A stretch of 56,356 nt of DNA from positions 1 through 56,356 of the forward strand of contig JAAUTY010000027.1 of NCBI GenBank assembly GCA_012031265.1, written 5' to 3'. Positions 1-56,356 of the stretch are shown in pieces. Under the pieces are notes generated by a model. That model ran no database searches. It was not told the origin of the DNA and was given only the letters and a program-made list of their open reading frames with translations. The first letter of the stretch is position 1. Every line of letters starts with the position of its first letter. This DNA is from Spirulinaceae cyanobacterium SM2_1_0 (GTDB lineage Bacteria; Cyanobacteriota; Cyanobacteriia; Cyanobacteriales; Spirulinaceae). A program made the translations under genes and the position numbers.

Positions 1-99
1 TTTATAAGTTTGACCCGATTGCTAAGTCAGGAGCCGGTTGGCGATCGCACTTCAAAGCCCAAGATGCTGTTAGCTGAGTCAGCCACATTCCCTCTACGC

Positions 100-708
100 T
101 TACTCTTCTTCGCCTTCAGTGGCTGGTTCCTCAACCTCTGCTTCTTCGGCTTCAGCTTCAGCAATGGCTGCTGGTTCCTCAACCTCTGCTTCTTCGGCTT
201 CAGCTTCAGCAACGGCTGCTGGTTCCTCAACCTCTGCTTCTTCGGCTGCTGGTTCTTCTGGTTCCGCTACCGCTGTCGCTGCGGCTTCTGGCTCCGATGC
301 CACACTGAGCGTGTCGGTTTCAGCCCACGAAGCCTCATAGCCCGCGAGCAAATCTTCGATTTCCATCGCGTCAGCTTCAGCGATCACCTGACCATTGAGG
401 TTGATCGAGCAAACGAGGAAGCGGGTGAGCGATTGTCGGTGACCGCGCTTCTTGCGGGTTTTCTTTTTGGGGCGCATCTTGTAGACCAAGACCTTGCGAT
501 CGCGCCGATGACTAAGGATCATCCCCTCGATCGTCGCATCCTGGATGATCGGTTGACCCACCAACACCTCATCGTCGTGGCTGACCAGCAGAACTTGGTC
601 AAGCGTGTAGGTCGCGCCGGGGTCAGCGGCGAGGAGTTCGATGTCATAGAAGCGGCCGGGTTCAACCCGCATCTGCTTGCCGCCGGTTTCAACAATTGCG
701 TAAGTCAT
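100..708 (-). CDS. rplU: 50S ribosomal protein L21 with long acidic C-terminal tail
   Basis: Large-subunit ribosomal protein bL21, which binds 23S rRNA. The first ~105 residues are the canonical L21 fold: it opens MTYAIVETGGKQ, and the basic RNA-binding stretch KMRPKKKTRKKRGHRQ follows near residue 80. I start at the ATG at 708 because homologues begin MTYAIVETGGKQ; the frame stays open about 20 codons further upstream. Residues ~135-202 form an Ala/Glu-rich acidic tail with a 16-residue unit (EEAEVEEPAA V/I AEAEA) repeated. Acidic L21 extensions are common in cyanobacteria, but here the repeat is also clear at DNA level. The usual partner rpmA is not in the 99 bases left before the window edge and may lie beyond it. 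Identity is very secure; the tail function is unknown. Confidence 0.95.
   Translation of the reverse strand: MTYAIVETGGKQMRVEPGRFYDIELLAADPGATYTLDQVLLVSHDDEVLVGQPIIQDATIEGMILSHRRDRKVLVYKMRPKKKTRKKRGHRQSLTRFLVCSINLNGQVIAEADAMEIEDLLAGYEASWAETDTLSVASEPEAAATAVAEPEEPAAEEAEVEEPAAVAEAEAEEAEVEEPAAIAEAEAEEAEVEEPATEGEEE
122..265. repeat. 48-bp in-frame tandem repeat encoding the L21 acidic tail
   Basis: The unit starting GCTGGTTCCTCAACCTCTGC recurs at 122, 170 and 218, an exact 48-bp period, with a shortened partial unit after that. Adjacent units differ by only one or two bases, so the array looks recent. Because 48 is a multiple of three, changes in copy number keep the rplU frame. Confidence 0.9.
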
Positions 709-751
709 GAATTGCGTTCTCTTGGGTTTGCCGTACAGGTAGCTGAGCCGC

Positions 752-782
752 CCTGCGATTGGGGACAAATTCGCCCCGCAGG
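752..782 (-). promoter_or_regulatory. possible rplU leader hairpin
   Basis: In the rplU leader (44-74 bases upstream of the start codon) CCTGC/GCAGG and GGGG/CCCC pair as a nine-base-pair stem with a four-base bulge. Ribosomal protein leaders are often autoregulatory, but this structure matches no leader family I know, so the role is a guess. Confidence 0.25.
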
Positions 783-990
783 AAACTCACGCGCCCTCCC
801 AACAGTCAGGAAGATCAGCTGGAGTCGGGTTTACGTGGCATCGGCTCAACATTTGAGTGCTCGAACCTGATCCGAGCAGGTGTTAGACACGCGATCTAAC
901 ATTATGGACAATAAATGTCGCGAATGTAAAGCAATTGCCATTCGTTATCCTGAAAGCAGCGCCAGCCGTTGTAATCCTACCTGTTAGCCC

Positions 991-1128
991 GGGAGCATCC
1001 CACTTTGGCGTTACGGTTCCCCTCATCCCCCAACCCCTTCTCCCAAGCTGGGCGAAGGGGAGCTAGAAGTCCCTCTCCCAGCTTGGGAGAGGGATTTAGG
1101 GTAAGGGTTTCCAAACTGGGATGCTCCC
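991..1128. mobile_element. family B MITE-like element with 8-bp target duplication
   Basis: A 138-bp non-coding element between perfect 12-bp terminal inverted repeats, GGGAGCATCCCA and TGGGATGCTCCC (17 of 18 positions match if extended). The 8-bp sequence GTTAGCCC directly flanks it on both sides (983-990 and 1129-1136), as expected for a target-site duplication. The interior has two further inverted segments (CCCAAGCTGGG and CCCAGCTTGGG). It encodes no protein. Diverged copies lie at 18051, 39562 and 43969. It fills most of the gap between rplU and the next gene. Confidence 0.85.
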
Positions 1129-1179
1129 GTTAGCCCGACTCGCATTCTCAACTCGACATTTTTCCCTGCTAACCGCATT

Positions 1180-1533
1180 ATGAATATTTTCTCGATTCAC
1201 CTCCAGACTCGACTGTCGCGCCTGAGCGCCGCCTTGTTGCTGGGGGTGATTGCCCCTCTAGCGTTGGCTTCATCCGCCGCCGCCGCTGAGTGGTCGGCAG
1301 CAGACCGCACGGAATTTCTCAATCGTTGTATCAACAGCGCCGCCAGCGATTCCCGCGTCTCCGAGACGCAAGCCCGCAACTTCTGCCAGTGCGTGCTCAG
1401 TGGCTTCACCAGCAACTCGGTCTCTGACGCCGATCGCCAAGCCTTCGTCAACAATCGCTACGATGCCGAGAGTTGGCCGCCCAGTATCCGCCAGATCCTC
1501 CGCACCTGCCGCCAAAACCATGTCGGTCGCTAG
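1180..1533 (+). CDS. small secreted cysteine-containing protein, function unknown
   Basis: A 117-residue protein that I do not recognise. The first ~36 residues form a signal peptide: a basic start, the hydrophobic run LLLGVIAPLALA, and an Ala-rich cleavage region near ASSAAAA before EWSAADR. The mature part (~80 residues) has four cysteines (RCINS, FCQCVL, RTCRQ), which suggests two disulphides in the periplasm or outside the cell. The final ~15 residues are basic. It stands alone between the family B element and the lipoprotein gene. The ATG at 1180 is the only start that keeps the whole signal peptide. Confidence 0.7.
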   Translation: MNIFSIHLQTRLSRLSAALLLGVIAPLALASSAAAAEWSAADRTEFLNRCINSAASDSRVSETQARNFCQCVLSGFTSNSVSDADRQAFVNNRYDAESWPPSIRQILRTCRQNHVGR

Positions 1534-1712
1534 GGGGCGATCGCGCGGACACTGCGACGACTCGCTGCTGCTGAGATGCGGCGATCAAGCTGCTCGCCCA
1601 CAAATTCGGCCGGTGAGCTTTGCTGAGATGGCAACTAGCAGCGGCGGTCTACACTGAGTGGGAAGATCAGAATTGGGTATAGCGGACTCAGTAGCAGACC
1701 GGGGATAACGAT

Positions 1713-2189
1713 ATGTCTAGGCACCAGTTGATCGGCTTCGGTGTTGGCAGTGCTCTATTGCTCATCGGAGCCGCTTGCACCCCACCCCAGCCGAATGTTG
1801 GGACGAGTGAGATCCAGGAATTGGTCGCCCCCAATACGGAAGCGGGCACAGTTGGTAATCTGGAGCTGGGTCAGAGTGCGACTGGACGGCTGGCGGGCAC
1901 TGGCGAATCCCCTGATGCTAGCTATCACACTTACACCATTGATGTCCCGGCTGGAACCTCGCAGCTCGTGATCAGAATGGATGCTGATGATGATTTGGAT
2001 CTTGGCATCAAACATGGCTCACCGATCGAGGCGTATGGGGAAAATGCCGATTGGGATTTGAATGATACTTCAACGAACACATTCGCCACCTTGACGGTGA
2101 ATAATCCGAGTGCCGGGGTTTGGTACGTTGACGTGATCAACTTGCTCACTTCTACTGAGCCGATTACTTATCGCTTGGAGACTGAGTAG
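1713..2189 (+). CDS. lipoprotein with pre-peptidase C-terminal-like domain
   Basis: A 158-residue predicted lipoprotein. The N-terminus has a hydrophobic stretch ending in a lipobox (LIGAAC, Cys at residue 22). The remainder resembles a bacterial pre-peptidase C-terminal (PPC) beta-sandwich: Gly/Asp-rich sequence with YHTYTIDVPAGTSQLVIRMD, DDDLDLGIKHG and the late GVWYVDVIN strand. PPC domains usually occur on secreted hydrolases; here the domain is alone on a lipid anchor, so it is probably a cell-envelope protein of unknown role. No enzyme domain is present. There is no operon partner. Confidence 0.7.
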   Translation: MSRHQLIGFGVGSALLLIGAACTPPQPNVGTSEIQELVAPNTEAGTVGNLELGQSATGRLAGTGESPDASYHTYTIDVPAGTSQLVIRMDADDDLDLGIKHGSPIEAYGENADWDLNDTSTNTFATLTVNNPSAGVWYVDVINLLTSTEPITYRLETE

Positions 2190-2569
2190 CGATCGCCCTG
2201 CTTCTCAAGACGACACCCCCCTGAGCGCGCCGATGACAGAGATGAAGGGTGTCAACAGCTTGCTCATCTCGAGTGAACTCCTCGATCTCAATTGAGTTTG
2301 GGTGAGTTCTAGCTTGGTTCATCGGTTTGAGGCAATGGTTTGACCCTAGCCGCGACGAATCAATGTCGGCGGTCAGCGCTAGCTCGGCCGGTCTGTGCAG
2401 CAAATGTCAGTAAACAGCCATAACCGCCGCAAAATCGCTTGCAAATTCTGTCAAACTCGCTACAATTTGAACCTGCTAGCGATCAAGCGGAGTGACCAGT
2501 GGAGATATTTTCCAGCTCACGACTCGCTGCTGCCGCCTTTTGACCTTGAGTACCCTGCTTTTCAGCCCT
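2190..2569. other. intergenic region, nothing recognised
   Basis: About 380 bp between the lipoprotein and the acetyltransferase. Short open frames exist on both strands but none shows a protein-like composition or a convincing start. It presumably holds the promoter of the acetyltransferase. Confidence 0.5.
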
Positions 2570-3064
2570 ATGGATTGCCGTCACATTCAATTCCGCGATC
2601 GCTCGGACTGTCTCGATCTCAGCCAGCTCCAAGCCTTGTTCAACCGCTGTGCCTTCTGGGCGCAAGACCGCCGACCCGAGGAGCTAGCGATCGCGCTGCA
2701 ACATAGCAATCCGGTTGTCAGTGCTTGGGATGGCGATCGCCTGATTGGTTTTGCGCGGGCAACCTCTGATGGCATCTATCGCGCCACGATCTGGGATGTG
2801 GTGATCGACGCCCAATATCGAGGCGCTGGTCTCGGCCGCAAGCTTGTGGAGACGATCCTGGCACATCCCCATGTCCAGCGCGTCGAGCGCGTCTACCTGA
2901 TGACCACCCACCAACAGCAATTCTACGAGCGCATTGGCTTTGAGGCCAATGCCAGCACGACCATGGTGTTCTACAATGCGGCGGCTGAACTCCTCGTCAC
3001 GCCGGAGCGACCTGCGACGGTGCCTGCGGCATTTGACACTGTAGGCGCGTCAGCGGCTCGCTAG
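2570..3064 (+). CDS. GNAT-family N-acetyltransferase
   Basis: A 164-residue GCN5-related N-acetyltransferase that would move an acetyl group from acetyl-CoA to an amine. The acetyl-CoA-binding motif A is clear: VVIDAQYRGAGLGRKLVETIL (Q/RxxGxG/A), followed by VYLMTT and the motif B stretch QQFYERIGFEA. I use the ATG at 2570 (MDCRHIQFRD), since the in-frame extension back to 2492 is low-complexity. It resembles the single-domain GNAT proteins of cyanobacteria and plastids; the substrate cannot be told. The tail overlaps the convergent kinase gene by about 68 bp, so the last ~20 residues lie over the 3' end of a gene on the other strand. Confidence 0.85.
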   Translation: MDCRHIQFRDRSDCLDLSQLQALFNRCAFWAQDRRPEELAIALQHSNPVVSAWDGDRLIGFARATSDGIYRATIWDVVIDAQYRGAGLGRKLVETILAHPHVQRVERVYLMTTHQQQFYERIGFEANASTTMVFYNAAAELLVTPERPATVPAAFDTVGASAAR

Positions 3065-3740
3065 CATCGCGATCCGGCTGCTGCACGATCTCCAAGTTGC
3101 CTCCCAGGCGCTCAATCAGCTTCTGGCTGAACAGCAGGCTAATGCCGCGCGAGGGGGCTTGGCGAGTGCGAAATTGTTCGCGTGCTAGCTCCGGTGAGGG
3201 GGGCGGCACTTGGGCGAGGAGGTCGGCGGGTTCGCTCCAGACGGCTGTGGGCGAGCAGAGATCGAGCCAGATCTGCACGAGCGGTTGGTCGGCGACAGCT
3301 TGGGCTGTCAGTCGTAGGCTGCCTTCTTCCATATAAGCAATCGAGGCATCGATCAGCGCCGCCAGTGCCTGACTGAGGCGCTGAAAGTCAGCGATGACAT
3401 ACAATTCGGGAGTGGGAGCGATCGCCTCGAGCCAATGACCCCGGTTCGCGGCCTGGAGGTGAGTCAGCCGCTCGACTTCAACAAACACGCTGCTCATGGC
3501 GGTTGGACGGAGTTCGACGGTGTTGGTGCCGAAGTCAGTCTTGGCGATATCGATGATCTCGTCAATCAGTTGCAGAAGCTTAAGTGCGGATTGGTGCGCT
3601 TGGTCGATAAATTCACGCTCTTCGGCAGGGTCTTCGCAGAGGTCAGCCAAAATCAACTGATGCAGACCGATCAAGCTGTTGAGGGGCGATCGCAGCTCAT
3701 GAGAAGTGCGGGCTAGAAAGCCAGCCTTGAACTGGCTCAT
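2997..3740 (-). CDS. short cytoplasmic histidine kinase (main frame)
   Basis: A 247-residue kinase fragment beginning MSQFKAGFLARTSHELRSPL; the His of SHELRSPL is the phosphoacceptor. It belongs to a short soluble histidine kinase family that I recall from cyanobacteria, in which MSQFKAGF is preceded by a ~25-residue coiled coil rather than being the start. The ATP-binding half is degenerate: where an N box is expected I read LAALIDASIAYMEEGS, and the glycine-rich box is reduced to RGISLLFSQKLIERLGGNLEI. Catalytic activity may therefore be weak or lost. The missing N-terminal helix is encoded one frame away at 3737-3808, joined by an ATGA overlap, so a one-base deletion or translational coupling is likely. 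Confidence 0.7.
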   Translation of the reverse strand: MSQFKAGFLARTSHELRSPLNSLIGLHQLILADLCEDPAEEREFIDQAHQSALKLLQLIDEIIDIAKTDFGTNTVELRPTAMSSVFVEVERLTHLQAANRGHWLEAIAPTPELYVIADFQRLSQALAALIDASIAYMEEGSLRLTAQAVADQPLVQIWLDLCSPTAVWSEPADLLAQVPPPSPELAREQFRTRQAPSRGISLLFSQKLIERLGGNLEIVQQPDRDASEPLTRLQCQMPQAPSQVAPA

Positions 3741-3808
3741 CTGTAGCGCCGCTGATAAGCCAGTTTTGTGCGTTGGAGTTCAGCTTTGAGGGTCTCAATC
3801 TCGTCCAT
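3737..3808 (-). CDS. N-terminal helix of the short histidine kinase, shifted frame
   Basis: A 23-codon frame (MDEIETLKAELQRTKLAYQ...) ending in a TGA that overlaps the ATG at 3740. It reads as the coiled coil that precedes MSQFKAGF in related kinases; in those, LAYQ is followed by four residues and then MSQF, which needs 12 bases, while only 11 are present here. I infer a one-base deletion in the gene or in the assembly. The alternative is a short leader ORF coupled to the kinase. The family spacing is from memory. Confidence 0.5.
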   Translation of the reverse strand: MDEIETLKAELQRTKLAYQRRYR

Positions 3809-4036
3809 GCGGGGATCAGTAACCGTAACCTCCAGAGTAGGCGTTTGAGGTCGCCGCCACAAGAGCCGGTCAGGACGGGGTGAGCGAGGATAAAATTATG
3901 ACGCTCTCCTCGGCTACATCTCCCATTGGGATAGTTCCTGGCGTCCCGCATTTCACTCAAACGACAGACGCTGAAATAATCCACATCTGCCTAACGTATA
4001 TTTGCTACTTGCACGCATTCGCCGATCTAATTGCAG

Positions 4037-6070
4037 ATGGCATTGCCAGCTAATTCTCAAGATGGAGCCGCCATTGTTACCCAATTTTTCACCAACAATC
4101 AATGCCAGACCTTCCCCTCACCACATTTGCTCTGGCGAGCGGCTGCTAATGGCCAGATTGTAGCCTTGGGGACGGGTTGGCAAGATGATTGTGGTGATCG
4201 CTCCCAGGGCGATCGCGACCCTGAGACTCGGTTTTGGCAAGCGATCGACCCGGACGAACGCCAAGATGCCCGCCAGCAATGGCAAGCAGCCGTGCAGATC
4301 GGCAGCTCCTTTGACTATGAAGTGACCCTGAGTGATGCTCATGGCGATCACATCCGCGTTTGGCTGCACGCCGAGCGGGCGACCGATACCGAATGGCTGG
4401 GAACCGCGACACTGCTCGCATCTGTCCCCAAGCCGGTTGATCACTACTTGGAACAACAGTTTTTTCGGACGCTGCTCAACAATCTGTCTGACGGGATCGT
4501 TGCTTGCGATCGCCAGGGTCAGATCGTGTTCTGCAATCACACTGCCCGCGACTTCCTCGGTCTCGCCGACACGCCGCCGACGCTGGAGGCTTGGGCACAA
4601 GCTTGCCACCTTTACCCCTCCGGTAGCGGCGCGCCGCTGCCATTCGGCGAGCGGCCCTTTCAGCGGCTGTTGCGCGGCGACTCGTTGCACAACCTCGAGC
4701 TGCGGGCGATCTCAGCCACGGGGCAGGTGCGCGATCTCCTTGCCAGCGGTGATCCGATCATGGCTGAGGCGGGCGATTGTCTCGGTGCTGTGATCGCCCT
4801 GCGCGACATTAGCCAACACAAGCAGGCCGAGGCGGAAGTCCTACGCCTCAACTCGCAACTAGCACAGAAATTGGATGCGGGCACGATGCAGCTTGCAGCG
4901 ATCAGCCGTCTCTATCGCTCTGTGTTGCAGAGCATTGGCGAAGTCATTTTCCAAACGGATGTGGCGGGGCGCTGGACATTTCTTAGCTCGCCCTGGACGA
5001 CGATCACCGGCTACAAGGTCGATGAATGTTTGGGACGTTCGTTTTTGGAGTGGGTCTTTGCGGACGAAGATCGGCTGATCCTGGCGCAGCAGTTTCACGC
5101 TTTGGTTGAAGGCGATCGCGAAATCATCGAACATGAATTCCGCTCGCTGACCCACGAAGGCGGGTTACGTTGGCTGGAGATCTACATGCGGTTGGAGATG
5201 GATCAGGACGGCAAGGTTCTCGGTGCTTCTGGGGCAATCGACGACATCACAAACCGCAAGCAGACGGAGGCGATGCTAGCCGCCCGGGCCGAAGAGCTAG
5301 CCGAACAGCGCCGTCGGATTGAGGCTCAGAATGCTGAGCTACGCAAGTCATCCCAGCTCAAATCACAGTTTCTCGCCACAATGTCCCACGAGCTACGGAC
5401 GCCGATGAATGCGATCATGGGCTTCTCGCAAATGCTGCGGATCAATCAATACGGCGAACTGACGGCGCGCCAAGCGGATATGGTGGAGCGGATTTTTCGC
5501 AATAGTCAGAATCTGCTCGATCTGCTCAATGAAGTCCTGGATTTCTCCAAGATCGAAGCGGGCTATTTGGAATTAGACTGCGAGACCTTCGATCTGGAGC
5601 GGCTGGTGGCGTTGACCATTGAGGAGTTGCGATCGCTCGCCCAAGCCAAACAACTCAAATTGGTCGCCGATATTCAGTTGACCCAGCCGCAAATAACTAG
5701 CGATCGCACCTGCTTGCGACGGATCTTGGTTAACCTGACCTCAAACGCTCTTAAATTCACCGACGCTGGACAGGTGACGGTGGCTGTTTGGGAACCTACA
5801 GCTGAGCGTGTGGCGATCGCGGTGCGCGATACCGGCATTGGTATTGCACCCGAAAATCTAGCACATATCTTTGAAGCCTTTCGCCAGGTCGATCAGACCC
5901 TCGCGCGCCAGCACAGTGGCACGGGTTTGGGGCTGGCGATCGTCAAGTCACTGACCGAGTTAGTCCAGTGCCGGATCCAGGTCGCGAGCGAACTCGGACG
6001 CGGTTCTGAGTTCTGCCTGGAGTTGCCGCGTCATCTGTCTATCGTGCCCACATCTCGCCGCCGCTTGTAG
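4037..6070 (+). CDS. PAS-domain sensor histidine kinase
   Basis: A ~677-residue soluble histidine kinase without membrane segments. In order: an N-terminal PAS-like region (~1-110), a second PAS (~145-265, from FRTLLNNLSDGIVACDRQG), a third PAS (~290-410, VLQSIGEVIFQTDVAGRW), a coiled coil, HisKA with the phosphoacceptor in [15 protein letters not shown] (~450), and a complete HATPase_c domain with N box NLTSNALKFT, G1 box DTGIGI and G2 box GTGLGLAI. I prefer the ATG at 4037 over a TTG two codons upstream. The REC-kinase gene begins 17 bp downstream, so the two are probably co-transcribed and may act in one phosphorelay. The signal is unknown. Confidence 0.9.
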   Translation: MALPANSQDGAAIVTQFFTNNQCQTFPSPHLLWRAAANGQIVALGTGWQDDCGDRSQGDRDPETRFWQAIDPDERQDARQQWQAAVQIGSSFDYEVTLSDAHGDHIRVWLHAERATDTEWLGTATLLASVPKPVDHYLEQQFFRTLLNNLSDGIVACDRQGQIVFCNHTARDFLGLADTPPTLEAWAQACHLYPSGSGAPLPFGERPFQRLLRGDSLHNLELRAISATGQVRDLLASGDPIMAEAGDCLGAVIALRDISQHKQAEAEVLRLNSQLAQKLDAGTMQLAAISRLYRSVLQSIGEVIFQTDVAGRWTFLSSPWTTITGYKVDECLGRSFLEWVFADEDRLILAQQFHALVEGDREIIEHEFRSLTHEGGLRWLEIYMRLEMDQDGKVLGASGAIDDITNRKQTEAMLAARAEELAEQRRRIEAQNAELRKSSQLKSQFLATMSHELRTPMNAIMGFSQMLRINQYGELTARQADMVERIFRNSQNLLDLLNEVLDFSKIEAGYLELDCETFDLERLVALTIEELRSLAQAKQLKLVADIQLTQPQITSDRTCLRRILVNLTSNALKFTDAGQVTVAVWEPTAERVAIAVRDTGIGIAPENLAHIFEAFRQVDQTLARQHSGTGLGLAIVKSLTELVQCRIQVASELGRGSEFCLELPRHLSIVPTSRRRL

Positions 6071-6087
6071 CTTCTAGCCCAATTCTG

Positions 6088-7155
6088 ATGAGTTATATCC
6101 TTGCTGTTGACGATTCTCTGGATAACTTGATTCTTGTCCAGTTGGCACTGGAGTCAGCGGGCTATGACTTGAAATTGGTCGATAATGGCCCCGATGCACT
6201 GGCCTGCGTCGAGCAAGAGCCGCCGGAGCTAATCGTGCTCGACGTGATGATGCCGGGGATGGACGGACTCGAGGTCACGCGCCGCCTCCGCCAAAATCGC
6301 CGCCTACCTTACATTCCGATTTTGCTGATCACCGCCCACGACCAACCCAGCGTCGTCAAGGGGCTGGACAGCGGTGCGGATGAGTTCATCCGCAAGCCGG
6401 TCAAGGTGGAAGAGTTGCAAGCGCGGGCGCGATCACTCCTGCGGCTGAAACAGAGCATTGACCAGCGCGAAAATTTCGTCCAGTGCCTGACCCACGATCT
6501 GCGGACGCCGCTGGTGGCCGCGAATCGGATGCTATCCCTGGTCAAGGATGGCGCTTTCGGCGACGTGACGCCGGAAATCGAGCAGGCGATGGATACTACA
6601 ATTGTCAACAATGACAATCTGCTCAGCTTGCTCGACAATTTGCTCGAAGCCTACAGCTACGATGTGGGTCAGAAAGTCTTCAGCTTTATCGAATTTGATC
6701 TGGCGGCGCTCTTGGCTGAAGTGGTCACGGAGCTGATGCCGCTTGCCCAGGCCCAAGGTCTGATGTTGACTTGGACAGCGACGACGCCTGTGGTGGAGAT
6801 AGTGGGCGATCGCCTGGAGCTGCGCCGTGTTCTCGCTAATCTGATCGGCAATGCCCTCAAGTTTACTGAGCAAGGCTGCGTGCAGATCCAGCTTGACAAA
6901 ACCGCGAGCGGTGTCAAAATCCGCGTCCGCGACACCGGCATCGGCATGACTGCGGCAATGCAAGCCCAAATCTTTGAGCGCTTCCAGCAGGGGGACAGTC
7001 GGCGCTCTGGGCATGGGCTGGGTTTGTACCTCTGCCGTCAAATCGTCGAGGCGCACAATGGCATGATTACGGTACAGTCGCAACTGAGCCGGGGCAGCAT
7101 CTTTGAGGTCACCTTGCCAAAATCGCCCGACCAATGCCACTGTTGTGGGGAATGA
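6088..7155 (+). CDS. response regulator-histidine kinase hybrid (REC-HisKA-HATPase)
   Basis: A 355-residue protein with the reversed order typical of a cyanobacterial group: an N-terminal receiver (~1-120; acidic pair VDDS, phosphoacceptor in LIVLDVMMPGMDG, Lys in IRKPVKVEEL), then HisKA with the phosphoacceptor in CLTHDLRTPLVAANRML (~140), then HATPase_c with NLIGNALKFT, DTGIGM and GHGLGLYL. The receiver probably gates the attached kinase. It follows the PAS kinase by 17 bp, so that kinase is a plausible phosphodonor for the receiver. There are no membrane segments. I give no gene symbol. Confidence 0.9.
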   Translation: MSYILAVDDSLDNLILVQLALESAGYDLKLVDNGPDALACVEQEPPELIVLDVMMPGMDGLEVTRRLRQNRRLPYIPILLITAHDQPSVVKGLDSGADEFIRKPVKVEELQARARSLLRLKQSIDQRENFVQCLTHDLRTPLVAANRMLSLVKDGAFGDVTPEIEQAMDTTIVNNDNLLSLLDNLLEAYSYDVGQKVFSFIEFDLAALLAEVVTELMPLAQAQGLMLTWTATTPVVEIVGDRLELRRVLANLIGNALKFTEQGCVQIQLDKTASGVKIRVRDTGIGMTAAMQAQIFERFQQGDSRRSGHGLGLYLCRQIVEAHNGMITVQSQLSRGSIFEVTLPKSPDQCHCCGE

Positions 7156-7239
7156 AGAGGCTCAGAAGGTAGGGCTGGCGTTATTTGAACCGAGGCTTGA
7201 GTAGCCCGATTCTCGTCTGACCACGCATCGCAAACTTCT

Positions 7240-8067
7240 ATGCTCAAATCGGCGATTAAACGGGCGCTGCTCCGGCTTTGGCCAGGACTTTACTACGCGA
7301 TCACGAGTCTCCGCTTCTATCGCTATTGCCAAAAGCACTTCCAGCCGTTGCAGACGGAGATTTGTCCGCTCCTCTACCCCGACGGCGAAATTCGCATTCT
7401 CAGCGGCCCCTTCGCGGGTTTGCGCTACTACAACCAGATTGTTTGGGGGCCGATCGTGCCTAAGTGGCTGGGCTGCTACGAACAAGAACTGCATCCGGTG
7501 ATCGCCCAGATTCTCGCAACACCTTACACCAAAATCATTGATGTCGGTGCGGCTGAAGGCTACTATGCCGTGGGTTTGGCTTGGCGATCGCCCCAGACAC
7601 CAGTTGTTGCTTACGACGTTGACCCTCTCGCTCGTATCCGGCAGCGACAACTCCAGCGCTTGAATGCGGTTGAAAACCTAGAAATTCGTGGGTTCTGCAA
7701 CCATCAAGAACTGGCCCGGCAACTCAGCGGCCGATGTTTGCTGGTGGCAGATATTGAAGGGTTTGAACTGGAGCTATTGAACCCGCAGGTCTGTCCTCAA
7801 TTGCATCACTGCGATATTTTGGTGGAGTTGCACCATTGCGGCGAGCTGGGCGTGGCTGAGGTGCAGATAGTTTTGATGCAACGCTTTGCCGCTTCGCATC
7901 AGATTGTTGAGATGGCGATCGCCGCCCGCGACCTCTCATCCCTGCGGCACAGCATCCCGCAAATCGCTAACTTGGACACCGACCAGTTGCAGGAAGCGGT
8001 GAGCGAATACCGCTACGAGACGCAGTGCTGGCTCTGGCTGACCGCCAAATGGGCAAGGTTCAACTGA
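7240..8067 (+). CDS. FkbM-like SAM-dependent methyltransferase
   Basis: A 275-residue protein with a Rossmann-type methyltransferase core. Motif I is IIDVGAAEGYYAVGLA (~100-115), followed by an acidic residue at the end of strand 2 (VVAYDVDPLAR), then ADIEGFELELL, which resembles the (V)KIDVEGxE motif of FkbM-family O-methyltransferases. The ~60 residues before the core are aromatic-rich without a clear membrane segment. It starts 84 bp after the REC-kinase gene, in the same direction. Substrate unknown; glycan or lipid methylation is typical for the family. Confidence 0.75.
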   Translation: MLKSAIKRALLRLWPGLYYAITSLRFYRYCQKHFQPLQTEICPLLYPDGEIRILSGPFAGLRYYNQIVWGPIVPKWLGCYEQELHPVIAQILATPYTKIIDVGAAEGYYAVGLAWRSPQTPVVAYDVDPLARIRQRQLQRLNAVENLEIRGFCNHQELARQLSGRCLLVADIEGFELELLNPQVCPQLHHCDILVELHHCGELGVAEVQIVLMQRFAASHQIVEMAIAARDLSSLRHSIPQIANLDTDQLQEAVSEYRYETQCWLWLTAKWARFN

Positions 8068-8343
8068 GACGGTTTTGACATCGGGAAGCGGGTTACCGCT
8101 CTGAGGGCTGGGGGTTTGAATCCCAAGCTGAGGGGGATGCCGTGCGATGAGCATTCTGCTGGGCCGAACAACATTAACCATTTGGCAATACCGTCTTAAC
8201 CTCGGCTTGATTCGATCGAGGATGCCGACACAACAACCTGGCGGTGGCTTGCCATGATCTCGCGCTCGCCATGACGCGACTGAGGGTGCTGTTCTCGCTC
8301 AATTCACTTCAGTAGCTGAGCCGATGCGCTCAACCCAAGCCCT
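8068..8343. other. intergenic region, nothing firm
   Basis: Contains a GGGTTTGAATCCC stretch that superficially resembles a tRNA T-arm, but no acceptor, D or anticodon arm can be folded around it. Otherwise presumably the promoter region of the Cache-domain kinase. Confidence 0.4.
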
Positions 8344-10506
8344 ATGACTGATGCTGCTCGGCGCGATCGCCGTCAACTTCCCCTGCGCCTCGTTCTCATC
8401 CTGCCCTTCGTTGTCCAGATCTTCGCCGCCGTCGGCCTGACCGGCTACCTCTCGATCCGCAATGGTCAGCGGGCAGTGAACGATGTGGCTACCCAACTGC
8501 GCGATGAGGTGACCGAACGGATTGAGCAGCGCTTGGACTCGTATCTCGAAACCCCCCATCTCGTCAACGCCCTCAGTATTGCCGCCATTCGTCGCTTCGA
8601 GCTGTGGAATCCAGATGATATGGGGGCAATGGAAGACTATTTTCTCGAGCAGCTTGACCAGTTTGAGGATCTGAGCTACATCGGCTTCGGGGGCGAACTG
8701 CGAGAATTTGCAGGTGCCGGTCGCAAAGATGATGGCTCGCTGGTTATCGACATCGCCGACCGCACGACGAACTTCAGCAACGATACCTACGCCATTGACG
8801 CCAGCAGTCGGGTCGAGACGCTGATCGAAATGGATCCTGAGTACGATCCGCGGGTACGACCTTGGTATCGCGCGGCGGCCGAGGCCGAGCGCGCGGTTTG
8901 GACAGACATTTACCTGACGACGACTAAAGTGCCTGTTTTCTCGGCTGTGGAGCCGTTTTATGATGCCACTGGCGTCTTCCGAGGGGTGCTGGTGGTCGAT
9001 CTGAGTTTGCAAAAGATTGGCGAATTTTTGCAGGCTTTGGAAATTGGTAAAACTGGGGAAGCATTCGTTATGGAACGTAATGGGCTGCTAGTTGCCTCTT
9101 CCAGTTCTGAAACGTTGCCGGTCGATGCAGACGGTGATCCGCAGCAATTGCCAGCCATTGAGAGCAGCAATGAGCTGGTTCGGGCGAGTGTGGCGGCTTT
9201 GGATGCAGAGTTTTCGAGTTTAGCGGCGATCGCCACACCCCAACAACTCACCTTCACCATCGACAACCGCCGCCAGTTGCTGCAAGTGACGCCAGTGAGC
9301 GACGAACGCGGTCTGGACTGGCTGATCGTGGTTGCTGTGCCCGAAGCGGACTTCATGGCACAGATCCATGCCAACACGCGCCAGACGATCCTGCTCTGCT
9401 TGGTGGCGCTGGGGATCGCGACGGGGGTCGGCATTCTGACAGCCCGCTGGATTGCCGCGCCGATTCAGCGCTTGAGTGAGGCGAGCGATGCGATCGCCGC
9501 TGGCCAATTCGACCGCTCTGTGGAAGTGCGCGGCATCAGGGAACTCAGTCGCCTCGGCAACGCCTTCAATCGCATGGGCCAACAGTTGCAGGACTCCTTC
9601 GATACCCTAGCCAAGAGCAACGAACTGCTCGAGCAGCGGGTCGAGGCCCGCACCGCTGAACTTCAGGAAGCGAAAATCGCCGCCGACAGCGCCAATCAGG
9701 CCAAGAGTGAATTTCTGGCGAACATGAGCCATGAGTTGCGGACGCCGCTGAATGGCATTCTTGGCTATGCCCAGATTTTGCAGCGCGATCGCACCATCCC
9801 ACCCCGCCAGCAAGACGGCATTGGCATTATCTACCAGTGCGGCAACTATCTGTTGAATCTCATCAACGATGTGCTCGATTTAGCGAAGATCGAAGCCCGC
9901 AAGCTGGAGATCCTGCCGCATGATTTTGACTTCACTGCCTTGCTCCGCAGCGTGGTTGAGATTTGTCGTGTCAAAGCGGAGCAGAAAGAAATTGGCTTCG
10001 TCTATGAGGAGCTGAACCAACTCCCGACGGCCCTGCATGGGGATGACAAGCGCCTGCGGCAAGTGCTGATCAATCTCCTGGGCAACGCGATTAAGTTCAC
10101 CGATCAGGGCGGCATTGCCTTTAAAGTGGCTAATCTCGTGGAAGGCGATGGCGATCGCGCCACGGCGCGCCTTTGCTTTCAGGTTGAGGATACTGGCGTT
10201 GGGATGACCCCTGAGCAGTTGGCGACAATCTTTCAGCCCTTCGAGCAGGTTGGTGACCGGGCGCGCAAGGCCGAGGGGACGGGTTTAGGGTTGGCGATTA
10301 GTCGCCAGATCGTGCAGATGATGGGCAGTGACTTGCAGGTCGAGAGCGAATATGGTCGAGGGACGACTTTTAGCTTTGTCGTTGAGTTGCCGATTGTTGA
10401 TGAGCTAGCAACCGTCGGGACGAGTCGGCCTGGGCAGTTGCTCCAGGGCTATGAGGCGATCGCCGCAAAATCCTGGTGGTCGATGATCGCTGGGAAAACC
10501 GCTTAG
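8344..10506 (+). CDS. Cache-HAMP hybrid sensor histidine kinase, kinase part (frameshifted)
   Basis: A 720-residue transmembrane kinase. TM1 (~15-37) is followed by a ~300-residue extracytoplasmic dCache sensor ([11 protein letters not shown] is the usual Cache motif), TM2 (~337-360), a HAMP domain with the typical [20 protein letters not shown], a coiled coil, HisKA ([19 protein letters not shown]) and HATPase_c ([24 protein letters not shown]). The last ~14 residues are out of character: after LQGYE the frame runs into [11 protein letters not shown] and stops. One extra G near 10456 would give [19 protein letters not shown] and fuse it to the receiver downstream, so this is a hybrid kinase broken by one base or read wrongly there. 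Confidence 0.88.
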
Positions 10507-11090
10507 TGTTAACCAATTTGCTCGAGCCACTCGGGTTCCAGGTTCGACAGGCGGAGCATGGCGCTCAGGGGCTGTTGCAGGCGCGTGAGTGGCGGCCGGA
10601 TTTGGTCATCACCGATTTGGTGATGCCGGAGATGGATGGCTTCGAGTTGACTCAGGCAATCCGGGATACCCCAGAGTTGGCGACAACGCCGGTCATCGCT
10701 TCCTCAGCCAGTGTTTTCAACTTTGACCGTCAGAAGAGTCGCGAAGTCGGCTGCGATGATTTTCTGCCGAAGCCGGTGCAGGCGGAGGAATTATTTGCGT
10801 GCCTGCGCGATCGCCTGCATCTGACCTGGATCTACGAGATTGGTGAGGCGTCTCCCGCCGACTTGGCGACCGGTGAGCTCGTCTTGCCACCCGCCGCTGA
10901 GCTGACCGCGATCCAAGCGGCATTGACGATCGGTGATTTTGATGTCGTCGAGGTAGAAGCCAGACGTTTACAGCAGCTCGATCGCCAGTATGCGGTGTTT
11001 GCGGCGCGGGTGTTGCTTGCCGCCGCTGACTTCGATGAGCGGGCGATTTGTGAGTTGCTGGCGCAGGTGGGGAGTTCGGCCAGCACTTAA
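10476..11090 (+). CDS. receiver domain of the Cache hybrid kinase (shifted frame)
   Basis: A ~204-residue frame overlapping the kinase part by 31 bp. It is a receiver domain starting at its first acidic pair ([11 protein letters not shown]), with phosphoacceptor [13 protein letters not shown], the S/T position in VIASSASVF and the conserved Lys in [11 protein letters not shown], followed by a ~75-residue C-terminal helical region. A receiver that starts at its first strand without upstream sequence is unusual; in the next frame the codons before it read GDRRKIL, the expected beginning. It is therefore best read as the C-terminal part of the 915-residue hybrid 8344-11090. Confidence 0.8.
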
Positions 11091-11233
11091 TTCTATGATC
11101 AGCCGCTCAAGCCTTGGTCGCTCCTTGGCGTGTCGCGCTGGCTTGCGTGGTGCAATGTCACGGCCAACAAAAAACTCCTACTGCGAGAGCAGGAGTTTCG
11201 GAGCTAGAGTCAGAGAATCAGGCAGAACACAGA

Positions 11234-11280
11234 CTGGTTAGCGGGTTAGCCGCGAGTGGCTAACCAGACGGCTGTTTTTT
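11234..11280 (+). terminator. Rho-independent terminator after the hybrid kinase
   Basis: GGTTAGCC (11244-11251) and GGCTAACC (11258-11265) form a perfect 8-bp stem. An alternative 9-bp stem joins CTGGTTAGC (11234) and GCTAACCAG (11259-11267). A run of six T (11275-11280) follows. A second weaker hairpin (AACTC..CTGC/GCAGGAGTT) lies just upstream at about 11170-11200. Confidence 0.65.
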
Positions 11281-11540
11281 GCTGACAGATTCATTGTCGA
11301 GCCTTCACGAGTTTTTCACATTGATCTGTATTGCTCTGGCACGGTGTTCCGGTTCGCAGCGGAGCAGGAACTGGCGTCGTCCTCCGTGTTGATCCCGATC
11401 AGCTTTGGCGGGTGATCGCGATCGCGTCTAGCCGCGATCTGAGGCAATCTTTCCTCGCTACGGCGGCGGTGATGGTCTCGCCAGTGCAGGTGGTAACGGC
11501 CTGATCCGGAATCCGAGTTCTAGAGTCAGCCAAACTTCAG
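11281..11540. other. intergenic region, nothing recognised
   Basis: About 260 bp between two convergent signalling genes. No protein-like frame, repeat or RNA was recognised. Confidence 0.4.
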
Positions 11541-14255
11541 TTAGGCTGAGTAAACGCGGTCGCCCCCCTCAGCTTTTGCCCGCTGTAAGGCTGACAGCGC
11601 CGCGTGTAGCAGTGCCTCCCAGGTCATGCCGCGATCCGGGAAGGCGGCGATACCGATGGTGATCATCAGTGGCTCGTGATCATCGCGATCGCGCGGCATC
11701 TGTTTGAGACCGGCGTGCAACTGCTCGGCGCGCTGCTGGGCGGTGGTCAAATCGGTTTGGGGCCAGAGCAGCGCCAAGGTATTGCTTTCGTAGCGGCAGG
11801 CGACATCCTCCGGTCGTGACAGCTTGCGGAGCAGGCTGCCGATCGCTTGTAGACGCGCCTCGCGGGCCGGGCGATCGCCCGCATCGGTCGCTGGTTGCTC
11901 CTCGCTGGTCAGCAGTGCCAGACCGAGGGGTTGCTGCTCGCGCCCCGCCTGCGCTACGGCTTGCTCTAGGGCGTTTTCGAGGTAGCGGCGGTTGAAGAGG
12001 CCGGTGATGGGGTCACGAATGCTGTCGCTGTCCAGACTGAGACGCAGCTTGACATTGGCGAGCGAGATCGCCAGTTGTTCAGCGACCGTCTGCGCGAACT
12101 GTTGGCGCACTGGTGACAGCGCTCCGACTTGCATGGCGGCGAGATAGAGCAGGCCGAGGGTTTGGCCCTGGGCGAGGAGGGGAATGCTGAGGGACTCGGC
12201 TGGAGGGCGATCGCGGTGGACATGAGCGCTGAGTAGGCGAGGATGCTCACGGTCGGCCCAGTGGGGTTTGCTCAGCCGCAGTGCCCAGCTATCTTCAGGC
12301 GGGAAACTGAGTTCGGTGTTGAGGTCATCGCCCCAGGTGGCGATCGCTTCCGCCCGGCTGCCAGCGGCATTGAGCGCGAAGACGGCTCCCGAACAGTTGG
12401 GGAAGAGGGGCGCGATCAACTCGGCGATCGCATCGTAGGCCTCGCTGAGGGTGCGGCTGGCGCGCAGAAAATCAGCCAGCGCCGTCAAGCGACTCATCTC
12501 CTGCTGGCGGGCGTCGAGTTCGTTGGTCGAGGTATCGAGTTGTTCTTGGGCGCGATGGAGGGCGGCGGCTTGGGCACGCTGGGCGGTGATATCCTCGACG
12601 ATGTAGGAGAAGCGTCCCGAAGCCGGGATCGGCGCGACCGTCGCCGCCAGCCAGCGTAGTTCGGTGTCGGTGCCGTCGAGATCGATGGCGTAGGCATATT
12701 CAAAGCGCACCGGCTTGCCCAGGGCGGCACTCTCGCGGCAACGCTCGATCCAATGCTCGCGGATGTCAGTTGGGACACCCATCTCGCTGGCGAGGCGATT
12801 GTGCATCGCCAGCGGCGAGACGCCAAAAAAGGCGGTGGTCATGGGATTGTCGGAGACGTGGCGCAGGTCACCATCGAGGAGTTCCACGACGCCCATCATC
12901 ATTGAGCTGCTGGTGTAGAAGCTGCTCAGGGTGGCTTCCACAGCCGCGAGCGCTGACTTGGCCTGGACGCGATCGCTAGCATCCGCGACCGCGGCGAGGA
13001 AATATTCCACTTCACCCTCACTGTCGCGAACCACTGTGCCGCTCATTTCCACCCAGACGGGGGTGCCATCAGGCTGGAGGTAGCGCTGCTCCAGGGACAG
13101 TTGGGCACTCTCGCCCGCGAGTAAACGCCGGAACTGGGCGATCGCATTCGCCAGGTCATCCGGATGGGTGAGCTCCTGAAAAGTTTTGTTGCTGAGGCTG
13201 GCTTCGTCATAGCCCACCAGTTGCAGGAAGCGAGGATTGACCTTGAGGAATTGCCCAGTGCGGCTGGTCTGGATGATGCCGATATCCGTCTGGCTGAACA
13301 GACTCGCAAAGCGTTTCTCGACTGTCTGGAGCGAGGCCTCGAAGCGATTGCGTTCTTCGATTTCGTGCAGCAATTCCTCATTGAGGTTCATCAACTGGGT
13401 CGTGCGCTCTTCAACCCGCAATTCCAGTTCCTCGTTACGCTTTTTCAGCGTCTCTTCCACCTGTTTGCGTTCGGCGATGTCGCGAATAATGAGAATGAAC
13501 CGCTTCTGCTTACCTTCTAGCAAGCGCGAGACCGAGAGTTCGACCGGGAAGATCGTGCCATCTTGGCGCTGGGCCAACAGTTCGCGGCGGGCGGTGATCA
13601 GGGGCGGTGGGGGAGCCGATTTTTCAAGTGCTGTAGGATTGCTGGTGCTGGCGGCGGGCAGATTGCCTTGTGTGCCCAGTAGCGCCGCTTCCACTTCCCC
13701 TTCGGCAAAGGAGAGCAGCAACATATCGATGCGCTTGCCCAAGACTTGCGCGGCGGTGTAGCCGAATAGCTGCTCAGCCGCCCGGTTAAAGATTTCAATC
13801 GTGGCGCGGTCATTGAGGGCGATCGCCCCGTCAGCGGCATGGGTGACCAGAGTGCGATAGCGCGACTCGTTGTGCATCATCGCGTTGAGGGCGCGCTGGG
13901 TGAGGCGGGCGTAGAGTAGCGAGGCCAATGTACTAAGGAGGATAGCGCTGACCAAGACGACGACGCCAACACGAATGAAGGGCATGGCGAAGTTGAGCAG
14001 CGGCACCTGGGCGACGATCCCCCAACCAAACTCTGCAAGCGGTTGGTAGGCGGCGACGACCCACTGACCGTCGGCATCGCGGCCGAGACCTGCACTCGTT
14101 TCACCTTCTAGGGCGCGGCGGAGCGGCTCGGCGCGCAGGATGTCGGTCGCGGGGACTGGCTCGGGTGTGATCGTTTCGTCCCCGCGCCGCACCCAGACAA
14201 ATTCGATTTGTTCGCCGACGCGCTCACCGACGACGATCGTGACTCCAGGCATCAT
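11541..14255 (-). CDS. PAS/GAF multi-sensor protein with degenerate GGDEF domain (main frame)
   Basis: A 904-residue frame. In order: the end of an extracytoplasmic sensor (VAAYQPLAEFGWGIVAQVPL, as in Cache domains), a TM segment (~77-100), PAS (~130-270), a coiled coil (~275-320), PAS/PAC (~325-435), a third PAS (~445-570), a GAF (~595-745), and a C-terminal domain starting RDPITGLFNRRYLENAL, typical of diguanylate cyclases. The signature is lost: where RxGGDEF is expected I read ACRYESNTLALLW. It is therefore unlikely to make cyclic di-GMP and may be a binding or protein-interaction module. The N-terminus with the first TM helix is in another frame at 14252-14569. Confidence 0.82.
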   Translation of the reverse strand: MMPGVTIVVGERVGEQIEFVWVRRGDETITPEPVPATDILRAEPLRRALEGETSAGLGRDADGQWVVAAYQPLAEFGWGIVAQVPLLNFAMPFIRVGVVVLVSAILLSTLASLLYARLTQRALNAMMHNESRYRTLVTHAADGAIALNDRATIEIFNRAAEQLFGYTAAQVLGKRIDMLLLSFAEGEVEAALLGTQGNLPAASTSNPTALEKSAPPPPLITARRELLAQRQDGTIFPVELSVSRLLEGKQKRFILIIRDIAERKQVEETLKKRNEELELRVEERTTQLMNLNEELLHEIEERNRFEASLQTVEKRFASLFSQTDIGIIQTSRTGQFLKVNPRFLQLVGYDEASLSNKTFQELTHPDDLANAIAQFRRLLAGESAQLSLEQRYLQPDGTPVWVEMSGTVVRDSEGEVEYFLAAVADASDRVQAKSALAAVEATLSSFYTSSSMMMGVVELLDGDLRHVSDNPMTTAFFGVSPLAMHNRLASEMGVPTDIREHWIERCRESAALGKPVRFEYAYAIDLDGTDTELRWLAATVAPIPASGRFSYIVEDITAQRAQAAALHRAQEQLDTSTNELDARQQEMSRLTALADFLRASRTLSEAYDAIAELIAPLFPNCSGAVFALNAAGSRAEAIATWGDDLNTELSFPPEDSWALRLSKPHWADREHPRLLSAHVHRDRPPAESLSIPLLAQGQTLGLLYLAAMQVGALSPVRQQFAQTVAEQLAISLANVKLRLSLDSDSIRDPITGLFNRRYLENALEQAVAQAGREQQPLGLALLTSEEQPATDAGDRPAREARLQAIGSLLRKLSRPEDVACRYESNTLALLWPQTDLTTAQQRAEQLHAGLKQMPRDRDDHEPLMITIGIAAFPDRGMTWEALLHAALSALQRAKAEGGDRVYSA

Positions 14256-14569
14256 GACGGGAGCCGCCTCGAGAGCGGCGATCGCCGCGTCGCGGGGCTG
14301 GGTCGCGACCCCTCTGCTGGCTCGGCTTCAGCCGCCGTCGCTGGCTCGGCATCCTCAGCCGGTAGGGTTTCGTCGGCTTCGGCTTCAGCCTCCGATTCTG
14401 GCGTCGCTTCTAGGCGCGCCACGAGGCGTTCCAACTGGCTATTGAGTTGTGCCTGCTGGGTTTGCAAGTTTGCTAGGAAAATGAAGTAGAGACCAATCCC
14501 GGCCACAATGACAGATAAGGTCGTGGTCGTAAAGATTAGGAATCCGAGCCGAGGGGGGCGATGCTTCAT
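14252..14569 (-). CDS. N-terminal membrane anchor of the PAS/GAF sensor (shifted frame)
   Basis: A 105-residue frame: a basic start, a clear TM helix (FLIFTTTTLSVIVAGIGLYF), a coiled coil (LQTQQAQLNSQLERLVARLE), an Ala/Glu-rich linker, then basic sequence (RPSPATRRSPLSRRLPS) that looks out of frame. Adding one G to the GGGG run (CCCC at 14309-14312 on the given strand) gives AEGGVATQPRDAAIAALEAA and joins it in frame to the main sensor, for a total of 1009 residues with two TM segments around the sensor. The join is inferred, but topology supports it: the main frame has only the second TM helix. Confidence 0.7.
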   Translation of the reverse strand: MKHRPPRLGFLIFTTTTLSVIVAGIGLYFIFLANLQTQQAQLNSQLERLVARLEATPESEAEAEADETLPAEDAEPATAAEAEPAEGSRPSPATRRSPLSRRLPS

Positions 14570-14882
14570 CAGTTTGCTTGCATGGAGTCTGGGAGGTCAG
14601 GCAGCGCGCTCAGAGCGTAGAGGCCGTGGTGCGATCGCGCAGTTCGGTCTAGGTGGCTTGGCTGACGCCATCTCGATGCCAGGCTTCCCAGTTCAAACCT
14701 GCTCTCAGGACAACCCGCCACGCCCAACAATAGCGTCATTGTACCGACCTCTGGCGTTACCGCTCAATCAAGCGGCGGCTGAGAATTTGGGAGGGTGTGG
14801 CCGGAGGCAGCAAGCCGGTGTTCGCCGGGAATACGGTGGCTAACCACGCCACGGAATAACGCTGCCATAGCGACAGACAATA
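14570..14882. other. intergenic region, nothing recognised
   Basis: About 310 bp between two genes on the minus strand. It should hold the promoter of the PAS/GAF sensor. No repeat of the window's families and no RNA was found. Confidence 0.4.
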
Positions 14883-15605
14883 TCAGACTGACGGGTGTTT
14901 TGGCGCAAAAATCCGCAACGGCGGCGCTAAATCACCCCGCTTGCTCGTTTGCAGGCCCAGTCCGACCAGAGCTTCAAGAAATTTGACCGCCGCGCCGACG
15001 CCATCGATCACGGGCACCTCCAGGGTTTGCGACAAATCGGTGGCGAGATCGGCCATGCCCGCACAGCCAAGGACGATCGCGCCGCTGCCATCTTCTGTCA
15101 GCGCCCGCTGACATTCCTGCAAGATCACTTGGCGAGCCTGGGTTCCCGATTGTTCCAAGTCCAGGACGGCGAGGTCGGTGGTACGGATGTGACGGCAGGT
15201 GCGTTCGAGGCCGTAGGCTTGCACCAGATGCTCAGCAATGATGCGGGTGCGGCTCAGGGTGGTCACGACCGAAAAACCGGTGGCGAGGAAGCTAGCCGCA
15301 CGCATTGCCGCCTCAGCGATACCCAGCACCGGCCCGCGCGCGATTTCCCGCGCTGCCAGCAGGCCGGGATCGCCGAAACAGGCGATCGCATAGCCCGCCA
15401 CGCCCTCCTGCTCGCCCTTGAGCACTTCCGCCAAGACCCCCGGTACACAGAGCGCTTCGTCATAGTGCCCCTCGATCGCCACCGGCCCGCGCGCCGGGTT
15501 GCAGGCGATGATCTCAGTGCCGGGAGCCGCCGCTGCCCGCGCCACCGCGCCAATCTTGGCGGTCATGCTGGCCGTGGTATTGGGATTGATAACTTTGAGC
15601 TTCAT
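14883..15605 (-). CDS. Asp/Glu/hydantoin racemase family protein
   Basis: A 240-residue protein of the two-cysteine racemase superfamily, closest in layout to hydantoin racemases: N-terminus [18 protein letters not shown], first catalytic Cys in [13 protein letters not shown] (~75), second Cys in [12 protein letters not shown] (~180), and the late [17 protein letters not shown]. Members racemise hydantoins, aspartate or glutamate; the substrate here cannot be assigned. The start codon overlaps the stop of trpD by four bases, indicating co-transcription and coupled translation, though a pathway link with tryptophan synthesis is not obvious. Confidence 0.82.
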
Positions 15606-16633
15606 GCCTGCAAAAACTCCACCAATTGCTCCAGCTTTGCCCAGGCCGCGCCACTCTGCAAGATTTCGCGGGCTTTGAGCAGACCTTGAGCGCGATCGCC
15701 CAGCGGCACGACCTCCCCCACTTGCAACGCCAGCGAGGCATTCAGCGCCACCACATCCTGTTGGGCGGGGGTGCCCCGACCCTGGAGCACCGCCTGCAAG
15801 ATCGTCGCATTCTCCGCCACCTCACCACCCCGCAGCGCGCTCAGTGGCGCAGATGCAATACCCAGAGCACGGGGATCTAGTGCTGTCGGCGTCACTTTTC
15901 CTTCAGCCACCACAGCCAGATCGGTCAAGTCCCCCAAACCGGCTTCGTCCAGCCCCTCGCGGCCGTGCAGCACGATCGCCCGAGGCAGACCCAGCTTACC
16001 CAACGCCTCAGCCACCACTGTCACTAAGCGACTGTCATACACGCCCAAAACCTGGCCCGTCGGTCGCAGCGGATTCACCAGTGGGCCGAGTAGGTTAAAT
16101 ACAGTGCGAACCTTCAGCGTCTTGCGGAAAGGCACCACCGCCTTCATCGCCGGATGCCAGCCAGGGGCAAAGAGGAAGGTAATACCGACAGCATCAAGGG
16201 CGGCACGAATCTGCACGGACGGTGCTTGCAAATTCACGCCCAGCGCTTCTAGTACATCGGCGGAACCCACCTTGCTCGAGGCTGAGCGGTTGCCGTGCTT
16301 GGCGACCCGTACACCCGCCGCTGCCGCCACAAAGGCAACCGCTGTGGAAATATTGAAAGTCTGAGCGCCGTCACCGCCGGTGCCACAAGTGTCGATTGTG
16401 GGCTGAGCGTGGGTCAGAGCCGTTTGCTGCAAGGATTGCGTTTGCAGGATACGCGCCATCCCTGCCAGCTCGTCAGCTGAAACTCCTTTGACCTGAATCG
16501 CCGCCAGAATCGCCCCCGTCAGCACGGGCGGCAGCGCCTCGCTGAGCCACGCCTGCATCAAGGCGGCGGCCTGATCTTGGTTCAGCGATTGGCGATCGAG
16601 GAGTTGTTGCAGCAGTTGCGGGCCGTCGAGCAT
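15602..16633 (-). CDS. trpD: anthranilate phosphoribosyltransferase
   Basis: TrpD transfers phosphoribose from PRPP to anthranilate, the second committed step of tryptophan synthesis. Family motifs are present: the PRPP/anthranilate loop [15 protein letters not shown] (~80), [21 protein letters not shown] (~105), [14 protein letters not shown] (~150), [12 protein letters not shown] (~180) and the metal-site region [12 protein letters not shown]. The ATG at 16633 ([13 protein letters not shown]) gives 343 residues, matching the family length. The racemase-family gene overlaps by four bases downstream. Other trp genes are absent, which fits the dispersed trp genes of cyanobacteria. Confidence 0.96.
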
Positions 16634-16754
16634 CGTTGTTATCCCGGGTTGCACTTGAGGTTTGATCAAGAGTGTAGACGGCGGGTGGTTATTTTAACTA
16701 GGATGTGGCATCAACGAGACAAATTCTAGAATTTATGGCAGTAAATTGGGGGGG

Positions 16755-16829
16755 TGGGTACAGTTTCTCTGACCAGTTGTTGTGTGGCGGAAGGGGGCGC
16801 ACATGGTCAAAGTGGGACGGATCCATAGG
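16755..16829. repeat. right-end remnant of the 30.6-kb inverted-repeat element
   Basis: The stretch GTTGTTGTGTGGCGGAAG, then CGCACATGG and AAGTGGGA, matches 30838-30880 with few changes, including the order of the blocks. Only the right end is recognisable. It lies upstream of trpD, between trpD and the divergently placed 3' end of the HD-domain gene. Confidence 0.6.
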
Positions 16830-16868
16830 AAATGGATTTTTCTCAAGATAACTTTTCAAACCACGAAT

Positions 16869-17819
16869 CTACAGATTGTGGGGGTAAGCGAGGGGTTGGC
16901 TGAAGGGTTTGAGGAGGCGATCGCCGAGGCGATTGAAGAAGTTACGGTGACCGTAGTAGAAGCGATCAAGTTCTTTTTCTACGACATTACGATTATTGTA
17001 CAGATTCATCAAAATTGCTCGACCTGCATTAGAGACTTCGAGGTAGCGAATGCCATGGGTAAGGTAGAGCGAGACGCCTTGCCAGTAAAATTTGGGGTAG
17101 CCAGAACGCAGCTCTTTTGGACTTTTGTAGCCCATCACCTTATTACTACCGGTCTCCTCGAATTCGCTGAATAAGGCCGGCAGTTTTGACAGGTAGGTTG
17201 GATCGGCGAGCTGCCCAATTAGGTCGGCGGCACGAGTTAGCCCCGGCCAATTTTTTGTATCGGCGTGTAGCTCGGAGCGGGGTACTGGAAAGCGGGTCAG
17301 CTCGATATTAGTCTGGATGGCTTCAACGTCGAGTACGGGCAGATGACTGAAGTTTTCAGCTACGAATAACTTCCCGCGATCAACATGGTAGGGGGTTAAG
17401 CTTGCCCCGGTTGCATCCAGAGGCAGTTCGATCATTTCGCCGGTTGCAGCATTGATAAATTGGTTGACATCGGGGCGATCTTGGCGGCAGACGCCTTTGA
17501 GATAGCCGATGTCGTGGCAGAGCAGGGCGGTGATGAAATTGAGCCAATCGCTGGCTGGAAACCACTCGTCACACAAGCATTTGCCCTGGGCAATCTCTTG
17601 ACCAGCGAGCACGACCTGAAGGGTGTGTTCGAGATTGTGGTAGGGTGCGTCGCAACTGGCGATCGCTCCCAGAGCCGTCTCGGCTACCGTCTCAATCACG
17701 GCTGTGTGGTCGGGGTGGTGGTTGCCGTAGATGTAGTGATACTCAGTCTGCAAGTAACGAATGCAGCGCTGGAGCAAACTCGACTGAGTTTTGGAGACTG
17801 ACGTTAGGGTGTTTGTCAT
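16869..17819 (-). CDS. HD-domain metal-dependent phosphohydrolase
   Basis: A 316-residue soluble protein with an HD-superfamily metal site: the His of YHNLEHTLQV (~62), the HD doublet in ITALLCHDIGYLKGV (~97-110), and later candidate ligands. YHNxxH is the pattern seen in cyclic-nucleotide phosphodiesterase-like HD proteins, so hydrolysis of a phosphodiester or nucleotide is plausible; no substrate is established. The C-terminal ~100 residues are rich in aromatic and basic residues. I start at the ATG at 17819 (MTNTLTSVSK); a TTG three codons upstream is less likely. Single-gene unit. Confidence 0.82.
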   Translation of the reverse strand: MTNTLTSVSKTQSSLLQRCIRYLQTEYHYIYGNHHPDHTAVIETVAETALGAIASCDAPYHNLEHTLQVVLAGQEIAQGKCLCDEWFPASDWLNFITALLCHDIGYLKGVCRQDRPDVNQFINAATGEMIELPLDATGASLTPYHVDRGKLFVAENFSHLPVLDVEAIQTNIELTRFPVPRSELHADTKNWPGLTRAADLIGQLADPTYLSKLPALFSEFEETGSNKVMGYKSPKELRSGYPKFYWQGVSLYLTHGIRYLEVSNAGRAILMNLYNNRNVVEKELDRFYYGHRNFFNRLGDRLLKPFSQPLAYPHNL

Positions 17820-18483
17820 TGGCTGCAAGTTGCGAGAGCGGCGTTTGGGTGGACTTAATTCCTTGGGATAACTTTGATCACGAATTACGATTACAAAGGA
17901 TTGCTGATGCGCTCAGGATTTAGAGACTGCTAGTGCGAAACAATAAGGGCTTTGATCGCGTTGCCAATGGAGAACAGCTCAGATTGGTGAACCTGCGTTC
18001 TTACTGAACAGGCTGATGTCTCCGACACGCTAGCGCGAACACTAATTCTAGATCCCTCTTTAATCTAGGAGGGCAAACTTCTAACATCCCCGCGCCCAGT
18101 TGGGGAAGGGGTCGGGGGGTGTAGACACGCAGCAGCTTCTCACAGATTGAGCAACTGTAACGCCAAAGTGAGATACCCCCTGCCAATGCAAGCATTAACC
18201 TCAATTCTATATTGACCAACTAATCTCTCGCCGAAGAAATTTGTACTTAGTCCTGGGTGAGGAGAATTGCAGATTTTATGCCCTAGAGTTCTAGAACAAC
18301 ATATTAACTTTAAGGATAAGTAAAGTCGTTGCTGAGTAGACGGTGCTGACTGGGGTGTCAGCCTGTGCTGGGCGATCGCTAGCTGGTGTAGCGATTATTT
18401 GTCATGAGTTCACTGGGTATGACAGGGAAGTGATCGCCCGCGCCTAGCCGATAATGAAGGTTTGAGTTGCTTCGGAGAGAATA
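17820..18483. other. intergenic region with a family B remnant
   Basis: Divergent promoter region of the HD-domain and saccharopine-dehydrogenase-like genes, about 660 bp. Its centre is occupied by a diverged family B element (18051-18180). No gene or RNA is recognised in the rest. Confidence 0.5.
18051..18180. repeat. diverged family B element
   Basis: Aligns with the family B element at 43969-44259: ACTTCTA, GCGCCCAGTTGGGGAAGGGG, then GTAGACACGCAGCAGCTTCT and the right end GTAACGCCAAAGTG. The left terminal repeat is gone and the right one is mutated (AGATACCCC instead of GGATGCTCCC). No target duplication is visible, so it looks old. Confidence 0.65.
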
Positions 18484-19485
18484 ATGATGACAAACGCAGT
18501 CAAACAACCGCTGCGAGTGGGCGTCCTAGGCTTTGGTGGTCTGGGTCAGGCGGCGGCTCGCGTCCTCGCGCCCAAACAAGAACTGCGCTGGGTGGCGGCA
18601 GCCGACCGTCACGGCTATGCTTATGACCCGGCGGGTTTGGATGCGGATCGTTGCCGTGCAGCTTATCGTGATCGCGGTTCGCTGGGCGAGCTGCATCCCC
18701 AGGGTTGCCGCAGCGATCACAGCATCGCTGATTTGATCGCCAGGGCGCAGGTGGATGGCTATTTTCTGGCGCTGCCGAATCTGCCCAATACCTTTATGGC
18801 TGATGTGGCTCGGCAATTGATGCAGTCGGGCTGGCGCGGTGTGCTGGTGGATGCTCTGAAACGCACGAGTGCGATGGAGCAGTTGTTGGCGCTGCACGCT
18901 GACCTGCAACAGGCGGGCATTACTTACCTTACGGGCTGCGGGGCGACGCCGGGTTTGCTGACAGCGGTGGCGGCGATCGCCGCCCAGAGCTATGCCGAGA
19001 TTCACGAAGTCCGCATTACCTTTGGTGTCGGCATTGCCAATTGGGAGGCCTACCGGGCAACGATCCGCGAGGACATTGCTCACCTGCCGGGATATGACGT
19101 AGAAATGGCGCAGGCAATGAGCGACGCCGAGGTGACGGCGCTGCTCGATCGCACGGAGGGGATCTTGAAGCTGGAGAATATGGAGCACGCCGATGACATC
19201 ATGTTGGAGTTGGCCGGGATCTGTCCGCGCGATCGCGTCACGGTGGGTGGGGTTGTGGATACCCGCAACGCGAAAAAACCGCTGAGCACGAATGTTCAGG
19301 TCACCGGTCGGACTTTTGAGGGCCAGCGCTCGACCCATACCTTCACCCTGGGCGACGAAACGAGCATGGCGGCGAATGTTTGTGGGCCAGCTTTTGGTTA
19401 TCTCAAGGCGGGGGCGGCTTTGCATCAGCGCGGCCAATATGGGTTGTTCCCGGCGACGGCGGTGATGCCACAGTTTGCGCGTTAG
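18484..19485 (+). CDS. saccharopine-dehydrogenase-like oxidoreductase
   Basis: A 333-residue NAD(P)-binding protein conserved in cyanobacteria under this name. The Rossmann fingerprint [17 protein letters not shown] lies at ~12-28, followed by DRHGYAYDP. The central [18 protein letters not shown] (~155) and the C-terminal half resemble the catalytic domain of saccharopine/homospermidine-type dehydrogenases. The true reaction is unknown; lysine metabolism should not be assumed. An ATGATG start occurs at 18484. A terminator candidate follows at 19594-19632, so it is probably monocistronic. Confidence 0.85.
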
Positions 19486-19527
19486 CGGCTGAGCGGCGAC
19501 TGTCCCTGAAAATTGTGGGGAAAACCT

Positions 19528-19561
19528 ACGCCAAAGCCTGCACGTGCCGTTGCTTTGGCGT
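19528..19561. repeat. 10-bp perfect inverted repeat after the oxidoreductase gene
   Basis: ACGCCAAAGC (19528-19537) and GCTTTGGCGT (19552-19561) pair perfectly around a 14-base loop. No T-run follows, so it is a transcript-end hairpin or a protein site rather than a classical terminator. Confidence 0.5.
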
Positions 19562-19593
19562 GGGTGATCGTGCGGTCAAAAGCTAGCTGTACA

Positions 19594-19632
19594 GGGATAT
19601 TCGGCGGTTTGTTGGAAAATATCCCGGTTTTT
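19594..19632 (+). terminator. Rho-independent terminator candidate
   Basis: GGGATATT (19594-19601) pairs with AATATCCC (19618-19625), an 8-bp perfect stem, followed by GGTTTTT. It lies about 110 bp after the oxidoreductase stop codon. The 16-base loop is long for a terminator. Confidence 0.5.
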
Positions 19633-19948
19633 GCGTCGCCAGCAGTTTACGGCCACCCAGGCAGCAGTGTTAGCATAGGCAAAATCTCAGCCTTGCCTGC
19701 TCAGCAAGTACCACCATCGCAGCGTCGCTGCTGCCGATGCTTGCCAGAGCTAGGTACATCCGAAACTGCTTAGCCGTGCATTTGCCAAAACTCTACCAAG
19801 CCAGGGCTGCAATCACCGCTTCAGAAGGTTGAGGCTGGCTTGAATGCCAACCAGAGTGTGGGCGAGCGCGCTGCAATGAGTGCTGACTTCGTATCCACTG
19901 CCAGCAGTTTCTAAGCTATTCGCAGACATTAAACAGGATATTAACGCC

Positions 19949-20737
19949 ATGCAACCCAATGTTGTGGAGCGGCCACGTGCCCGAACCAGTGGGCAACAAG
20001 ACCGTTTAGGTGAAATCATGAAGAGGCAGTTGCTGGCTGCCAATGTGCCGTCAGGTCTGGCGGCTGCTCAACGTCAAGGAAAAGATCTAGTTGCGCCGCC
20101 TGACCCGCCTCGGAAATGGCAGTCTCTGAGTCGGGAAGCGGCACAACTAGCATCCGCACGGAAGAAGAATCTGGTAGACGCGATGCCCGCAAGCTCGGTC
20201 GAGCGGACGCCCTGGGAGACTCAGACGTCGCTGACGGCAGCGTCGGGGCGGCAGCAGTGTTGCCGTCATCTCGGGGAAAAACTCCGGCAGGCGCGGTGCG
20301 AGCGATCGCTGAGCATTGACGACTTGGCCAGCCAAACCTACATCCAAACCTCGCAAATCGCGGCCTTAGAGGCGGGTGACCTGGCAGATCCCCACGACGA
20401 TATTTATCTCCGGGGGTTCCTGAAACGTCTCAGCCCAGTTTTGCAACTGAATGCCGCGGAGTTGCTTGCGGAGCTACCCGTCGTGAGTTTCTCGCCGGTG
20501 CCTTCGTGGTACGAGCCGAGCCTCTACCGCGAGCCTTGGTCGATGGGCCGCTACTGCGGTTACACGGCGATGTTGGTGGGCACGGTGAGTAGCTTGGGTT
20601 GGGGGGTTCAGCAAGTACGGGCGGCTGCCGCGCTGTCTGATTTGCAGCCCGCGCCGCTTGTTCGCCAGCAACCGTCGTCGTCGGCGATGGCGACGGTCAC
20701 GGTTGCCGCGATCGCACCGCCGGAGCAACTGCTGTAG
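19949..20737 (+). CDS. RodZ-like protein with helix-turn-helix and one membrane segment
   Basis: A 262-residue protein. Residues ~1-110 are a polar linker without a fold I recognise. A RodZ-type HTH (HTH_25) follows: LGEKLRQARCERSLSIDDLASQTYIQTSQIAALEAGDL...YLRGFLKRL (~113-170). Then comes a probable TM helix (YCGYTAMLVGTVSSLGWGV, ~210) and a short Ser/Ala/Pro tail. RodZ proteins link MreB to the envelope and have the same HTH-TM order, but this one lacks the C-terminal beta domain and carries an N-terminal extension. I use the ATG at 19949; the frame is open to 19880. Its role in cell shape is inferred only from the fold. Confidence 0.65.
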   Translation: MQPNVVERPRARTSGQQDRLGEIMKRQLLAANVPSGLAAAQRQGKDLVAPPDPPRKWQSLSREAAQLASARKKNLVDAMPASSVERTPWETQTSLTAASGRQQCCRHLGEKLRQARCERSLSIDDLASQTYIQTSQIAALEAGDLADPHDDIYLRGFLKRLSPVLQLNAAELLAELPVVSFSPVPSWYEPSLYREPWSMGRYCGYTAMLVGTVSSLGWGVQQVRAAAALSDLQPAPLVRQQPSSSAMATVTVAAIAPPEQLL

Positions 20738-20761
20738 CTCCGAGTGGGTCAACCGCTGACG

Positions 20762-20799
20762 GCAAGATTCAGAGGCGCGATCGCGCCTCTGAATCTTGC
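20762..20799. repeat. 38-bp perfect palindrome centred on HIP1
   Basis: A perfect 19+19 bp palindrome with its axis at 20780/20781, the middle of GCGATCGC. The arms read outward through GGCGC, CAGAG and CTTGC without mismatch. It lies 25 bp after the RodZ-like gene. There is no loop and no T-run, so it could form a long RNA hairpin at the transcript end, a cruciform, or a dyad site. Confidence 0.9.
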
Positions 20800-20907
20800 T
20801 GAGTTGGCAGCCACCAATGATCGGGCGGCTTCGCGCTAGAGTTGGGGCAGTGTTGCCTGCACTCGCCGGGTAACTCTGTGACCTGCTCTGGGATTGAAGC
20901 TGCGTCT

Positions 20908-22305
20908 ATGTCTGCTGCTCATGCGCCGCGTTTGGTGATCATTGGTCTGGATTGTGCGGAGCCATCTCTCGTCTTCGAGCGCTGGCGGGATGATCTGCCC
21001 AATCTGTCGCGCTTGATGGCGCACGGCTGCTATGGCAAGCTCGCTAGTTGTATCCCGGCGATTACCGTGCCTGCTTGGAATTGCATGATGACGGGTCGCG
21101 ATCCCGGCGAGTTGGGGATTTATGGGTTCCGCAACCGCATTGATCGCAGCTATGGCAAGATGGCGATCGCCAACAATGAGTTTGTCAAGTTTCCTCGCCT
21201 CTGGGACATCCTCGGTGAACAGGGTTGGAAAGTTGCCATTCTCGGTGTTCCCGGCACTTATCCGCCCCAATGGGTCAATGGGGCACTAGTTTCCTGCTTC
21301 CTGACGCCGGATACGGATGCAGACTTCACGCGGCCGCTGGGTCTGAAGGCGGCGATCGCCCAGCGCTTCAACCGCTACCTCTTCGATGTCCCCAATTTCC
21401 GCTCTACGGACAAACAGCGTATTCTCAACGACATCTACACCCTCGGCAATCAAAGCTTTAGCCTCAGCCTGTATCTGCTCGAGGAGTACGCGCCGGACTT
21501 GCTGATGTTTGTGGAGATGGGGGTTGACCGTCTGCATCACGCGCTGTGGAAATATATGGATGCTCGCCACCCGCTCCATGAGCCGGATTCACCGCTCGCT
21601 GGGGCGATTCGCGACTACTATATTCACCTCGACGGCTGTATTGGAACATTGCTGGCGCGCTGTGGTGAGGAGACGGCGGTGCTCGTGGTCTCTGACCATG
21701 GCGGCCAGCCATTGATGGGCGGCTTTTGTCTCAATGAATGGTTGCAGCAGCAAGGTTATCTGCACTTTACTGAACCGCTGTCGGAGCCGCTGCTGCTCGA
21801 CCAAGCCCCGGTCGATTGGAGTCGCACCAAGGTTTGGGGAGCAGGTGGTTACTACGGTCGGATTTTTCTCAATGTGCAAGGCCGCGAACCCCAAGGGACG
21901 ATTCCCTTCAGCGACTATGAGTCAGAGCGTCAGCAATTGGTCGAGCGCCTGGAGGGCATTCGCGGCCCCGACGCTCGGCCACTAGGGGTGAGGGCATTTA
22001 AGCCGCAGCAGATCTATCAGCGGGTGCGCGGGATTGCGCCGGATTTGATCGTTTATTTTCAAGACCTGGCTTGGCGTTCGGTCGGAACCGTGGGGACTGG
22101 CAAACTCTATGTGCAGGAAAATGATACTGGGCCGGATGATGCTAACCATGCGCCCCACGGTCTCTTCATTTGGCATGATCCGGAGCGACCGGGCGACGGT
22201 CAGCGAGTTGAGGGGGCGTCGCTCTATGACATCCTGCCAACGCTCCTAAAGCGCTATGGCATTGCCGCGCCCAATGACTTACAGGGTCAGGTTTTACAGG
22301 TTTAG
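20908..22305 (+). CDS. alkaline-phosphatase-superfamily phosphodiesterase/nucleotide pyrophosphatase
   Basis: A 465-residue enzyme of the alkaline phosphatase superfamily (type I phosphodiesterase/nucleotide pyrophosphatase branch). Metal and nucleophile motifs are in order: LVIIGLDCAEPSLVF with a metal-binding Asp (~10), then the nucleophile region ITVPAWNCMMTGRDPGELGIYGF, an Asp/His pair in EMGVDRLHHALW (~205), and VVSDHGGQP (~265) with the late HAPHGLFIW metal His. No signal peptide is present, so it should be cytoplasmic. I start at ATG 20908 (MSAAHAPRLVIIG). Substrate unknown. Confidence 0.85.
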   Translation: MSAAHAPRLVIIGLDCAEPSLVFERWRDDLPNLSRLMAHGCYGKLASCIPAITVPAWNCMMTGRDPGELGIYGFRNRIDRSYGKMAIANNEFVKFPRLWDILGEQGWKVAILGVPGTYPPQWVNGALVSCFLTPDTDADFTRPLGLKAAIAQRFNRYLFDVPNFRSTDKQRILNDIYTLGNQSFSLSLYLLEEYAPDLLMFVEMGVDRLHHALWKYMDARHPLHEPDSPLAGAIRDYYIHLDGCIGTLLARCGEETAVLVVSDHGGQPLMGGFCLNEWLQQQGYLHFTEPLSEPLLLDQAPVDWSRTKVWGAGGYYGRIFLNVQGREPQGTIPFSDYESERQQLVERLEGIRGPDARPLGVRAFKPQQIYQRVRGIAPDLIVYFQDLAWRSVGTVGTGKLYVQENDTGPDDANHAPHGLFIWHDPERPGDGQRVEGASLYDILPTLLKRYGIAAPNDLQGQVLQV

Positions 22306-22508
22306 TCGGGAGCCTAATTCGGCAATCCCTAGCCCTGGTCGCTCTCCCAACCGGGAAGGGATTGTTGATGGTCTGTGGCCCTCACTCGATCGGAGCTGCG
22401 ATCCCGCTCAACCGGTTTAGAAAGCGATGCTATCCCTTACCCAAAAGTTGGGCAAACGCAGTTCGTGTCTGGTTGCTGACGTTTAGTTGCCGCCTGCACC
22501 CAATGCTG

Positions 22509-22560
22509 AACCCGCTGAAACGGGTTTTCGCTCTGAGCCTGGGATGCGAATCCCAGGCTC
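22509..22560. repeat. two adjacent hairpins, one 11-bp with GCGA loop
   Basis: AACCCG/CGGGTT (22509-22526) is a 6-bp stem. GAGCCTGGGAT (22535-22545) pairs perfectly with ATCCCAGGCTC (22550-22560) around the four-base loop GCGA, a GNRA-type tetraloop when read as RNA on this strand. They lie about 200 bp after the phosphodiesterase gene and could be its transcript end or part of a small RNA. Confidence 0.6.
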
Positions 22561-22731
22561 CGTTTGGGATCGGGTTGGGTGATGGCTCTGATTTGGGGGT
22601 ATGGATACCGGATTGGGGATGAGTGACATACCCGGAGAGCGGCAGGCGGGATAACCCTCCCAATTTCTCCCGGTATTTTTGCGGCGAGCGATCGCTTTTT
22701 GCTCCAGGCTTGTGGCTTAAATGCAAGCCGC

Positions 22732-22959
22732 ACTTAAAAGTTTAAGTACTCTTTGCAGTAAGTAAGTAAGCAGACAAGTGAGAATTTAAGGTAAAGCTTA
22801 GTCAGTGCATTGCTTAAGCTTTGTAAACAAGCTGTTAACTCTAACAAGTTTACTGCTTGCTAGCTTTAAAAGTTTGCTAAAGTGAGCTTGTATATTACTG
22901 CTGCTTTTAGCAAAACATTTCTGTTTGCTTTAACTGCATAAAGTAAGCAGAAATGTTTT
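22732..22959. repeat. AT-rich cluster of nested inverted repeats
   Basis: Within 230 bp lie four inverted repeats: ACTTAAA/TTTAAGT (22732-22747), AAGCTTA/TAAGCTT (22794-22821), TTTGCTAAA/TTTAGCAAA (22873-22914), and a 21-bp hairpin (22912-22932 with 22939-22959, 19 of 21 Watson-Crick and two G-U when read as RNA, loop ACTGCA). AAGTAAGCAGA occurs twice (22762 and 22942 regions) and TAAGTAAGTAAG once. The composition is unlike the GC-rich surroundings. It ends about 45 bp before the ribbon-helix-helix gene. Confidence 0.75.
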
Positions 22960-23003
22960 AGTCTAAATGTTTGTCCTGATGTGGAGATGGAGCGGGTTGA
23001 GTG

Positions 23004-23315
23004 ATGAGCCAGTCGAGTGAATTGTCGAGAAAAAAAGCGGGGGATGTGGAGGAAAGCATTGCTGCTGCCACGGCTGGGAGCGATCACCAGGTGGAAGCAG
23101 AGCGATCGCAGTCAGTGCCAGTCAAGGAGGAGTCGGTGTCGCTGGAGGATGATCTGATTGCTCAGCTTCAGCTCCCGAAGAAGGAGGCGACCTTTCGCTA
23201 CACCGTTGATTTGTCCGAAAGTTTGCACCGCAAGCTGACGATGGCGGCAGTGAAAACTGGGCGCAGTAAGGCAGATATTGTGCGCTATCTGTTGCAGCAA
23301 GCGTTGGGCGATTAG
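23004..23315 (+). CDS. ribbon-helix-helix (CopG/MetJ-type) DNA-binding protein
   Basis: A 103-residue protein. Residues ~1-60 are polar, Glu/Ser-rich and probably disordered. The C-terminal ~45 residues fit a ribbon-helix-helix domain: the strand ATFRYTVDLSESLHRKLTMAAVK followed by TGRSKADIVRYLLQQAL. RHH dimers insert the strand into the major groove, and such proteins serve as repressors, antitoxins or partition proteins. No toxin or ParA gene is next to it. The start may be GTG 23001 or ATG 23004. The AT-rich repeat cluster directly upstream is a plausible own operator. Confidence 0.75.
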   Translation: MSQSSELSRKKAGDVEESIAAATAGSDHQVEAERSQSVPVKEESVSLEDDLIAQLQLPKKEATFRYTVDLSESLHRKLTMAAVKTGRSKADIVRYLLQQALGD

Positions 23316-23341
23316 GTAGGCGCGGTCAGGCATGAACCTAG

Positions 23342-23430
23342 TACCGCTACGCGGAATTTTGAGTTCTGAGTGCCTGCAATACGGGAATCTTGGGGATTTT
23401 GAATGGGCATCTCATTTCCGCCGCCTTGGA
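23342..23430 (+). mobile_element. family A MITE-like element
   Basis: An 89-bp copy of family A: left end TACCGCTACGCGGA, right end TCATTTCCGCCGCCTTGGA, flanked by CTAG on both sides (23338-23341 and 23431-23434). The interior is the short subtype shared with 49923. It starts about 25 bp after the ribbon-helix-helix gene. Confidence 0.75.
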
Positions 23431-23652
23431 CTAGGTGCATGGGGCGATCGCGGTGCTTAGGCGGATGAGGATGAATAGGAACATTTGCCGGGGTGAAAGT
23501 GGCTCAGTCCCAGATGCTAACTGGGTTTCAGACATTTTGCTTTCTAATTCCGGGAATTGTAATTATCGGTATTAGGCTATAGCTGCGATCACCCTAGTCC
23601 GCAAGCAAAGCCATATCATGGACATAAAATTGGCACTTTGAGGATTGTGGCG

Positions 23653-24057
23653 ATGAGCGAGACCAGTCAAAATGCGAACGCGACCGGAACCACCACTAAT
23701 ACCAATCCCAGTGGGTCAGGCGGCAGCCGCTTCGAGGTGCGCCCCTGGGGAACTGTCACCATGCTCGAAGAAGGCGAGCGCTACTGCATCAATCGCATCG
23801 AAGTGAAGCCGGGTCATCACATCAGTACCCAGATGCACTACCACCGCAGCGAGCACTGGATCGTCGTTGCGGGCACTGCCAAAGTGATTTGCGACGGTCA
23901 GGAAACCTTGCTCATGCAGAAGCAATCCACCTACGTCCCTATGAACACCCGCCACCGCGTCGAAAATCCCGGCGTCATTCCTTTGGTGATGATTGAAGTG
24001 CAGAATGGTGAATTTCTGGGCGACGAAGACATCATTCGCTTCCAAGAGAACGAGTAG
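23653..24057 (+). CDS. cupin protein, mannose-6-phosphate isomerase type II C-terminal-like
   Basis: A 134-residue single cupin. After a ~25-residue Asn/Thr-rich N-terminus, the domain begins RFEVRPWGTVTMLEEGERYCINRIEV, matching the cupin half of bifunctional mannose-1-P guanylyltransferase/mannose-6-P isomerases. Metal ligands are present: HHISTQMHYHRSEHW (two His of the first cupin motif and Glu) and later NTRHRVENPG. Stand-alone versions are annotated in cyanobacteria as phosphomannose-isomerase-like cupins, with activity rarely tested. I use ATG 23653; five codons upstream are also open. Convergent with the cyclase gene. Confidence 0.82.
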   Translation: MSETSQNANATGTTTNTNPSGSGGSRFEVRPWGTVTMLEEGERYCINRIEVKPGHHISTQMHYHRSEHWIVVAGTAKVICDGQETLLMQKQSTYVPMNTRHRVENPGVIPLVMIEVQNGEFLGDEDIIRFQENE

Positions 24058-24115
24058 TCGCTCAGCAAGCCTCTCGGCCTGAGCCACTGCTCAGCTCCGG
24101 CCGGGACGCTCCCCA

Positions 24116-27100
24116 TCACTCCTTGCTGGCAAAAAAAGCGACCACCGTTTCGTCAATACCCTTAAGATGTAGCGGCTTGAAAGCCTCAAGCTGGGCATCG
24201 TCGATAAAATCGGCGACCGCCGCCGAGACGAGAATCGAATTCGGTTCAGCAACCTCCTGCAAGCGCGCGGCGATATTCACTGACGGGCCGATCGCTGTGT
24301 AGTCCGAGCGCTGGTCACTCCCAAACATCCCCACCACCGCCGTCCCCTGATGGATGCCACAGCGAAACTGCACCAGCGGCGGGCCGTCACCCCCCACTAA
24401 ACCCTGGGCTTGCCAGCGTGCATTCAGCTCGTCGAGGGTGCGGTACATGGCGCGGGCTGTAGCGATCGCCCGTTGCACCTGCTCCTCTGCCGCCAGCGAC
24501 TCCGGCGCCCCAAACAGCGCCACAATCGCATCGCCCATAAACTTGTCCACCGCGCCACCATTGGCAAACACCGCCTCCGTCATCGCCTGCAAATATTCAT
24601 TCAACAATTGCGCCACCCGCCGCGCTTGGAGCGTATTTGACAACGGTGTGAAGCCGACAATATCGCTGAACAGGATCGTCACCAAACGCGGCTCCGGTTG
24701 CAGCGTCAGCTCCATGTCCCCCTGCGCCGCCCGCGCCACCATCTCCGGCGGCAAGAAACGCTTCAACACCGATTCCGTCAAATATGCATTCAGCTCCTGC
24801 ACCCGCCGCTCATTGGCCTTCAATGAGAGTAGGTTGCGGGCGATCGCCAACAACTCCCGATCATTAAACGGCTTCGACAAATACGCATCCGCCCCCTGCT
24901 CCACCCCCTCCAAGCGCGTCGTCTCATCCGCCTTCGCCGTCAGCAATACAATCGGCGTACTTTGCAGCCGCGCATCCGCCCGCACCTGCTGGATCAGATC
25001 CAACCCCGACACCTTCGGCATCATCAAATCACTCACCACCAACTGCGGCTGCCGCGCCTGCATCACCCGCAGCCCCTCCTCACCATTGCGCGCCGTGTAA
25101 ACCTGATAACCCGCCGACCGCAGGATATGCGAAACATAGGCGCGCAAATCAGGATTATCATCCACCACCAAGACCGACGCACCATCCGCACTCACCGGCG
25201 TTTCACTGGCGATCGCCGGTTCCGCCACATCACTGCTCGCCGCCAGCTGATCCGTCGTCGCCTGCTCCGCATCCAGCAACTCTGCCTCCAGATCCGCCAA
25301 CTCCACCGCCGCCCGTGCCGCTTGTAACTCGGTCGGTGCCTCCTTGACCTGCTCAGCCGGGAGGTGGGCCCCACCCACCGGTAGCCAGACCGTGAATGTC
25401 GTTCCCGGCGGCACCGCGCCATTTTCCGTCCCCCGCTGCACCGAAGTCACCTCAACCTGGCCCCCATGCAGCTCCACAATCTCCTTCACCAACGCCAAAC
25501 CAATCCCCGTCCCCTCATAGGAGCGATTAATCGATCCCTCCGCTTGCCGGAAGCGATCAAAGAGATACGGCAACTGATCCGCCGCAATGCCAATGCCAGT
25601 ATCCCGAATCTGCAAACAGGCGCGATCGCCCACTTGCACCAACTTCACTGCGATCTCCCCCCCCGGCTCCGTAAACTTCATCGCATTGGAGAGCAAGTTG
25701 TAGAGCACTTTATCGAACTTATCGCCATCCAGATAAATCGGCGCGCAAGTCTCCAGCTCCGACAACAGCCGAATCTGCTTGCGTTGGCAATAGGATTGAA
25801 ACGTCTCGGCAATCTGGCTCACGAACTCCATCAGATTACAAGGCTGGAAGCTCGGCTGCATCCGTCCCGCATCCAAACGCTGGAGGTCGAGCAACTGATT
25901 CACCAGTCGTAACAAGCGGCGGCAATTGCGCAGCGCAATCTCCGCCTGATCCCGTGGCAAATCCTGCTGCTTGTTGACCGTCACCTCCAGCGGGCCCAAC
26001 ATCAAAGTCAGCGGCGTGCGGAACTCGTGGGAAATGTTTTGAAAAAACTCCGTCTTCTGGCGATCCAGTTCCAGCAACCGCTCCGCTTGCTGGCGGGTCT
26101 GCTGGAACAGGCGCGACTGTTGCACGGCGATCGCTGCCTGGGCCGCCACCGCCTGCGCCAACTCAATATCCGCCGCCGACCACTGGCGCGGCTGCTCCGC
26201 CTGCCGCAACGAAATGCTGCCAATGATCCGCCCATCCGCCAACAATGGCACCACCAACAACGCCCGGGCTGGCGCTCGCAAAGCGACATCCGCATCGGGG
26301 CGATCGCTCTCACGTACCGTCCCCAGATCGCTGATCGCCACCGGCTGCTGACTATCTAGAACCTGACAAAGCACCGGATTGCCTCGAATTGGTGCCAGCG
26401 AGCGCGGCAGCGACCCAGCCACTGTCCCCCCAGCTTCCGGCGTCGGCAACTCCGACTCCGCCACCACATCCACCGACGCCGAACGGCGGTCATAGAGACC
26501 CACACACTGCACATACTCGTCAGCTGCCGTCCACAGCGACAGCGCACAGCCATCCACGCCCAACGTTGTGCCCAACTGCTGGGCGATCGCCATAAAAATC
26601 TCTTGCGGGTCAAGGCTCGAACGAATCGCCGCCACGATCGAATTCACCAACGCCTCGCGCTGCGCCAGCCCCCGCACCTGCTCATAGGCCCGCGCCTGCG
26701 AAATCGCCAGCGCCGCCTGATCCGCCACCATCATCGCCAGTTGCGTCTCGTCCTCATCCCAGATCGCATCCGGGTCAGTGCGATGTAGCGCCAGCGTCGC
26801 CATCCGTTCCAGTTGGCAGATCAGCGGCACCATCACCGTCGTGCTGATCCCCAGCTCCCCAAATGCCCGCGCCCGCTCCGGCGACCCTTGCAGGCGATCG
26901 CTCGCCACCACATCCGGCAAAATCTCCAGCTCCGCCGTCTCCCAAACCGTCTGTGCCAGCAGCGCCCGCTCATTGGGGGAGGCGCGCTCGTCCCCCTCAA
27001 TGTCATCTGCCAGCGACGCCACCGCCGGGTGAGTCAGCCCCTGGCGATAAATAAAGTACTCGCGAGCGCGATCACCATGCGCCTGAAGCAGACAATAGTC

Positions 27101-27655
27101 CACCCCGATCACCCGACCCACCGTATTGACGATCGCTTGCAGCACATCCCGCAACGGCGAACCTTCCGCATGACCAAACTGCGCATTACGAATCGTATTG
27201 GTCACCGTGTTCAGCAGCGACTCGCGGCGCAGCGAGCGGCTCAGCTCATCCGTGCGAATCCGGAGCACATTGTGCGTGTCGATCGCCTGACGCACGATCT
27301 CCTTCAGGTGCTCCGCTTCCCAGGGCTTAGTCACATACTTAAAAACCTTGCCGCTATTGATCGCCTCCACCAAATCCTCAACATCCGTATAGCCCGTAAG
27401 AATGATCCGAATAATGTCGGGATACTGCTGCGCCGTCAAACTCAAAAACTCGGTACCGCTCATGATCGGCATCCGTTGATCCGAGATGATCGCCGCAACA
27501 TGGCTCTCCTGCTTCAGCAGCTCAAGCGCCACCGGCCCGCTCTCCGCCCGCAGCACCCTATAGTCACGACGAAAAGTGCGATAGAGCAGGTCAAGATTGT
27601 CCGGCTCATCGTCAACGATTAAAATCTTGGGCTTCTTACTGGCTTGGGGTTTCAT
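24116..27655 (-). CDS. cyaC: CyaC-type adenylate cyclase with hybrid kinase modules
   Basis: A 1179-residue protein whose order REC-GAF-GAF-HisKA-HATPase-REC-class III cyclase matches CyaC of Anabaena and Spirulina. REC1 (~8-125): VDDEPDNLD, phosphoacceptor IISDQRMPIMSG. GAFs ~150-530. HisKA (~555): NISHEFRTPLTLML. HATPase: NLLSNAMKFT, DTGIGI, GTGIGLAL. REC2 (~840-955): VVDDNPDL, VVSDLMMPKVSG, SKPF. Cyclase (~985-1170): metal Asp residues in ILFSDIVGFTPL and FMGDAIVALFG, adenine-specifying Lys in VDKFMGD and Asp in RSDYTAIGPSVNIAARL. All three activities look intact. There is no TM segment. I start at ATG 27655 (MKPQASKKPKILIVDD). It probably makes cAMP under phosphorelay control. Confidence 0.92.
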   Translation of the reverse strand: MKPQASKKPKILIVDDEPDNLDLLYRTFRRDYRVLRAESGPVALELLKQESHVAAIISDQRMPIMSGTEFLSLTAQQYPDIIRIILTGYTDVEDLVEAINSGKVFKYVTKPWEAEHLKEIVRQAIDTHNVLRIRTDELSRSLRRESLLNTVTNTIRNAQFGHAEGSPLRDVLQAIVNTVGRVIGVDYCLLQAHGDRAREYFIYRQGLTHPAVASLADDIEGDERASPNERALLAQTVWETAELEILPDVVASDRLQGSPERARAFGELGISTTVMVPLICQLERMATLALHRTDPDAIWDEDETQLAMMVADQAALAISQARAYEQVRGLAQREALVNSIVAAIRSSLDPQEIFMAIAQQLGTTLGVDGCALSLWTAADEYVQCVGLYDRRSASVDVVAESELPTPEAGGTVAGSLPRSLAPIRGNPVLCQVLDSQQPVAISDLGTVRESDRPDADVALRAPARALLVVPLLADGRIIGSISLRQAEQPRQWSAADIELAQAVAAQAAIAVQQSRLFQQTRQQAERLLELDRQKTEFFQNISHEFRTPLTLMLGPLEVTVNKQQDLPRDQAEIALRNCRRLLRLVNQLLDLQRLDAGRMQPSFQPCNLMEFVSQIAETFQSYCQRKQIRLLSELETCAPIYLDGDKFDKVLYNLLSNAMKFTEPGGEIAVKLVQVGDRACLQIRDTGIGIAADQLPYLFDRFRQAEGSINRSYEGTGIGLALVKEIVELHGGQVEVTSVQRGTENGAVPPGTTFTVWLPVGGAHLPAEQVKEAPTELQAARAAVELADLEAELLDAEQATTDQLAASSDVAEPAIASETPVSADGASVLVVDDNPDLRAYVSHILRSAGYQVYTARNGEEGLRVMQARQPQLVVSDLMMPKVSGLDLIQQVRADARLQSTPIVLLTAKADETTRLEGVEQGADAYLSKPFNDRELLAIARNLLSLKANERRVQELNAYLTESVLKRFLPPEMVARAAQGDMELTLQPEPRLVTILFSDIVGFTPLSNTLQARRVAQLLNEYLQAMTEAVFANGGAVDKFMGDAIVALFGAPESLAAEEQVQRAIATARAMYRTLDELNARWQAQGLVGGDGPPLVQFRCGIHQGTAVVGMFGSDQRSDYTAIGPSVNIAARLQEVAEPNSILVSAAVADFIDDAQLEAFKPLHLKGIDETVVAFFASKE

Positions 27656-27964
27656 AAGCCAATCGGCACTCCCTACCCGTCCTGTCATCTAGCGGCGGGG
27701 TTCTCGCGATCGCCCGATCGCCCCGCTGGCATCTGCACCCTAACCAGCGCGAGACAAACACACAGTTCATCCTCGTCTGCCCAACCCTGCTGCTCAATGC
27801 AAAACACCACTCGATTCCGAACTCAACGATCACAGCGAGCCAGTAAGAGTACTGCTGCTTTATTATCAACCATTCTTCTCTGTACCAAGCTAACCGACGA
27901 ATTGCCTGCTGCACAGCCCAGAGTCCGCCTGTTTTCCCACGCCCCCCAGAAATCTACTGTTACA
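27656..27964. other. divergent promoter region of cyaC-like and GNAT genes
   Basis: About 310 bp between two divergent starts. The GNAT frame is open through it, but the translated sequence is Ser/Thr/Arg-rich and not domain-like, so I treat it as non-coding. No CRP-type palindrome was found by eye. Confidence 0.4.
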
Positions 27965-28678
27965 ATGCCGATGACTGCTCGCCGTACTGACCTGCGAAAC
28001 CCCTCCAATCTACTGTCTCGGTTGCTGCTGCTCAGGGAAGTTGTGAACGTAGATTCTCATCCACTCGCGCCATCATCTAACCCCCAGCCATTGGCACCGA
28101 CTCGTCTACTCGTCCGCACGGCTCGCCCCCGCGACCTCGGCTCCCTCGCCGAGATTCTCGCCCAGAGCTTTCATCCTCCCGAAGGCTGGCTATTGTTCGC
28201 CCACCCCTTTCTGAAACTAGGGATTCACGAAGATCTACGCCTGCGCCTACGCTCGCGCTCGCCCCACTACTGCTGCTTCACCGCGATCGCCCTACCCGCG
28301 CCCGATACCCCCACCAAAACCACCGAAATCATCACCGGCACCGTCGAACTAGCCCTGCGTTCTCCCCACCCCCAACAACAGCGCCGTCAATCCCCCTACA
28401 TTTCCAATCTCGCCGTCAGCCAAGCTTATCGCCGCCAAGGCGTCGCCCGTCGTCTCCTCGCGCAGTGTGAGCCAGTCGCCCTAGATTGGGGCTACCAGGA
28501 CATCTACCTCCACGTCCTCGAAACCAACCACGAGGCCAGACGACTCTACCAATCCTGCGGCTACTGCCTCGAAGCGACGGAATGGCACTGGGCAGCTCAG
28601 CTACTACACCAACCCCGTCGCCTGCTCCTTCACAAGCGGCTCACTGACAATAGTTCTCCGGCCGCTTACCGCGCATAA
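27965..28678 (+). CDS. GNAT-family N-acetyltransferase
   Basis: A ~237-residue GNAT protein. Strand 1 and helix 1 are VRTARPRDLGSLAEILAQSFH (~50), motif A is ISNLAVSQAYRRQGVARRLLAQCEPVAL (~155-180; RRQGVA is the acetyl-CoA pyrophosphate loop), then DIYLHVLETNHEARRLYQSCGYCLEA (motif B). It matches ribosomal-protein or small-molecule acetyltransferases generally; substrate unknown. The start is uncertain: ATG at 27965 and 27971 and a GTG near 28042 are possible, and the first ~45 residues are poorly conserved-looking. It converges with the PatA-like gene, with six bases between stop codons. Confidence 0.78.
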   Translation: MPMTARRTDLRNPSNLLSRLLLLREVVNVDSHPLAPSSNPQPLAPTRLLVRTARPRDLGSLAEILAQSFHPPEGWLLFAHPFLKLGIHEDLRLRLRSRSPHYCCFTAIALPAPDTPTKTTEIITGTVELALRSPHPQQQRRQSPYISNLAVSQAYRRQGVARRLLAQCEPVALDWGYQDIYLHVLETNHEARRLYQSCGYCLEATEWHWAAQLLHQPRRLLLHKRLTDNSSPAAYRA

Positions 28679-28684
28679 TCTATG

Positions 28685-30067
28685 CTAAATTCCGGTCGCA
28701 CTCAGGTTGCCACGAGCGTATTTCGCCACAGCCGCGAGCACCTTATCTTGTTCGATGGGCTTGGCGAGAAAATCAGTCGCACCCACCATTTTGGCGCGGA
28801 CACGATCGATGATGCCATCATTCCCAGTCAGGATGATGATCGGCGTCTCTTTAAAAGCGGCAACGCGGCGAATCTGCGTACAAATCTCATAGCCGCTAGC
28901 GATCGGCATTACCAGGTCGAGAAAGATCAAATCAGGCTTATGCGTGAGCAGCGTGGGCAGTGCCTGAACCGCTTCCTGAATGGTCACCACCCGCTGATTA
29001 GCCCGGTTCAAGAGTTCAGTCATCTGGCGGCAAACCTGGGGATTGTCATCGATACAGACCACGAGACTCGGGCAAACATCAGCGCCAGCGATCACCGCCG
29101 GAGCCTTGGCAACCCGACGCGGTTCCGCAGGAGCAGGCATCGCCGCGCGCGCGAAGGTCGGCAGGGGCAGATCCGCGATTTCCGCCAAGCCAATCGTCTG
29201 TTGGCGAATGTGGGGGAGGAGCGATCGCATCAAAGCAAACACATCTTTCTTGATCAGCACCGCAATGTCGCGCAGACTGCGCTTGCCGTTAATGATCTCA
29301 GTCAAGCTTTTGTAAGTCTTTGCCGTCGTCTGCCGCTGCAAGGTTTCGGGCTGGCTGAGCACCGGCGCGCGATTCGGCGAGCACAAGATCAGCCCAGCTT
29401 TACACCATTTCTGCCAAGTAATCTCGGTGAATTGTAGCGTTGACTCGCTCTCGATTGTCCAGGTTCGCGGCAAGATGCCAGTATCGGTATTGGAAGGGCG
29501 CACACCGAGGCGCGGCAACAGTTCCAGCAGCTCAGAGTTGGCAGAAGTAGCCAGCGATGTCGATAGGGGGAGGCGATCGCGGTGCGCCGTTCGCGAGTTC
29601 AAACCCGCCAACTCAATCGCCTGAACAATCTCAAACAGCACTTCAACCACTGTGCCCTGAATCACAGCGATCGCCTGCTCACTGCTTGCCACTTGGCGCT
29701 GAGCCAAAATCGTCAACGCCTGGTAGTCCCAGCACTCAAAGCAATCACCCTGACGCGGACGGATTTTGCTGGCACTGGCGAACAAGCCACTGCGAATCAT
29801 CTGTCGCCGCCAACGACGAATTGCATGACCATCGCCCGTCGCCCAAGCGAACCGCCCCAAAGCCAAGTAAAGACGCCAATTCTGCCCGCCGACTGTAATG
29901 TCCAGCCGTCCGGTAAAGCGTTGCTGTTGAAACGGAGTCAGTTGCTGGCTCAAGAAATCAGCGGCATAGAGCTGGCGAGGCTGTGATTGGGGTCTAGGCA
30001 GAACTGGCAATGGGGTCTGGGAATTGAGTTGGGTTCGCGTGCCAGAGAAAGTCAGAGCTGCGTCCAT
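28685..30067 (-). CDS. PatA-family response regulator (DUF4388-REC)
   Basis: A 460-residue protein. The N-terminal part (~30-180) is the PatA-type domain (FLSQQLTPFQQQRFTGRLDITVGGQNWRLYLALGRFAWATGD); a helical middle follows with LTEIINGKRSLRDIAVLIKKDVFALMRSL; the C-terminal receiver (~330-455) has VVCIDDNPQV, phosphoacceptor LIFLDLVMPIASG and LAKPIEQD. PatA controls heterocyst pattern in Anabaena; its relatives PilG and PixG head chemotaxis-like operons for pili and phototaxis. Here no CheY/CheW/MCP genes follow, so it is an orphan and its pathway is unknown. Confidence 0.87.
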   Translation of the reverse strand: MDAALTFSGTRTQLNSQTPLPVLPRPQSQPRQLYAADFLSQQLTPFQQQRFTGRLDITVGGQNWRLYLALGRFAWATGDGHAIRRWRRQMIRSGLFASASKIRPRQGDCFECWDYQALTILAQRQVASSEQAIAVIQGTVVEVLFEIVQAIELAGLNSRTAHRDRLPLSTSLATSANSELLELLPRLGVRPSNTDTGILPRTWTIESESTLQFTEITWQKWCKAGLILCSPNRAPVLSQPETLQRQTTAKTYKSLTEIINGKRSLRDIAVLIKKDVFALMRSLLPHIRQQTIGLAEIADLPLPTFARAAMPAPAEPRRVAKAPAVIAGADVCPSLVVCIDDNPQVCRQMTELLNRANQRVVTIQEAVQALPTLLTHKPDLIFLDLVMPIASGYEICTQIRRVAAFKETPIIILTGNDGIIDRVRAKMVGATDFLAKPIEQDKVLAAVAKYARGNLSATGI

Positions 30068-31140
30068 GAGATAGAGTCCACCTGCAACAAAGGATTGTTA
30101 ACCAACTTTTAATCTAATTCTAAGCTAAATGTAAAGCCGTCCTCCCTAAGGTTATGAAATGCTAAAAGCAGATTGCAATTAAGTTTTGTCAATCAACGGG
30201 AACAATACGTCGGCAGAGTCTGGCAAATTGGAAATCTGAGTGTCAGCGCCCGCACTCCGTAACAGCAACCAGACTTTGTTACTCAACAGTCCGGCTGTAT
30301 CTCAGTCAAGATACCCACCAAGGGCAATAACAGTTAGCCTTCGAGGGATACGAGTGATGCCTTTCGGTAGGCTTGCTCCTAGCGGATGTAATACCATTCC
30401 CGATAGAAGTTTTGGTGATTTCCACTATATTATCAGTGGCTGTCGGTGACTTAGATCACCAAGCTGACATTCACCCACACACTCCTAAATCATATGGTCA
30501 AAATGGCTGCCATCAAACCGCAAATTGGCAGAATTTCATCGTCCAAATAATGGATTGATCCGGGGTGAAATGCGCCAGTTGCTCACCGACTGAACCACGA
30601 TGCCAGCGCCCGATGAGAGCATCCCACCTTGTCACTCTCCATGCCTTTTAGAATTTGCAATTTTCCCCGCCCCCCCCTCTGACAAGGGTATTCATATACC
30701 TGGCGAACCAAGACCTTACAGACAGTACCTAAAGCAGAGCTTTTCCGCAAAGAGAACTATATCTGGGGTGTTGGTTCGCGAAGTATGGAGTCACCCTGAC
30801 AAGGGGGAAGTTTTTGGGTATGGTTTCCTTAGCCCTGTTGTTGTGTGGTGGAAGCGGTCGCACATGGCTGAAGTGGGATGTACCCACGCCCGATTGCAAA
30901 CAAATAGGCAGGGGCGCTTTGCAAAATCGCTTCATTAGCATCGAACATGGAATTGCCTGGGCAAGATTTGCTTCCCTGACCCAGAGCACGCAATCCCTCA
31001 ATAATGCCTAGACAGCCATTGTGTAGAGCTGCCTGCCGTCAACCCCACACAACCCCTGCCGCTGTTGGGAACGGCGCTTTGAGCAACAGTTCCCACGCAG
31101 CAGTGTGTTATACCAAAATGGATTGCAGCTTTTCGTCGCC
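30068..31140. other. 1.07-kb intergenic region with an inverted-repeat element
   Basis: The left third (to ~30600) is somewhat AT-rich and shows no gene; it holds the PatA-like promoter. 30615-30885 is a non-coding mobile-like element. After it, to 31140, nothing is recognised apart from the permease leader. Short frames here are not protein-like. Confidence 0.5.
30615..30885. mobile_element. 271-bp inverted-repeat element with family B-like ends
   Basis: The left end GAGAGCATCCCAC and the right end GTGGGATGTACCC are imperfect inverted copies and resemble the family B termini. CGCCCGAT flanks it at 30607-30614 and 30887-30894, with one extra base on the right, as expected of an 8-bp target duplication. 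Internally, GCGAACCAA and TTGGTTCGC plus neighbouring blocks form long imperfect arms, so the element could fold as one hairpin. CTGACAAGGG occurs twice within. No protein is encoded. Confidence 0.65.
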
Positions 31141-32031
31141 ATGAGTCCAACCCGCACGCCACTCCGTCCCGCCACAGATTTGCTGCCACTCACCGTCAAT
31201 GCCTCATCATCCCGGCCCTGGTTTCGCAGACTCCTCGCGGCTGAGGTCATTGCCCCACTGCTGATCGGCCTGCTCGTGTTGCTCGCCTGGGAGCTGGGCG
31301 TGCGCGTGACCGGTACGCCCCCCTACCTGCTACCCGGACCGCTGCTGGTGCTACAAACCCTGGCTAGCGACTGGGGGACACTCTTGCCAGCACTGCTCAT
31401 CACCCTGAAAATCACCCTTTTGGCCTTCGGAGCGGCAGCCATTTCCGGCTTGTTGCTGGCGATCCTCTTTGCCCAGAGTCGTTGGCTGGAGCTGAGCCTG
31501 TTTCCTTATGCCGTGATTTTGCAGACGACGCCGATCGTGGCGATCGCCCCCCTGATCATTATCTGGACCCGCAGAATTGTCCCTGGCTCCAACAGCACCT
31601 TTGTCGCGCTGATCATCTGTGCTTGGATTGTCGCCTTCTTCCCGATTGTGTCGAATACCACTCTGGGCCTGCGGAGTGTGGATCGCAACTTGCGCGACCT
31701 CTTCCAGCTCTACCGCGCCTCACCCTGGCAAACCCTCTGGCATTTGCGTTTGCCCAGTGCCCTCCCCTACTTCCTCGGCGGCCTAAAAATCAGCGGCGGA
31801 CTCGCCCTGATTGGTGCCGTCGTCGCTGAATTTGTCGCCGGAACTGGTGGCAACCGCGCCGGCCTTGCTTATCAGATCCTGATGGCCAGCTACAACCTCC
31901 AGATCCCCCGGATGTTTGCCGCCTTACTGCTGACCGCCGTTGCCGGTGTGGGGATTTTCTTAGCGCTGACGCTGCTGACCGAGACCCTACTGCACCAGTG
32001 GCATGAGAGTACGCTGCCTCGCGATCGCTAG
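31141..32031 (+). CDS. ABC transporter permease (SsuC/TauC/ThiX type)
   Basis: A 296-residue inner-membrane permease of the binding-protein-dependent transport family. About six hydrophobic segments are visible (e.g. IAPLLIGLLVLLAWELGV, LKITLLAFGAAAISGLLLAILFA, FALLLTAVAGVGIFLALTLL). The EAA-type loop that contacts the ATPase is near GLRSVDRNLRDLFQLYRASPWQTLWHLRLPSALPY (~180-215). Relatives import sulfonates, taurine, nitrate or thiamine precursors. No ATPase or binding-protein gene is adjacent, so its partners lie elsewhere and the substrate is unknown. I start at ATG 31141; the frame is open to 31105. Confidence 0.88.
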   Translation: MSPTRTPLRPATDLLPLTVNASSSRPWFRRLLAAEVIAPLLIGLLVLLAWELGVRVTGTPPYLLPGPLLVLQTLASDWGTLLPALLITLKITLLAFGAAAISGLLLAILFAQSRWLELSLFPYAVILQTTPIVAIAPLIIIWTRRIVPGSNSTFVALIICAWIVAFFPIVSNTTLGLRSVDRNLRDLFQLYRASPWQTLWHLRLPSALPYFLGGLKISGGLALIGAVVAEFVAGTGGNRAGLAYQILMASYNLQIPRMFAALLLTAVAGVGIFLALTLLTETLLHQWHESTLPRDR

Positions 32032-32190
32032 CCTGCGGTCAGAAACCGGCGAGTGGCTCCCACTCGGTCTCAGGAGTAAGCGGGTAGGTCAGTCAAACAG
32101 AGTCAGCCAAGCGATAGACAATTGAGCAGCAACCGGGAACAATGAGCAATGACGAAAGACTGACTACAGACCGAGCCACCCCAAGACCAG

Positions 32191-33630
32191 ATGAAGATTT
32201 TATTTGTTGCCGCTGAAGCTGCCCCGCTTGCCAAAGTTGGCGGTATGGGCGATGTCGTTGGGTCGCTGCCCGCTGTCCTCCGCAAAATGGGGCATGACGT
32301 GCGTGTATTTATGCCCTACTACGGTTTCTTACCAGACAAGCTGGCGGTTCCGAAAAAACCGGTGTGGCAAGGCGACACGATGTTCCAGGAGTTTTCCATC
32401 TACGAAACGCTATTTCCGAATACTGATGTGCCGCTTTACCTATTCGGACACCCGGTATTTAGCGATCGCCTCGACATTTACTACGGCGATGACGAAGACT
32501 GGCGCTTTACCTTCTTCGCCAACGGAGCGGCAGAATTTGTTTGGAATTACTGGCAGCCGGATGTCGTTCACTGCCACGACTGGCACTCTGGGATGCTGCC
32601 CGTCTGGCTACACACAACTCAGACGCTCAAAACCGTCTTCACCATTCACAACCTCGCCTATCAAGGACCCTGGCGCTGGCGACTGAATGAAATTGCTTGG
32701 TGTCCCGACTATATGGAAGGGCACAACACGCTGGCGGCAGCCGTGCAGTTTGCCGATTGGGTCACGACCGTTTCGCCAACCTACGCTCAACAAATTCAAA
32801 CCCCCGCCTACGGCGAAACCCTGGATGGCTTGCTGTCATTCATCAGCGGCAAAATGTCGGGGATTTTAAACGGCATTGATGTTGAGAGCTACAACCCCGA
32901 AACCGATCTTTACATCACCGAAAATTTCAGCAAAGACACCATTGCCCAGCGCCGGGTGAATAAACTAGCGCTGCAAGAAGAATTGGGGTTGCAGAGTAAT
33001 CCCCAAGCTTTTTTGGCTAGCTCTGTTACCCGCCTGGTTGAACAGAAAGGTGTTGATCTGATCTTGCAGATCATGGATCGCTTCCTCTCCTATACTGACG
33101 CGCAGTTTGTGTTGCTGGGGACGGGCGATCGCTACTACGAAACCCAGATGTGGGAGATGTCAGCACGCTTCCCCGGTCGCGTCTCAGTACAACTGCTCCA
33201 CAACGATGGCCTGGCACGCCGCATCTATAGCGGTGCTGATGCCTTCCTGATGCCATCACGCTTCGAGCCTTGTGGGATTGCGCAACTGCTGGCGATGCGC
33301 TATGGCTGCATCCCGATCGTGCGCCGCACCGGCGGCCTCGTCGATACCGTCAAGCACCACGCTCCCATAGACGCCGCCGGAACCGGCTACTGTTTTGACC
33401 GCTACGAGCCACTGGATCTGTTCACAGCCATGGTGCGGGCTTGGGAGGGCTACATCAATTACCCCGACAAGTGGCTGGCACTCCAGCAGCGGGCGATGGC
33501 GCAAAACTTCAGTTGGTCGAAGTCGGCGGCGGAATACACGCGGATTTACAAGCGGCTGCTCGGCTTGCCTGAGACCCTCTCGGCGCAGGAACAAGCGGCG
33601 ATTGACGCCGACACCAAGTGGGCGGCTTAG
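32191..33630 (+). CDS. glgA: glycogen (starch) synthase
   Basis: A 479-residue GT5 enzyme that adds glucose from ADP-glucose to alpha-1,4-glucan ends. The N-terminal ADP-glucose loop is KVGGMGDVVGSLP (~15), followed by DVVHCHDWHSGMLP (~125) and VFTIHNLAYQG (~150). C-terminal motifs: SSVTRLVEQKGVDLILQIMD (~275) and the GT-B nucleotide site MPSRFEPCGIAQLLAMRYGCIPIVRRTGGLVDTV (~355-385) with both catalytic-site elements. The KVGGMGDVV form is seen in one of the two GlgA types usually found in cyanobacteria. It stands alone, with no glgB or glgC nearby. Confidence 0.96.
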   Translation: MKILFVAAEAAPLAKVGGMGDVVGSLPAVLRKMGHDVRVFMPYYGFLPDKLAVPKKPVWQGDTMFQEFSIYETLFPNTDVPLYLFGHPVFSDRLDIYYGDDEDWRFTFFANGAAEFVWNYWQPDVVHCHDWHSGMLPVWLHTTQTLKTVFTIHNLAYQGPWRWRLNEIAWCPDYMEGHNTLAAAVQFADWVTTVSPTYAQQIQTPAYGETLDGLLSFISGKMSGILNGIDVESYNPETDLYITENFSKDTIAQRRVNKLALQEELGLQSNPQAFLASSVTRLVEQKGVDLILQIMDRFLSYTDAQFVLLGTGDRYYETQMWEMSARFPGRVSVQLLHNDGLARRIYSGADAFLMPSRFEPCGIAQLLAMRYGCIPIVRRTGGLVDTVKHHAPIDAAGTGYCFDRYEPLDLFTAMVRAWEGYINYPDKWLALQQRAMAQNFSWSKSAAEYTRIYKRLLGLPETLSAQEQAAIDADTKWAA

Positions 33631-33685
33631 TCTCGCGGCGCGGCAGTCAGACGGCAGCAGTCAGCAGGCCGGATTCGTTCTTGGG

Positions 33686-33747
33686 AACCCGGTTTCTTCA
33701 TGGGTCGGCGTACGAGATTTGGCTTTTCTCCAGTGAGAAACCGGGTT
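33686..33747. repeat. inverted repeat around AGAAACCGGGTT
   Basis: AACCCGGTTTCT (33686-33697) and AGAAACCGGGTT (33736-33747) are perfect 12-bp inverted copies separated by about 38 bp. Palindromes of this AGAAACC-type are abundant in many filamentous and colonial cyanobacteria, from general recollection. It lies about 55 bp after glgA and could also end its transcript. Confidence 0.6.
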
Positions 33748-33804
33748 TCTGTCCCAGCTCTCTCGCTGCCGCCTTCGTTGAAGTGAGTGAGTGAGTCGGC
33801 CGTC

Positions 33805-34680
33805 ATGGTTAATCTCGGCTATCGTGCCGCCCGGTTGAAAGGCAAACTCGGTCGCGCCTTTTACGCCCACCGCCTCGCGCACCAAGGTCGCATCAGCGGC
33901 AACCCGCCTCCCCTGATCGCCAGCGTCTACAGCCTCTCTTGCCAGCGCGACCTCCCGGAGCAGGTCGCCAATATTCGCCTATTGCTAACCCATGTCGGTC
34001 TGCCGCAGCAGTTTGTCGTCGTCTCCGATGGCAGCTACACCGCCGACAGCATCCAGCTTTTACAACGCCTGCATCCCTGCGTGCGCGTCATCCCCTTGGT
34101 TGACTTTGTGCGCCCCGATTTACCAGCCGCCGTTTTTCACTATGCCGAGATCAGTCCGATGGGCAAAAAACTGGCGATGTTGCTCTCAATTCCAGTCACG
34201 CAGCCGAGCCTCTATACTGACTCGGACATTTTTTTCTTTCCCGCGGCGGGCGACTTGGCCGCTCTACTCGAGCGCGCCGACGGTCAGAACTACTACCTAA
34301 CCGACACCTACCAATCCTTTGATTGGCGCATTTTGCAATCGGAGGCGGAGGCCGCTACCCCGATCAATGGTGGCTTCATCCTGCTCAAGCAGGCTCTAGA
34401 CTGGCAGATAGCCATGCAGCGATTTTTGGCGCTGACCGAGCCACCCAACTACTTCACCGAGCAAACGATGGTGCATCTCACTCTGCACGCCAATGGCGCG
34501 CAGCCGCTCGATCGACAGCGCTATATCATGGAACTGGACGACGAATTTGTCTATGGCGATCGCTATGCCCGCCGACCAGACATCGTGCTGCGCCACTACG
34601 TCAACCCCGTGCGCCACAAGTTTTGGGGCAATTGGTCGCATCTATACTTGGGCAGCCGCTCGCGCCGCCGAACCGCGTAA
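33805..34680 (+). CDS. putative GT-A glycosyltransferase (nucleotide-diphospho-sugar transferase fold)
   Basis: A 291-residue protein with an N-terminal basic region, then Rossmann-like strands (IASVYSLSC, FVVVSDGS, VRVIPLVD) and a DxD-type metal/sugar-nucleotide motif in SLYTDSDIFFFP (~135). A later INGGFILLKQALDW resembles the acceptor-side loop of GT8-like enzymes, and C-terminal RHYVNPVRHKFWGNW supplies a His near the end. I therefore call it a retaining-type GT-A transferase with modest certainty. A group 1 transferase follows in the same direction after 149 bp that contain an inverted-repeat element, suggesting a former or present two-gene unit. ATG 33805 is used. Confidence 0.7.
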   Translation: MVNLGYRAARLKGKLGRAFYAHRLAHQGRISGNPPPLIASVYSLSCQRDLPEQVANIRLLLTHVGLPQQFVVVSDGSYTADSIQLLQRLHPCVRVIPLVDFVRPDLPAAVFHYAEISPMGKKLAMLLSIPVTQPSLYTDSDIFFFPAAGDLAALLERADGQNYYLTDTYQSFDWRILQSEAEAATPINGGFILLKQALDWQIAMQRFLALTEPPNYFTEQTMVHLTLHANGAQPLDRQRYIMELDDEFVYGDRYARRPDIVLRHYVNPVRHKFWGNWSHLYLGSRSRRRTA

Positions 34681-34700
34681 AATGGCGGACGTCCCCACTG

Positions 34701-34807
34701 ATACCCAATCCGGATCGTGAACCCCAAAAACGACAACATCGGGAGGGTCTGAAACCCTCCCCTACCGTGTATTGCGTTTTTGGGGCAAAAAAATCCAGAC
34801 TTAGTAT
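34701..34807. mobile_element. MITE-like nested inverted repeat
   Basis: A 107-bp structure. The outer arms are imperfect (ATACCCAATCCGGAT against ATACTAAGTCTGGAT), the middle arms CCCCAAAAACG (34722-34732) and CGTTTTTGGGG (34775-34785) are perfect, and the core GGGAGGGT/ACCCTCCC (34741-34761) closes on a 5-base loop. TA at both outer ends would fit a TA target. It lies between two glycosyltransferase genes, probably within their transcript. Confidence 0.7.
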
Positions 34808-34829
34808 AACCAACTACCGGGCGATCACC

Positions 34830-36002
34830 ATGACCGAGCCGCTCAAGATTTTGATGGTGCTGCATATGCCCTGGCAGCGCAATCTGGGTGCTGGGCGCGT
34901 GCAGCTCGAACTGGCGGAGGAATTTCGCCAACTCGGCCATCAGGTTGAGAAATTTGATTCCGAAGATGCGGCGGCTCAGCACGCTCGGTCTGGGCAAGGG
35001 AAAAAATTCAATTTTGTCGAGCAGGCGATCGCCCATGTGCGCGCTTACGGCCACCGCTTCGACATCATCGACGCTCACCAGGGCAATTTACCGACGACGA
35101 AAGCCAGCCTCAATTTTTCTGGTCTCTTGGTCGCTCGTTCTGTCGCCCTTTATGCCCTGTATGACCAGTTTTCGCGCTCGCGGGCGGCGCGTTTGCCTGC
35201 CTGGAAGCTACGGGCGCGCTATGCCAATGCCGTCGGTCTCTGGCGTGATCGCCGCAATACGCCAAACTACGTTCGCAGCCTACAAGCTTGCGATCTGATC
35301 AACCTCCCCAATCAGGAAGAGTACGCCTACGTGCGCGATCGCCTCCACCTAGGCGATAAGTGCGTCGTTTTCCCCTTTGGTCTCTCGCCCGCCCGCCGCG
35401 CCGCCCTGCAAGCCGCCGCGCGCTCACCGGGCGATCGCCTCGCCCAGCCCAAGCTCGTCTTCATCGGCACCTGGAGCCGCCGCAAGGGTGCGAACGATTG
35501 GCCCGCTTTGATTCGCACCCTCAAACAGCAAGTGCCCACCCTCCGCTGCTGCTTTCTGGGCACGGGGCTGAGCGCCGCGACCGTGCTCAGCGAACTGCGC
35601 CAACCAGCCGGTGACTGGCTCGAGATTATGCCCCACTACGACAGCGCTGACCTACCGCAATTGCTGAGCGAGGCAACAGTCGGAGCCTTTCCCAGCTATG
35701 TTGAGGGCTTCGGCTTTGCGGTGCTCGAAAAGCTGGCGGCAGGAGTGCCCACGGTCGCCTACGATGCCGCTGGCCCGCGCGAGATGCTGCAATTTTTACC
35801 CGACTCCCTGCGGGTGCCGATCGGCGACTGGCGACAAATGGCGGCGCAATTGGTGCAGTTGCTCCAGCAACTACCGACAGCTTACGGGCAATTATCACAA
35901 GATTGTCAGGCGATCGCCGCCCGCTTCTGCTGGCGCGACATTGCCATTGCGACCCTGACCGCCTATCATCAGACGCCAGTCACCGGTCAGCCCGAAGACT
36001 GA
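34830..36002 (+). CDS. glycosyltransferase group 1 (GT4-like)
   Basis: A 390-residue GT-B glycosyltransferase. N-terminal: ILMVLHMPWQRNLGAGRVQLELAEEFRQLGH, the acceptor half with a Gly-rich loop. C-terminal: PKLVFIGTWSRRKGANDWPAL (~205), CCFLGTGLSA, and the donor-site EX7E motif in FPSYVEGFGFAVLEKLAAGVPTVAYDAAGPREML (~290-320; both Glu present). The sugar and acceptor are unknown; surface polysaccharide or glycolipid work is likely. I use ATG 34830, since the open frame upstream runs through the inverted-repeat element and the preceding gene. It has ordinary base composition. Confidence 0.88.
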   Translation: MTEPLKILMVLHMPWQRNLGAGRVQLELAEEFRQLGHQVEKFDSEDAAAQHARSGQGKKFNFVEQAIAHVRAYGHRFDIIDAHQGNLPTTKASLNFSGLLVARSVALYALYDQFSRSRAARLPAWKLRARYANAVGLWRDRRNTPNYVRSLQACDLINLPNQEEYAYVRDRLHLGDKCVVFPFGLSPARRAALQAAARSPGDRLAQPKLVFIGTWSRRKGANDWPALIRTLKQQVPTLRCCFLGTGLSAATVLSELRQPAGDWLEIMPHYDSADLPQLLSEATVGAFPSYVEGFGFAVLEKLAAGVPTVAYDAAGPREMLQFLPDSLRVPIGDWRQMAAQLVQLLQQLPTAYGQLSQDCQAIAARFCWRDIAIATLTAYHQTPVTGQPED

Positions 36003-36135
36003 CGGCGGTCGTTAGCGTTGGGGGTGATCGCTATACTGGGGAATGAAGAAGCTGACCGAGAGCCAAACGCTCAGTGCCACGAGCTGAGGCGGCGCGCCAG
36101 CCTGTCCCCCTGCACCGCTGTGTGCATCCCCAGCC

Positions 36136-36456
36136 ATGAGAACTTGGTTTTTTTGGTGGCAATCTCTGGTTCTATCAAGCCAGCAGAATCCGCCGCGTTT
36201 TATTGAAGCGATCATGCTGTCGTTGGCGATCGCCCTCCTCTCTTTCCTGCTATTTGCTTGGCGCAGCACCGAGCATTGGCCCTACCTCGTCCTTAGCCTC
36301 AGCTACGGCATCGGCGCTTCGGTCTCGATCCTCGTGCGCGAAACGAGTAGCGGTCACCGCCTGCTGACCCCGACGATTGCCACGATGTTGGTGTCGCTAT
36401 CCATTCTGTTGCTGGGGATGGTGATGGTGATTCGCGATGTACTCGTGCTGCAATAG
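36136..36456 (+). CDS. small integral membrane protein, function unknown
   Basis: A 106-residue protein with three predicted TM helices (LSLAIALLSFLLFAW, YLVLSLSYGIGASVSILV, TIATMLVSLSILLLGMVMVI) and a Trp-rich N-terminus (RTWFFWWQSLVL). I do not recognise the family. It sits between the GT4 transferase and glyS, in the same direction, with about 130 bp on either side. Confidence 0.55.
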   Translation: MRTWFFWWQSLVLSSQQNPPRFIEAIMLSLAIALLSFLLFAWRSTEHWPYLVLSLSYGIGASVSILVRETSSGHRLLTPTIATMLVSLSILLLGMVMVIRDVLVLQ

Positions 36457-36599
36457 CGGTGTGAAATCGCGTCTGAAAACAGCGTGACACCATTCTTGAG
36501 ACTGACCCGCGCCAGCCATTCATCCCGAATTTCCTCGGAGCGGACGAGGGAACACGATACACTGTTGGCTTAATGCTCGTGTTATAGCGCCTCAACCCC

Positions 36600-38744
36600 A
36601 TGCCGGATTTTTTGCTCGAGATTGGCACCGAAGAACTCCCTGCCAGTTTCGTTGACAGTGCGATCGCCCAGTGGCAGACCACGATCCCCCAGAGCCTCAC
36701 TGACCAACAGCTCGCAGCCGCCAAGGTTCAACTCTACGGAACCCCGCGCCGCCTCGCCGTCCTGCTCACCGCGCTCCCCGCTTGCCAACCCGATCGCCAG
36801 GAAGAGGTAAAAGGCCCCCCCGCCCAAGCCGCGTTCAAAGACGGGCAGCCGACCAAAGCAGCAGCAGGCTTCGCACGCAAGCAGGGCATCAAGCTCGAGC
36901 AGATCGAGATTCGCAGCACTGACAAAGGCGACTTCGTATTTGCCACCAAGCAGATCGTCGGTCAACCGGCAGCCACGATTCTCACCCCGCTCGCTTTGAC
37001 CTGGTTAACCGGGCTAGAAGGCAAACGCTTCATGCGCTGGAGCGACGGCGAGCTACGGTTTCCGCGCCCGATTCGCTGGTTGGTCGCCCTACTCGATGAC
37101 CAAGTGCTGCCGCTGGAGTTGGTCAATGGCTCAGTGACCCTGCGGAGCGATCGCCAGTCGCGCGGCCACCGCGTACTACACCCCGATCCCGTACAGATTC
37201 CCCAAGCTACGGCCTACGCTGCGAGCCTGCGAGCCGCTAGGGTTGAGGTCGAGCCAGCCGCCCGCCGCGCCACAATCGAGACCCAAATTCAGACCATCGC
37301 GAGCCATGTTGGCGGTCACGCGACCGTTTACCCCGACCTGCTGACGGAAGTGACGCAATTGGTGGAATGGCCGACAGCGGTTCGGGGCGAGTTTGAAGCC
37401 GCTTTCCTAGAATTACCGCCAGAAGTGATCACCACCGTCATGGTGACCCACCAGCGCTACTTCCCAATTCGCGAGTCCGTGGCTCCCGACAGCCCACTCC
37501 TCCCCTACTTCATCACGATTGCCAATGGTGACCCGGCGAAAGCAGATTTAATCGCCGCCGGCAATGCCCGCGTCATCCGTGCCCGCTTGGCAGATGCCCA
37601 GTTTTTCTACCGCGCCGACTGCACGGAGCCATTGGAAACCTTCTTGCCGCAACTGTCGGACGTGACTTTTCAGGAAAACCTCGGCTCAATGCACGATAAG
37701 GTCGAGCGCATCATCGAAGCTAGCGAGGCGATCGCCGACCAACTCAACCTCGACGCCGCCAGCCGCGAAACGGTCGAGCGCGCGGCGCTACTCTGCAAGG
37801 CCGATCTCGTCTCGCAGATGGTCTATGAGTTCCCCGAACTGCAAGGCAGCATGGGACAAAAGTATGCGATCGCCAGCGGCGAAGCTCCCGCCGTCGCCAC
37901 CGCCATCTACGAACACTACCTACCACGCGGCGCGACTGACGACTTGCCCAGCACACTAGTCGGGCAGATCATCGGGCTAGCCGATCGGCTCGATACCTTG
38001 GTCAGCATCTTTGGCTTGGGCATGATTCCCACCGGTTCCTCCGATCCCTTCGCGCTGCGCCGCGCGGCCAATGCTGTGGTGAATATCATCTGGCACGCCA
38101 ACCTCAATCTCGATCTGGCTGAGCTATTAGCCCGGCTGTCAGCGGATTTCGTCGAGGCGCAGGCAGAGCGCGAGTCACCGCTGGCGGCACTGGCAGACTT
38201 CTTTTTGCAACGAGTGCATGGGCTGCTCAAAGACGAGTTTAATGTTGACTACGACTTAGTCGATGCCGTCTTGGGGGATGGCGATCGCGACTACGCGGAG
38301 CGCGCCTTGCATGACTTGCTGGATGTGCGCGATCGCGCCACCTTTCTACAAGCAATCCGCAACGATGGACAACTCGCCACGATTTATGAAACCGTCAATC
38401 GCTCGACACGCTTGGCTGCAAAAGGCACGCTAGATCGGCAGTCGTTGAACCCGACTGGCTTGGTAAAACCTGAGCAGTTCGAGCAAGCGTCGGAACAAGC
38501 TTTTTACGACGCTCTGATCGCACTTGTGCCTGAGACAGAGGCGGCGATCGCCGAACGCAACTATCAGCGTCTGGTGAACAACCTGGCGGCGATCGCTCCC
38601 ACCGTCAGCCGCTTCTTCGACGGCGAAGAGAGTGTACTGGTCATAGCCGATGACCCCGAGGTACAACGCAACCGCCTTAACCTCCTCGGTCTCCTACGCA
38701 ACCATGCGCGGGTGCTCGCCGATTTCGGCGCAATTGTGAAATAA
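36600..38744 (+). CDS. glyS: glycyl-tRNA synthetase beta subunit
   Basis: A 714-residue beta subunit of the heterotetrameric glycyl-tRNA synthetase, which binds tRNA-Gly and works with the alpha subunit GlyQ. The N-terminus is the family signature [21 protein letters not shown]. Diagnostic segments follow: [28 protein letters not shown] (~145), [11 protein letters not shown] (~285), [36 protein letters not shown] (~345), [24 protein letters not shown] (~410), and [16 protein letters not shown] (~480). The C-terminal helical anticodon-binding part ends [30 protein letters not shown]. GlyQ is not in the window, as is usual in cyanobacteria. Confidence 0.97.
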
Positions 38745-38840
38745 GCGGAGCGTCGGGGCGATCGCACCGTCAGTTGAATGCAACCGAATGCACTGCCAGC
38801 CTTAAAGAGCAGGGGAATGACAGAAGTACCTCGTTTTGAG

Positions 38841-39020
38841 TTATTTGGGCTGCCAGGGGAGCCAAGCTTCATCCAAGGCTTGCTCCAGAGTAAAATCAGG
38901 CTCTTCAGGAATTAAACGAGCATCCAATTCACTCGAATTTAGAAAAAGCTTTCTACCATTTTGTATTGCTTCGAGAAAACATTCACTGGCAATAAATTCA
39001 CAGCCCACTCTGTAAACCAA
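38841..39020 (-). CDS. small acidic ORF, probably a 5'-truncated gene
   Basis: A 59-codon frame from a TTG (or GTG at 39008) to TAA, with a protein-like translation: GCEFIASECFLEAIQNGRK, SSELDARLIPEEPDFTLEQA and a conserved-looking end EAWLPW. I do not recognise the family. It is AT-richer than its neighbours, and its 5' end coincides with the edge of the IS110 remnant, so it may be the tail of a longer gene cut by that element. Confidence 0.5.
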   Translation of the reverse strand: MVYRVGCEFIASECFLEAIQNGRKLFLNSSELDARLIPEEPDFTLEQALDEAWLPWQPK

Positions 39021-39316
39021 TTGCCGCTTTAGTCAGCTTAGCGCCCTTCAATCGCGATCATGGTCGCTATCGCGGCAAACGCAAGCCCTGGGGCGGTCGG
39101 GCCTCCGTGCGCTCCGCACTCTATCTGGCGACGCTAGCGGTGCGTCATAAACCGCCCCTCCGGACGGTGCATCAGCATCTCCTCGACCAGGGGAATGAGC
39201 AGAAAGTGGCCTTGATTGCCTGTGCGAGAGAACTGCTGACTTGTTTGAAGGCCGTGCTGAAATCTCGCACTCCTCGGCCGGACGAGCTCGTCACGGCTCG
39301 CGATACCCCAGCCTGA
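39014..39316 (+). pseudogene. IS110-family transposase C-terminal remnant
   Basis: About 100 codons matching the C-terminal (transposase_20) end of IS110 transposases: IAALVSLAPFNRDHGRYRGK, then KPWGGRASVRSALYLATLAV, and EQKVALIACARELLTCLKAVLKSRTP. The N-terminal RuvC-like DEDD domain (~200 residues) is missing, so it cannot be active. The fragment starts within the small acidic frame on the other strand. IS110 elements generally lack terminal inverted repeats and target duplications, so no ends can be defined. Confidence 0.85.
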
Positions 39317-39671
39317 TGGCTACTTTCGAGGTCAGGGACAGCCAATATTTTGATCAGTTTCCTTGACTTTCAAGATAATCGCTTCTCCGAGACTTGGCTA
39401 CTTGGATACACCAGTCCTGAAACCCCGGCGATGAGCTGGTTGCATTTTCTTGGGTCAACAGCCCATCCAAGCGCAGGTTTCAGGAGTCGGAACGTCCGAT
39501 CCAGTCCCCGATTTTGGCAGACCAAGATTCAGCGAGTGAGAATCTGGTTTATGTTTACACGGTAGCCCAGCTTGGGGAGAAGGGGTCGGGGGATTGAGGC
39601 GTGCAGCGGCTTCTCGTAGATTGGGCCATGAATTTGCGAAAGTTGGGATGCACCCTGCCGAATTCGCACAC
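39317..39671. other. intergenic region, mobile-element debris
   Basis: About 355 bp between the IS110 remnant and a small membrane-protein gene. The right third is the family B remnant at 39562-39655; the left part holds no recognisable gene. Confidence 0.5.
39562..39655. repeat. diverged family B element (right half)
   Basis: CCCAGCTTGGGGAGAAGGGG, then GTGCAGCGGCTTCTCGTAGA and the terminal GTTGGGATGCACCC align with the right half of the family B element at 43969-44259. The left half and left terminal repeat are not seen. Confidence 0.65.
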
Positions 39672-39881
39672 TCAGGTATCTTCCCGACCGGCGGCAGCCA
39701 GCGGCGGCAGCGGTAACACGGGCAGGCGATCGCCTCGAAACAGCTCTTCGCTCACCTCGCCCAACTCGCGCAACTGCTGACCAGCGGCCGTCAGCGCGAC
39801 TAAACCCAAGATGAAGGGGAGCGTCAGGGCGCTCAGCGCCATTTGCAACTCCGGTGGGGTGGGTGCAGAATCTCGGGTCAT
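39672..39881 (-). CDS. small protein with one hydrophobic segment, function unknown
   Basis: A 69-residue protein, starting at ATG 39881 (MTRDSAPTPPELQ); five more codons are open upstream. A hydrophobic helix (LTLPFILGLVALTAAG) is followed by LRELGEVSEELFRGDRLPVL and a Pro-rich end. I recall short cyanobacterial proteins of this layout, without known function. It is divergent from sbcC, with about 130 bp between starts. Confidence 0.6.
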   Translation of the reverse strand: MTRDSAPTPPELQMALSALTLPFILGLVALTAAGQQLRELGEVSEELFRGDRLPVLPLPPLAAAGREDT

Positions 39882-40009
39882 GGGAGCGCCTCTCATGGTG
39901 GGTGTCTGGGTTCATTGTAGCGATCGCCGCTACCAGGCCGCTTGCTGACAGTGCGGACGTACTGCTATTAATAGACTCAGTCCCTGCAAATCCGTCCGGC
40001 GCAACCGCC

Positions 40010-40777
40010 ATGATCCCGCTTCAGTTAAGCCTCAAGAACTTTCTCAGCTACCGCCAAGCACAGCTCGACTTCCGCGAACTGCACGCGGCTTGCGTCTGCG
40101 GAGCCAATGGTGCGGGCAAATCCTCGCTGCTGGAGGCGATCGCCTGGGCGCTCTGGGGCGAAGGTCGGACGAGTGTAGACGAGACGATTTATGCGGGCGC
40201 TGACGAAGCACGGGTCGATTTCATGTTTACTTGCGATCGCCAGACCTACCGCGTCAGCCGCGCCCGCCGCCGCAACAAGGACTCGCAACTCGAATTCCAA
40301 ATCCAGCTTGAATCCGGCCGCTTCCGCTCGCTCACGGCCAAGATCATGAAGGAAACCCAGAGCAGAATCAATCAAACGCTGCACCTGGACTACGACACCT
40401 TTATCAACTCCGCCTATCTGCGTCAAGGTCATGCCGACGAGTTCATGTTGCAAGGGGCGGCTAAGCGTAAAGAAGTGCTGGGTAAGTTGCTGAAGCTTTC
40501 CCAGTATGACGACCTCGCCGAGCAAGCCAAAGAGGCGGCGCGGCAGTTTCAAGGCCGAGCCGAGCAGATCGAGCGCGAGCGGCAACATTTGGAAACGCAA
40601 CTGGCGCGCGCGCCGACCTCGCCAGCCAACAGCAACAAGTTGCCCAAACGCTCGCCGCATTGCAACAACGTCAGCAGGAGAGCCGTGAGCAATTGCAAGC
40701 GCTGCAAACTCGCGCCTACGAACGGCAAAGTTGGCAACAATTACTCACCATGCAGCAGCAGCAGGGAGAGAATTTGA
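40010..40777 (+). CDS. sbcC: SbcC exonuclease subunit, N-terminal part (frameshifted)
   Basis: N-terminal ATPase half of SbcC, the Rad50-like partner of the SbcD nuclease that opens hairpins and processes DNA ends. MIPLQLSLKNFLSYRQAQLDF begins the domain and the Walker A motif is GANGAGKSSLLEAIAWALWG (~35-55). The Q-loop region FINSAYLRQGHADEFM (~140) is intact, and the first coiled-coil helix starts at ~185. After QHLETQLARA the frame reads PTSPANSNKLPKRSPHC, not coiled coil: a shift has occurred in GCGCGCGCGC at 40604-40613. The rest of the protein is in the next frame. Confidence 0.88.
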   Translation: MIPLQLSLKNFLSYRQAQLDFRELHAACVCGANGAGKSSLLEAIAWALWGEGRTSVDETIYAGADEARVDFMFTCDRQTYRVSRARRRNKDSQLEFQIQLESGRFRSLTAKIMKETQSRINQTLHLDYDTFINSAYLRQGHADEFMLQGAAKRKEVLGKLLKLSQYDDLAEQAKEAARQFQGRAEQIERERQHLETQLARAPTSPANSNKLPKRSPHCNNVSRRAVSNCKRCKLAPTNGKVGNNYSPCSSSRERI

Positions 40778-43032
40778 CCGCCGACTGCGATCGCCTCGCC
40801 CGCGACCAGACGGCGATCGGGCAAAAGTTGACCGACTGCGAGCAACAATTAGCCCGCCGTGAGGAAATTATGGCCGGTTACCAAACCTGGCAGCAGCAAC
40901 AGACCAAATTGACGACGCTCGCTCAGAAGTTGAAAGCCGAGCGCGAACTCGAAGCGCAAATCCGGCAACATGAAGACCAACTACGGGTTGCCGCCGCCGA
41001 CCTTGACCGCCAAATCCAACAATGCCAGCATCGCTTGGCGACGATGGCGCAACAGGCGCGTGATCTGGAGACAACGCTGGCACGAGCTGAGGCGATCGCC
41101 GCTGCTGTCGCCCAACTCCAGCAGCACCGCCAGCGCCTGAGTGAACTCGATGCCCTCAAGCTCCGGGTTGCGCCGCTACAACAACGCCAGGCGGCAGTGC
41201 AAGTCGAACTCGAGAAAGCCCGCGCCCAACTCGAGGCGAAGCTCGAACAGCTCCAAACAACGACCCGTGAATTGCAGCGCCAGCGCCAATCCCTGCCCGC
41301 CGTGCGCGCCCAACTCACCACGGTGCAAACCGAAGTGGCGGCCCTCCGCAACCAGCAGGTTTATCTGGATCGGGTGCGGGAAAAAGGCAGCCAGCGGCGG
41401 GAATGGAAACAGCGTATCGAGACGGAACAGGGCAACTACGCCGACCAAATCGCCCTGCTGGAACAAAAATTGACCTTGCTACAAGCGCCGAGTGCGGCTT
41501 GCCCTCTCTGCGATCGCGCCCTCGACGAACACCACCGCGCTCGCGTCCGCCAAAAGATTGAGACCGAGCAGGCCGAGACCCAAGCGCGCGATCTCGACGC
41601 GCGTGGTCAACTGGCGGCTTGCGAGCGAGAGTTGCAGGAGTTGCGCCAGGAATACAGCCAGATCCGCGACCAACTCGCCAATTTTGACGCGCTCTGCCAA
41701 CAACAGGGTCAACTGGAAGCACAACTGGCCGGTTACGACGACATTGACAGCCAAATCCAAGCGGGCGATCGCCAGCAACGAGAACTGGAAACAGCGCTGG
41801 CTAATCAAGACTACGCCCGCGAACTGCAAGCCGAGTCGGCGCAGCTCGAGCACGAATTAGTGGCCCTCAGCTACGACGAGCAGACTCACAGCCTCGAGCG
41901 CGGTGCCGTTGATCGCTGGCGCAAGGCCGAGTTTGAACAAATGGAACTGGAGCGAGCACAGCGATCGCACGCCCAGTTGACCGAGCAAACTCCCCAAGTC
42001 CAAGCGCAACTTGCCCAACTGCAAGCGCAACGCGAACAACTCCTGAGCCAATCGCCGCTGGCGCAGGAAATTGCCGCGCTCCAGGTACAGCGAGCCGAGC
42101 TGGGCTATGACCCGGAGCAACATGAGCAGTTGCAGCAGGCAGTACGGCAGGGACAGGATTGGCCGCTGGCCTACCAGCAGTTGCAGCAGGCTGAGGTTGA
42201 GTTGCCGCAGTTGCAGGCAGGTCAGGTCGAATTGCAGCAAGCCTATGACCAACGGCAGGCAGAGCGCGATCGCACCCAAGCGGAAGTGGAAACCCTGATG
42301 GCAAAATTGGCGGCGTTGCCAGATTGCCAGCCAGAGATCCGGGAGCTAGAGGCACATCTGGGCGATCGCCAGCGGGTGATCGACGAGCACATCGCACAGC
42401 AGGGCGCACTGCAACAACAGCAACTCCAGCTCGACGAAACCGCACAACGCTGCGAAGCTTTGCAAGAGACACTGCAAGCCGCAAACCGCCGCCAGCGGGT
42501 TTATCAGGAACTGACCCAAGCCTTCGGGCGCAACGGCATCCAGGCGCTGATGATCGAGAACGTGCTGCCGCAACTGGAAGCGCAGACCAATCAGATTCTT
42601 GCTCGTCTGTCAGACAATCAACTGCACGTCCAATTTGTCACCCAGAAAGCCAATAAGAAAAAGTCCCGTAAGCAAGCTGAAAAATTGCGCGACACGCTCG
42701 AAATTCTCATCGCCGACGCGCGGGGCACTCGGCCCTACGCTACCTATTCAGGGGGTGAGGCCTTCCGAATCAACTTTGCGATCCGTCTCGCCCTGGCGCG
42801 CCTGCTGGCGCAGCGGGCTGGAGCGTCTTTACAGATGCTGATTATCGACGAGGGGTTTGGCACCCAGGACGCGGCGGGCTGCGATCGCCTGATCGCCGCC
42901 ATCAATGCGATCGCCGACGAGTTTGCCTGCATCCTCACGGTCACGCATATGCCCCAATTCAAGGAAGCCTTCCAGACCCGCATCGATGTGCAAAAAACGC
43001 CGCAAGGCTCGCAGTTGACAATCGTGAGTTGA
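40660..43032 (+). CDS. sbcC: SbcC exonuclease subunit, coiled coil and C-terminal part (shifted frame)
   Basis: A ~790-residue continuation of SbcC: a very Gln/Glu-rich antiparallel coiled coil, the zinc-hook-like CxxC in APSAACPLCDRALDEHH (~280), and the C-terminal ATPase half with the signature motif YSGGEAFRINFAIRLALARLL (~705) and Walker B MLIIDEGFGTQD (~735), followed by the His of VTHMPQF. The apparent start is a TTG in the middle of a helix and is not a true start. Deleting one GC unit at 40604-40613 gives LARADLASQQQ and a single 1006-residue protein, the usual cyanobacterial SbcC length. sbcD is not in the window. Confidence 0.88.
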   Translation: MQQRQQESREQLQALQTRAYERQSWQQLLTMQQQQGENLTADCDRLARDQTAIGQKLTDCEQQLARREEIMAGYQTWQQQQTKLTTLAQKLKAERELEAQIRQHEDQLRVAAADLDRQIQQCQHRLATMAQQARDLETTLARAEAIAAAVAQLQQHRQRLSELDALKLRVAPLQQRQAAVQVELEKARAQLEAKLEQLQTTTRELQRQRQSLPAVRAQLTTVQTEVAALRNQQVYLDRVREKGSQRREWKQRIETEQGNYADQIALLEQKLTLLQAPSAACPLCDRALDEHHRARVRQKIETEQAETQARDLDARGQLAACERELQELRQEYSQIRDQLANFDALCQQQGQLEAQLAGYDDIDSQIQAGDRQQRELETALANQDYARELQAESAQLEHELVALSYDEQTHSLERGAVDRWRKAEFEQMELERAQRSHAQLTEQTPQVQAQLAQLQAQREQLLSQSPLAQEIAALQVQRAELGYDPEQHEQLQQAVRQGQDWPLAYQQLQQAEVELPQLQAGQVELQQAYDQRQAERDRTQAEVETLMAKLAALPDCQPEIRELEAHLGDRQRVIDEHIAQQGALQQQQLQLDETAQRCEALQETLQAANRRQRVYQELTQAFGRNGIQALMIENVLPQLEAQTNQILARLSDNQLHVQFVTQKANKKKSRKQAEKLRDTLEILIADARGTRPYATYSGGEAFRINFAIRLALARLLAQRAGASLQMLIIDEGFGTQDAAGCDRLIAAINAIADEFACILTVTHMPQFKEAFQTRIDVQKTPQGSQLTIVS

Positions 43033-43098
43033 GAAATGCTGATCGGGGGCAGTCAATGTCCTGAGCACCGTCGCTACCGTGGTAATCCTCAGCCCGGT

Positions 43099-43785
43099 TC
43101 AACCGGCACTCGGGGGCGGCAAGTCAGCCGGGCGATCGCCCCCTTGCTCGGCTTTGAGGGCGGCTAACTCTGCATCCACAGCCGCCGCCTGTTCGAGCTG
43201 GTCAAACTGCGTCTCGACACTGCTCGCAGCCATCAACTCCGCCTGCGCCTCCAACTCCAGCACCCGCGCTTCCATGCGGTCAAAAATTGTCTGGGTCGCC
43301 GCTCCCGCCGCGCCGGTCAACAGTTCGCGCATCCGTCGCGTCGCTTCCGCTGACTGTGCCCGTGCCAGATAGAGATCCTTTTTGATTTGGGTTGCCGCCA
43401 CCTGACGCTCGAGATCGCGCAAGTCTTGCTTCAGCCGTGTGACGAGGCCTGACTGTTGCTCAAGCTGCGATCGCAAGCCACGCGCTGTGTCCAGATGCGA
43501 TTGGCGGCGACTAAGTGCCTCCCGCGCTAAGGGTTCATCGCTCTGGGTCAGCGCCAGCCGCGCCCGACGCTCCCAGTCCTCGGCGATGGCTTCGCTTTGT
43601 CTGGCTTGGCGTTCGGTGCGTTTTTGGGTGGCGATCGCCTGTGCCACCGCCTGCCGCATTTGCAGCACATGGGTTTCCATTTCGTAGGCGGCGCGCTCTA
43701 GAGCCTCCGCCGGATCCTCTGCGGCGCGGGCGAGGTGATTGAGCTGGGCGCGTGTCGCCTGCCAGATTCGGTCGAGCCAAGCCAC
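43099..43785 (-). CDS. PspA/IM30 (Vipp1) family protein
   Basis: A 228-residue, almost wholly helical coiled-coil protein of the PspA/Vipp1 (ESCRT-III-like) family. The N-terminal amphipathic helix is MAWLDRIWQATRAQLNHLARAAEDPAEALERAAYEME, matching the membrane-binding start of PspA/Vipp1, followed by VLQMRQAVAQAIATQKRTERQ. Such proteins form rods or rings on membranes and protect or remodel them; Vipp1 supports thylakoids. This one diverges from canonical Vipp1 (MGLFDR...) and has a Pro-rich acidic end instead of Vipp1's extra C-terminal helix, so I regard it as a paralogue nearer to PspA. It converges with sbcC, 66 bp apart. Confidence 0.85.
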   Translation of the reverse strand: MAWLDRIWQATRAQLNHLARAAEDPAEALERAAYEMETHVLQMRQAVAQAIATQKRTERQARQSEAIAEDWERRARLALTQSDEPLAREALSRRQSHLDTARGLRSQLEQQSGLVTRLKQDLRDLERQVAATQIKKDLYLARAQSAEATRRMRELLTGAAGAATQTIFDRMEARVLELEAQAELMAASSVETQFDQLEQAAAVDAELAALKAEQGGDRPADLPPPSAG

Positions 43786-43968
43786 AGGTCACTCCTCATT
43801 GCATCAACGCAGATTGCCTCAAGCCTATGGTATCGCAGGTGTTTTGTGCCTGGCGTTGCCGCATCTACGACAACAGAGCCGTCCGGCTATCCAGAACCTT
43901 GCGACTAACCAATCGTTTGGCGTCTGGCGAGAAACTTGTGAGCGTGTTTTTGACCAAGCTGAGGTGCA

Positions 43969-44259
43969 GGGAGCATCCCAGTTTGGCAACCCTACGTTCC
44001 TACGGCACAGACGCCGCCAACACCCTAAATCGCTCTCCCAAGCTGGGAGAGGGACTTCTAGTACAAGGCGGCGGAAATGAGATCCCCATTCAGGATCCGT
44101 AGGATGCCTGTACTGTCTGCACTCAAAACTCAGAACTCAAAATTCCGCGTAGCGGTACTAGCTCCCCCGCGCCTAGCTTGGGAGGAGGGGCTGGAGGATG
44201 TAGACGCGCAGCGGCTGCTCGCAGAGTGGGGAACCGTAACGCCGAAGTGGGATGCACCC
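43969..44259. mobile_element. family B element interrupted by a family A element
   Basis: The left terminal repeat is GGGAGCATCCCAGTTTGG; the right end is CGAAGTGGGATGCACCC. In between lie the CTCTCCCAAGCTGGGAGAGG hairpin, then family A at 44062-44157, then CCTAGCTTGGGAGGAGGGG, GTAGACGCGCAGCGGCTGCT and GAACCGTAACGCC. Removing the insert and one CTAG restores ACTTCTAGCTCCC, exactly as in the uninterrupted copy at 1060-1074 (other strand). No clear outer target duplication remains. Confidence 0.85.
44062..44157 (-). mobile_element. family A MITE-like element inserted in a family B element
   Basis: A 96-bp copy in reverse orientation, from TACAAGGCGGCGGAAATGAG to CCGCGTAGCGGTA, flanked by CTAG at 44058-44061 and 44158-44161. 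The host family B copy at 991-1128 has a single CTAG at the matching site (1063-1066), which fixes the element ends and shows a 4-bp duplication. The interior is nearly identical to the copy at 50023. Confidence 0.9.
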
Positions 44260-44376
44260 TTGGGTTGGGCGCGGCGAAACCTAAAAGCCATGGGCGTTGA
44301 CATTGAGTCTCTAACAAGCGCCTTCAGCCAATCGCAATATCAGTAGGCACGCTCAAGCCGAACCGCGATCGCCTCA

Positions 44377-44991
44377 CTATCCACCCACCAGCCGCATCGG
44401 CCCCAGATAGCGTTGCAGATAGGGCGAAAAGACCTCGTAAATCAGGGTCAGCGGCTCGCCATTGTGCCAGAAGAGGTAGTGCCGTCCCCAAAACGGGCCG
44501 GGTTCACCAAAGGCCTGAGCCAGCGCTTCGGAGTGACCGTAATACAGTCCCTGAACGTCGCGATAGAGTTCGCTGTGCAGGCTGGCGAGATTGTCCCAGA
44601 TCGGCAGCGTGCGATTTTGCAAATAATCATCCACTTGGCTCGCATCCCACCAGGAGGCGGCGTAGGCGAGGTATTGACCCGAAGTCGCAGAGTGTAACCA
44701 GACCTGGCGGCGCAGGCGCGGGCTGGGCACGGCGCGGATCAGTTCCGGTGCGCCGTCGTCCGCATCGCCGATCGGGGACATATCGATGACCTCGACCTGG
44801 GTGCGATCGCGCGTCAGCAGCTTCAGGTGGCGGGTTGGCGAACCATCCCCCAGAAGCAGCATCTGCCAGGCAGGCGCGAGTTGGTCGTGGGGCAGACCGG
44901 TTTGAATATCGGTGACATCGCCCTGCCAGAGAGGTTCGAGGGCGTGCCAGGCGCGCGTAGAGGTGAGGGAACTCGGGGGCTTCAAAACCAC
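44377..44991 (-). CDS. chorismate lyase-like protein
   Basis: A 204-residue protein that fits the UbiC/DUF98 chorismate lyase fold as found in cyanobacteria: LAPAWQMLLLGDGSPTRHLKLL (~40), VEVIDMSPI, the RRQVWLHSATSGQYLAYAASWW segment (~95-115) with the basic residue that binds chorismate, and a late PFWGRHYLFWHNGEPLTLIYEVFSPYL. The enzyme makes 4-hydroxybenzoate and pyruvate from chorismate; in cyanobacteria 4-hydroxybenzoate supplies the plastoquinone head group. The late Glu of YEVFSP is the expected catalytic-site Glu. Divergent from the Uma2 pair. Confidence 0.8.
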   Translation of the reverse strand: MVLKPPSSLTSTRAWHALEPLWQGDVTDIQTGLPHDQLAPAWQMLLLGDGSPTRHLKLLTRDRTQVEVIDMSPIGDADDGAPELIRAVPSPRLRRQVWLHSATSGQYLAYAASWWDASQVDDYLQNRTLPIWDNLASLHSELYRDVQGLYYGHSEALAQAFGEPGPFWGRHYLFWHNGEPLTLIYEVFSPYLQRYLGPMRLVGG

Positions 44992-45124
44992 TCAGCTTTT
45001 TCACAAAACTTAATCTTATGGCTCCCATGATAACGGGTTTCTCGGCACGACTGGCGGCGATCGCCTCATCCCTGGACTGAACTGCCATAATTTCCCTAGA
45101 GATTGCCTCGTAATCGCCCTCCCC

Positions 45125-45676
45125 ATGAGCCTCACCCTCGCCAAATGGTCACTCGCCGACTATCACCGCCTCGTTGCCACCGGCTTGCTCGCTGACCGCG
45201 CCGTAGAATTGCTCGCTGGGGATATTGTCGAAATGCCGCCAGAGGGTCCCGAACACGCCTACCTCAGCACCCGCCTCGATAAAGTGTTGAGCCGTCTGCT
45301 GGGCGATCGCGCCGAAGTCCGCCAGGGTCACCCGATCACGCTGCCACCCGCTTCCGAGCCAGAACCTGATTTAGCGATCATGCAGCCCTTGGGAAGCGTC
45401 TATCGCGATCGCCATCCCAGCGCGGCGGAAATCTTCTGGCTGATCGAGTACGCCAACACCAGCCTCAGCAAAGACCGCGACGTGAAGCGAAAACTCTATG
45501 CTCAGGCGAGCATTCCCGCTTACTGGCTGGTGGATCTGCAAAATCGCCAGGTTTACGGCTACAGCGAGCCGCAAGCCGGGGATTACCAGCAGGTGGAGAT
45601 TTTGGCGGCGGGCGCGATCGCTCTGCCCCATTTCCCAGAATTGCAAATTACCGTCGCGCAATTGTTAGCCAGTTGA
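45125..45676 (+). CDS. Uma2 family (DUF820) putative endonuclease, copy 1
   Basis: A 183-residue member of the Uma2/DUF820 family, greatly expanded in cyanobacteria and related to PD-(D/E)XK nucleases. Candidate catalytic elements are in order: a Glu/Asp in EPEPDLAIM (~80), IEYANTSLSKDRDVKRKLYAQASIPAYWLVD (~105-135; Glu and Lys), then LQNRQVYGY. Real nuclease activity has not been shown for most members. A second copy starts 11 bp after the stop codon and is almost identical over the first ~130 bp and the last ~230 bp. Confidence 0.87.
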   Translation: MSLTLAKWSLADYHRLVATGLLADRAVELLAGDIVEMPPEGPEHAYLSTRLDKVLSRLLGDRAEVRQGHPITLPPASEPEPDLAIMQPLGSVYRDRHPSAAEIFWLIEYANTSLSKDRDVKRKLYAQASIPAYWLVDLQNRQVYGYSEPQAGDYQQVEILAAGAIALPHFPELQITVAQLLAS

Positions 45677-45686
45677 ACCGTCTGCT

Positions 45687-46253
45687 ATGAGCCTCACCTT
45701 CGCCAAATGGTCACTCGCCGACTATCACCGCCTCGTCGCCACCGACCTGCTCGCTGACCGCGCCGTAGAATTGCTCGCTGGGGATATTGTCGAAATGCCG
45801 CCGGAAGGGCCGGAACACGCCCAACTCAGTACCGATACCGTCGATCGCCTCCGCCAATTGCTCGGCGATCGCGCCCTGATCCGCGATGGCAAACCGATCA
45901 CGCTGCCTACACTAAACTCAGAGCCACAGCCCGATCTCGCGATTGTGCAGCCACAGCGGGCACGCTACCGCCAGCAGCACCCCCAACCGGACGACATCTT
46001 CTGGCTGATCGAGTACACCAACACCAGCCTCAGCAAAGACCGCGACGTGAAGCGAAAACTCTATGCTCAGGCGAGCATTCCCGCTTACTGGCTGGTGGAT
46101 CTGCAAAATCGCCAAGTTTACGATTACCGCGAGCCGCAAGCCGGGGATTACCAGCAGGTGGAGATTTTGACGACGGGCGCGATCGCTCTGCCCCATTTCC
46201 CAGAATTGCGAATCACCGTCGCGCAACTGCTGACCGGCGAGCCCAGCGATTGA
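45687..46253 (+). CDS. Uma2 family (DUF820) putative endonuclease, copy 2
   Basis: A 188-residue tandem paralogue of the preceding gene. The N-terminal block (MSLTFAKWSLADYHRLVA) and the C-terminal nuclease block (LIEYTNTSLSKDRDVKRKL, YAQASIPAYWLVDLQNRQVY) are nearly identical in DNA to copy 1, while residues ~50-100 differ strongly (QLSTDTVDRLRQLLGDRALIRDGKPITLPTLNSEPQ). That mosaic suggests duplication followed by gene conversion of the ends, or selection for a different middle. The motif Asp is in QPDLAIVQP. Confidence 0.87.
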   Translation: MSLTFAKWSLADYHRLVATDLLADRAVELLAGDIVEMPPEGPEHAQLSTDTVDRLRQLLGDRALIRDGKPITLPTLNSEPQPDLAIVQPQRARYRQQHPQPDDIFWLIEYTNTSLSKDRDVKRKLYAQASIPAYWLVDLQNRQVYDYREPQAGDYQQVEILTTGAIALPHFPELRITVAQLLTGEPSD

Positions 46254-46307
46254 TCCTACAAATCGGCAGCGCGAACCCCGGCAACCTTTGGCGGGGGCGG
46301 GTTTAAA

Positions 46308-47348
46308 TTACCGGATCGCCTTCTTGAGCTGGCGGACGGTTTGGTAAATCTCCGGTAGGCGGCGGTAGACAGCGCTGGCCTTGAGAAATAAGGCGTGGGG
46401 CAAAGCGGGAATGCCAGTGACGATCGCACCGGGGGCGATGTCGTTGTGGACACCAGCTTTGGCGGTGGCGATCGCGCCATCCCCGATCTCCGCCTGGTTG
46501 GCAATGCCCACCTGACCCGCCAACACGACATTGCGGCCGACCTTGACGCCGCCCGCCATCCCCACTTGCGCGGCCATCACCGTGTTAGCGCCGATCGTGC
46601 TGCCGTGACCAATCTGCACGAGGTTATCGATTTTCACGCCGCGACCGACGCGCGTTTCGCCGACGGTGGGTCGGTCAATGGTGCTGTTGCTGCCCACTTC
46701 CACACCCGTTTCCAGAACCACATAGCCAGACTGCTCAATTTTGAAATAACCCGTCGGCGTCGGCACAAACCCGAAGCCTTCGCCACCGATGACCGCGCCA
46801 CTGTGAATCACACAGTCGGCACCAATCTGGGTTCGCTCGTGAATCGTGCAGTTGGCGTGCAGCAGCGTATTCTCGCCAATCTCGACCTCGGGATAAATCG
46901 TCACATTCGCCTGGATGCAGGCGCGATCGCCCACCTTCACCCCCGCTTGAATGACGGCGTGCGGACCGACATACACATCCTTCCCAATCACCGCGCTGGG
47001 GTCAATCACCGCCGAGGGATGAATCTCGGGGGCGGGCTGAAAGGGTCGATAAAACAGCCGGATCGCCCGGGCAAACTGCAAGCGCGGTTGCTCTGTGGCG
47101 AGCCAAGCGAGACCGCGATCGCTCGCCTGTGCTTGCAGCTCGTCAGCCAACGGCAGGATCAGCGCGCTCGCCTGGGTGTCTTGCAGATGCGCGGCAAATT
47201 TTGCCCCCTCGATATAGCTGAGCGTGCCAGCGGTCGCGGACTGCACCGCCGCCACGCCGGTCAGCTCCGGATCGCCATCCGACTGAGAGCCGAAGCTGTG
47301 CGTGTCCGCTGACAGCTCGAGCCGCGCGAGCAATTCGCTGAATTTCAT
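46308..47348 (-). CDS. lpxD: UDP-3-O-acylglucosamine N-acyltransferase
   Basis: A 346-residue LpxD. It adds the second (N-linked) acyl chain in lipid A synthesis. The N-terminal uridine-binding domain (~1-100, KFSELLARLELSAD) precedes the left-handed parallel beta-helix built of hexapeptide repeats (e.g. IDPSAVIGKDVYVGPHAVIQ). The catalytic His region is [27 protein letters not shown] (~185-205), and NSTIDRPTVGETRVGRGVKIDNLVQIGHGSTIG follows. The C-terminal helices end YQTVRQLKKAIR. The partners lpxA, lpxC, fabZ are not here. A truncated second copy lies just upstream. Confidence 0.95.
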   Translation of the reverse strand: MKFSELLARLELSADTHSFGSQSDGDPELTGVAAVQSATAGTLSYIEGAKFAAHLQDTQASALILPLADELQAQASDRGLAWLATEQPRLQFARAIRLFYRPFQPAPEIHPSAVIDPSAVIGKDVYVGPHAVIQAGVKVGDRACIQANVTIYPEVEIGENTLLHANCTIHERTQIGADCVIHSGAVIGGEGFGFVPTPTGYFKIEQSGYVVLETGVEVGSNSTIDRPTVGETRVGRGVKIDNLVQIGHGSTIGANTVMAAQVGMAGGVKVGRNVVLAGQVGIANQAEIGDGAIATAKAGVHNDIAPGAIVTGIPALPHALFLKASAVYRRLPEIYQTVRQLKKAIR

Positions 47349-47404
47349 TACTGCTTTTTCCCCAGTAAGGCTCCGCCGCGATCGCCCGCTGACCTGGTGA
47401 AAAC

Positions 47405-47866
47405 TTAGGTGGCGGTATCGCGGCGTTGCCAGTGTTGAAATAACCTATACATCTCCGGCAGGCGATTGTAAACCGCCGCATTCTTGAGCCAGAGTTTATT
47501 CGCTACGGCTGGATAGCCGGAGACGATCTCGCCGGGCGCGACATCCTTATGCAGACTGGACTTGGCGGTGGCGATCGCCCCGTCACCGACCTTGACCTGG
47601 TTGGCGACACCGACCTGACCGGCGAGGATGACGCGATCGCCGATCTCCACCTGACCCGCCAGACCGACTTGTGCCGCCAGCGCACAGCCTGCCCCGACGA
47701 CGAGGTTGTCGAGCTTTGCCTGTCGCTGGAGGCGCGTTTCACCCATGGCCGGCCGGTCAATGGTACTGTTGCAGCCGACATCGACGCCATCTTCCAGCAC
47801 CACGCGCCCGGCTTGCGGCATCTTGAACCAGCCGGTCGGGGTCGGCACGAAGCCGAAGCCCTCCGC
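47405..47866 (-). pseudogene. 5'-truncated second lpxD copy
   Basis: About 150 codons equal to the C-terminal half of Lpx[36 protein letters not shown], repeated hexapeptides ([18 protein letters not shown]) and a C-terminal helix [16 protein letters not shown]. The uridine-binding domain and the catalytic His region are absent: upstream the frame reads into a stop (TAA at 47891). It is roughly alignable with the intact lpxD 56 bp downstream but clearly diverged, so it is an older paralogue that lost its 5' half. Confidence 0.8.
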
Positions 47867-47912
47867 GTTATAGTGTTCAAATCTGCAAACTTATGCTGAG
47901 ATCGCTGCACCC

Positions 47913-48584
47913 GTGAAGCTAAAGCATTTTATCAATCTCCATAAAGCCCTCACCTTTCCAGTTGTTCTGGGGCTGATGGTCGCCTATCAAAACTTCACAC
48001 CAGCGGCTTGGATCTATCTCTCACTCCACAGTACCTACGGCCTCTTGTGGCTGCTCAAAGACCAAATCTACCCGGACAAACAATGGGAAGAACCCGCATC
48101 TTGGACAACCAGTATTGTCGGATTTCTCACTGTGGGTTTGTACTGGGTTGCACCATTGATCCTGATTAGCCAGCGGGTTGAACCAGCCGCGCCGCTGATG
48201 GCGGTGGCGATCGCCATCAATATCCTCGGCGTCTTCTTGCACTACGGCAGCGATGCCCAGAAGTACTTCACGCTCAAGTACCGCTCAGGACTCATTACCG
48301 AAGGCTTCTTCGCCCGCTGCCGCAATACCAACTATTTGGGCGAAATTTTGATCTATTGCGGCTTCGCCCTTTTAGCCCAGCACTGGCTGCCGTTTGTGAT
48401 TTTGGGTGGCTTCACCGCCCTCATCTTTGTGCCCAATATGCTCAAGAAAGATCGCTCTCTGGCGCGCTACCCGGAGTTTGCGGCCTACCAGGCAAATTCG
48501 GGGCTGCTGTTGCCGAAGTGGTGGGCGGGCGATCGCCCGCCCGCCGAGACATCAGCTCCAGAACCTCTCGGCTTGCAAGAGTAG
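47913..48584 (+). CDS. ICMT/DUF1295-like membrane methyltransferase
   Basis: A 223-residue polytopic protein with about five TM helices and a C-terminal half typical of the isoprenylcysteine methyltransferase/phospholipid methyltransferase/steroid reductase superfamily: DAQKYFTLKYRSGLITEGFFARCRNTNYLGEILIYCGFALLAQHWLPF (~125-175), with RxxNYLGE as the cofactor-site signature, then ERYPEFAAY-like SLARYPEFAAYQ. Members use SAM or NADPH, so the reaction stays open (lipid methylation or a reductase). The start is a GTG (MKLKHFINLHK). It converges with the EVE gene. Confidence 0.78.
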   Translation: MKLKHFINLHKALTFPVVLGLMVAYQNFTPAAWIYLSLHSTYGLLWLLKDQIYPDKQWEEPASWTTSIVGFLTVGLYWVAPLILISQRVEPAAPLMAVAIAINILGVFLHYGSDAQKYFTLKYRSGLITEGFFARCRNTNYLGEILIYCGFALLAQHWLPFVILGGFTALIFVPNMLKKDRSLARYPEFAAYQANSGLLLPKWWAGDRPPAETSAPEPLGLQE

Positions 48585-48662
48585 CACAGTCACTCTCTGT
48601 CATCCGGCAGTGGCTATCCCTGGAGCAGGAGCAAGGAGGAAGCCAATCTACTCGTCTATGCA

Positions 48663-49127
48663 TCACGATTCTGACGCGGCTCGCATCGCCAGAATTTGCT
48701 CGCTGACCGACACAGCTACGGGCATCACCGAGAGACGATTGCCCCGTCGTACGAGCAGAAATTCCTCAGGACTGAATTTTTCCCGCAGCTCGGCGATCGC
48801 GATCAAGCGCGGAAATGCCTCCACGAACTCAACCTCAACCGTCTGCCAGCGCGGCGACTCCGGCGTTGATTTAGGGTCGTAATATTTATTATCGCGGTCA
48901 AACTGCGTCGGATCGACAACATTGGTCTGCACGACCCGCGCCAAGCCAACAATGCCCGGTGGTTTAGTATTGGAGTGGTAAAAAAAAGCGAGATCACCGG
49001 GTTGCATCCGGCGCAGAAAGTTGCGTGCCTGGTAGTTACGGACGCCATCCCAAATCGCCCGTTGCTCGGCTTGCAAATCTTGAATGCTGTAGACATCCGG
49101 TTCCGACTTGATCAGCCAGTAAGTCAT
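48663..49127 (-). CDS. EVE domain protein (PUA-like)
   Basis: A 154-residue single EVE domain, similar to human THYN1 and bacterial proteins of unknown role: MTYWLIKSEPDVYSIQDL at the start, IWDGVRNYQARNFLRRMQPGDLAFFYHSNTKPPGIVGLARV (~30-70) forming the ligand pocket, then YYDPKS and RWQTVEVEFVEAFPRLIAI. EVE domains are PUA-related and some bind modified cytosines in DNA. The true start is ATG 49127; the open frame continues 37 codons upstream without homology. It is divergent from the rhomboid gene. Confidence 0.9.
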   Translation of the reverse strand: MTYWLIKSEPDVYSIQDLQAEQRAIWDGVRNYQARNFLRRMQPGDLAFFYHSNTKPPGIVGLARVVQTNVVDPTQFDRDNKYYDPKSTPESPRWQTVEVEFVEAFPRLIAIAELREKFSPEEFLLVRRGNRLSVMPVAVSVSEQILAMRAASES

Positions 49128-49316
49128 AACATTGCCTCGCCAGTCGCCAGCGCGATCGCCAGTCAGCCCCCCAAGCAAACCACCCGGTTTTGCCGTAGTC
49201 GCCAACCAGTCCCATACTACGCCGACCGTGTTCGCCACTGCTCAAGATTTCCGCAGCAACTCCTGGCGAACTGCTAACGTGGAAACAGACCTCGCACCTC
49301 ACACGCGACGCTAGCC

Positions 49317-49922
49317 ATGCAAAGTCCTGACAATCGCTCGATTGCGAGCGAACTAAGACTCCAAGCCACGATTCTCGGTGCCTTTGTCGCCATCTTCTGG
49401 GGACTGGAAATCGCCGATCAGCTGGTCTTTCAAAATCTCATTCGCGACGGGCTGGACAACTTTGGCATTCAATCCTGGCGTCCCAGCGGCGTCCAAGGCA
49501 TTCTCTTCGCCCCTTTTCTCCACGGTGGCTTCGGTCATCTGATTGCCAACACCGTGCCCTTTGTCGTCTTGGGCTGGCTCGTGATGTTGCAAGCCACTCA
49601 AGACTTCTTCATTGTCACCGGCATCACCATGCTCATCGCCGGGATTGGCACTTGGCTGTTTGGCGCGCCCGGTTCGATCCACATTGGGGCGAGCAGCCTG
49701 GTTTTTGGCTACCTCGGCTTTTTGCTGCTACGCGGCTACTTCGAGCGCAATGTCACCTCGATTCTGATGTCGATTTTGGTCTTCTCGCTCTACGGCGGCG
49801 TGATCTGGGGCGTATTCCCGCAGGGACCGGGAATTTCCTGGCAAGGGCATCTGTTTGGTTTTATTGGCGGCATCCTGGCAGCGCGTTGGATTGGCAAGGC
49901 GCGACGCGCCCTGCGCGACTAG
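49317..49922 (+). CDS. rhomboid family intramembrane serine protease
   Basis: A 201-residue membrane protein with about six TM helices. The core has FAPFLHGGFGHLIANTVPF (~60-80), the HxxxN oxyanion-type motif, the serine loop IHIGASSLVFGYLGFLLL (GxS, ~125) and the catalytic His in ISWQGHLFGFIGGILAARW (~180). These fit a functional rhomboid, which cuts TM substrates within the membrane. The stop TAG is part of the CTAG that flanks the first family A element downstream, so the transcript would run directly into two elements. Confidence 0.87.
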   Translation: MQSPDNRSIASELRLQATILGAFVAIFWGLEIADQLVFQNLIRDGLDNFGIQSWRPSGVQGILFAPFLHGGFGHLIANTVPFVVLGWLVMLQATQDFFIVTGITMLIAGIGTWLFGAPGSIHIGASSLVFGYLGFLLLRGYFERNVTSILMSILVFSLYGGVIWGVFPQGPGISWQGHLFGFIGGILAARWIGKARRALRD

Positions 49923-50018
49923 TACGGCTGCGCGGAGTTCTGAATTTTGAGTTCTAAGTACTGGCAATACGGGAATTCTGGGGATTTTGAATAGGTCTCT
50001 CATTTCCGCCGTCTTGTA
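49923..50018 (+). mobile_element. family A MITE-like element, first of a tandem pair
   Basis: A 96-bp element from TACGGCTGCGCGGA to CATTTCCGCCGTCTTGTA between CTAG 49919-49922 and CTAG 50019-50022. Its interior belongs to the subtype of 23342. The left CTAG contains the rhomboid stop codon. Confidence 0.88.
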
Positions 50019-50022
50019 CTAG

Positions 50023-50118
50023 TACCGCTACGCGGAGTTTTGAGTTTTGAGTGATGAGTGCAGACAATACAGGCATCCTACGGCTCCTGAATGGGCATCT
50101 CATTTCCGCCGTCTTGTA
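50023..50118 (+). mobile_element. family A MITE-like element, second of a tandem pair
   Basis: A 96-bp element from TACCGCTACGCGGA to CATTTCCGCCGTCTTGTA between CTAG 50019-50022 (shared with the first copy) and CTAG 50119-50122. The interior belongs to the other subtype (GCAGACAATACAGGCATCC), like 44062, so the pair did not arise by simple duplication of one copy. Confidence 0.88.
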
Positions 50119-50122
50119 CTAG

Positions 50123-50365
50123 TACAATGAGCTATTTCGCCGTCGTCACAAAATCCTCGACTACTTTCAGTCCTCGGGCGAACACTTCATCCGACCAAAC
50201 AGCAATATGAAAACCTTTCGGGCGGGAACCTTCGACCTGAGCCGGTACGACTACAAACAAGGATTGCGCTCAATCTTGGGCACCAGCGGCGATACGTTGA
50301 TTGGGTTCCTGACCCGCTTTATTGTCTGGATATTTGTGAAAGTGGTGGCGCGCTCTACGTCCTAG
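50123..50365 (+). pseudogene. 5'-truncated coding fragment, family unknown
   Basis: An open frame of 80 codons from the edge of the family A pair to TAG at 50363: YNELFRRRHKILDYFQSSGE, MKTFRAGTFDLSRYDYKQGL and a final hydrophobic helix LIGFLTRFIVWIFVKVVA. The translation is clearly protein-like but I do not recognise it. The first in-frame ATG (50207) would leave 52 residues. The 5' part is missing where the elements begin, so it looks like a gene remnant, though a short membrane protein starting at 50207 is possible. Confidence 0.5.
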
Positions 50366-50518
50366 AAATTGGCTCCTATAATTGTGCGGGTGAATACGCT
50401 TGCGACCTGGATCGCTATATCGAAGCGGCCAATCAAGCTGCAACGGCAGCCCATGCGGAAGCTTACGGATTGGATTGAAACAGCATTGGCGATCGCCCCC
50501 AACCAGGACAACGAACTC

Positions 50519-51754
50519 ATGGTGATGATGAAACCGGTCAGAATCTGGCAACGCGGACTGGCGATCGCCCTCGCCACCAGCTTATTGCTGCTCAGCATCG
50601 GGGCAACGGTCGCGCGGGCCGACGACGATGAAGATCTGACAATCGACCCGCTCGAACTGCCGGAGGAACCCGACCCACTGGTGCCCAAGGGAACCACGAT
50701 TCTCAACCAAGACTTCAGCCCGCGCCAGCGTCGCGAGTTCGAGGCAGAACTGGCTAGGCTAGCCACTGCGGCGGCGGCGGCCTTTGCGGACGGCGATCCG
50801 GAGACTGCACTGGAAATCTGGTATCGCGAGCTGCGCCTGCGCCGCTACCTCGGCCCGCTGGCGGAAACGATTGCCCTGGGGCGCGTCGGCGAGATCGCCT
50901 GGGAAAACAGCCTCAGTGCTGATTTGCAACGCATTGCCGCCCGCTTGGAGGAAATCGAGACGACGGCGGTTGAGGACGAGGCGCTGGAACCGCCTCTGTT
51001 TACCGCTCTGGCTGAGGCTTACACCAAAATTCGGCTGCAAAATCGCGCGGTGGCGATGTACGAGCGGGTGCTGGCGCAAGTACGGGCGAGCGGCGATCGC
51101 CCGCAACTCGCCCGTACCCTCAACACGCTAGCCCAGTTGCAAACCGCTTGGTTTCGTTACGCCGAAGCGGCGGTGCTTTACGAGGAGCTAGTGGCGATCG
51201 CCCGGGATGAATTTGATGCCGCCAGTGAGACCTATTATCTCGAACAACTCGTCTATCTGTTCAGCGAAAGCGAGCAGTGGGCGGCGGCGATCGCCACACA
51301 GCAACAACTCGCCGAGCAATACCTGCTCAAGGAGCGTTGGCCGGAGCTGACCAATCTGTACATCACCATCGGCGATCAGTACGCCCAGCTCGAAGAACTA
51401 GAAGCCGCCCGCCAGAGCTATCAGCAGGCTTTCAGCGTTGCTTGGGCACAGCAACAATATGCCTACGCCAGCGACGCCCTCACGCAACTCGCCGAACTCT
51501 ACTACCGCTCCGACCAACTCGAGGCGGCGCTGCAAGTTTACGAAGAACAATTGAAAGCCGCCCAGACCGCCCAGAATGCCTATGGTCTGATGCGAGGCTA
51601 CGACCGCATGGGCGAAATTTATCTCGAACTGCAAGACTATCGGCAGGCCGAAGCCGCCTTTGCGGCCGGTCTCGAACTGGCCCGCGCCCTTGATCACCAG
51701 GAGCGCTATTTCGAGAATCGTCTTGCCGAGGTGGTAGCGTTGAGAGGGCGGTAA
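50519..51754 (+). CDS. secreted tetratricopeptide-repeat protein
   Basis: A ~411-residue protein. I start at ATG 50519 (MVMMKPVRIW) because a signal peptide follows directly (GLAIALATSLLLLSIGATVARADD); the longer open frame to 50369 adds nothing domain-like. After an acidic linker (DDDEDLTIDPLELPEEPDPL), 34-residue TPR-type helices run from ~75 to the end, e.g. RQSYQQAFSVAWAQQQYAYA and ALTQLAELYYRSDQLEAALQVYEEQL, then MGEIYLELQDYRQAEAAFAAGLELA. TPRs mediate protein-protein contacts; periplasmic function unknown. Confidence 0.83.
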   Translation: MVMMKPVRIWQRGLAIALATSLLLLSIGATVARADDDEDLTIDPLELPEEPDPLVPKGTTILNQDFSPRQRREFEAELARLATAAAAAFADGDPETALEIWYRELRLRRYLGPLAETIALGRVGEIAWENSLSADLQRIAARLEEIETTAVEDEALEPPLFTALAEAYTKIRLQNRAVAMYERVLAQVRASGDRPQLARTLNTLAQLQTAWFRYAEAAVLYEELVAIARDEFDAASETYYLEQLVYLFSESEQWAAAIATQQQLAEQYLLKERWPELTNLYITIGDQYAQLEELEAARQSYQQAFSVAWAQQQYAYASDALTQLAELYYRSDQLEAALQVYEEQLKAAQTAQNAYGLMRGYDRMGEIYLELQDYRQAEAAFAAGLELARALDHQERYFENRLAEVVALRGR

Positions 51755-51759
51755 GCTAG

Positions 51760-51869
51760 TACTGCTACGCAGAGTGGTGAGTTTTGAGTGATGAGTTTCG
51801 CGTGATGATTGTCTGCAATCTGGGCAGCTTGTGGATTTTGAAGAGGACGCTTATGGCTGTCTACGTGTA
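51760..51869 (+). mobile_element. diverged family A element
   Basis: CTAG at 51756-51759 precedes TACTGCTACGCAGAG, GAGTTTTGAGTGATGAG and GTGGATTTTGAAGAGG; the right end TGTCTACGTGTA runs into CTCG (a mutated CTAG). The element is ~110 bp and much more diverged than the other copies. It starts directly after the TPR gene stop codon. Confidence 0.65.
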
Positions 51870-51948
51870 CTCGTCTCCGTCTCGATGCAAACTGCTTGCT
51901 GCGTGGCAAGGTGTACTGCTAATCGATCATCGAGCCAGCCGTTGACCC

Positions 51949-52908
51949 ATGACGCTAACTCTCAGTGTGGTCATTCCCACTTACAATCGATTGCCGATTT
52001 TGACGAAATGTTTGCGCGCCCTGGAGGCACAGGAACTGGCGGCGGACACGGCGATCGCCCGCTACGAGATCGTCGTCGTTGATGATGGCTCTACTGACGG
52101 CACGCTCGACTGGTTGCGAGCGCACGCCGCCGAGTTTCCCCACGTCGTCACCTACGAGCAAGACCATTGCGGCCCGGCGGCGGCGCGTAACCTCGGTGTG
52201 GAGCAGGCGCGCGGTGACACGATCATTTTTATCGACAGTGACCTGGTGGTGACGCCGAGCTTTTTACAAGCGCACGCGACGGCACTGGTCACCGGCGAAC
52301 AGCGGTTGGGGAGCGATCGCCTCTTCACCTACGGCGCGGTGATCAATACCTGCAATTTTGACCATCCCACCGCTGAGCCATACAAGCTGACCGATTTTTC
52401 AGCCGCTTATTTTGCGACGGGGAATGTGGCGATCGCCCGTCACTGGTTGCTCGCAGCGGGCCTTTTCGACACCGGCTTCCAGCTCTACGGCTGGGAGGAT
52501 TTGGAGCTGGGCGTGCGCTTAAAAAAACTGGGTCTGACGCTGATCAAGTGCCCACAAGCGGTCGGCTACCACTGGCATCCGCCTTTTCAGCTTGCCGACA
52601 TTCCCAACCTCATTGACAAGGAAATTCAGCGCGGTCGCATGGGGGTGCTGTTTTACCAAAAACACCCTACCTGGAATGTCCGCATGATGATCCAAATGAC
52701 TTGGCTGCACCGGCTGCTGTGGGGATTACTGTCCTTGGGGGGACGGTTGAATGAGCGATCGCTTGCTCCCCTGCTGCAATGGCTGATTCAACGCGGCAAG
52801 CCACAATTGGCGCTGGAAATCGCCCGCATTTTTCTCAATTGGTACAACGTCAAGGGCGTCTATGCCGCCTACGCCGAACTCAAGCAACAAGGGCAATTGA
52901 GCGCGTAA
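51949..52908 (+). CDS. family 2 glycosyltransferase
   Basis: A 319-residue GT-A inverting glycosyltransferase: SVVIPTYNRLPILTKCLRALEAQ (~5-25), nucleotide-site VVVDDGSTDGTLDWL, CGPAAARNLGVEQARGDTIIFIDSDLVV (the DxD motif, ~95) and the acceptor-side FQLYGWEDLELGVRLKKLG (~180), of the Glyco_transf_7C type where ED is the catalytic base region. There is no membrane anchor. Probably works on surface polysaccharide; sugar unknown. Diverged family A sequence lies upstream. Confidence 0.9.
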   Translation: MTLTLSVVIPTYNRLPILTKCLRALEAQELAADTAIARYEIVVVDDGSTDGTLDWLRAHAAEFPHVVTYEQDHCGPAAARNLGVEQARGDTIIFIDSDLVVTPSFLQAHATALVTGEQRLGSDRLFTYGAVINTCNFDHPTAEPYKLTDFSAAYFATGNVAIARHWLLAAGLFDTGFQLYGWEDLELGVRLKKLGLTLIKCPQAVGYHWHPPFQLADIPNLIDKEIQRGRMGVLFYQKHPTWNVRMMIQMTWLHRLLWGLLSLGGRLNERSLAPLLQWLIQRGKPQLALEIARIFLNWYNVKGVYAAYAELKQQGQLSA

Positions 52909-52947
52909 TTCAGCGCCGACCGCCAGCCGGAGCTGAGTTGCGGCGCT

Positions 52948-53337
52948 CTAGCCAGCCGCTTGCAGCGTCACCTTCGCCCCAAAGCTTTCGAGCCGATGCT
53001 TCAGTGTGCGCGCTTCTTCAAAAGTGACTGCCGCTTGGATGGTGCTCGGCAGTGACTGCACCAGCGTTTTCGCCTGCTTGAGGCTGCTGCCGCTGGCGTG
53101 CCAGACGATTTGGAGAGCTGCCGCCTGCTTATTGGTCGGCACCGCCTCGAGCACGACGGCAAAGGTTTTAGAAGTTAAGTCTGCCGTCAGTGGGTTGGCT
53201 GGGGGCTGAAGTTTCAGTTGCAGGGGCGCAACATTGACGCCAAACGTGGTCTCGATCAGGGTGATCAGTTCTGTGGTTTCCGCCAGGGTTAGGGTTTTGA
53301 GTTGTTCGACAATCGCTAAGACTTTGACGCTTGCCAT
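52948..53337 (-). CDS. bL12 (ribosomal protein L7/L12) paralogue, divergent
   Basis: A 129-residue protein laid out like bL12. The N-terminal dimerisation helices are recognisable (VLAIVEQLKTLTLAETTELITLIETTFGV), followed by a linker lacking the usual Ala-rich hinge, then a C-terminal domain (FAVVLEAVPTNKQAAALQIV...LKQAKTLVQSLPSTIQAAVTFEEARTLKHRLESFGAKVTL). The conserved GLGLKEAK of the factor-binding helix reads GSSLKQAK, and the Lys/Arg residues before it that contact elongation factors are mostly replaced (LQIVWHASG). A real rplL would be next to rplJ; none is here. It is likely a paralogue with another job. Confidence 0.75.
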   Translation of the reverse strand: MASVKVLAIVEQLKTLTLAETTELITLIETTFGVNVAPLQLKLQPPANPLTADLTSKTFAVVLEAVPTNKQAAALQIVWHASGSSLKQAKTLVQSLPSTIQAAVTFEEARTLKHRLESFGAKVTLQAAG

Positions 53338-53421
53338 TGCTCATCTCCCTAGGTGGATTGAATTTTAACTTGTGGTTCCCACAAGCCTTACACAAATGCT
53401 ACAAAAAATAATACAAAACTG

Positions 53422-54402
53422 TCAAGTTCCAGCGTGCCAACGCAGCCAATCGCCCTCCACTTCTAGCCAAGCGCCGGTGGGCAGACTGTGGGTGCGGCTG
53501 CGGTTGGGCGCGTCCAGCAGTTGCGTCAGGGCTTCAAGGTGCTGAAAGCTGGGGGCGATCGCCAACTGCTGTTGCCAAAACTGGCGGAGGGCGCGACGTT
53601 GCAAAGCAAGTGGTGCCTGCCGCAAAGTGGGTCGATGCAAACCGCAACCATCGGCGGCTAAGCTGGCTTGCAACAAAGTAATCGCCTGAGCCTTGAGATA
53701 ATCCACCTCCGCTGTCAGCAATTCCGCCGTTTGCGCCAGGGCAACTTCGACCTGGGGGTTGAACTCGGCGCGGAGCAGCGGCAACACCTGTTGGCGCAAG
53801 CGATTGCGGGCGTAGCGCAGTTGCGAGTTGGCCGGATCGATTTGAATGGGCAGCGCCTGTTGCTGGCAGAATGTGCCGGTTTCAATGCGGGCAACTTCTA
53901 GCAGCGGGCGAACCAGGGTGAGACCGGGAGCCAGCGATCGCTCCCAAGCCAGAGCCTGCAAACCATCCGCTCCTGCCCCGCGTATCAGATTGTAGAGGAG
54001 CGTTTCGGCGCGATCGCTCAAGGTATGCGCCGTCACCACGCGCGTCGCCCCAGCTTGTTGGGCCAGATCGCTGAGCGCCGTATAACGCCACTGCCGCGCC
54101 GCCGCCTCGGTTTCCGGCAGCGGGGTCGGGCTGCGGGCGAGGTAGAACGGTAGTTGCCAGGTGTCAATCATCGCCGCCAGACGGGCGGCGAGGCCAACAT
54201 CGATCGCCCAGCCATGGTCACAGTGGCCAACGGCGAGTTGCCAACGCCACTTTGGCTGCAAATCCAGGAGCAAGCGCAGCAGGCAAAGTGAATCTTGGCC
54301 GCCGGAGACGGCGATCAGCAGGGTCGTGCCAGGGGGAAGGAGCGATCGCTGGCGCAGCGTGGTGTGCAAGCGAGCGTGTAGCGGCGTCCAAGCAGCAGCC
54401 AT
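53422..54402 (-). CDS. tilS: tRNA(Ile)-lysidine synthase
   Basis: A 326-residue TilS, which attaches lysine to C34 of the AUA-decoding tRNA-Ile. The N-type ATP pyrophosphatase P-loop is LLIAVSGGQDSLCLLRLLLDL (~35), followed by VGHCDHGWAIDV (~70) and RVVTAHTLSDRAETLLYNLIRGAGADGL (~130; the conserved HTxxDxxET), then RPLLEVARIE and IQIDPANSQLRYARNRLRQQVLP. C-terminal domains are short, as in cyanobacterial forms. I use ATG 54402. It follows the KGK gene on the same strand with an 18-bp gap, so they probably form one transcript. Confidence 0.95.
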   Translation of the reverse strand: MAAAWTPLHARLHTTLRQRSLLPPGTTLLIAVSGGQDSLCLLRLLLDLQPKWRWQLAVGHCDHGWAIDVGLAARLAAMIDTWQLPFYLARSPTPLPETEAAARQWRYTALSDLAQQAGATRVVTAHTLSDRAETLLYNLIRGAGADGLQALAWERSLAPGLTLVRPLLEVARIETGTFCQQQALPIQIDPANSQLRYARNRLRQQVLPLLRAEFNPQVEVALAQTAELLTAEVDYLKAQAITLLQASLAADGCGLHRPTLRQAPLALQRRALRQFWQQQLAIAPSFQHLEALTQLLDAPNRSRTHSLPTGAWLEVEGDWLRWHAGT

Positions 54403-54420
54403 GCTCTCTTCCCAGAGCAA

Positions 54421-55791
54421 TCAGCCCGGCGGCTCCCCGTCAATATCCTGCCAAATGTCTTCAAAGACATCCTCATCCTCTTTGCCGTTGGTGGCATTGG
54501 CATCGTCAGTCAGCGAGATCTCGTCAGCCTCCAAGTCGAGGTCATCGCCGAGATCGAAGTCAATGTCTTCGCCGGTACCAAAGATGTCGTCGGCGTCGCT
54601 ATCAGCGGCTGCTTCACCGACAGGCTCCCCGAAGAGGTCAGCATCACTGTCGAGCATCAGCTCATCATCAGCCTCAGCCGCCCCGCCAAAAATATCGTCT
54701 TCCGCCGCCGACTCATCCTCACTCACGGCAACCGCAGCCGGTTCAGCGAACAGATCGTCATCCTCTCCGTCCTCAGCAGCGGCAAAAATATCGCCCTCCG
54801 CGTCCTCGTCCGTCGCTCCGAAGGGGTCATCGTCAGTCTCTTCAGCGGCTGGCATCAAGAAGGGGTCATCATCAGCCTCCGTCGCCACCTCACTGAAGGG
54901 ATCGTCGCTGGCGACATCGGCGACGAAAATATCGCCCTCCGCCTCGGCAGTGTCGTCACTGGCAAAAATATCGTCTTCCGCCTCGGTTGTACCGAACGGA
55001 TCATCCTCATCCGCGGCCGCCGTGAAGATGTCATCTTCCGCTTCGGCGGTGTCTTCGGAAAAGATATCGTCTTCAGTCTCGGCAGTGGCTTTCGGGGCGT
55101 CCGTCAGGAAATCGTTTTCAGCGCCGAAGGCGAGCGGCTCGTCCTCATCATCGAGCGCTAAATCCTCGTCATCGCTGTCGAGGTCGGGGGCAGGGGCATC
55201 TGCAAATATGTCATCAACATCAGCGTCTCCGTCTGCAAAAGCGCCTTCGAGTTCATCGTCGCTGTCATCGGCGAGGTCGAAGGCCGGCGGCGGGGCTGCC
55301 TCAAAAACATCGTCAACATCCTCGGCTGTGATCTCGGTGTCAGCCACCTCAGCTTCAAAGGTGAGGTCATCGTCGTCAGCCGGAAATTCGGCCGCTGCCT
55401 CTGGTATTGCCACGGGTTCAAACAGATCGTCGCTGTCGTCGCTCGCGGGTTGGCCGGTAGTCACCGGGGGTGGGGTGATCACCGGTCGGGGTGGGGCTGC
55501 CGTGCGAGCATCGGGCTGGAAGTCGTCGCTGTCGGGGTGAAACTCAAGCTGGATGCGAACGCGGCCGCGCTGCCAACCGTGCGCACCGAATCGCAGCGCT
55601 TCGCAAGCAACCCCACCGTCGCTGAACCAATCCGCTTGGGCGGATGAGCCATCCGTTTTTGCCAGGACAGCCGCCTTCAGCGCCGCTGCAAGCTCGCTAG
55701 CCCGAAATGTTGTCTGTCCGAGCAATAATTGCACCGAGCGATCGACGGACAAAACTTCACCACTTGCTAGCGGCTCGAATTGCTTATCCAC
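54421..55791 (-). CDS. KGK-domain protein with very acidic DDIF/DDPF-repeat tail
   Basis: A 456-residue protein. The N-terminal ~90 residues are a KGK domain, a family found mainly in cyanobacteria (FEPLASGEVLSVDRSVQLLL, WFSDGGVACEALRFGAHGWQRGRVRIQLEFHPD). From ~95 on it is low-complexity, with Asp+Glu around one third of residues and almost no Lys or Arg. About 17 short motifs of the form D/E-D-I/P/L/V-F (e.g. EDDIFSED, DDPFGT, EGDIFVA, DDLFAE) recur at irregular 8-20 residue spacing. The tail must be disordered and highly negative. Function unknown. It precedes tilS with 18 bp between. Confidence 0.85.
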   Translation of the reverse strand: MDKQFEPLASGEVLSVDRSVQLLLGQTTFRASELAAALKAAVLAKTDGSSAQADWFSDGGVACEALRFGAHGWQRGRVRIQLEFHPDSDDFQPDARTAAPPRPVITPPPVTTGQPASDDSDDLFEPVAIPEAAAEFPADDDDLTFEAEVADTEITAEDVDDVFEAAPPPAFDLADDSDDELEGAFADGDADVDDIFADAPAPDLDSDDEDLALDDEDEPLAFGAENDFLTDAPKATAETEDDIFSEDTAEAEDDIFTAAADEDDPFGTTEAEDDIFASDDTAEAEGDIFVADVASDDPFSEVATEADDDPFLMPAAEETDDDPFGATDEDAEGDIFAAAEDGEDDDLFAEPAAVAVSEDESAAEDDIFGGAAEADDELMLDSDADLFGEPVGEAAADSDADDIFGTGEDIDFDLGDDLDLEADEISLTDDANATNGKEDEDVFEDIWQDIDGEPPG

Positions 55792-55942
55792 GCCTCATTC
55801 ACCCCTTTCATTACAGGTTTTGTTGTGTCATTAGTTTGCCTGTTTAATCGGCTGCTAGCAACACTTCGCCATTCAGTTTAGTCGCACCCTGGTACAGTTT
55901 AGCCGCGATCGCTTCCGACAGAGAAAAATCCGCCGCCCGTCT
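55792..55942. promoter_or_regulatory. upstream region of the KGK gene with paired CAGTTTAG boxes
   Basis: CAGTTTAG(T/C)CGC occurs twice in direct orientation at 55874 and 55895, 21 bp apart, i.e. two helical turns. This spacing is typical of a dimeric regulator on one face of DNA, but two copies alone are weak evidence. The region is also the downstream end of the cytochrome biogenesis gene. Confidence 0.3.
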
Positions 55943-56356
55943 TCAGAAGAACCACCCGTAAGAATGCAAGCCTTTGCCCAAGAGATTAACACCCAGATAG
56001 CAGACCCAGACCACGGCAAAACCCAGGGTGGCTAGAATGGCAGGACGCCGACCCTGCCAGCCACGGGTCAAGCGGGCGTGCAGGTAGGCCGCGAAGACCA
56101 GCCAGGTGATCAGCGCCCAAGTTTCCTTGGGATCCCAGCTCCAGTACGATCCCCAAGCTTCGTTGGCCCAGACCGCACCCGCGATGATGCCGATCGTCAG
56201 CAGCGGAAAGCCCAAGCCAATGATGCGGTAGCTGACATTATCCAATGTCTCGGCCAACGTCAGACGCTGGGGCGAGAGCGCCGTGGGAGCCGGGGGCGGC
56301 GCGAGTTCTAGCACCGCTAGGCCGCCGCTACCGTTGCCGCCGGTAGCGGCGGTCAC
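55943..56356 (-). CDS. ccsA: cytochrome c biogenesis protein CcsA (C-terminal part)
   Basis: The last 137 residues of CcsA/ResC, the membrane haem-handling protein of system II cytochrome c maturation. The tryptophan-rich WWD-type motif [29 protein letters not shown] (~65-95) is diagnostic; it is flanked by TM helices ([50 protein letters not shown]). The 5' end lies beyond the window. An Ala/Pro/Gly-rich loop (~1-30 of the visible part) precedes the motif, a common variable insertion. It works with CcsB (ResB) at the thylakoid or plasma membrane. Confidence 0.95.

Follow-up and report, generated by a model that had tools for sequence, protein, structure and literature searches.

Family A, a short repeat that has split a copy of another repeat (family B), is very probably a non-autonomous MITE derived from insertion sequences of the IS630 family (Tc1/mariner-like), from a subfamily found almost only at CTAG. 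The window, which is the whole stretch of 56,356 nucleotides that was analyzed, is contig 130 of the draft genome of Spirulinaceae cyanobacterium SM2_1_0 (5.03 Mb, 149 contigs). One family B copy of the window is split at CTAG by a family A element, which is later than B. Across the genome family A has a high copy number, a nearly strict preference for CTAG, and lengths that form a ladder, and it has ends in common with the IS630 subfamily that shows the same CTAG habit. Some of the statistics come from an 853-kb sample consisting of the window and stretches of five long contigs; these contigs were known from lists of A matches and were chosen by length, not around single copies.

Features of the window, with positions counted from its first nucleotide
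Feature	Position	Strand	Remark
Family B copy split by A	43969..44259	+	191 bp without the 100-bp insertion
Uninterrupted family B copy	991..1128	-	Empty CTAG at 1063-1066
Family A element, nested	44061..44158	+	98 bp in the likely IS630 reading, GTAC...GTAC
Family A element if a 4-bp CTAG is duplicated	44062-44157		96 bp
TA of the left CTAG (44058-44061), putative target, left copy	44059..44060		TA reading follows IS630-group biology, from passages of PMC2170065
TA of the right CTAG (44158-44161), putative target, right copy	44159..44160
Left end of A	44061..44081	+	Up to 18/21 identical to the terminal repeat of CTAG-specific IS630 elements
Heptamer array ACTCAAA ACTCAGA ACTCAAA ATT	44121..44144	+	Whole-heptamer differences among copies
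Right end of A, CCGC-GTA-GCGG-TAC	44145..44158	+	Shortened, diverged terminal repeat
Two tandem family A copies	49919..50122	-	One CTAG (50019-50022) common to both
Family A copy	23338..23434	-	CTAG on either side; first bases altered, not counted full-length
Diverged, incomplete family A copy	51756..51864	-	Right end CTGC-GTA-GCAG

The interrupted B copy and its uninterrupted relatives show the order of events. The uninterrupted copy of the window matches one piece of the split copy (44061-44022) at 97.5% over 40 bp (E 2e-14) and another (44200-44158) at 86% over 43 bp (E 2e-9). The two arms overlap within B solely at the CTAG of the empty site, and the outer ends also match. Five B copies of the genome other than the split one, that of the window included, were aligned with the nest, and all of them lack the insert at the A site. 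The empty site reads CTAG in four of the five (the 991-1128 copy, C75:38681-38871, C75:191456-191615, and the left-truncated C92:148411-148550) and CTAA in the fifth (C92:110064-110202). The first of the C75 copies aligns from end to end with the nest and is 100 bp shorter (191 versus 291 bp). The overlap of the arms by CTAG and the five uninterrupted copies together indicate that A entered a pre-existing B, so the first-pass annotation was right both that B is interrupted here and that A moved after B. The composite is not a repeat unit in its own right, which that annotation had named as the alternative: among 58 A matches and 46 B matches (the latter merged into 30 places) in the 853 kb, the nest in the window is the only case of A within B.

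Family B may be a separate, older MITE. The uninterrupted copy of the window has the 8-bp direct repeat GTTAGCCC on both flanks, and the inverted ends of B read GGG(A/T)GCATCCCA. In the other B copies inspected a clear direct repeat of this kind is absent or imperfect.

The genome has roughly 300 copies of family A, a miniature transposon that targets CTAG almost exclusively. With up to three mismatches allowed, the right-end pattern has 301 matches genome-wide, versus 11 for the reversed control. A profile search of the 853 kb gave 58 A matches including fragments, and these cover 0.6% of the sequence. Thirty of them are full-length, three of which lie in the window. CTAG precedes all 30 full-length copies and follows 29, the remaining one having CTAA, which upholds the earlier description of A as a mobile repeat with CTAG as its target; copies without flanking CTAG, which would have spoken against it, are the exception. 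A second set of 37 copies from the same genome, mostly recruited via similarity to the window copy, has CTAG on the left in 37/37 and on the right in 36/37 (CTCG in the other). Sixty copies from other genomes were mostly picked with CTAG on the right, so that only their left flanks are free; CTAG is found there in 51/60, and the right-hand figure of 58/60 is biased by the search pattern. Thirty loci recruited by similarity have unrelated surroundings with CTAG adjoining A, and CTCG is the right flank of one second copy. CTAG accounts for only 1667 of the 4709 YTAR sites outside A in the 853 kb, which is why the preference can be called nearly strict. No matched pair of non-CTAG flanks was found in the 37 own and 60 other copies. 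Bases that deviate in the target are few, and they fall on outer and inner positions alike.

The duplicated target is likely the TA within CTAG, which would make A 98 bp long with GTAC...GTAC ends. The first-pass annotation gave exact A ends and a 4-bp CTAG duplication. These are one of two readings, since a TA duplication with an element that begins in G and ends in C yields identical letters at the nest, and what is known of IS630 favors a 2-bp duplication of the TA inside CTAG. Because the empty B site reads CTAG rather than GTAC, the register must be that of the TA within CTAG. In passages of PMC2170065, ISY100 of the IS630 group is described as inserting at TA and duplicating it, and transposases of the IS630/ISY100 type (Tc1/mariner group) as having helix-turn-helix motifs and a DDE domain.

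The left end of A ties it to one CTAG-specific subfamily of IS630 elements. The subfamily was recognized in genome G329, which has 6 A right ends and 14 near-identical DDE_3 transposase matches. Three copies fetched from it are 1.32 kb long; their ends read TAGTACACTTCGGCGTAAATAAGCC and TAGTACAGCACGGCGGAAATAAACC, and CTAG flanks them on either side. The transposase of one of them (L220) scores 196 bits on the NCBIfam IS630 model NF033545 (cut-off 100) and has the Pfam domain DDE_3. Transposases of this type are detected at E <= 1e-20 in 63 of 388 genomes of the order, with up to four candidates scored per genome, and the relatives are 45-88% identical by matched part. Twenty-nine elements with an L220-like transposase and readable ends are 0.88-1.43 kb long, and 28 of them have C-TA/TA-G flanks. 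These come from 27 of the 30 relatives' loci plus L202 and L211 (L239, L240, and L246 were left out for lack of usable ends); one genome contributed three of the 29, and the TA register was set by hand in L230, L231, and L233, where two were possible.

One subfamily end, GTACAGCACGGCGTAAATAAA, and one A left end are identical at 21/21 positions (L245 and L131). The better end of each of the 29 elements agrees with that left end at 11-21 of 21 positions (mean 16.9). For the left end of the window copy the mean is 14.6 of 21 and the best is 18/21; left ends of some A copies from other families are closer to the subfamily than the window type. As a control, 15 copies representing about seven other IS630 end types, several of them copies of one element, match the A left end at 5.5 positions of 21 (the window type at 4.6), versus 6.3 for shuffled letters, and 1/15 has C-TA/TA-G flanks. 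They were drawn from 34 IS630 loci (4 own, 30 others), of which 16 were dropped for want of clear ends and 3 belong to the subfamily. Since the other IS630 types have ends at chance level, A is tied to one subfamily. A search of 80 stretches upstream of right ends in ten other genomes found no close match to the L220 transposase and one remote match (L125, 26% identity), so the autonomous form was reached from the transposase side. The first-pass annotation proposed a search for complete insertion sequences with ends reading TACCGCTACGCGG; that motif is the divergent right end of A, and the transposase-type end is the left one. A link of A to IS630 was not met in the open papers searched, and this is not a claim of its absence from print.

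The reading frames of these transposases are often interrupted. In G329 (L202, L211, L220) 4 of the 14 copies have the full open frame of 418 codons, and 10 have 238-247 codons. The L202 transposase is split into two frames close to a single-base run, and many relatives in the subfamily break near residues 163-172. These breaks suggest programmed frameshifting.

The two ends of A are unequal, and its interior holds a heptamer array. Almost the whole terminal repeat is present at the left end, while the right end retains the outer GTAC and a GCGGAA block; in a full copy with ends equal to those of the window copy, the two agree at 11/20 positions only. The length between the flanks is 89-154 bp in 97 copies, and there is no transposase gene. 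All 37 own copies measure 89, 96, or 103 bp, as do 29 of the 30 full-length copies in the sample, the other being 105 bp; copies of 110 bp occur in other genomes, besides some other lengths. The step between most of these lengths is one internal heptamer (7 bp). Of the 20 period-7 arrays in the 853 kb, 13 overlap A; of the 7 that do not, 4 are at most about 120 bp from an A match. Arrays of periods 5 and 8 are absent, and there are five of period 6 and four of period 9, none inside A. The window has no match in Rfam at gathering scores.

A subfamily of A looks recently active. In the mostly similarity-chosen set 10 of 37 copies are identical to others at different places, and only 2 of the 30 full-length copies in the 853-kb sample are. 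The low figure in the sample indicates that most A copies are not very young, and the difference between the two sets points to a young subfamily amid older copies.

These features would fit a mechanism in which an IS630 transposase acts in trans, binding ends of the GTAC...GGCGGAAAT type and excising A. The element would then insert at the TA of a CTAG, and the TA would be duplicated, as the family would suggest. CTAG would be left on either side of each insertion, and later copies could adjoin earlier ones. Because each insertion restores CTAG on both sides, tandem A copies with a common CTAG would result, as at 49919-50122. The insertion into B would be one such event after B had arrived, and gain or loss of heptamers by the array would produce the ladder of 89, 96, 103, and 110 bp (between CTAGs). 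We infer that A moves in trans, that TA is the duplicated sequence, and that its driver in this genome was of the same IS630 subfamily.

The driver of A in its own genome is lost, hidden, or different. An autonomous partner is found alongside A in G329 and not in the source genome, where the claim for IS630 rests on the family across the order. No subfamily transposase was detected at E <= 1e-20 in the source genome or in 12 other genomes of the same family, and the L220 transposase matched none of the 40 contig starts (of 298 contig ends) searched in the source assembly. With a more sensitive profile the only hit in the source genome was a remote IS630 (L054, 1.7e-4), whose ends are unlike those of A. 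L054 (1220-2038, G000:C73) is an IS630-type element with CTAG flanks and the ends GTGCTCAGTCAAG, and it is the only one of the four own IS630 copies (L052-L055) with clear ends. It was considered as the driver and rejected, since its clear ends are not those of A.

Draft assemblies can hide such a driver, as is seen in genome G054, where at least four contigs (C3, C4, C20, C65) begin in the last codons of a subfamily IS630. At two loci of G054 (L263, L277) the IS630 end reads CTAG-TGCAGCGTGGCGAAAATAAG with differing flanks, which points to a multi-copy element collapsed in the assembly. Across the 388 genomes, 26 have both the right-end motif and the transposase, 72 the motif alone, 37 the transposase alone, and 253 neither. 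The association has an odds ratio of 2.5 (p 0.002, not corrected for kinship). Thus 72 of the 98 genomes with the motif have no detectable subfamily transposase, and 37 of the 63 transposase carriers have no motif. The looseness of the association implies that A outlives its drivers, that other transposases move it, or that drafts hide the drivers.

Other sources of the insertion are much less probable than an IS630 transposase. The first-pass annotation proposed a transposase of the IS5 or IS701 group with a 4-bp YTAR duplication. The pair of flanking CTAGs does read as such a duplication, and CTAG is a YTAR sequence; however, CTAG stands on both sides in 29/30 copies even though CTAA, TTAG, and TTAA make up 3042 of the 4709 sites. 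The search for these transposases covered the source genome. It found no DDE_Tnp_1 (IS4/IS5-type) match over the cut-off and one weak match below it, and the sole DDE_5 (IS701-type) copy, L056, has inverted repeats beginning AGATCTGCGACTTC and no adjoining CTAG. The idea that a transposase encoded elsewhere drives A remains likely, while the IS5/IS701 type is without support in the source genome, and the CTAG-sited elements with the A left end in related genomes are members of an IS630 subfamily. Together, these results and the existence of IS630 elements bearing A-type ends make an IS5 or IS701 driver very unlikely. Less probable still is an assembly artefact or copying through recombination. 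The draft state of the assembly, with its 149 contigs, could allow an artefact, but the 58 A matches in the 853 kb lie at varied sites, the full ones are bounded by CTAG, and five B copies are uninterrupted.

A Y1 (HUH) transposase of the IS200/IS605 or REP (RAYT) kind, recognizing the hairpin CCGC-NNN-GCGG and cutting beside CTAG, is improbable, though slightly less so than an IS5 or IS701 driver. The right end can fold into a small hairpin, and REP families have been reported in cyanobacteria in passages of PMC3733652. The exact stem is present in 36 of 44 right ends from the sample of the source genome, where the search did not demand a stem. The changes in the others are one double change (CTGC-GTA-GCAG), which is two-sided, six broken pairs, and one G-T pair. 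The loop differs between sites, in matches to a pattern that itself required the stem. However, by eye the left end shows no comparable hairpin, and its sequence agrees with IS630 ends. Among 30 loci fetched of 139 Y1 matches in 14 A-bearing genomes, no A right end lies within about 1.5 kb, and the sole left end (L088) is part of an IS630 fragment with an IS605 adjoining. The two Y1 genes of the source genome also have no A end nearby. One open frame of the source genome (L032, 706-2733 on the minus strand of G000:C99) combines a Y1/HUH transposase-like domain (residues 314-411) and a Type ISP restriction enzyme C-terminal specificity domain, the latter as two stretches of PF18135, the best at 469-648. 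At another locus (L031, 340-783 on the plus strand of G000:C32) an IS200-like Y1 gene lies close to the beginning of its contig. It is flanked by open frames that both contain ...HQALKCLANxESLLKQAK... and are possibly repeats of its own.

The origin of A from IS630 is of a known kind, and the closest parallel is RUP with IS630-Spn1. Passages of PMC3049150 describe RUP of Streptococcus pneumoniae as a 107-bp element, present in about 110 copies in one genome, with ends that resemble those of IS630-Spn1; the latter is presumed to move RUP in trans. S. pneumoniae commonly carries IS630-Spn1, whereas the partner of A was not found in its own genome; A also spans an order, contains a heptamer array, and is shortened at one end. 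The unusual points of A are its interior, its wide distribution, and the lack of any visible driver in this genome. Judging by its title, a 1991 paper by Tenzen and Ohtsubo reportedly described an IS630 transposon that prefers the TA of CTAG. In contrast to IS630 and ISY100, the subfamily described here has other end sequences and CTAG in 28/29 elements.

Several small repeats of cyanobacteria can be likened to A by description alone, not by sequence. Nezha is a cyanobacterial MITE of about 134 bp with 24-bp repeats. The Nostoc repeats of Elhai (2008) are said to be small and dispersed, often inside heptamer arrays or minitransposons. Nezha has been proposed, in passages of PMC3049150, to be moved by ISNpu3-like elements. 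The genome of Anabaena sp. 90 has 147 complete or partial MITEs of 77-541 bp, and in the relevant passages of PMC3542288 the authors saw no similarity to the IS ends of that genome. BrickBuilt of Porphyromonas gingivalis, as passages of PMC4596501 present it, is a MITE with a minisatellite of 19 copies. Like A it has a tandem-repeat interior, with a different unit (23 nt) and other ends.

Family A is widespread in the order. The right-end sequence CCGCNNNGCGGTACTAG, from a pattern that contains the hairpin stem and CTAG, is present in 98 of 388 genomes, and control patterns have 0 or 1 match per genome. Many copies in other genera have the layout CTAG-TACAnnnCGGCG(G/T)AAATAA...ACCATT, a variable middle, lineage-specific heptamers, and CCGCnnnGCGGTA-CTAG; others are solo right ends or diverged. 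The A copy of the window has no match among plasmids and phages, and a copy from another family matches 10 plasmid records (8 from Nostoc, 1 from Anabaena, and 1 from Brasilonema). Five genomes of one genus have an A-type right end at the same place (L060-L064, around 1501-1517). In the two that were examined (L060, L064) it lies between acyl carrier protein-like and fabF-like genes, named by eye, and the stop codon TAG of the first gene belongs to CTAG.

The analysis gives a driver class and an end structure to an abundant repeat that about a quarter of the sampled genomes of the order carry, and it ties most of the period-7 tandem arrays in the 853-kb sample to one mobile element. No matching transposase was found in the source genome with its hundreds of A copies, some of which are identical, so that it can be tested whether the driver was lost or a foreign one moves A. 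A bolder and rather doubtful proposal is that A, as one old IS630-driven element, is the main vehicle of heptamer arrays through the Cyanobacteriales, that the array, held to 7-bp steps, is a working part, and that transposases of foreign lineages still fire A. If so, the array would not be passive filler and might for example set the spacing between the two unequal ends, and transposases of other lineages would fire A even after the host had lost its own.
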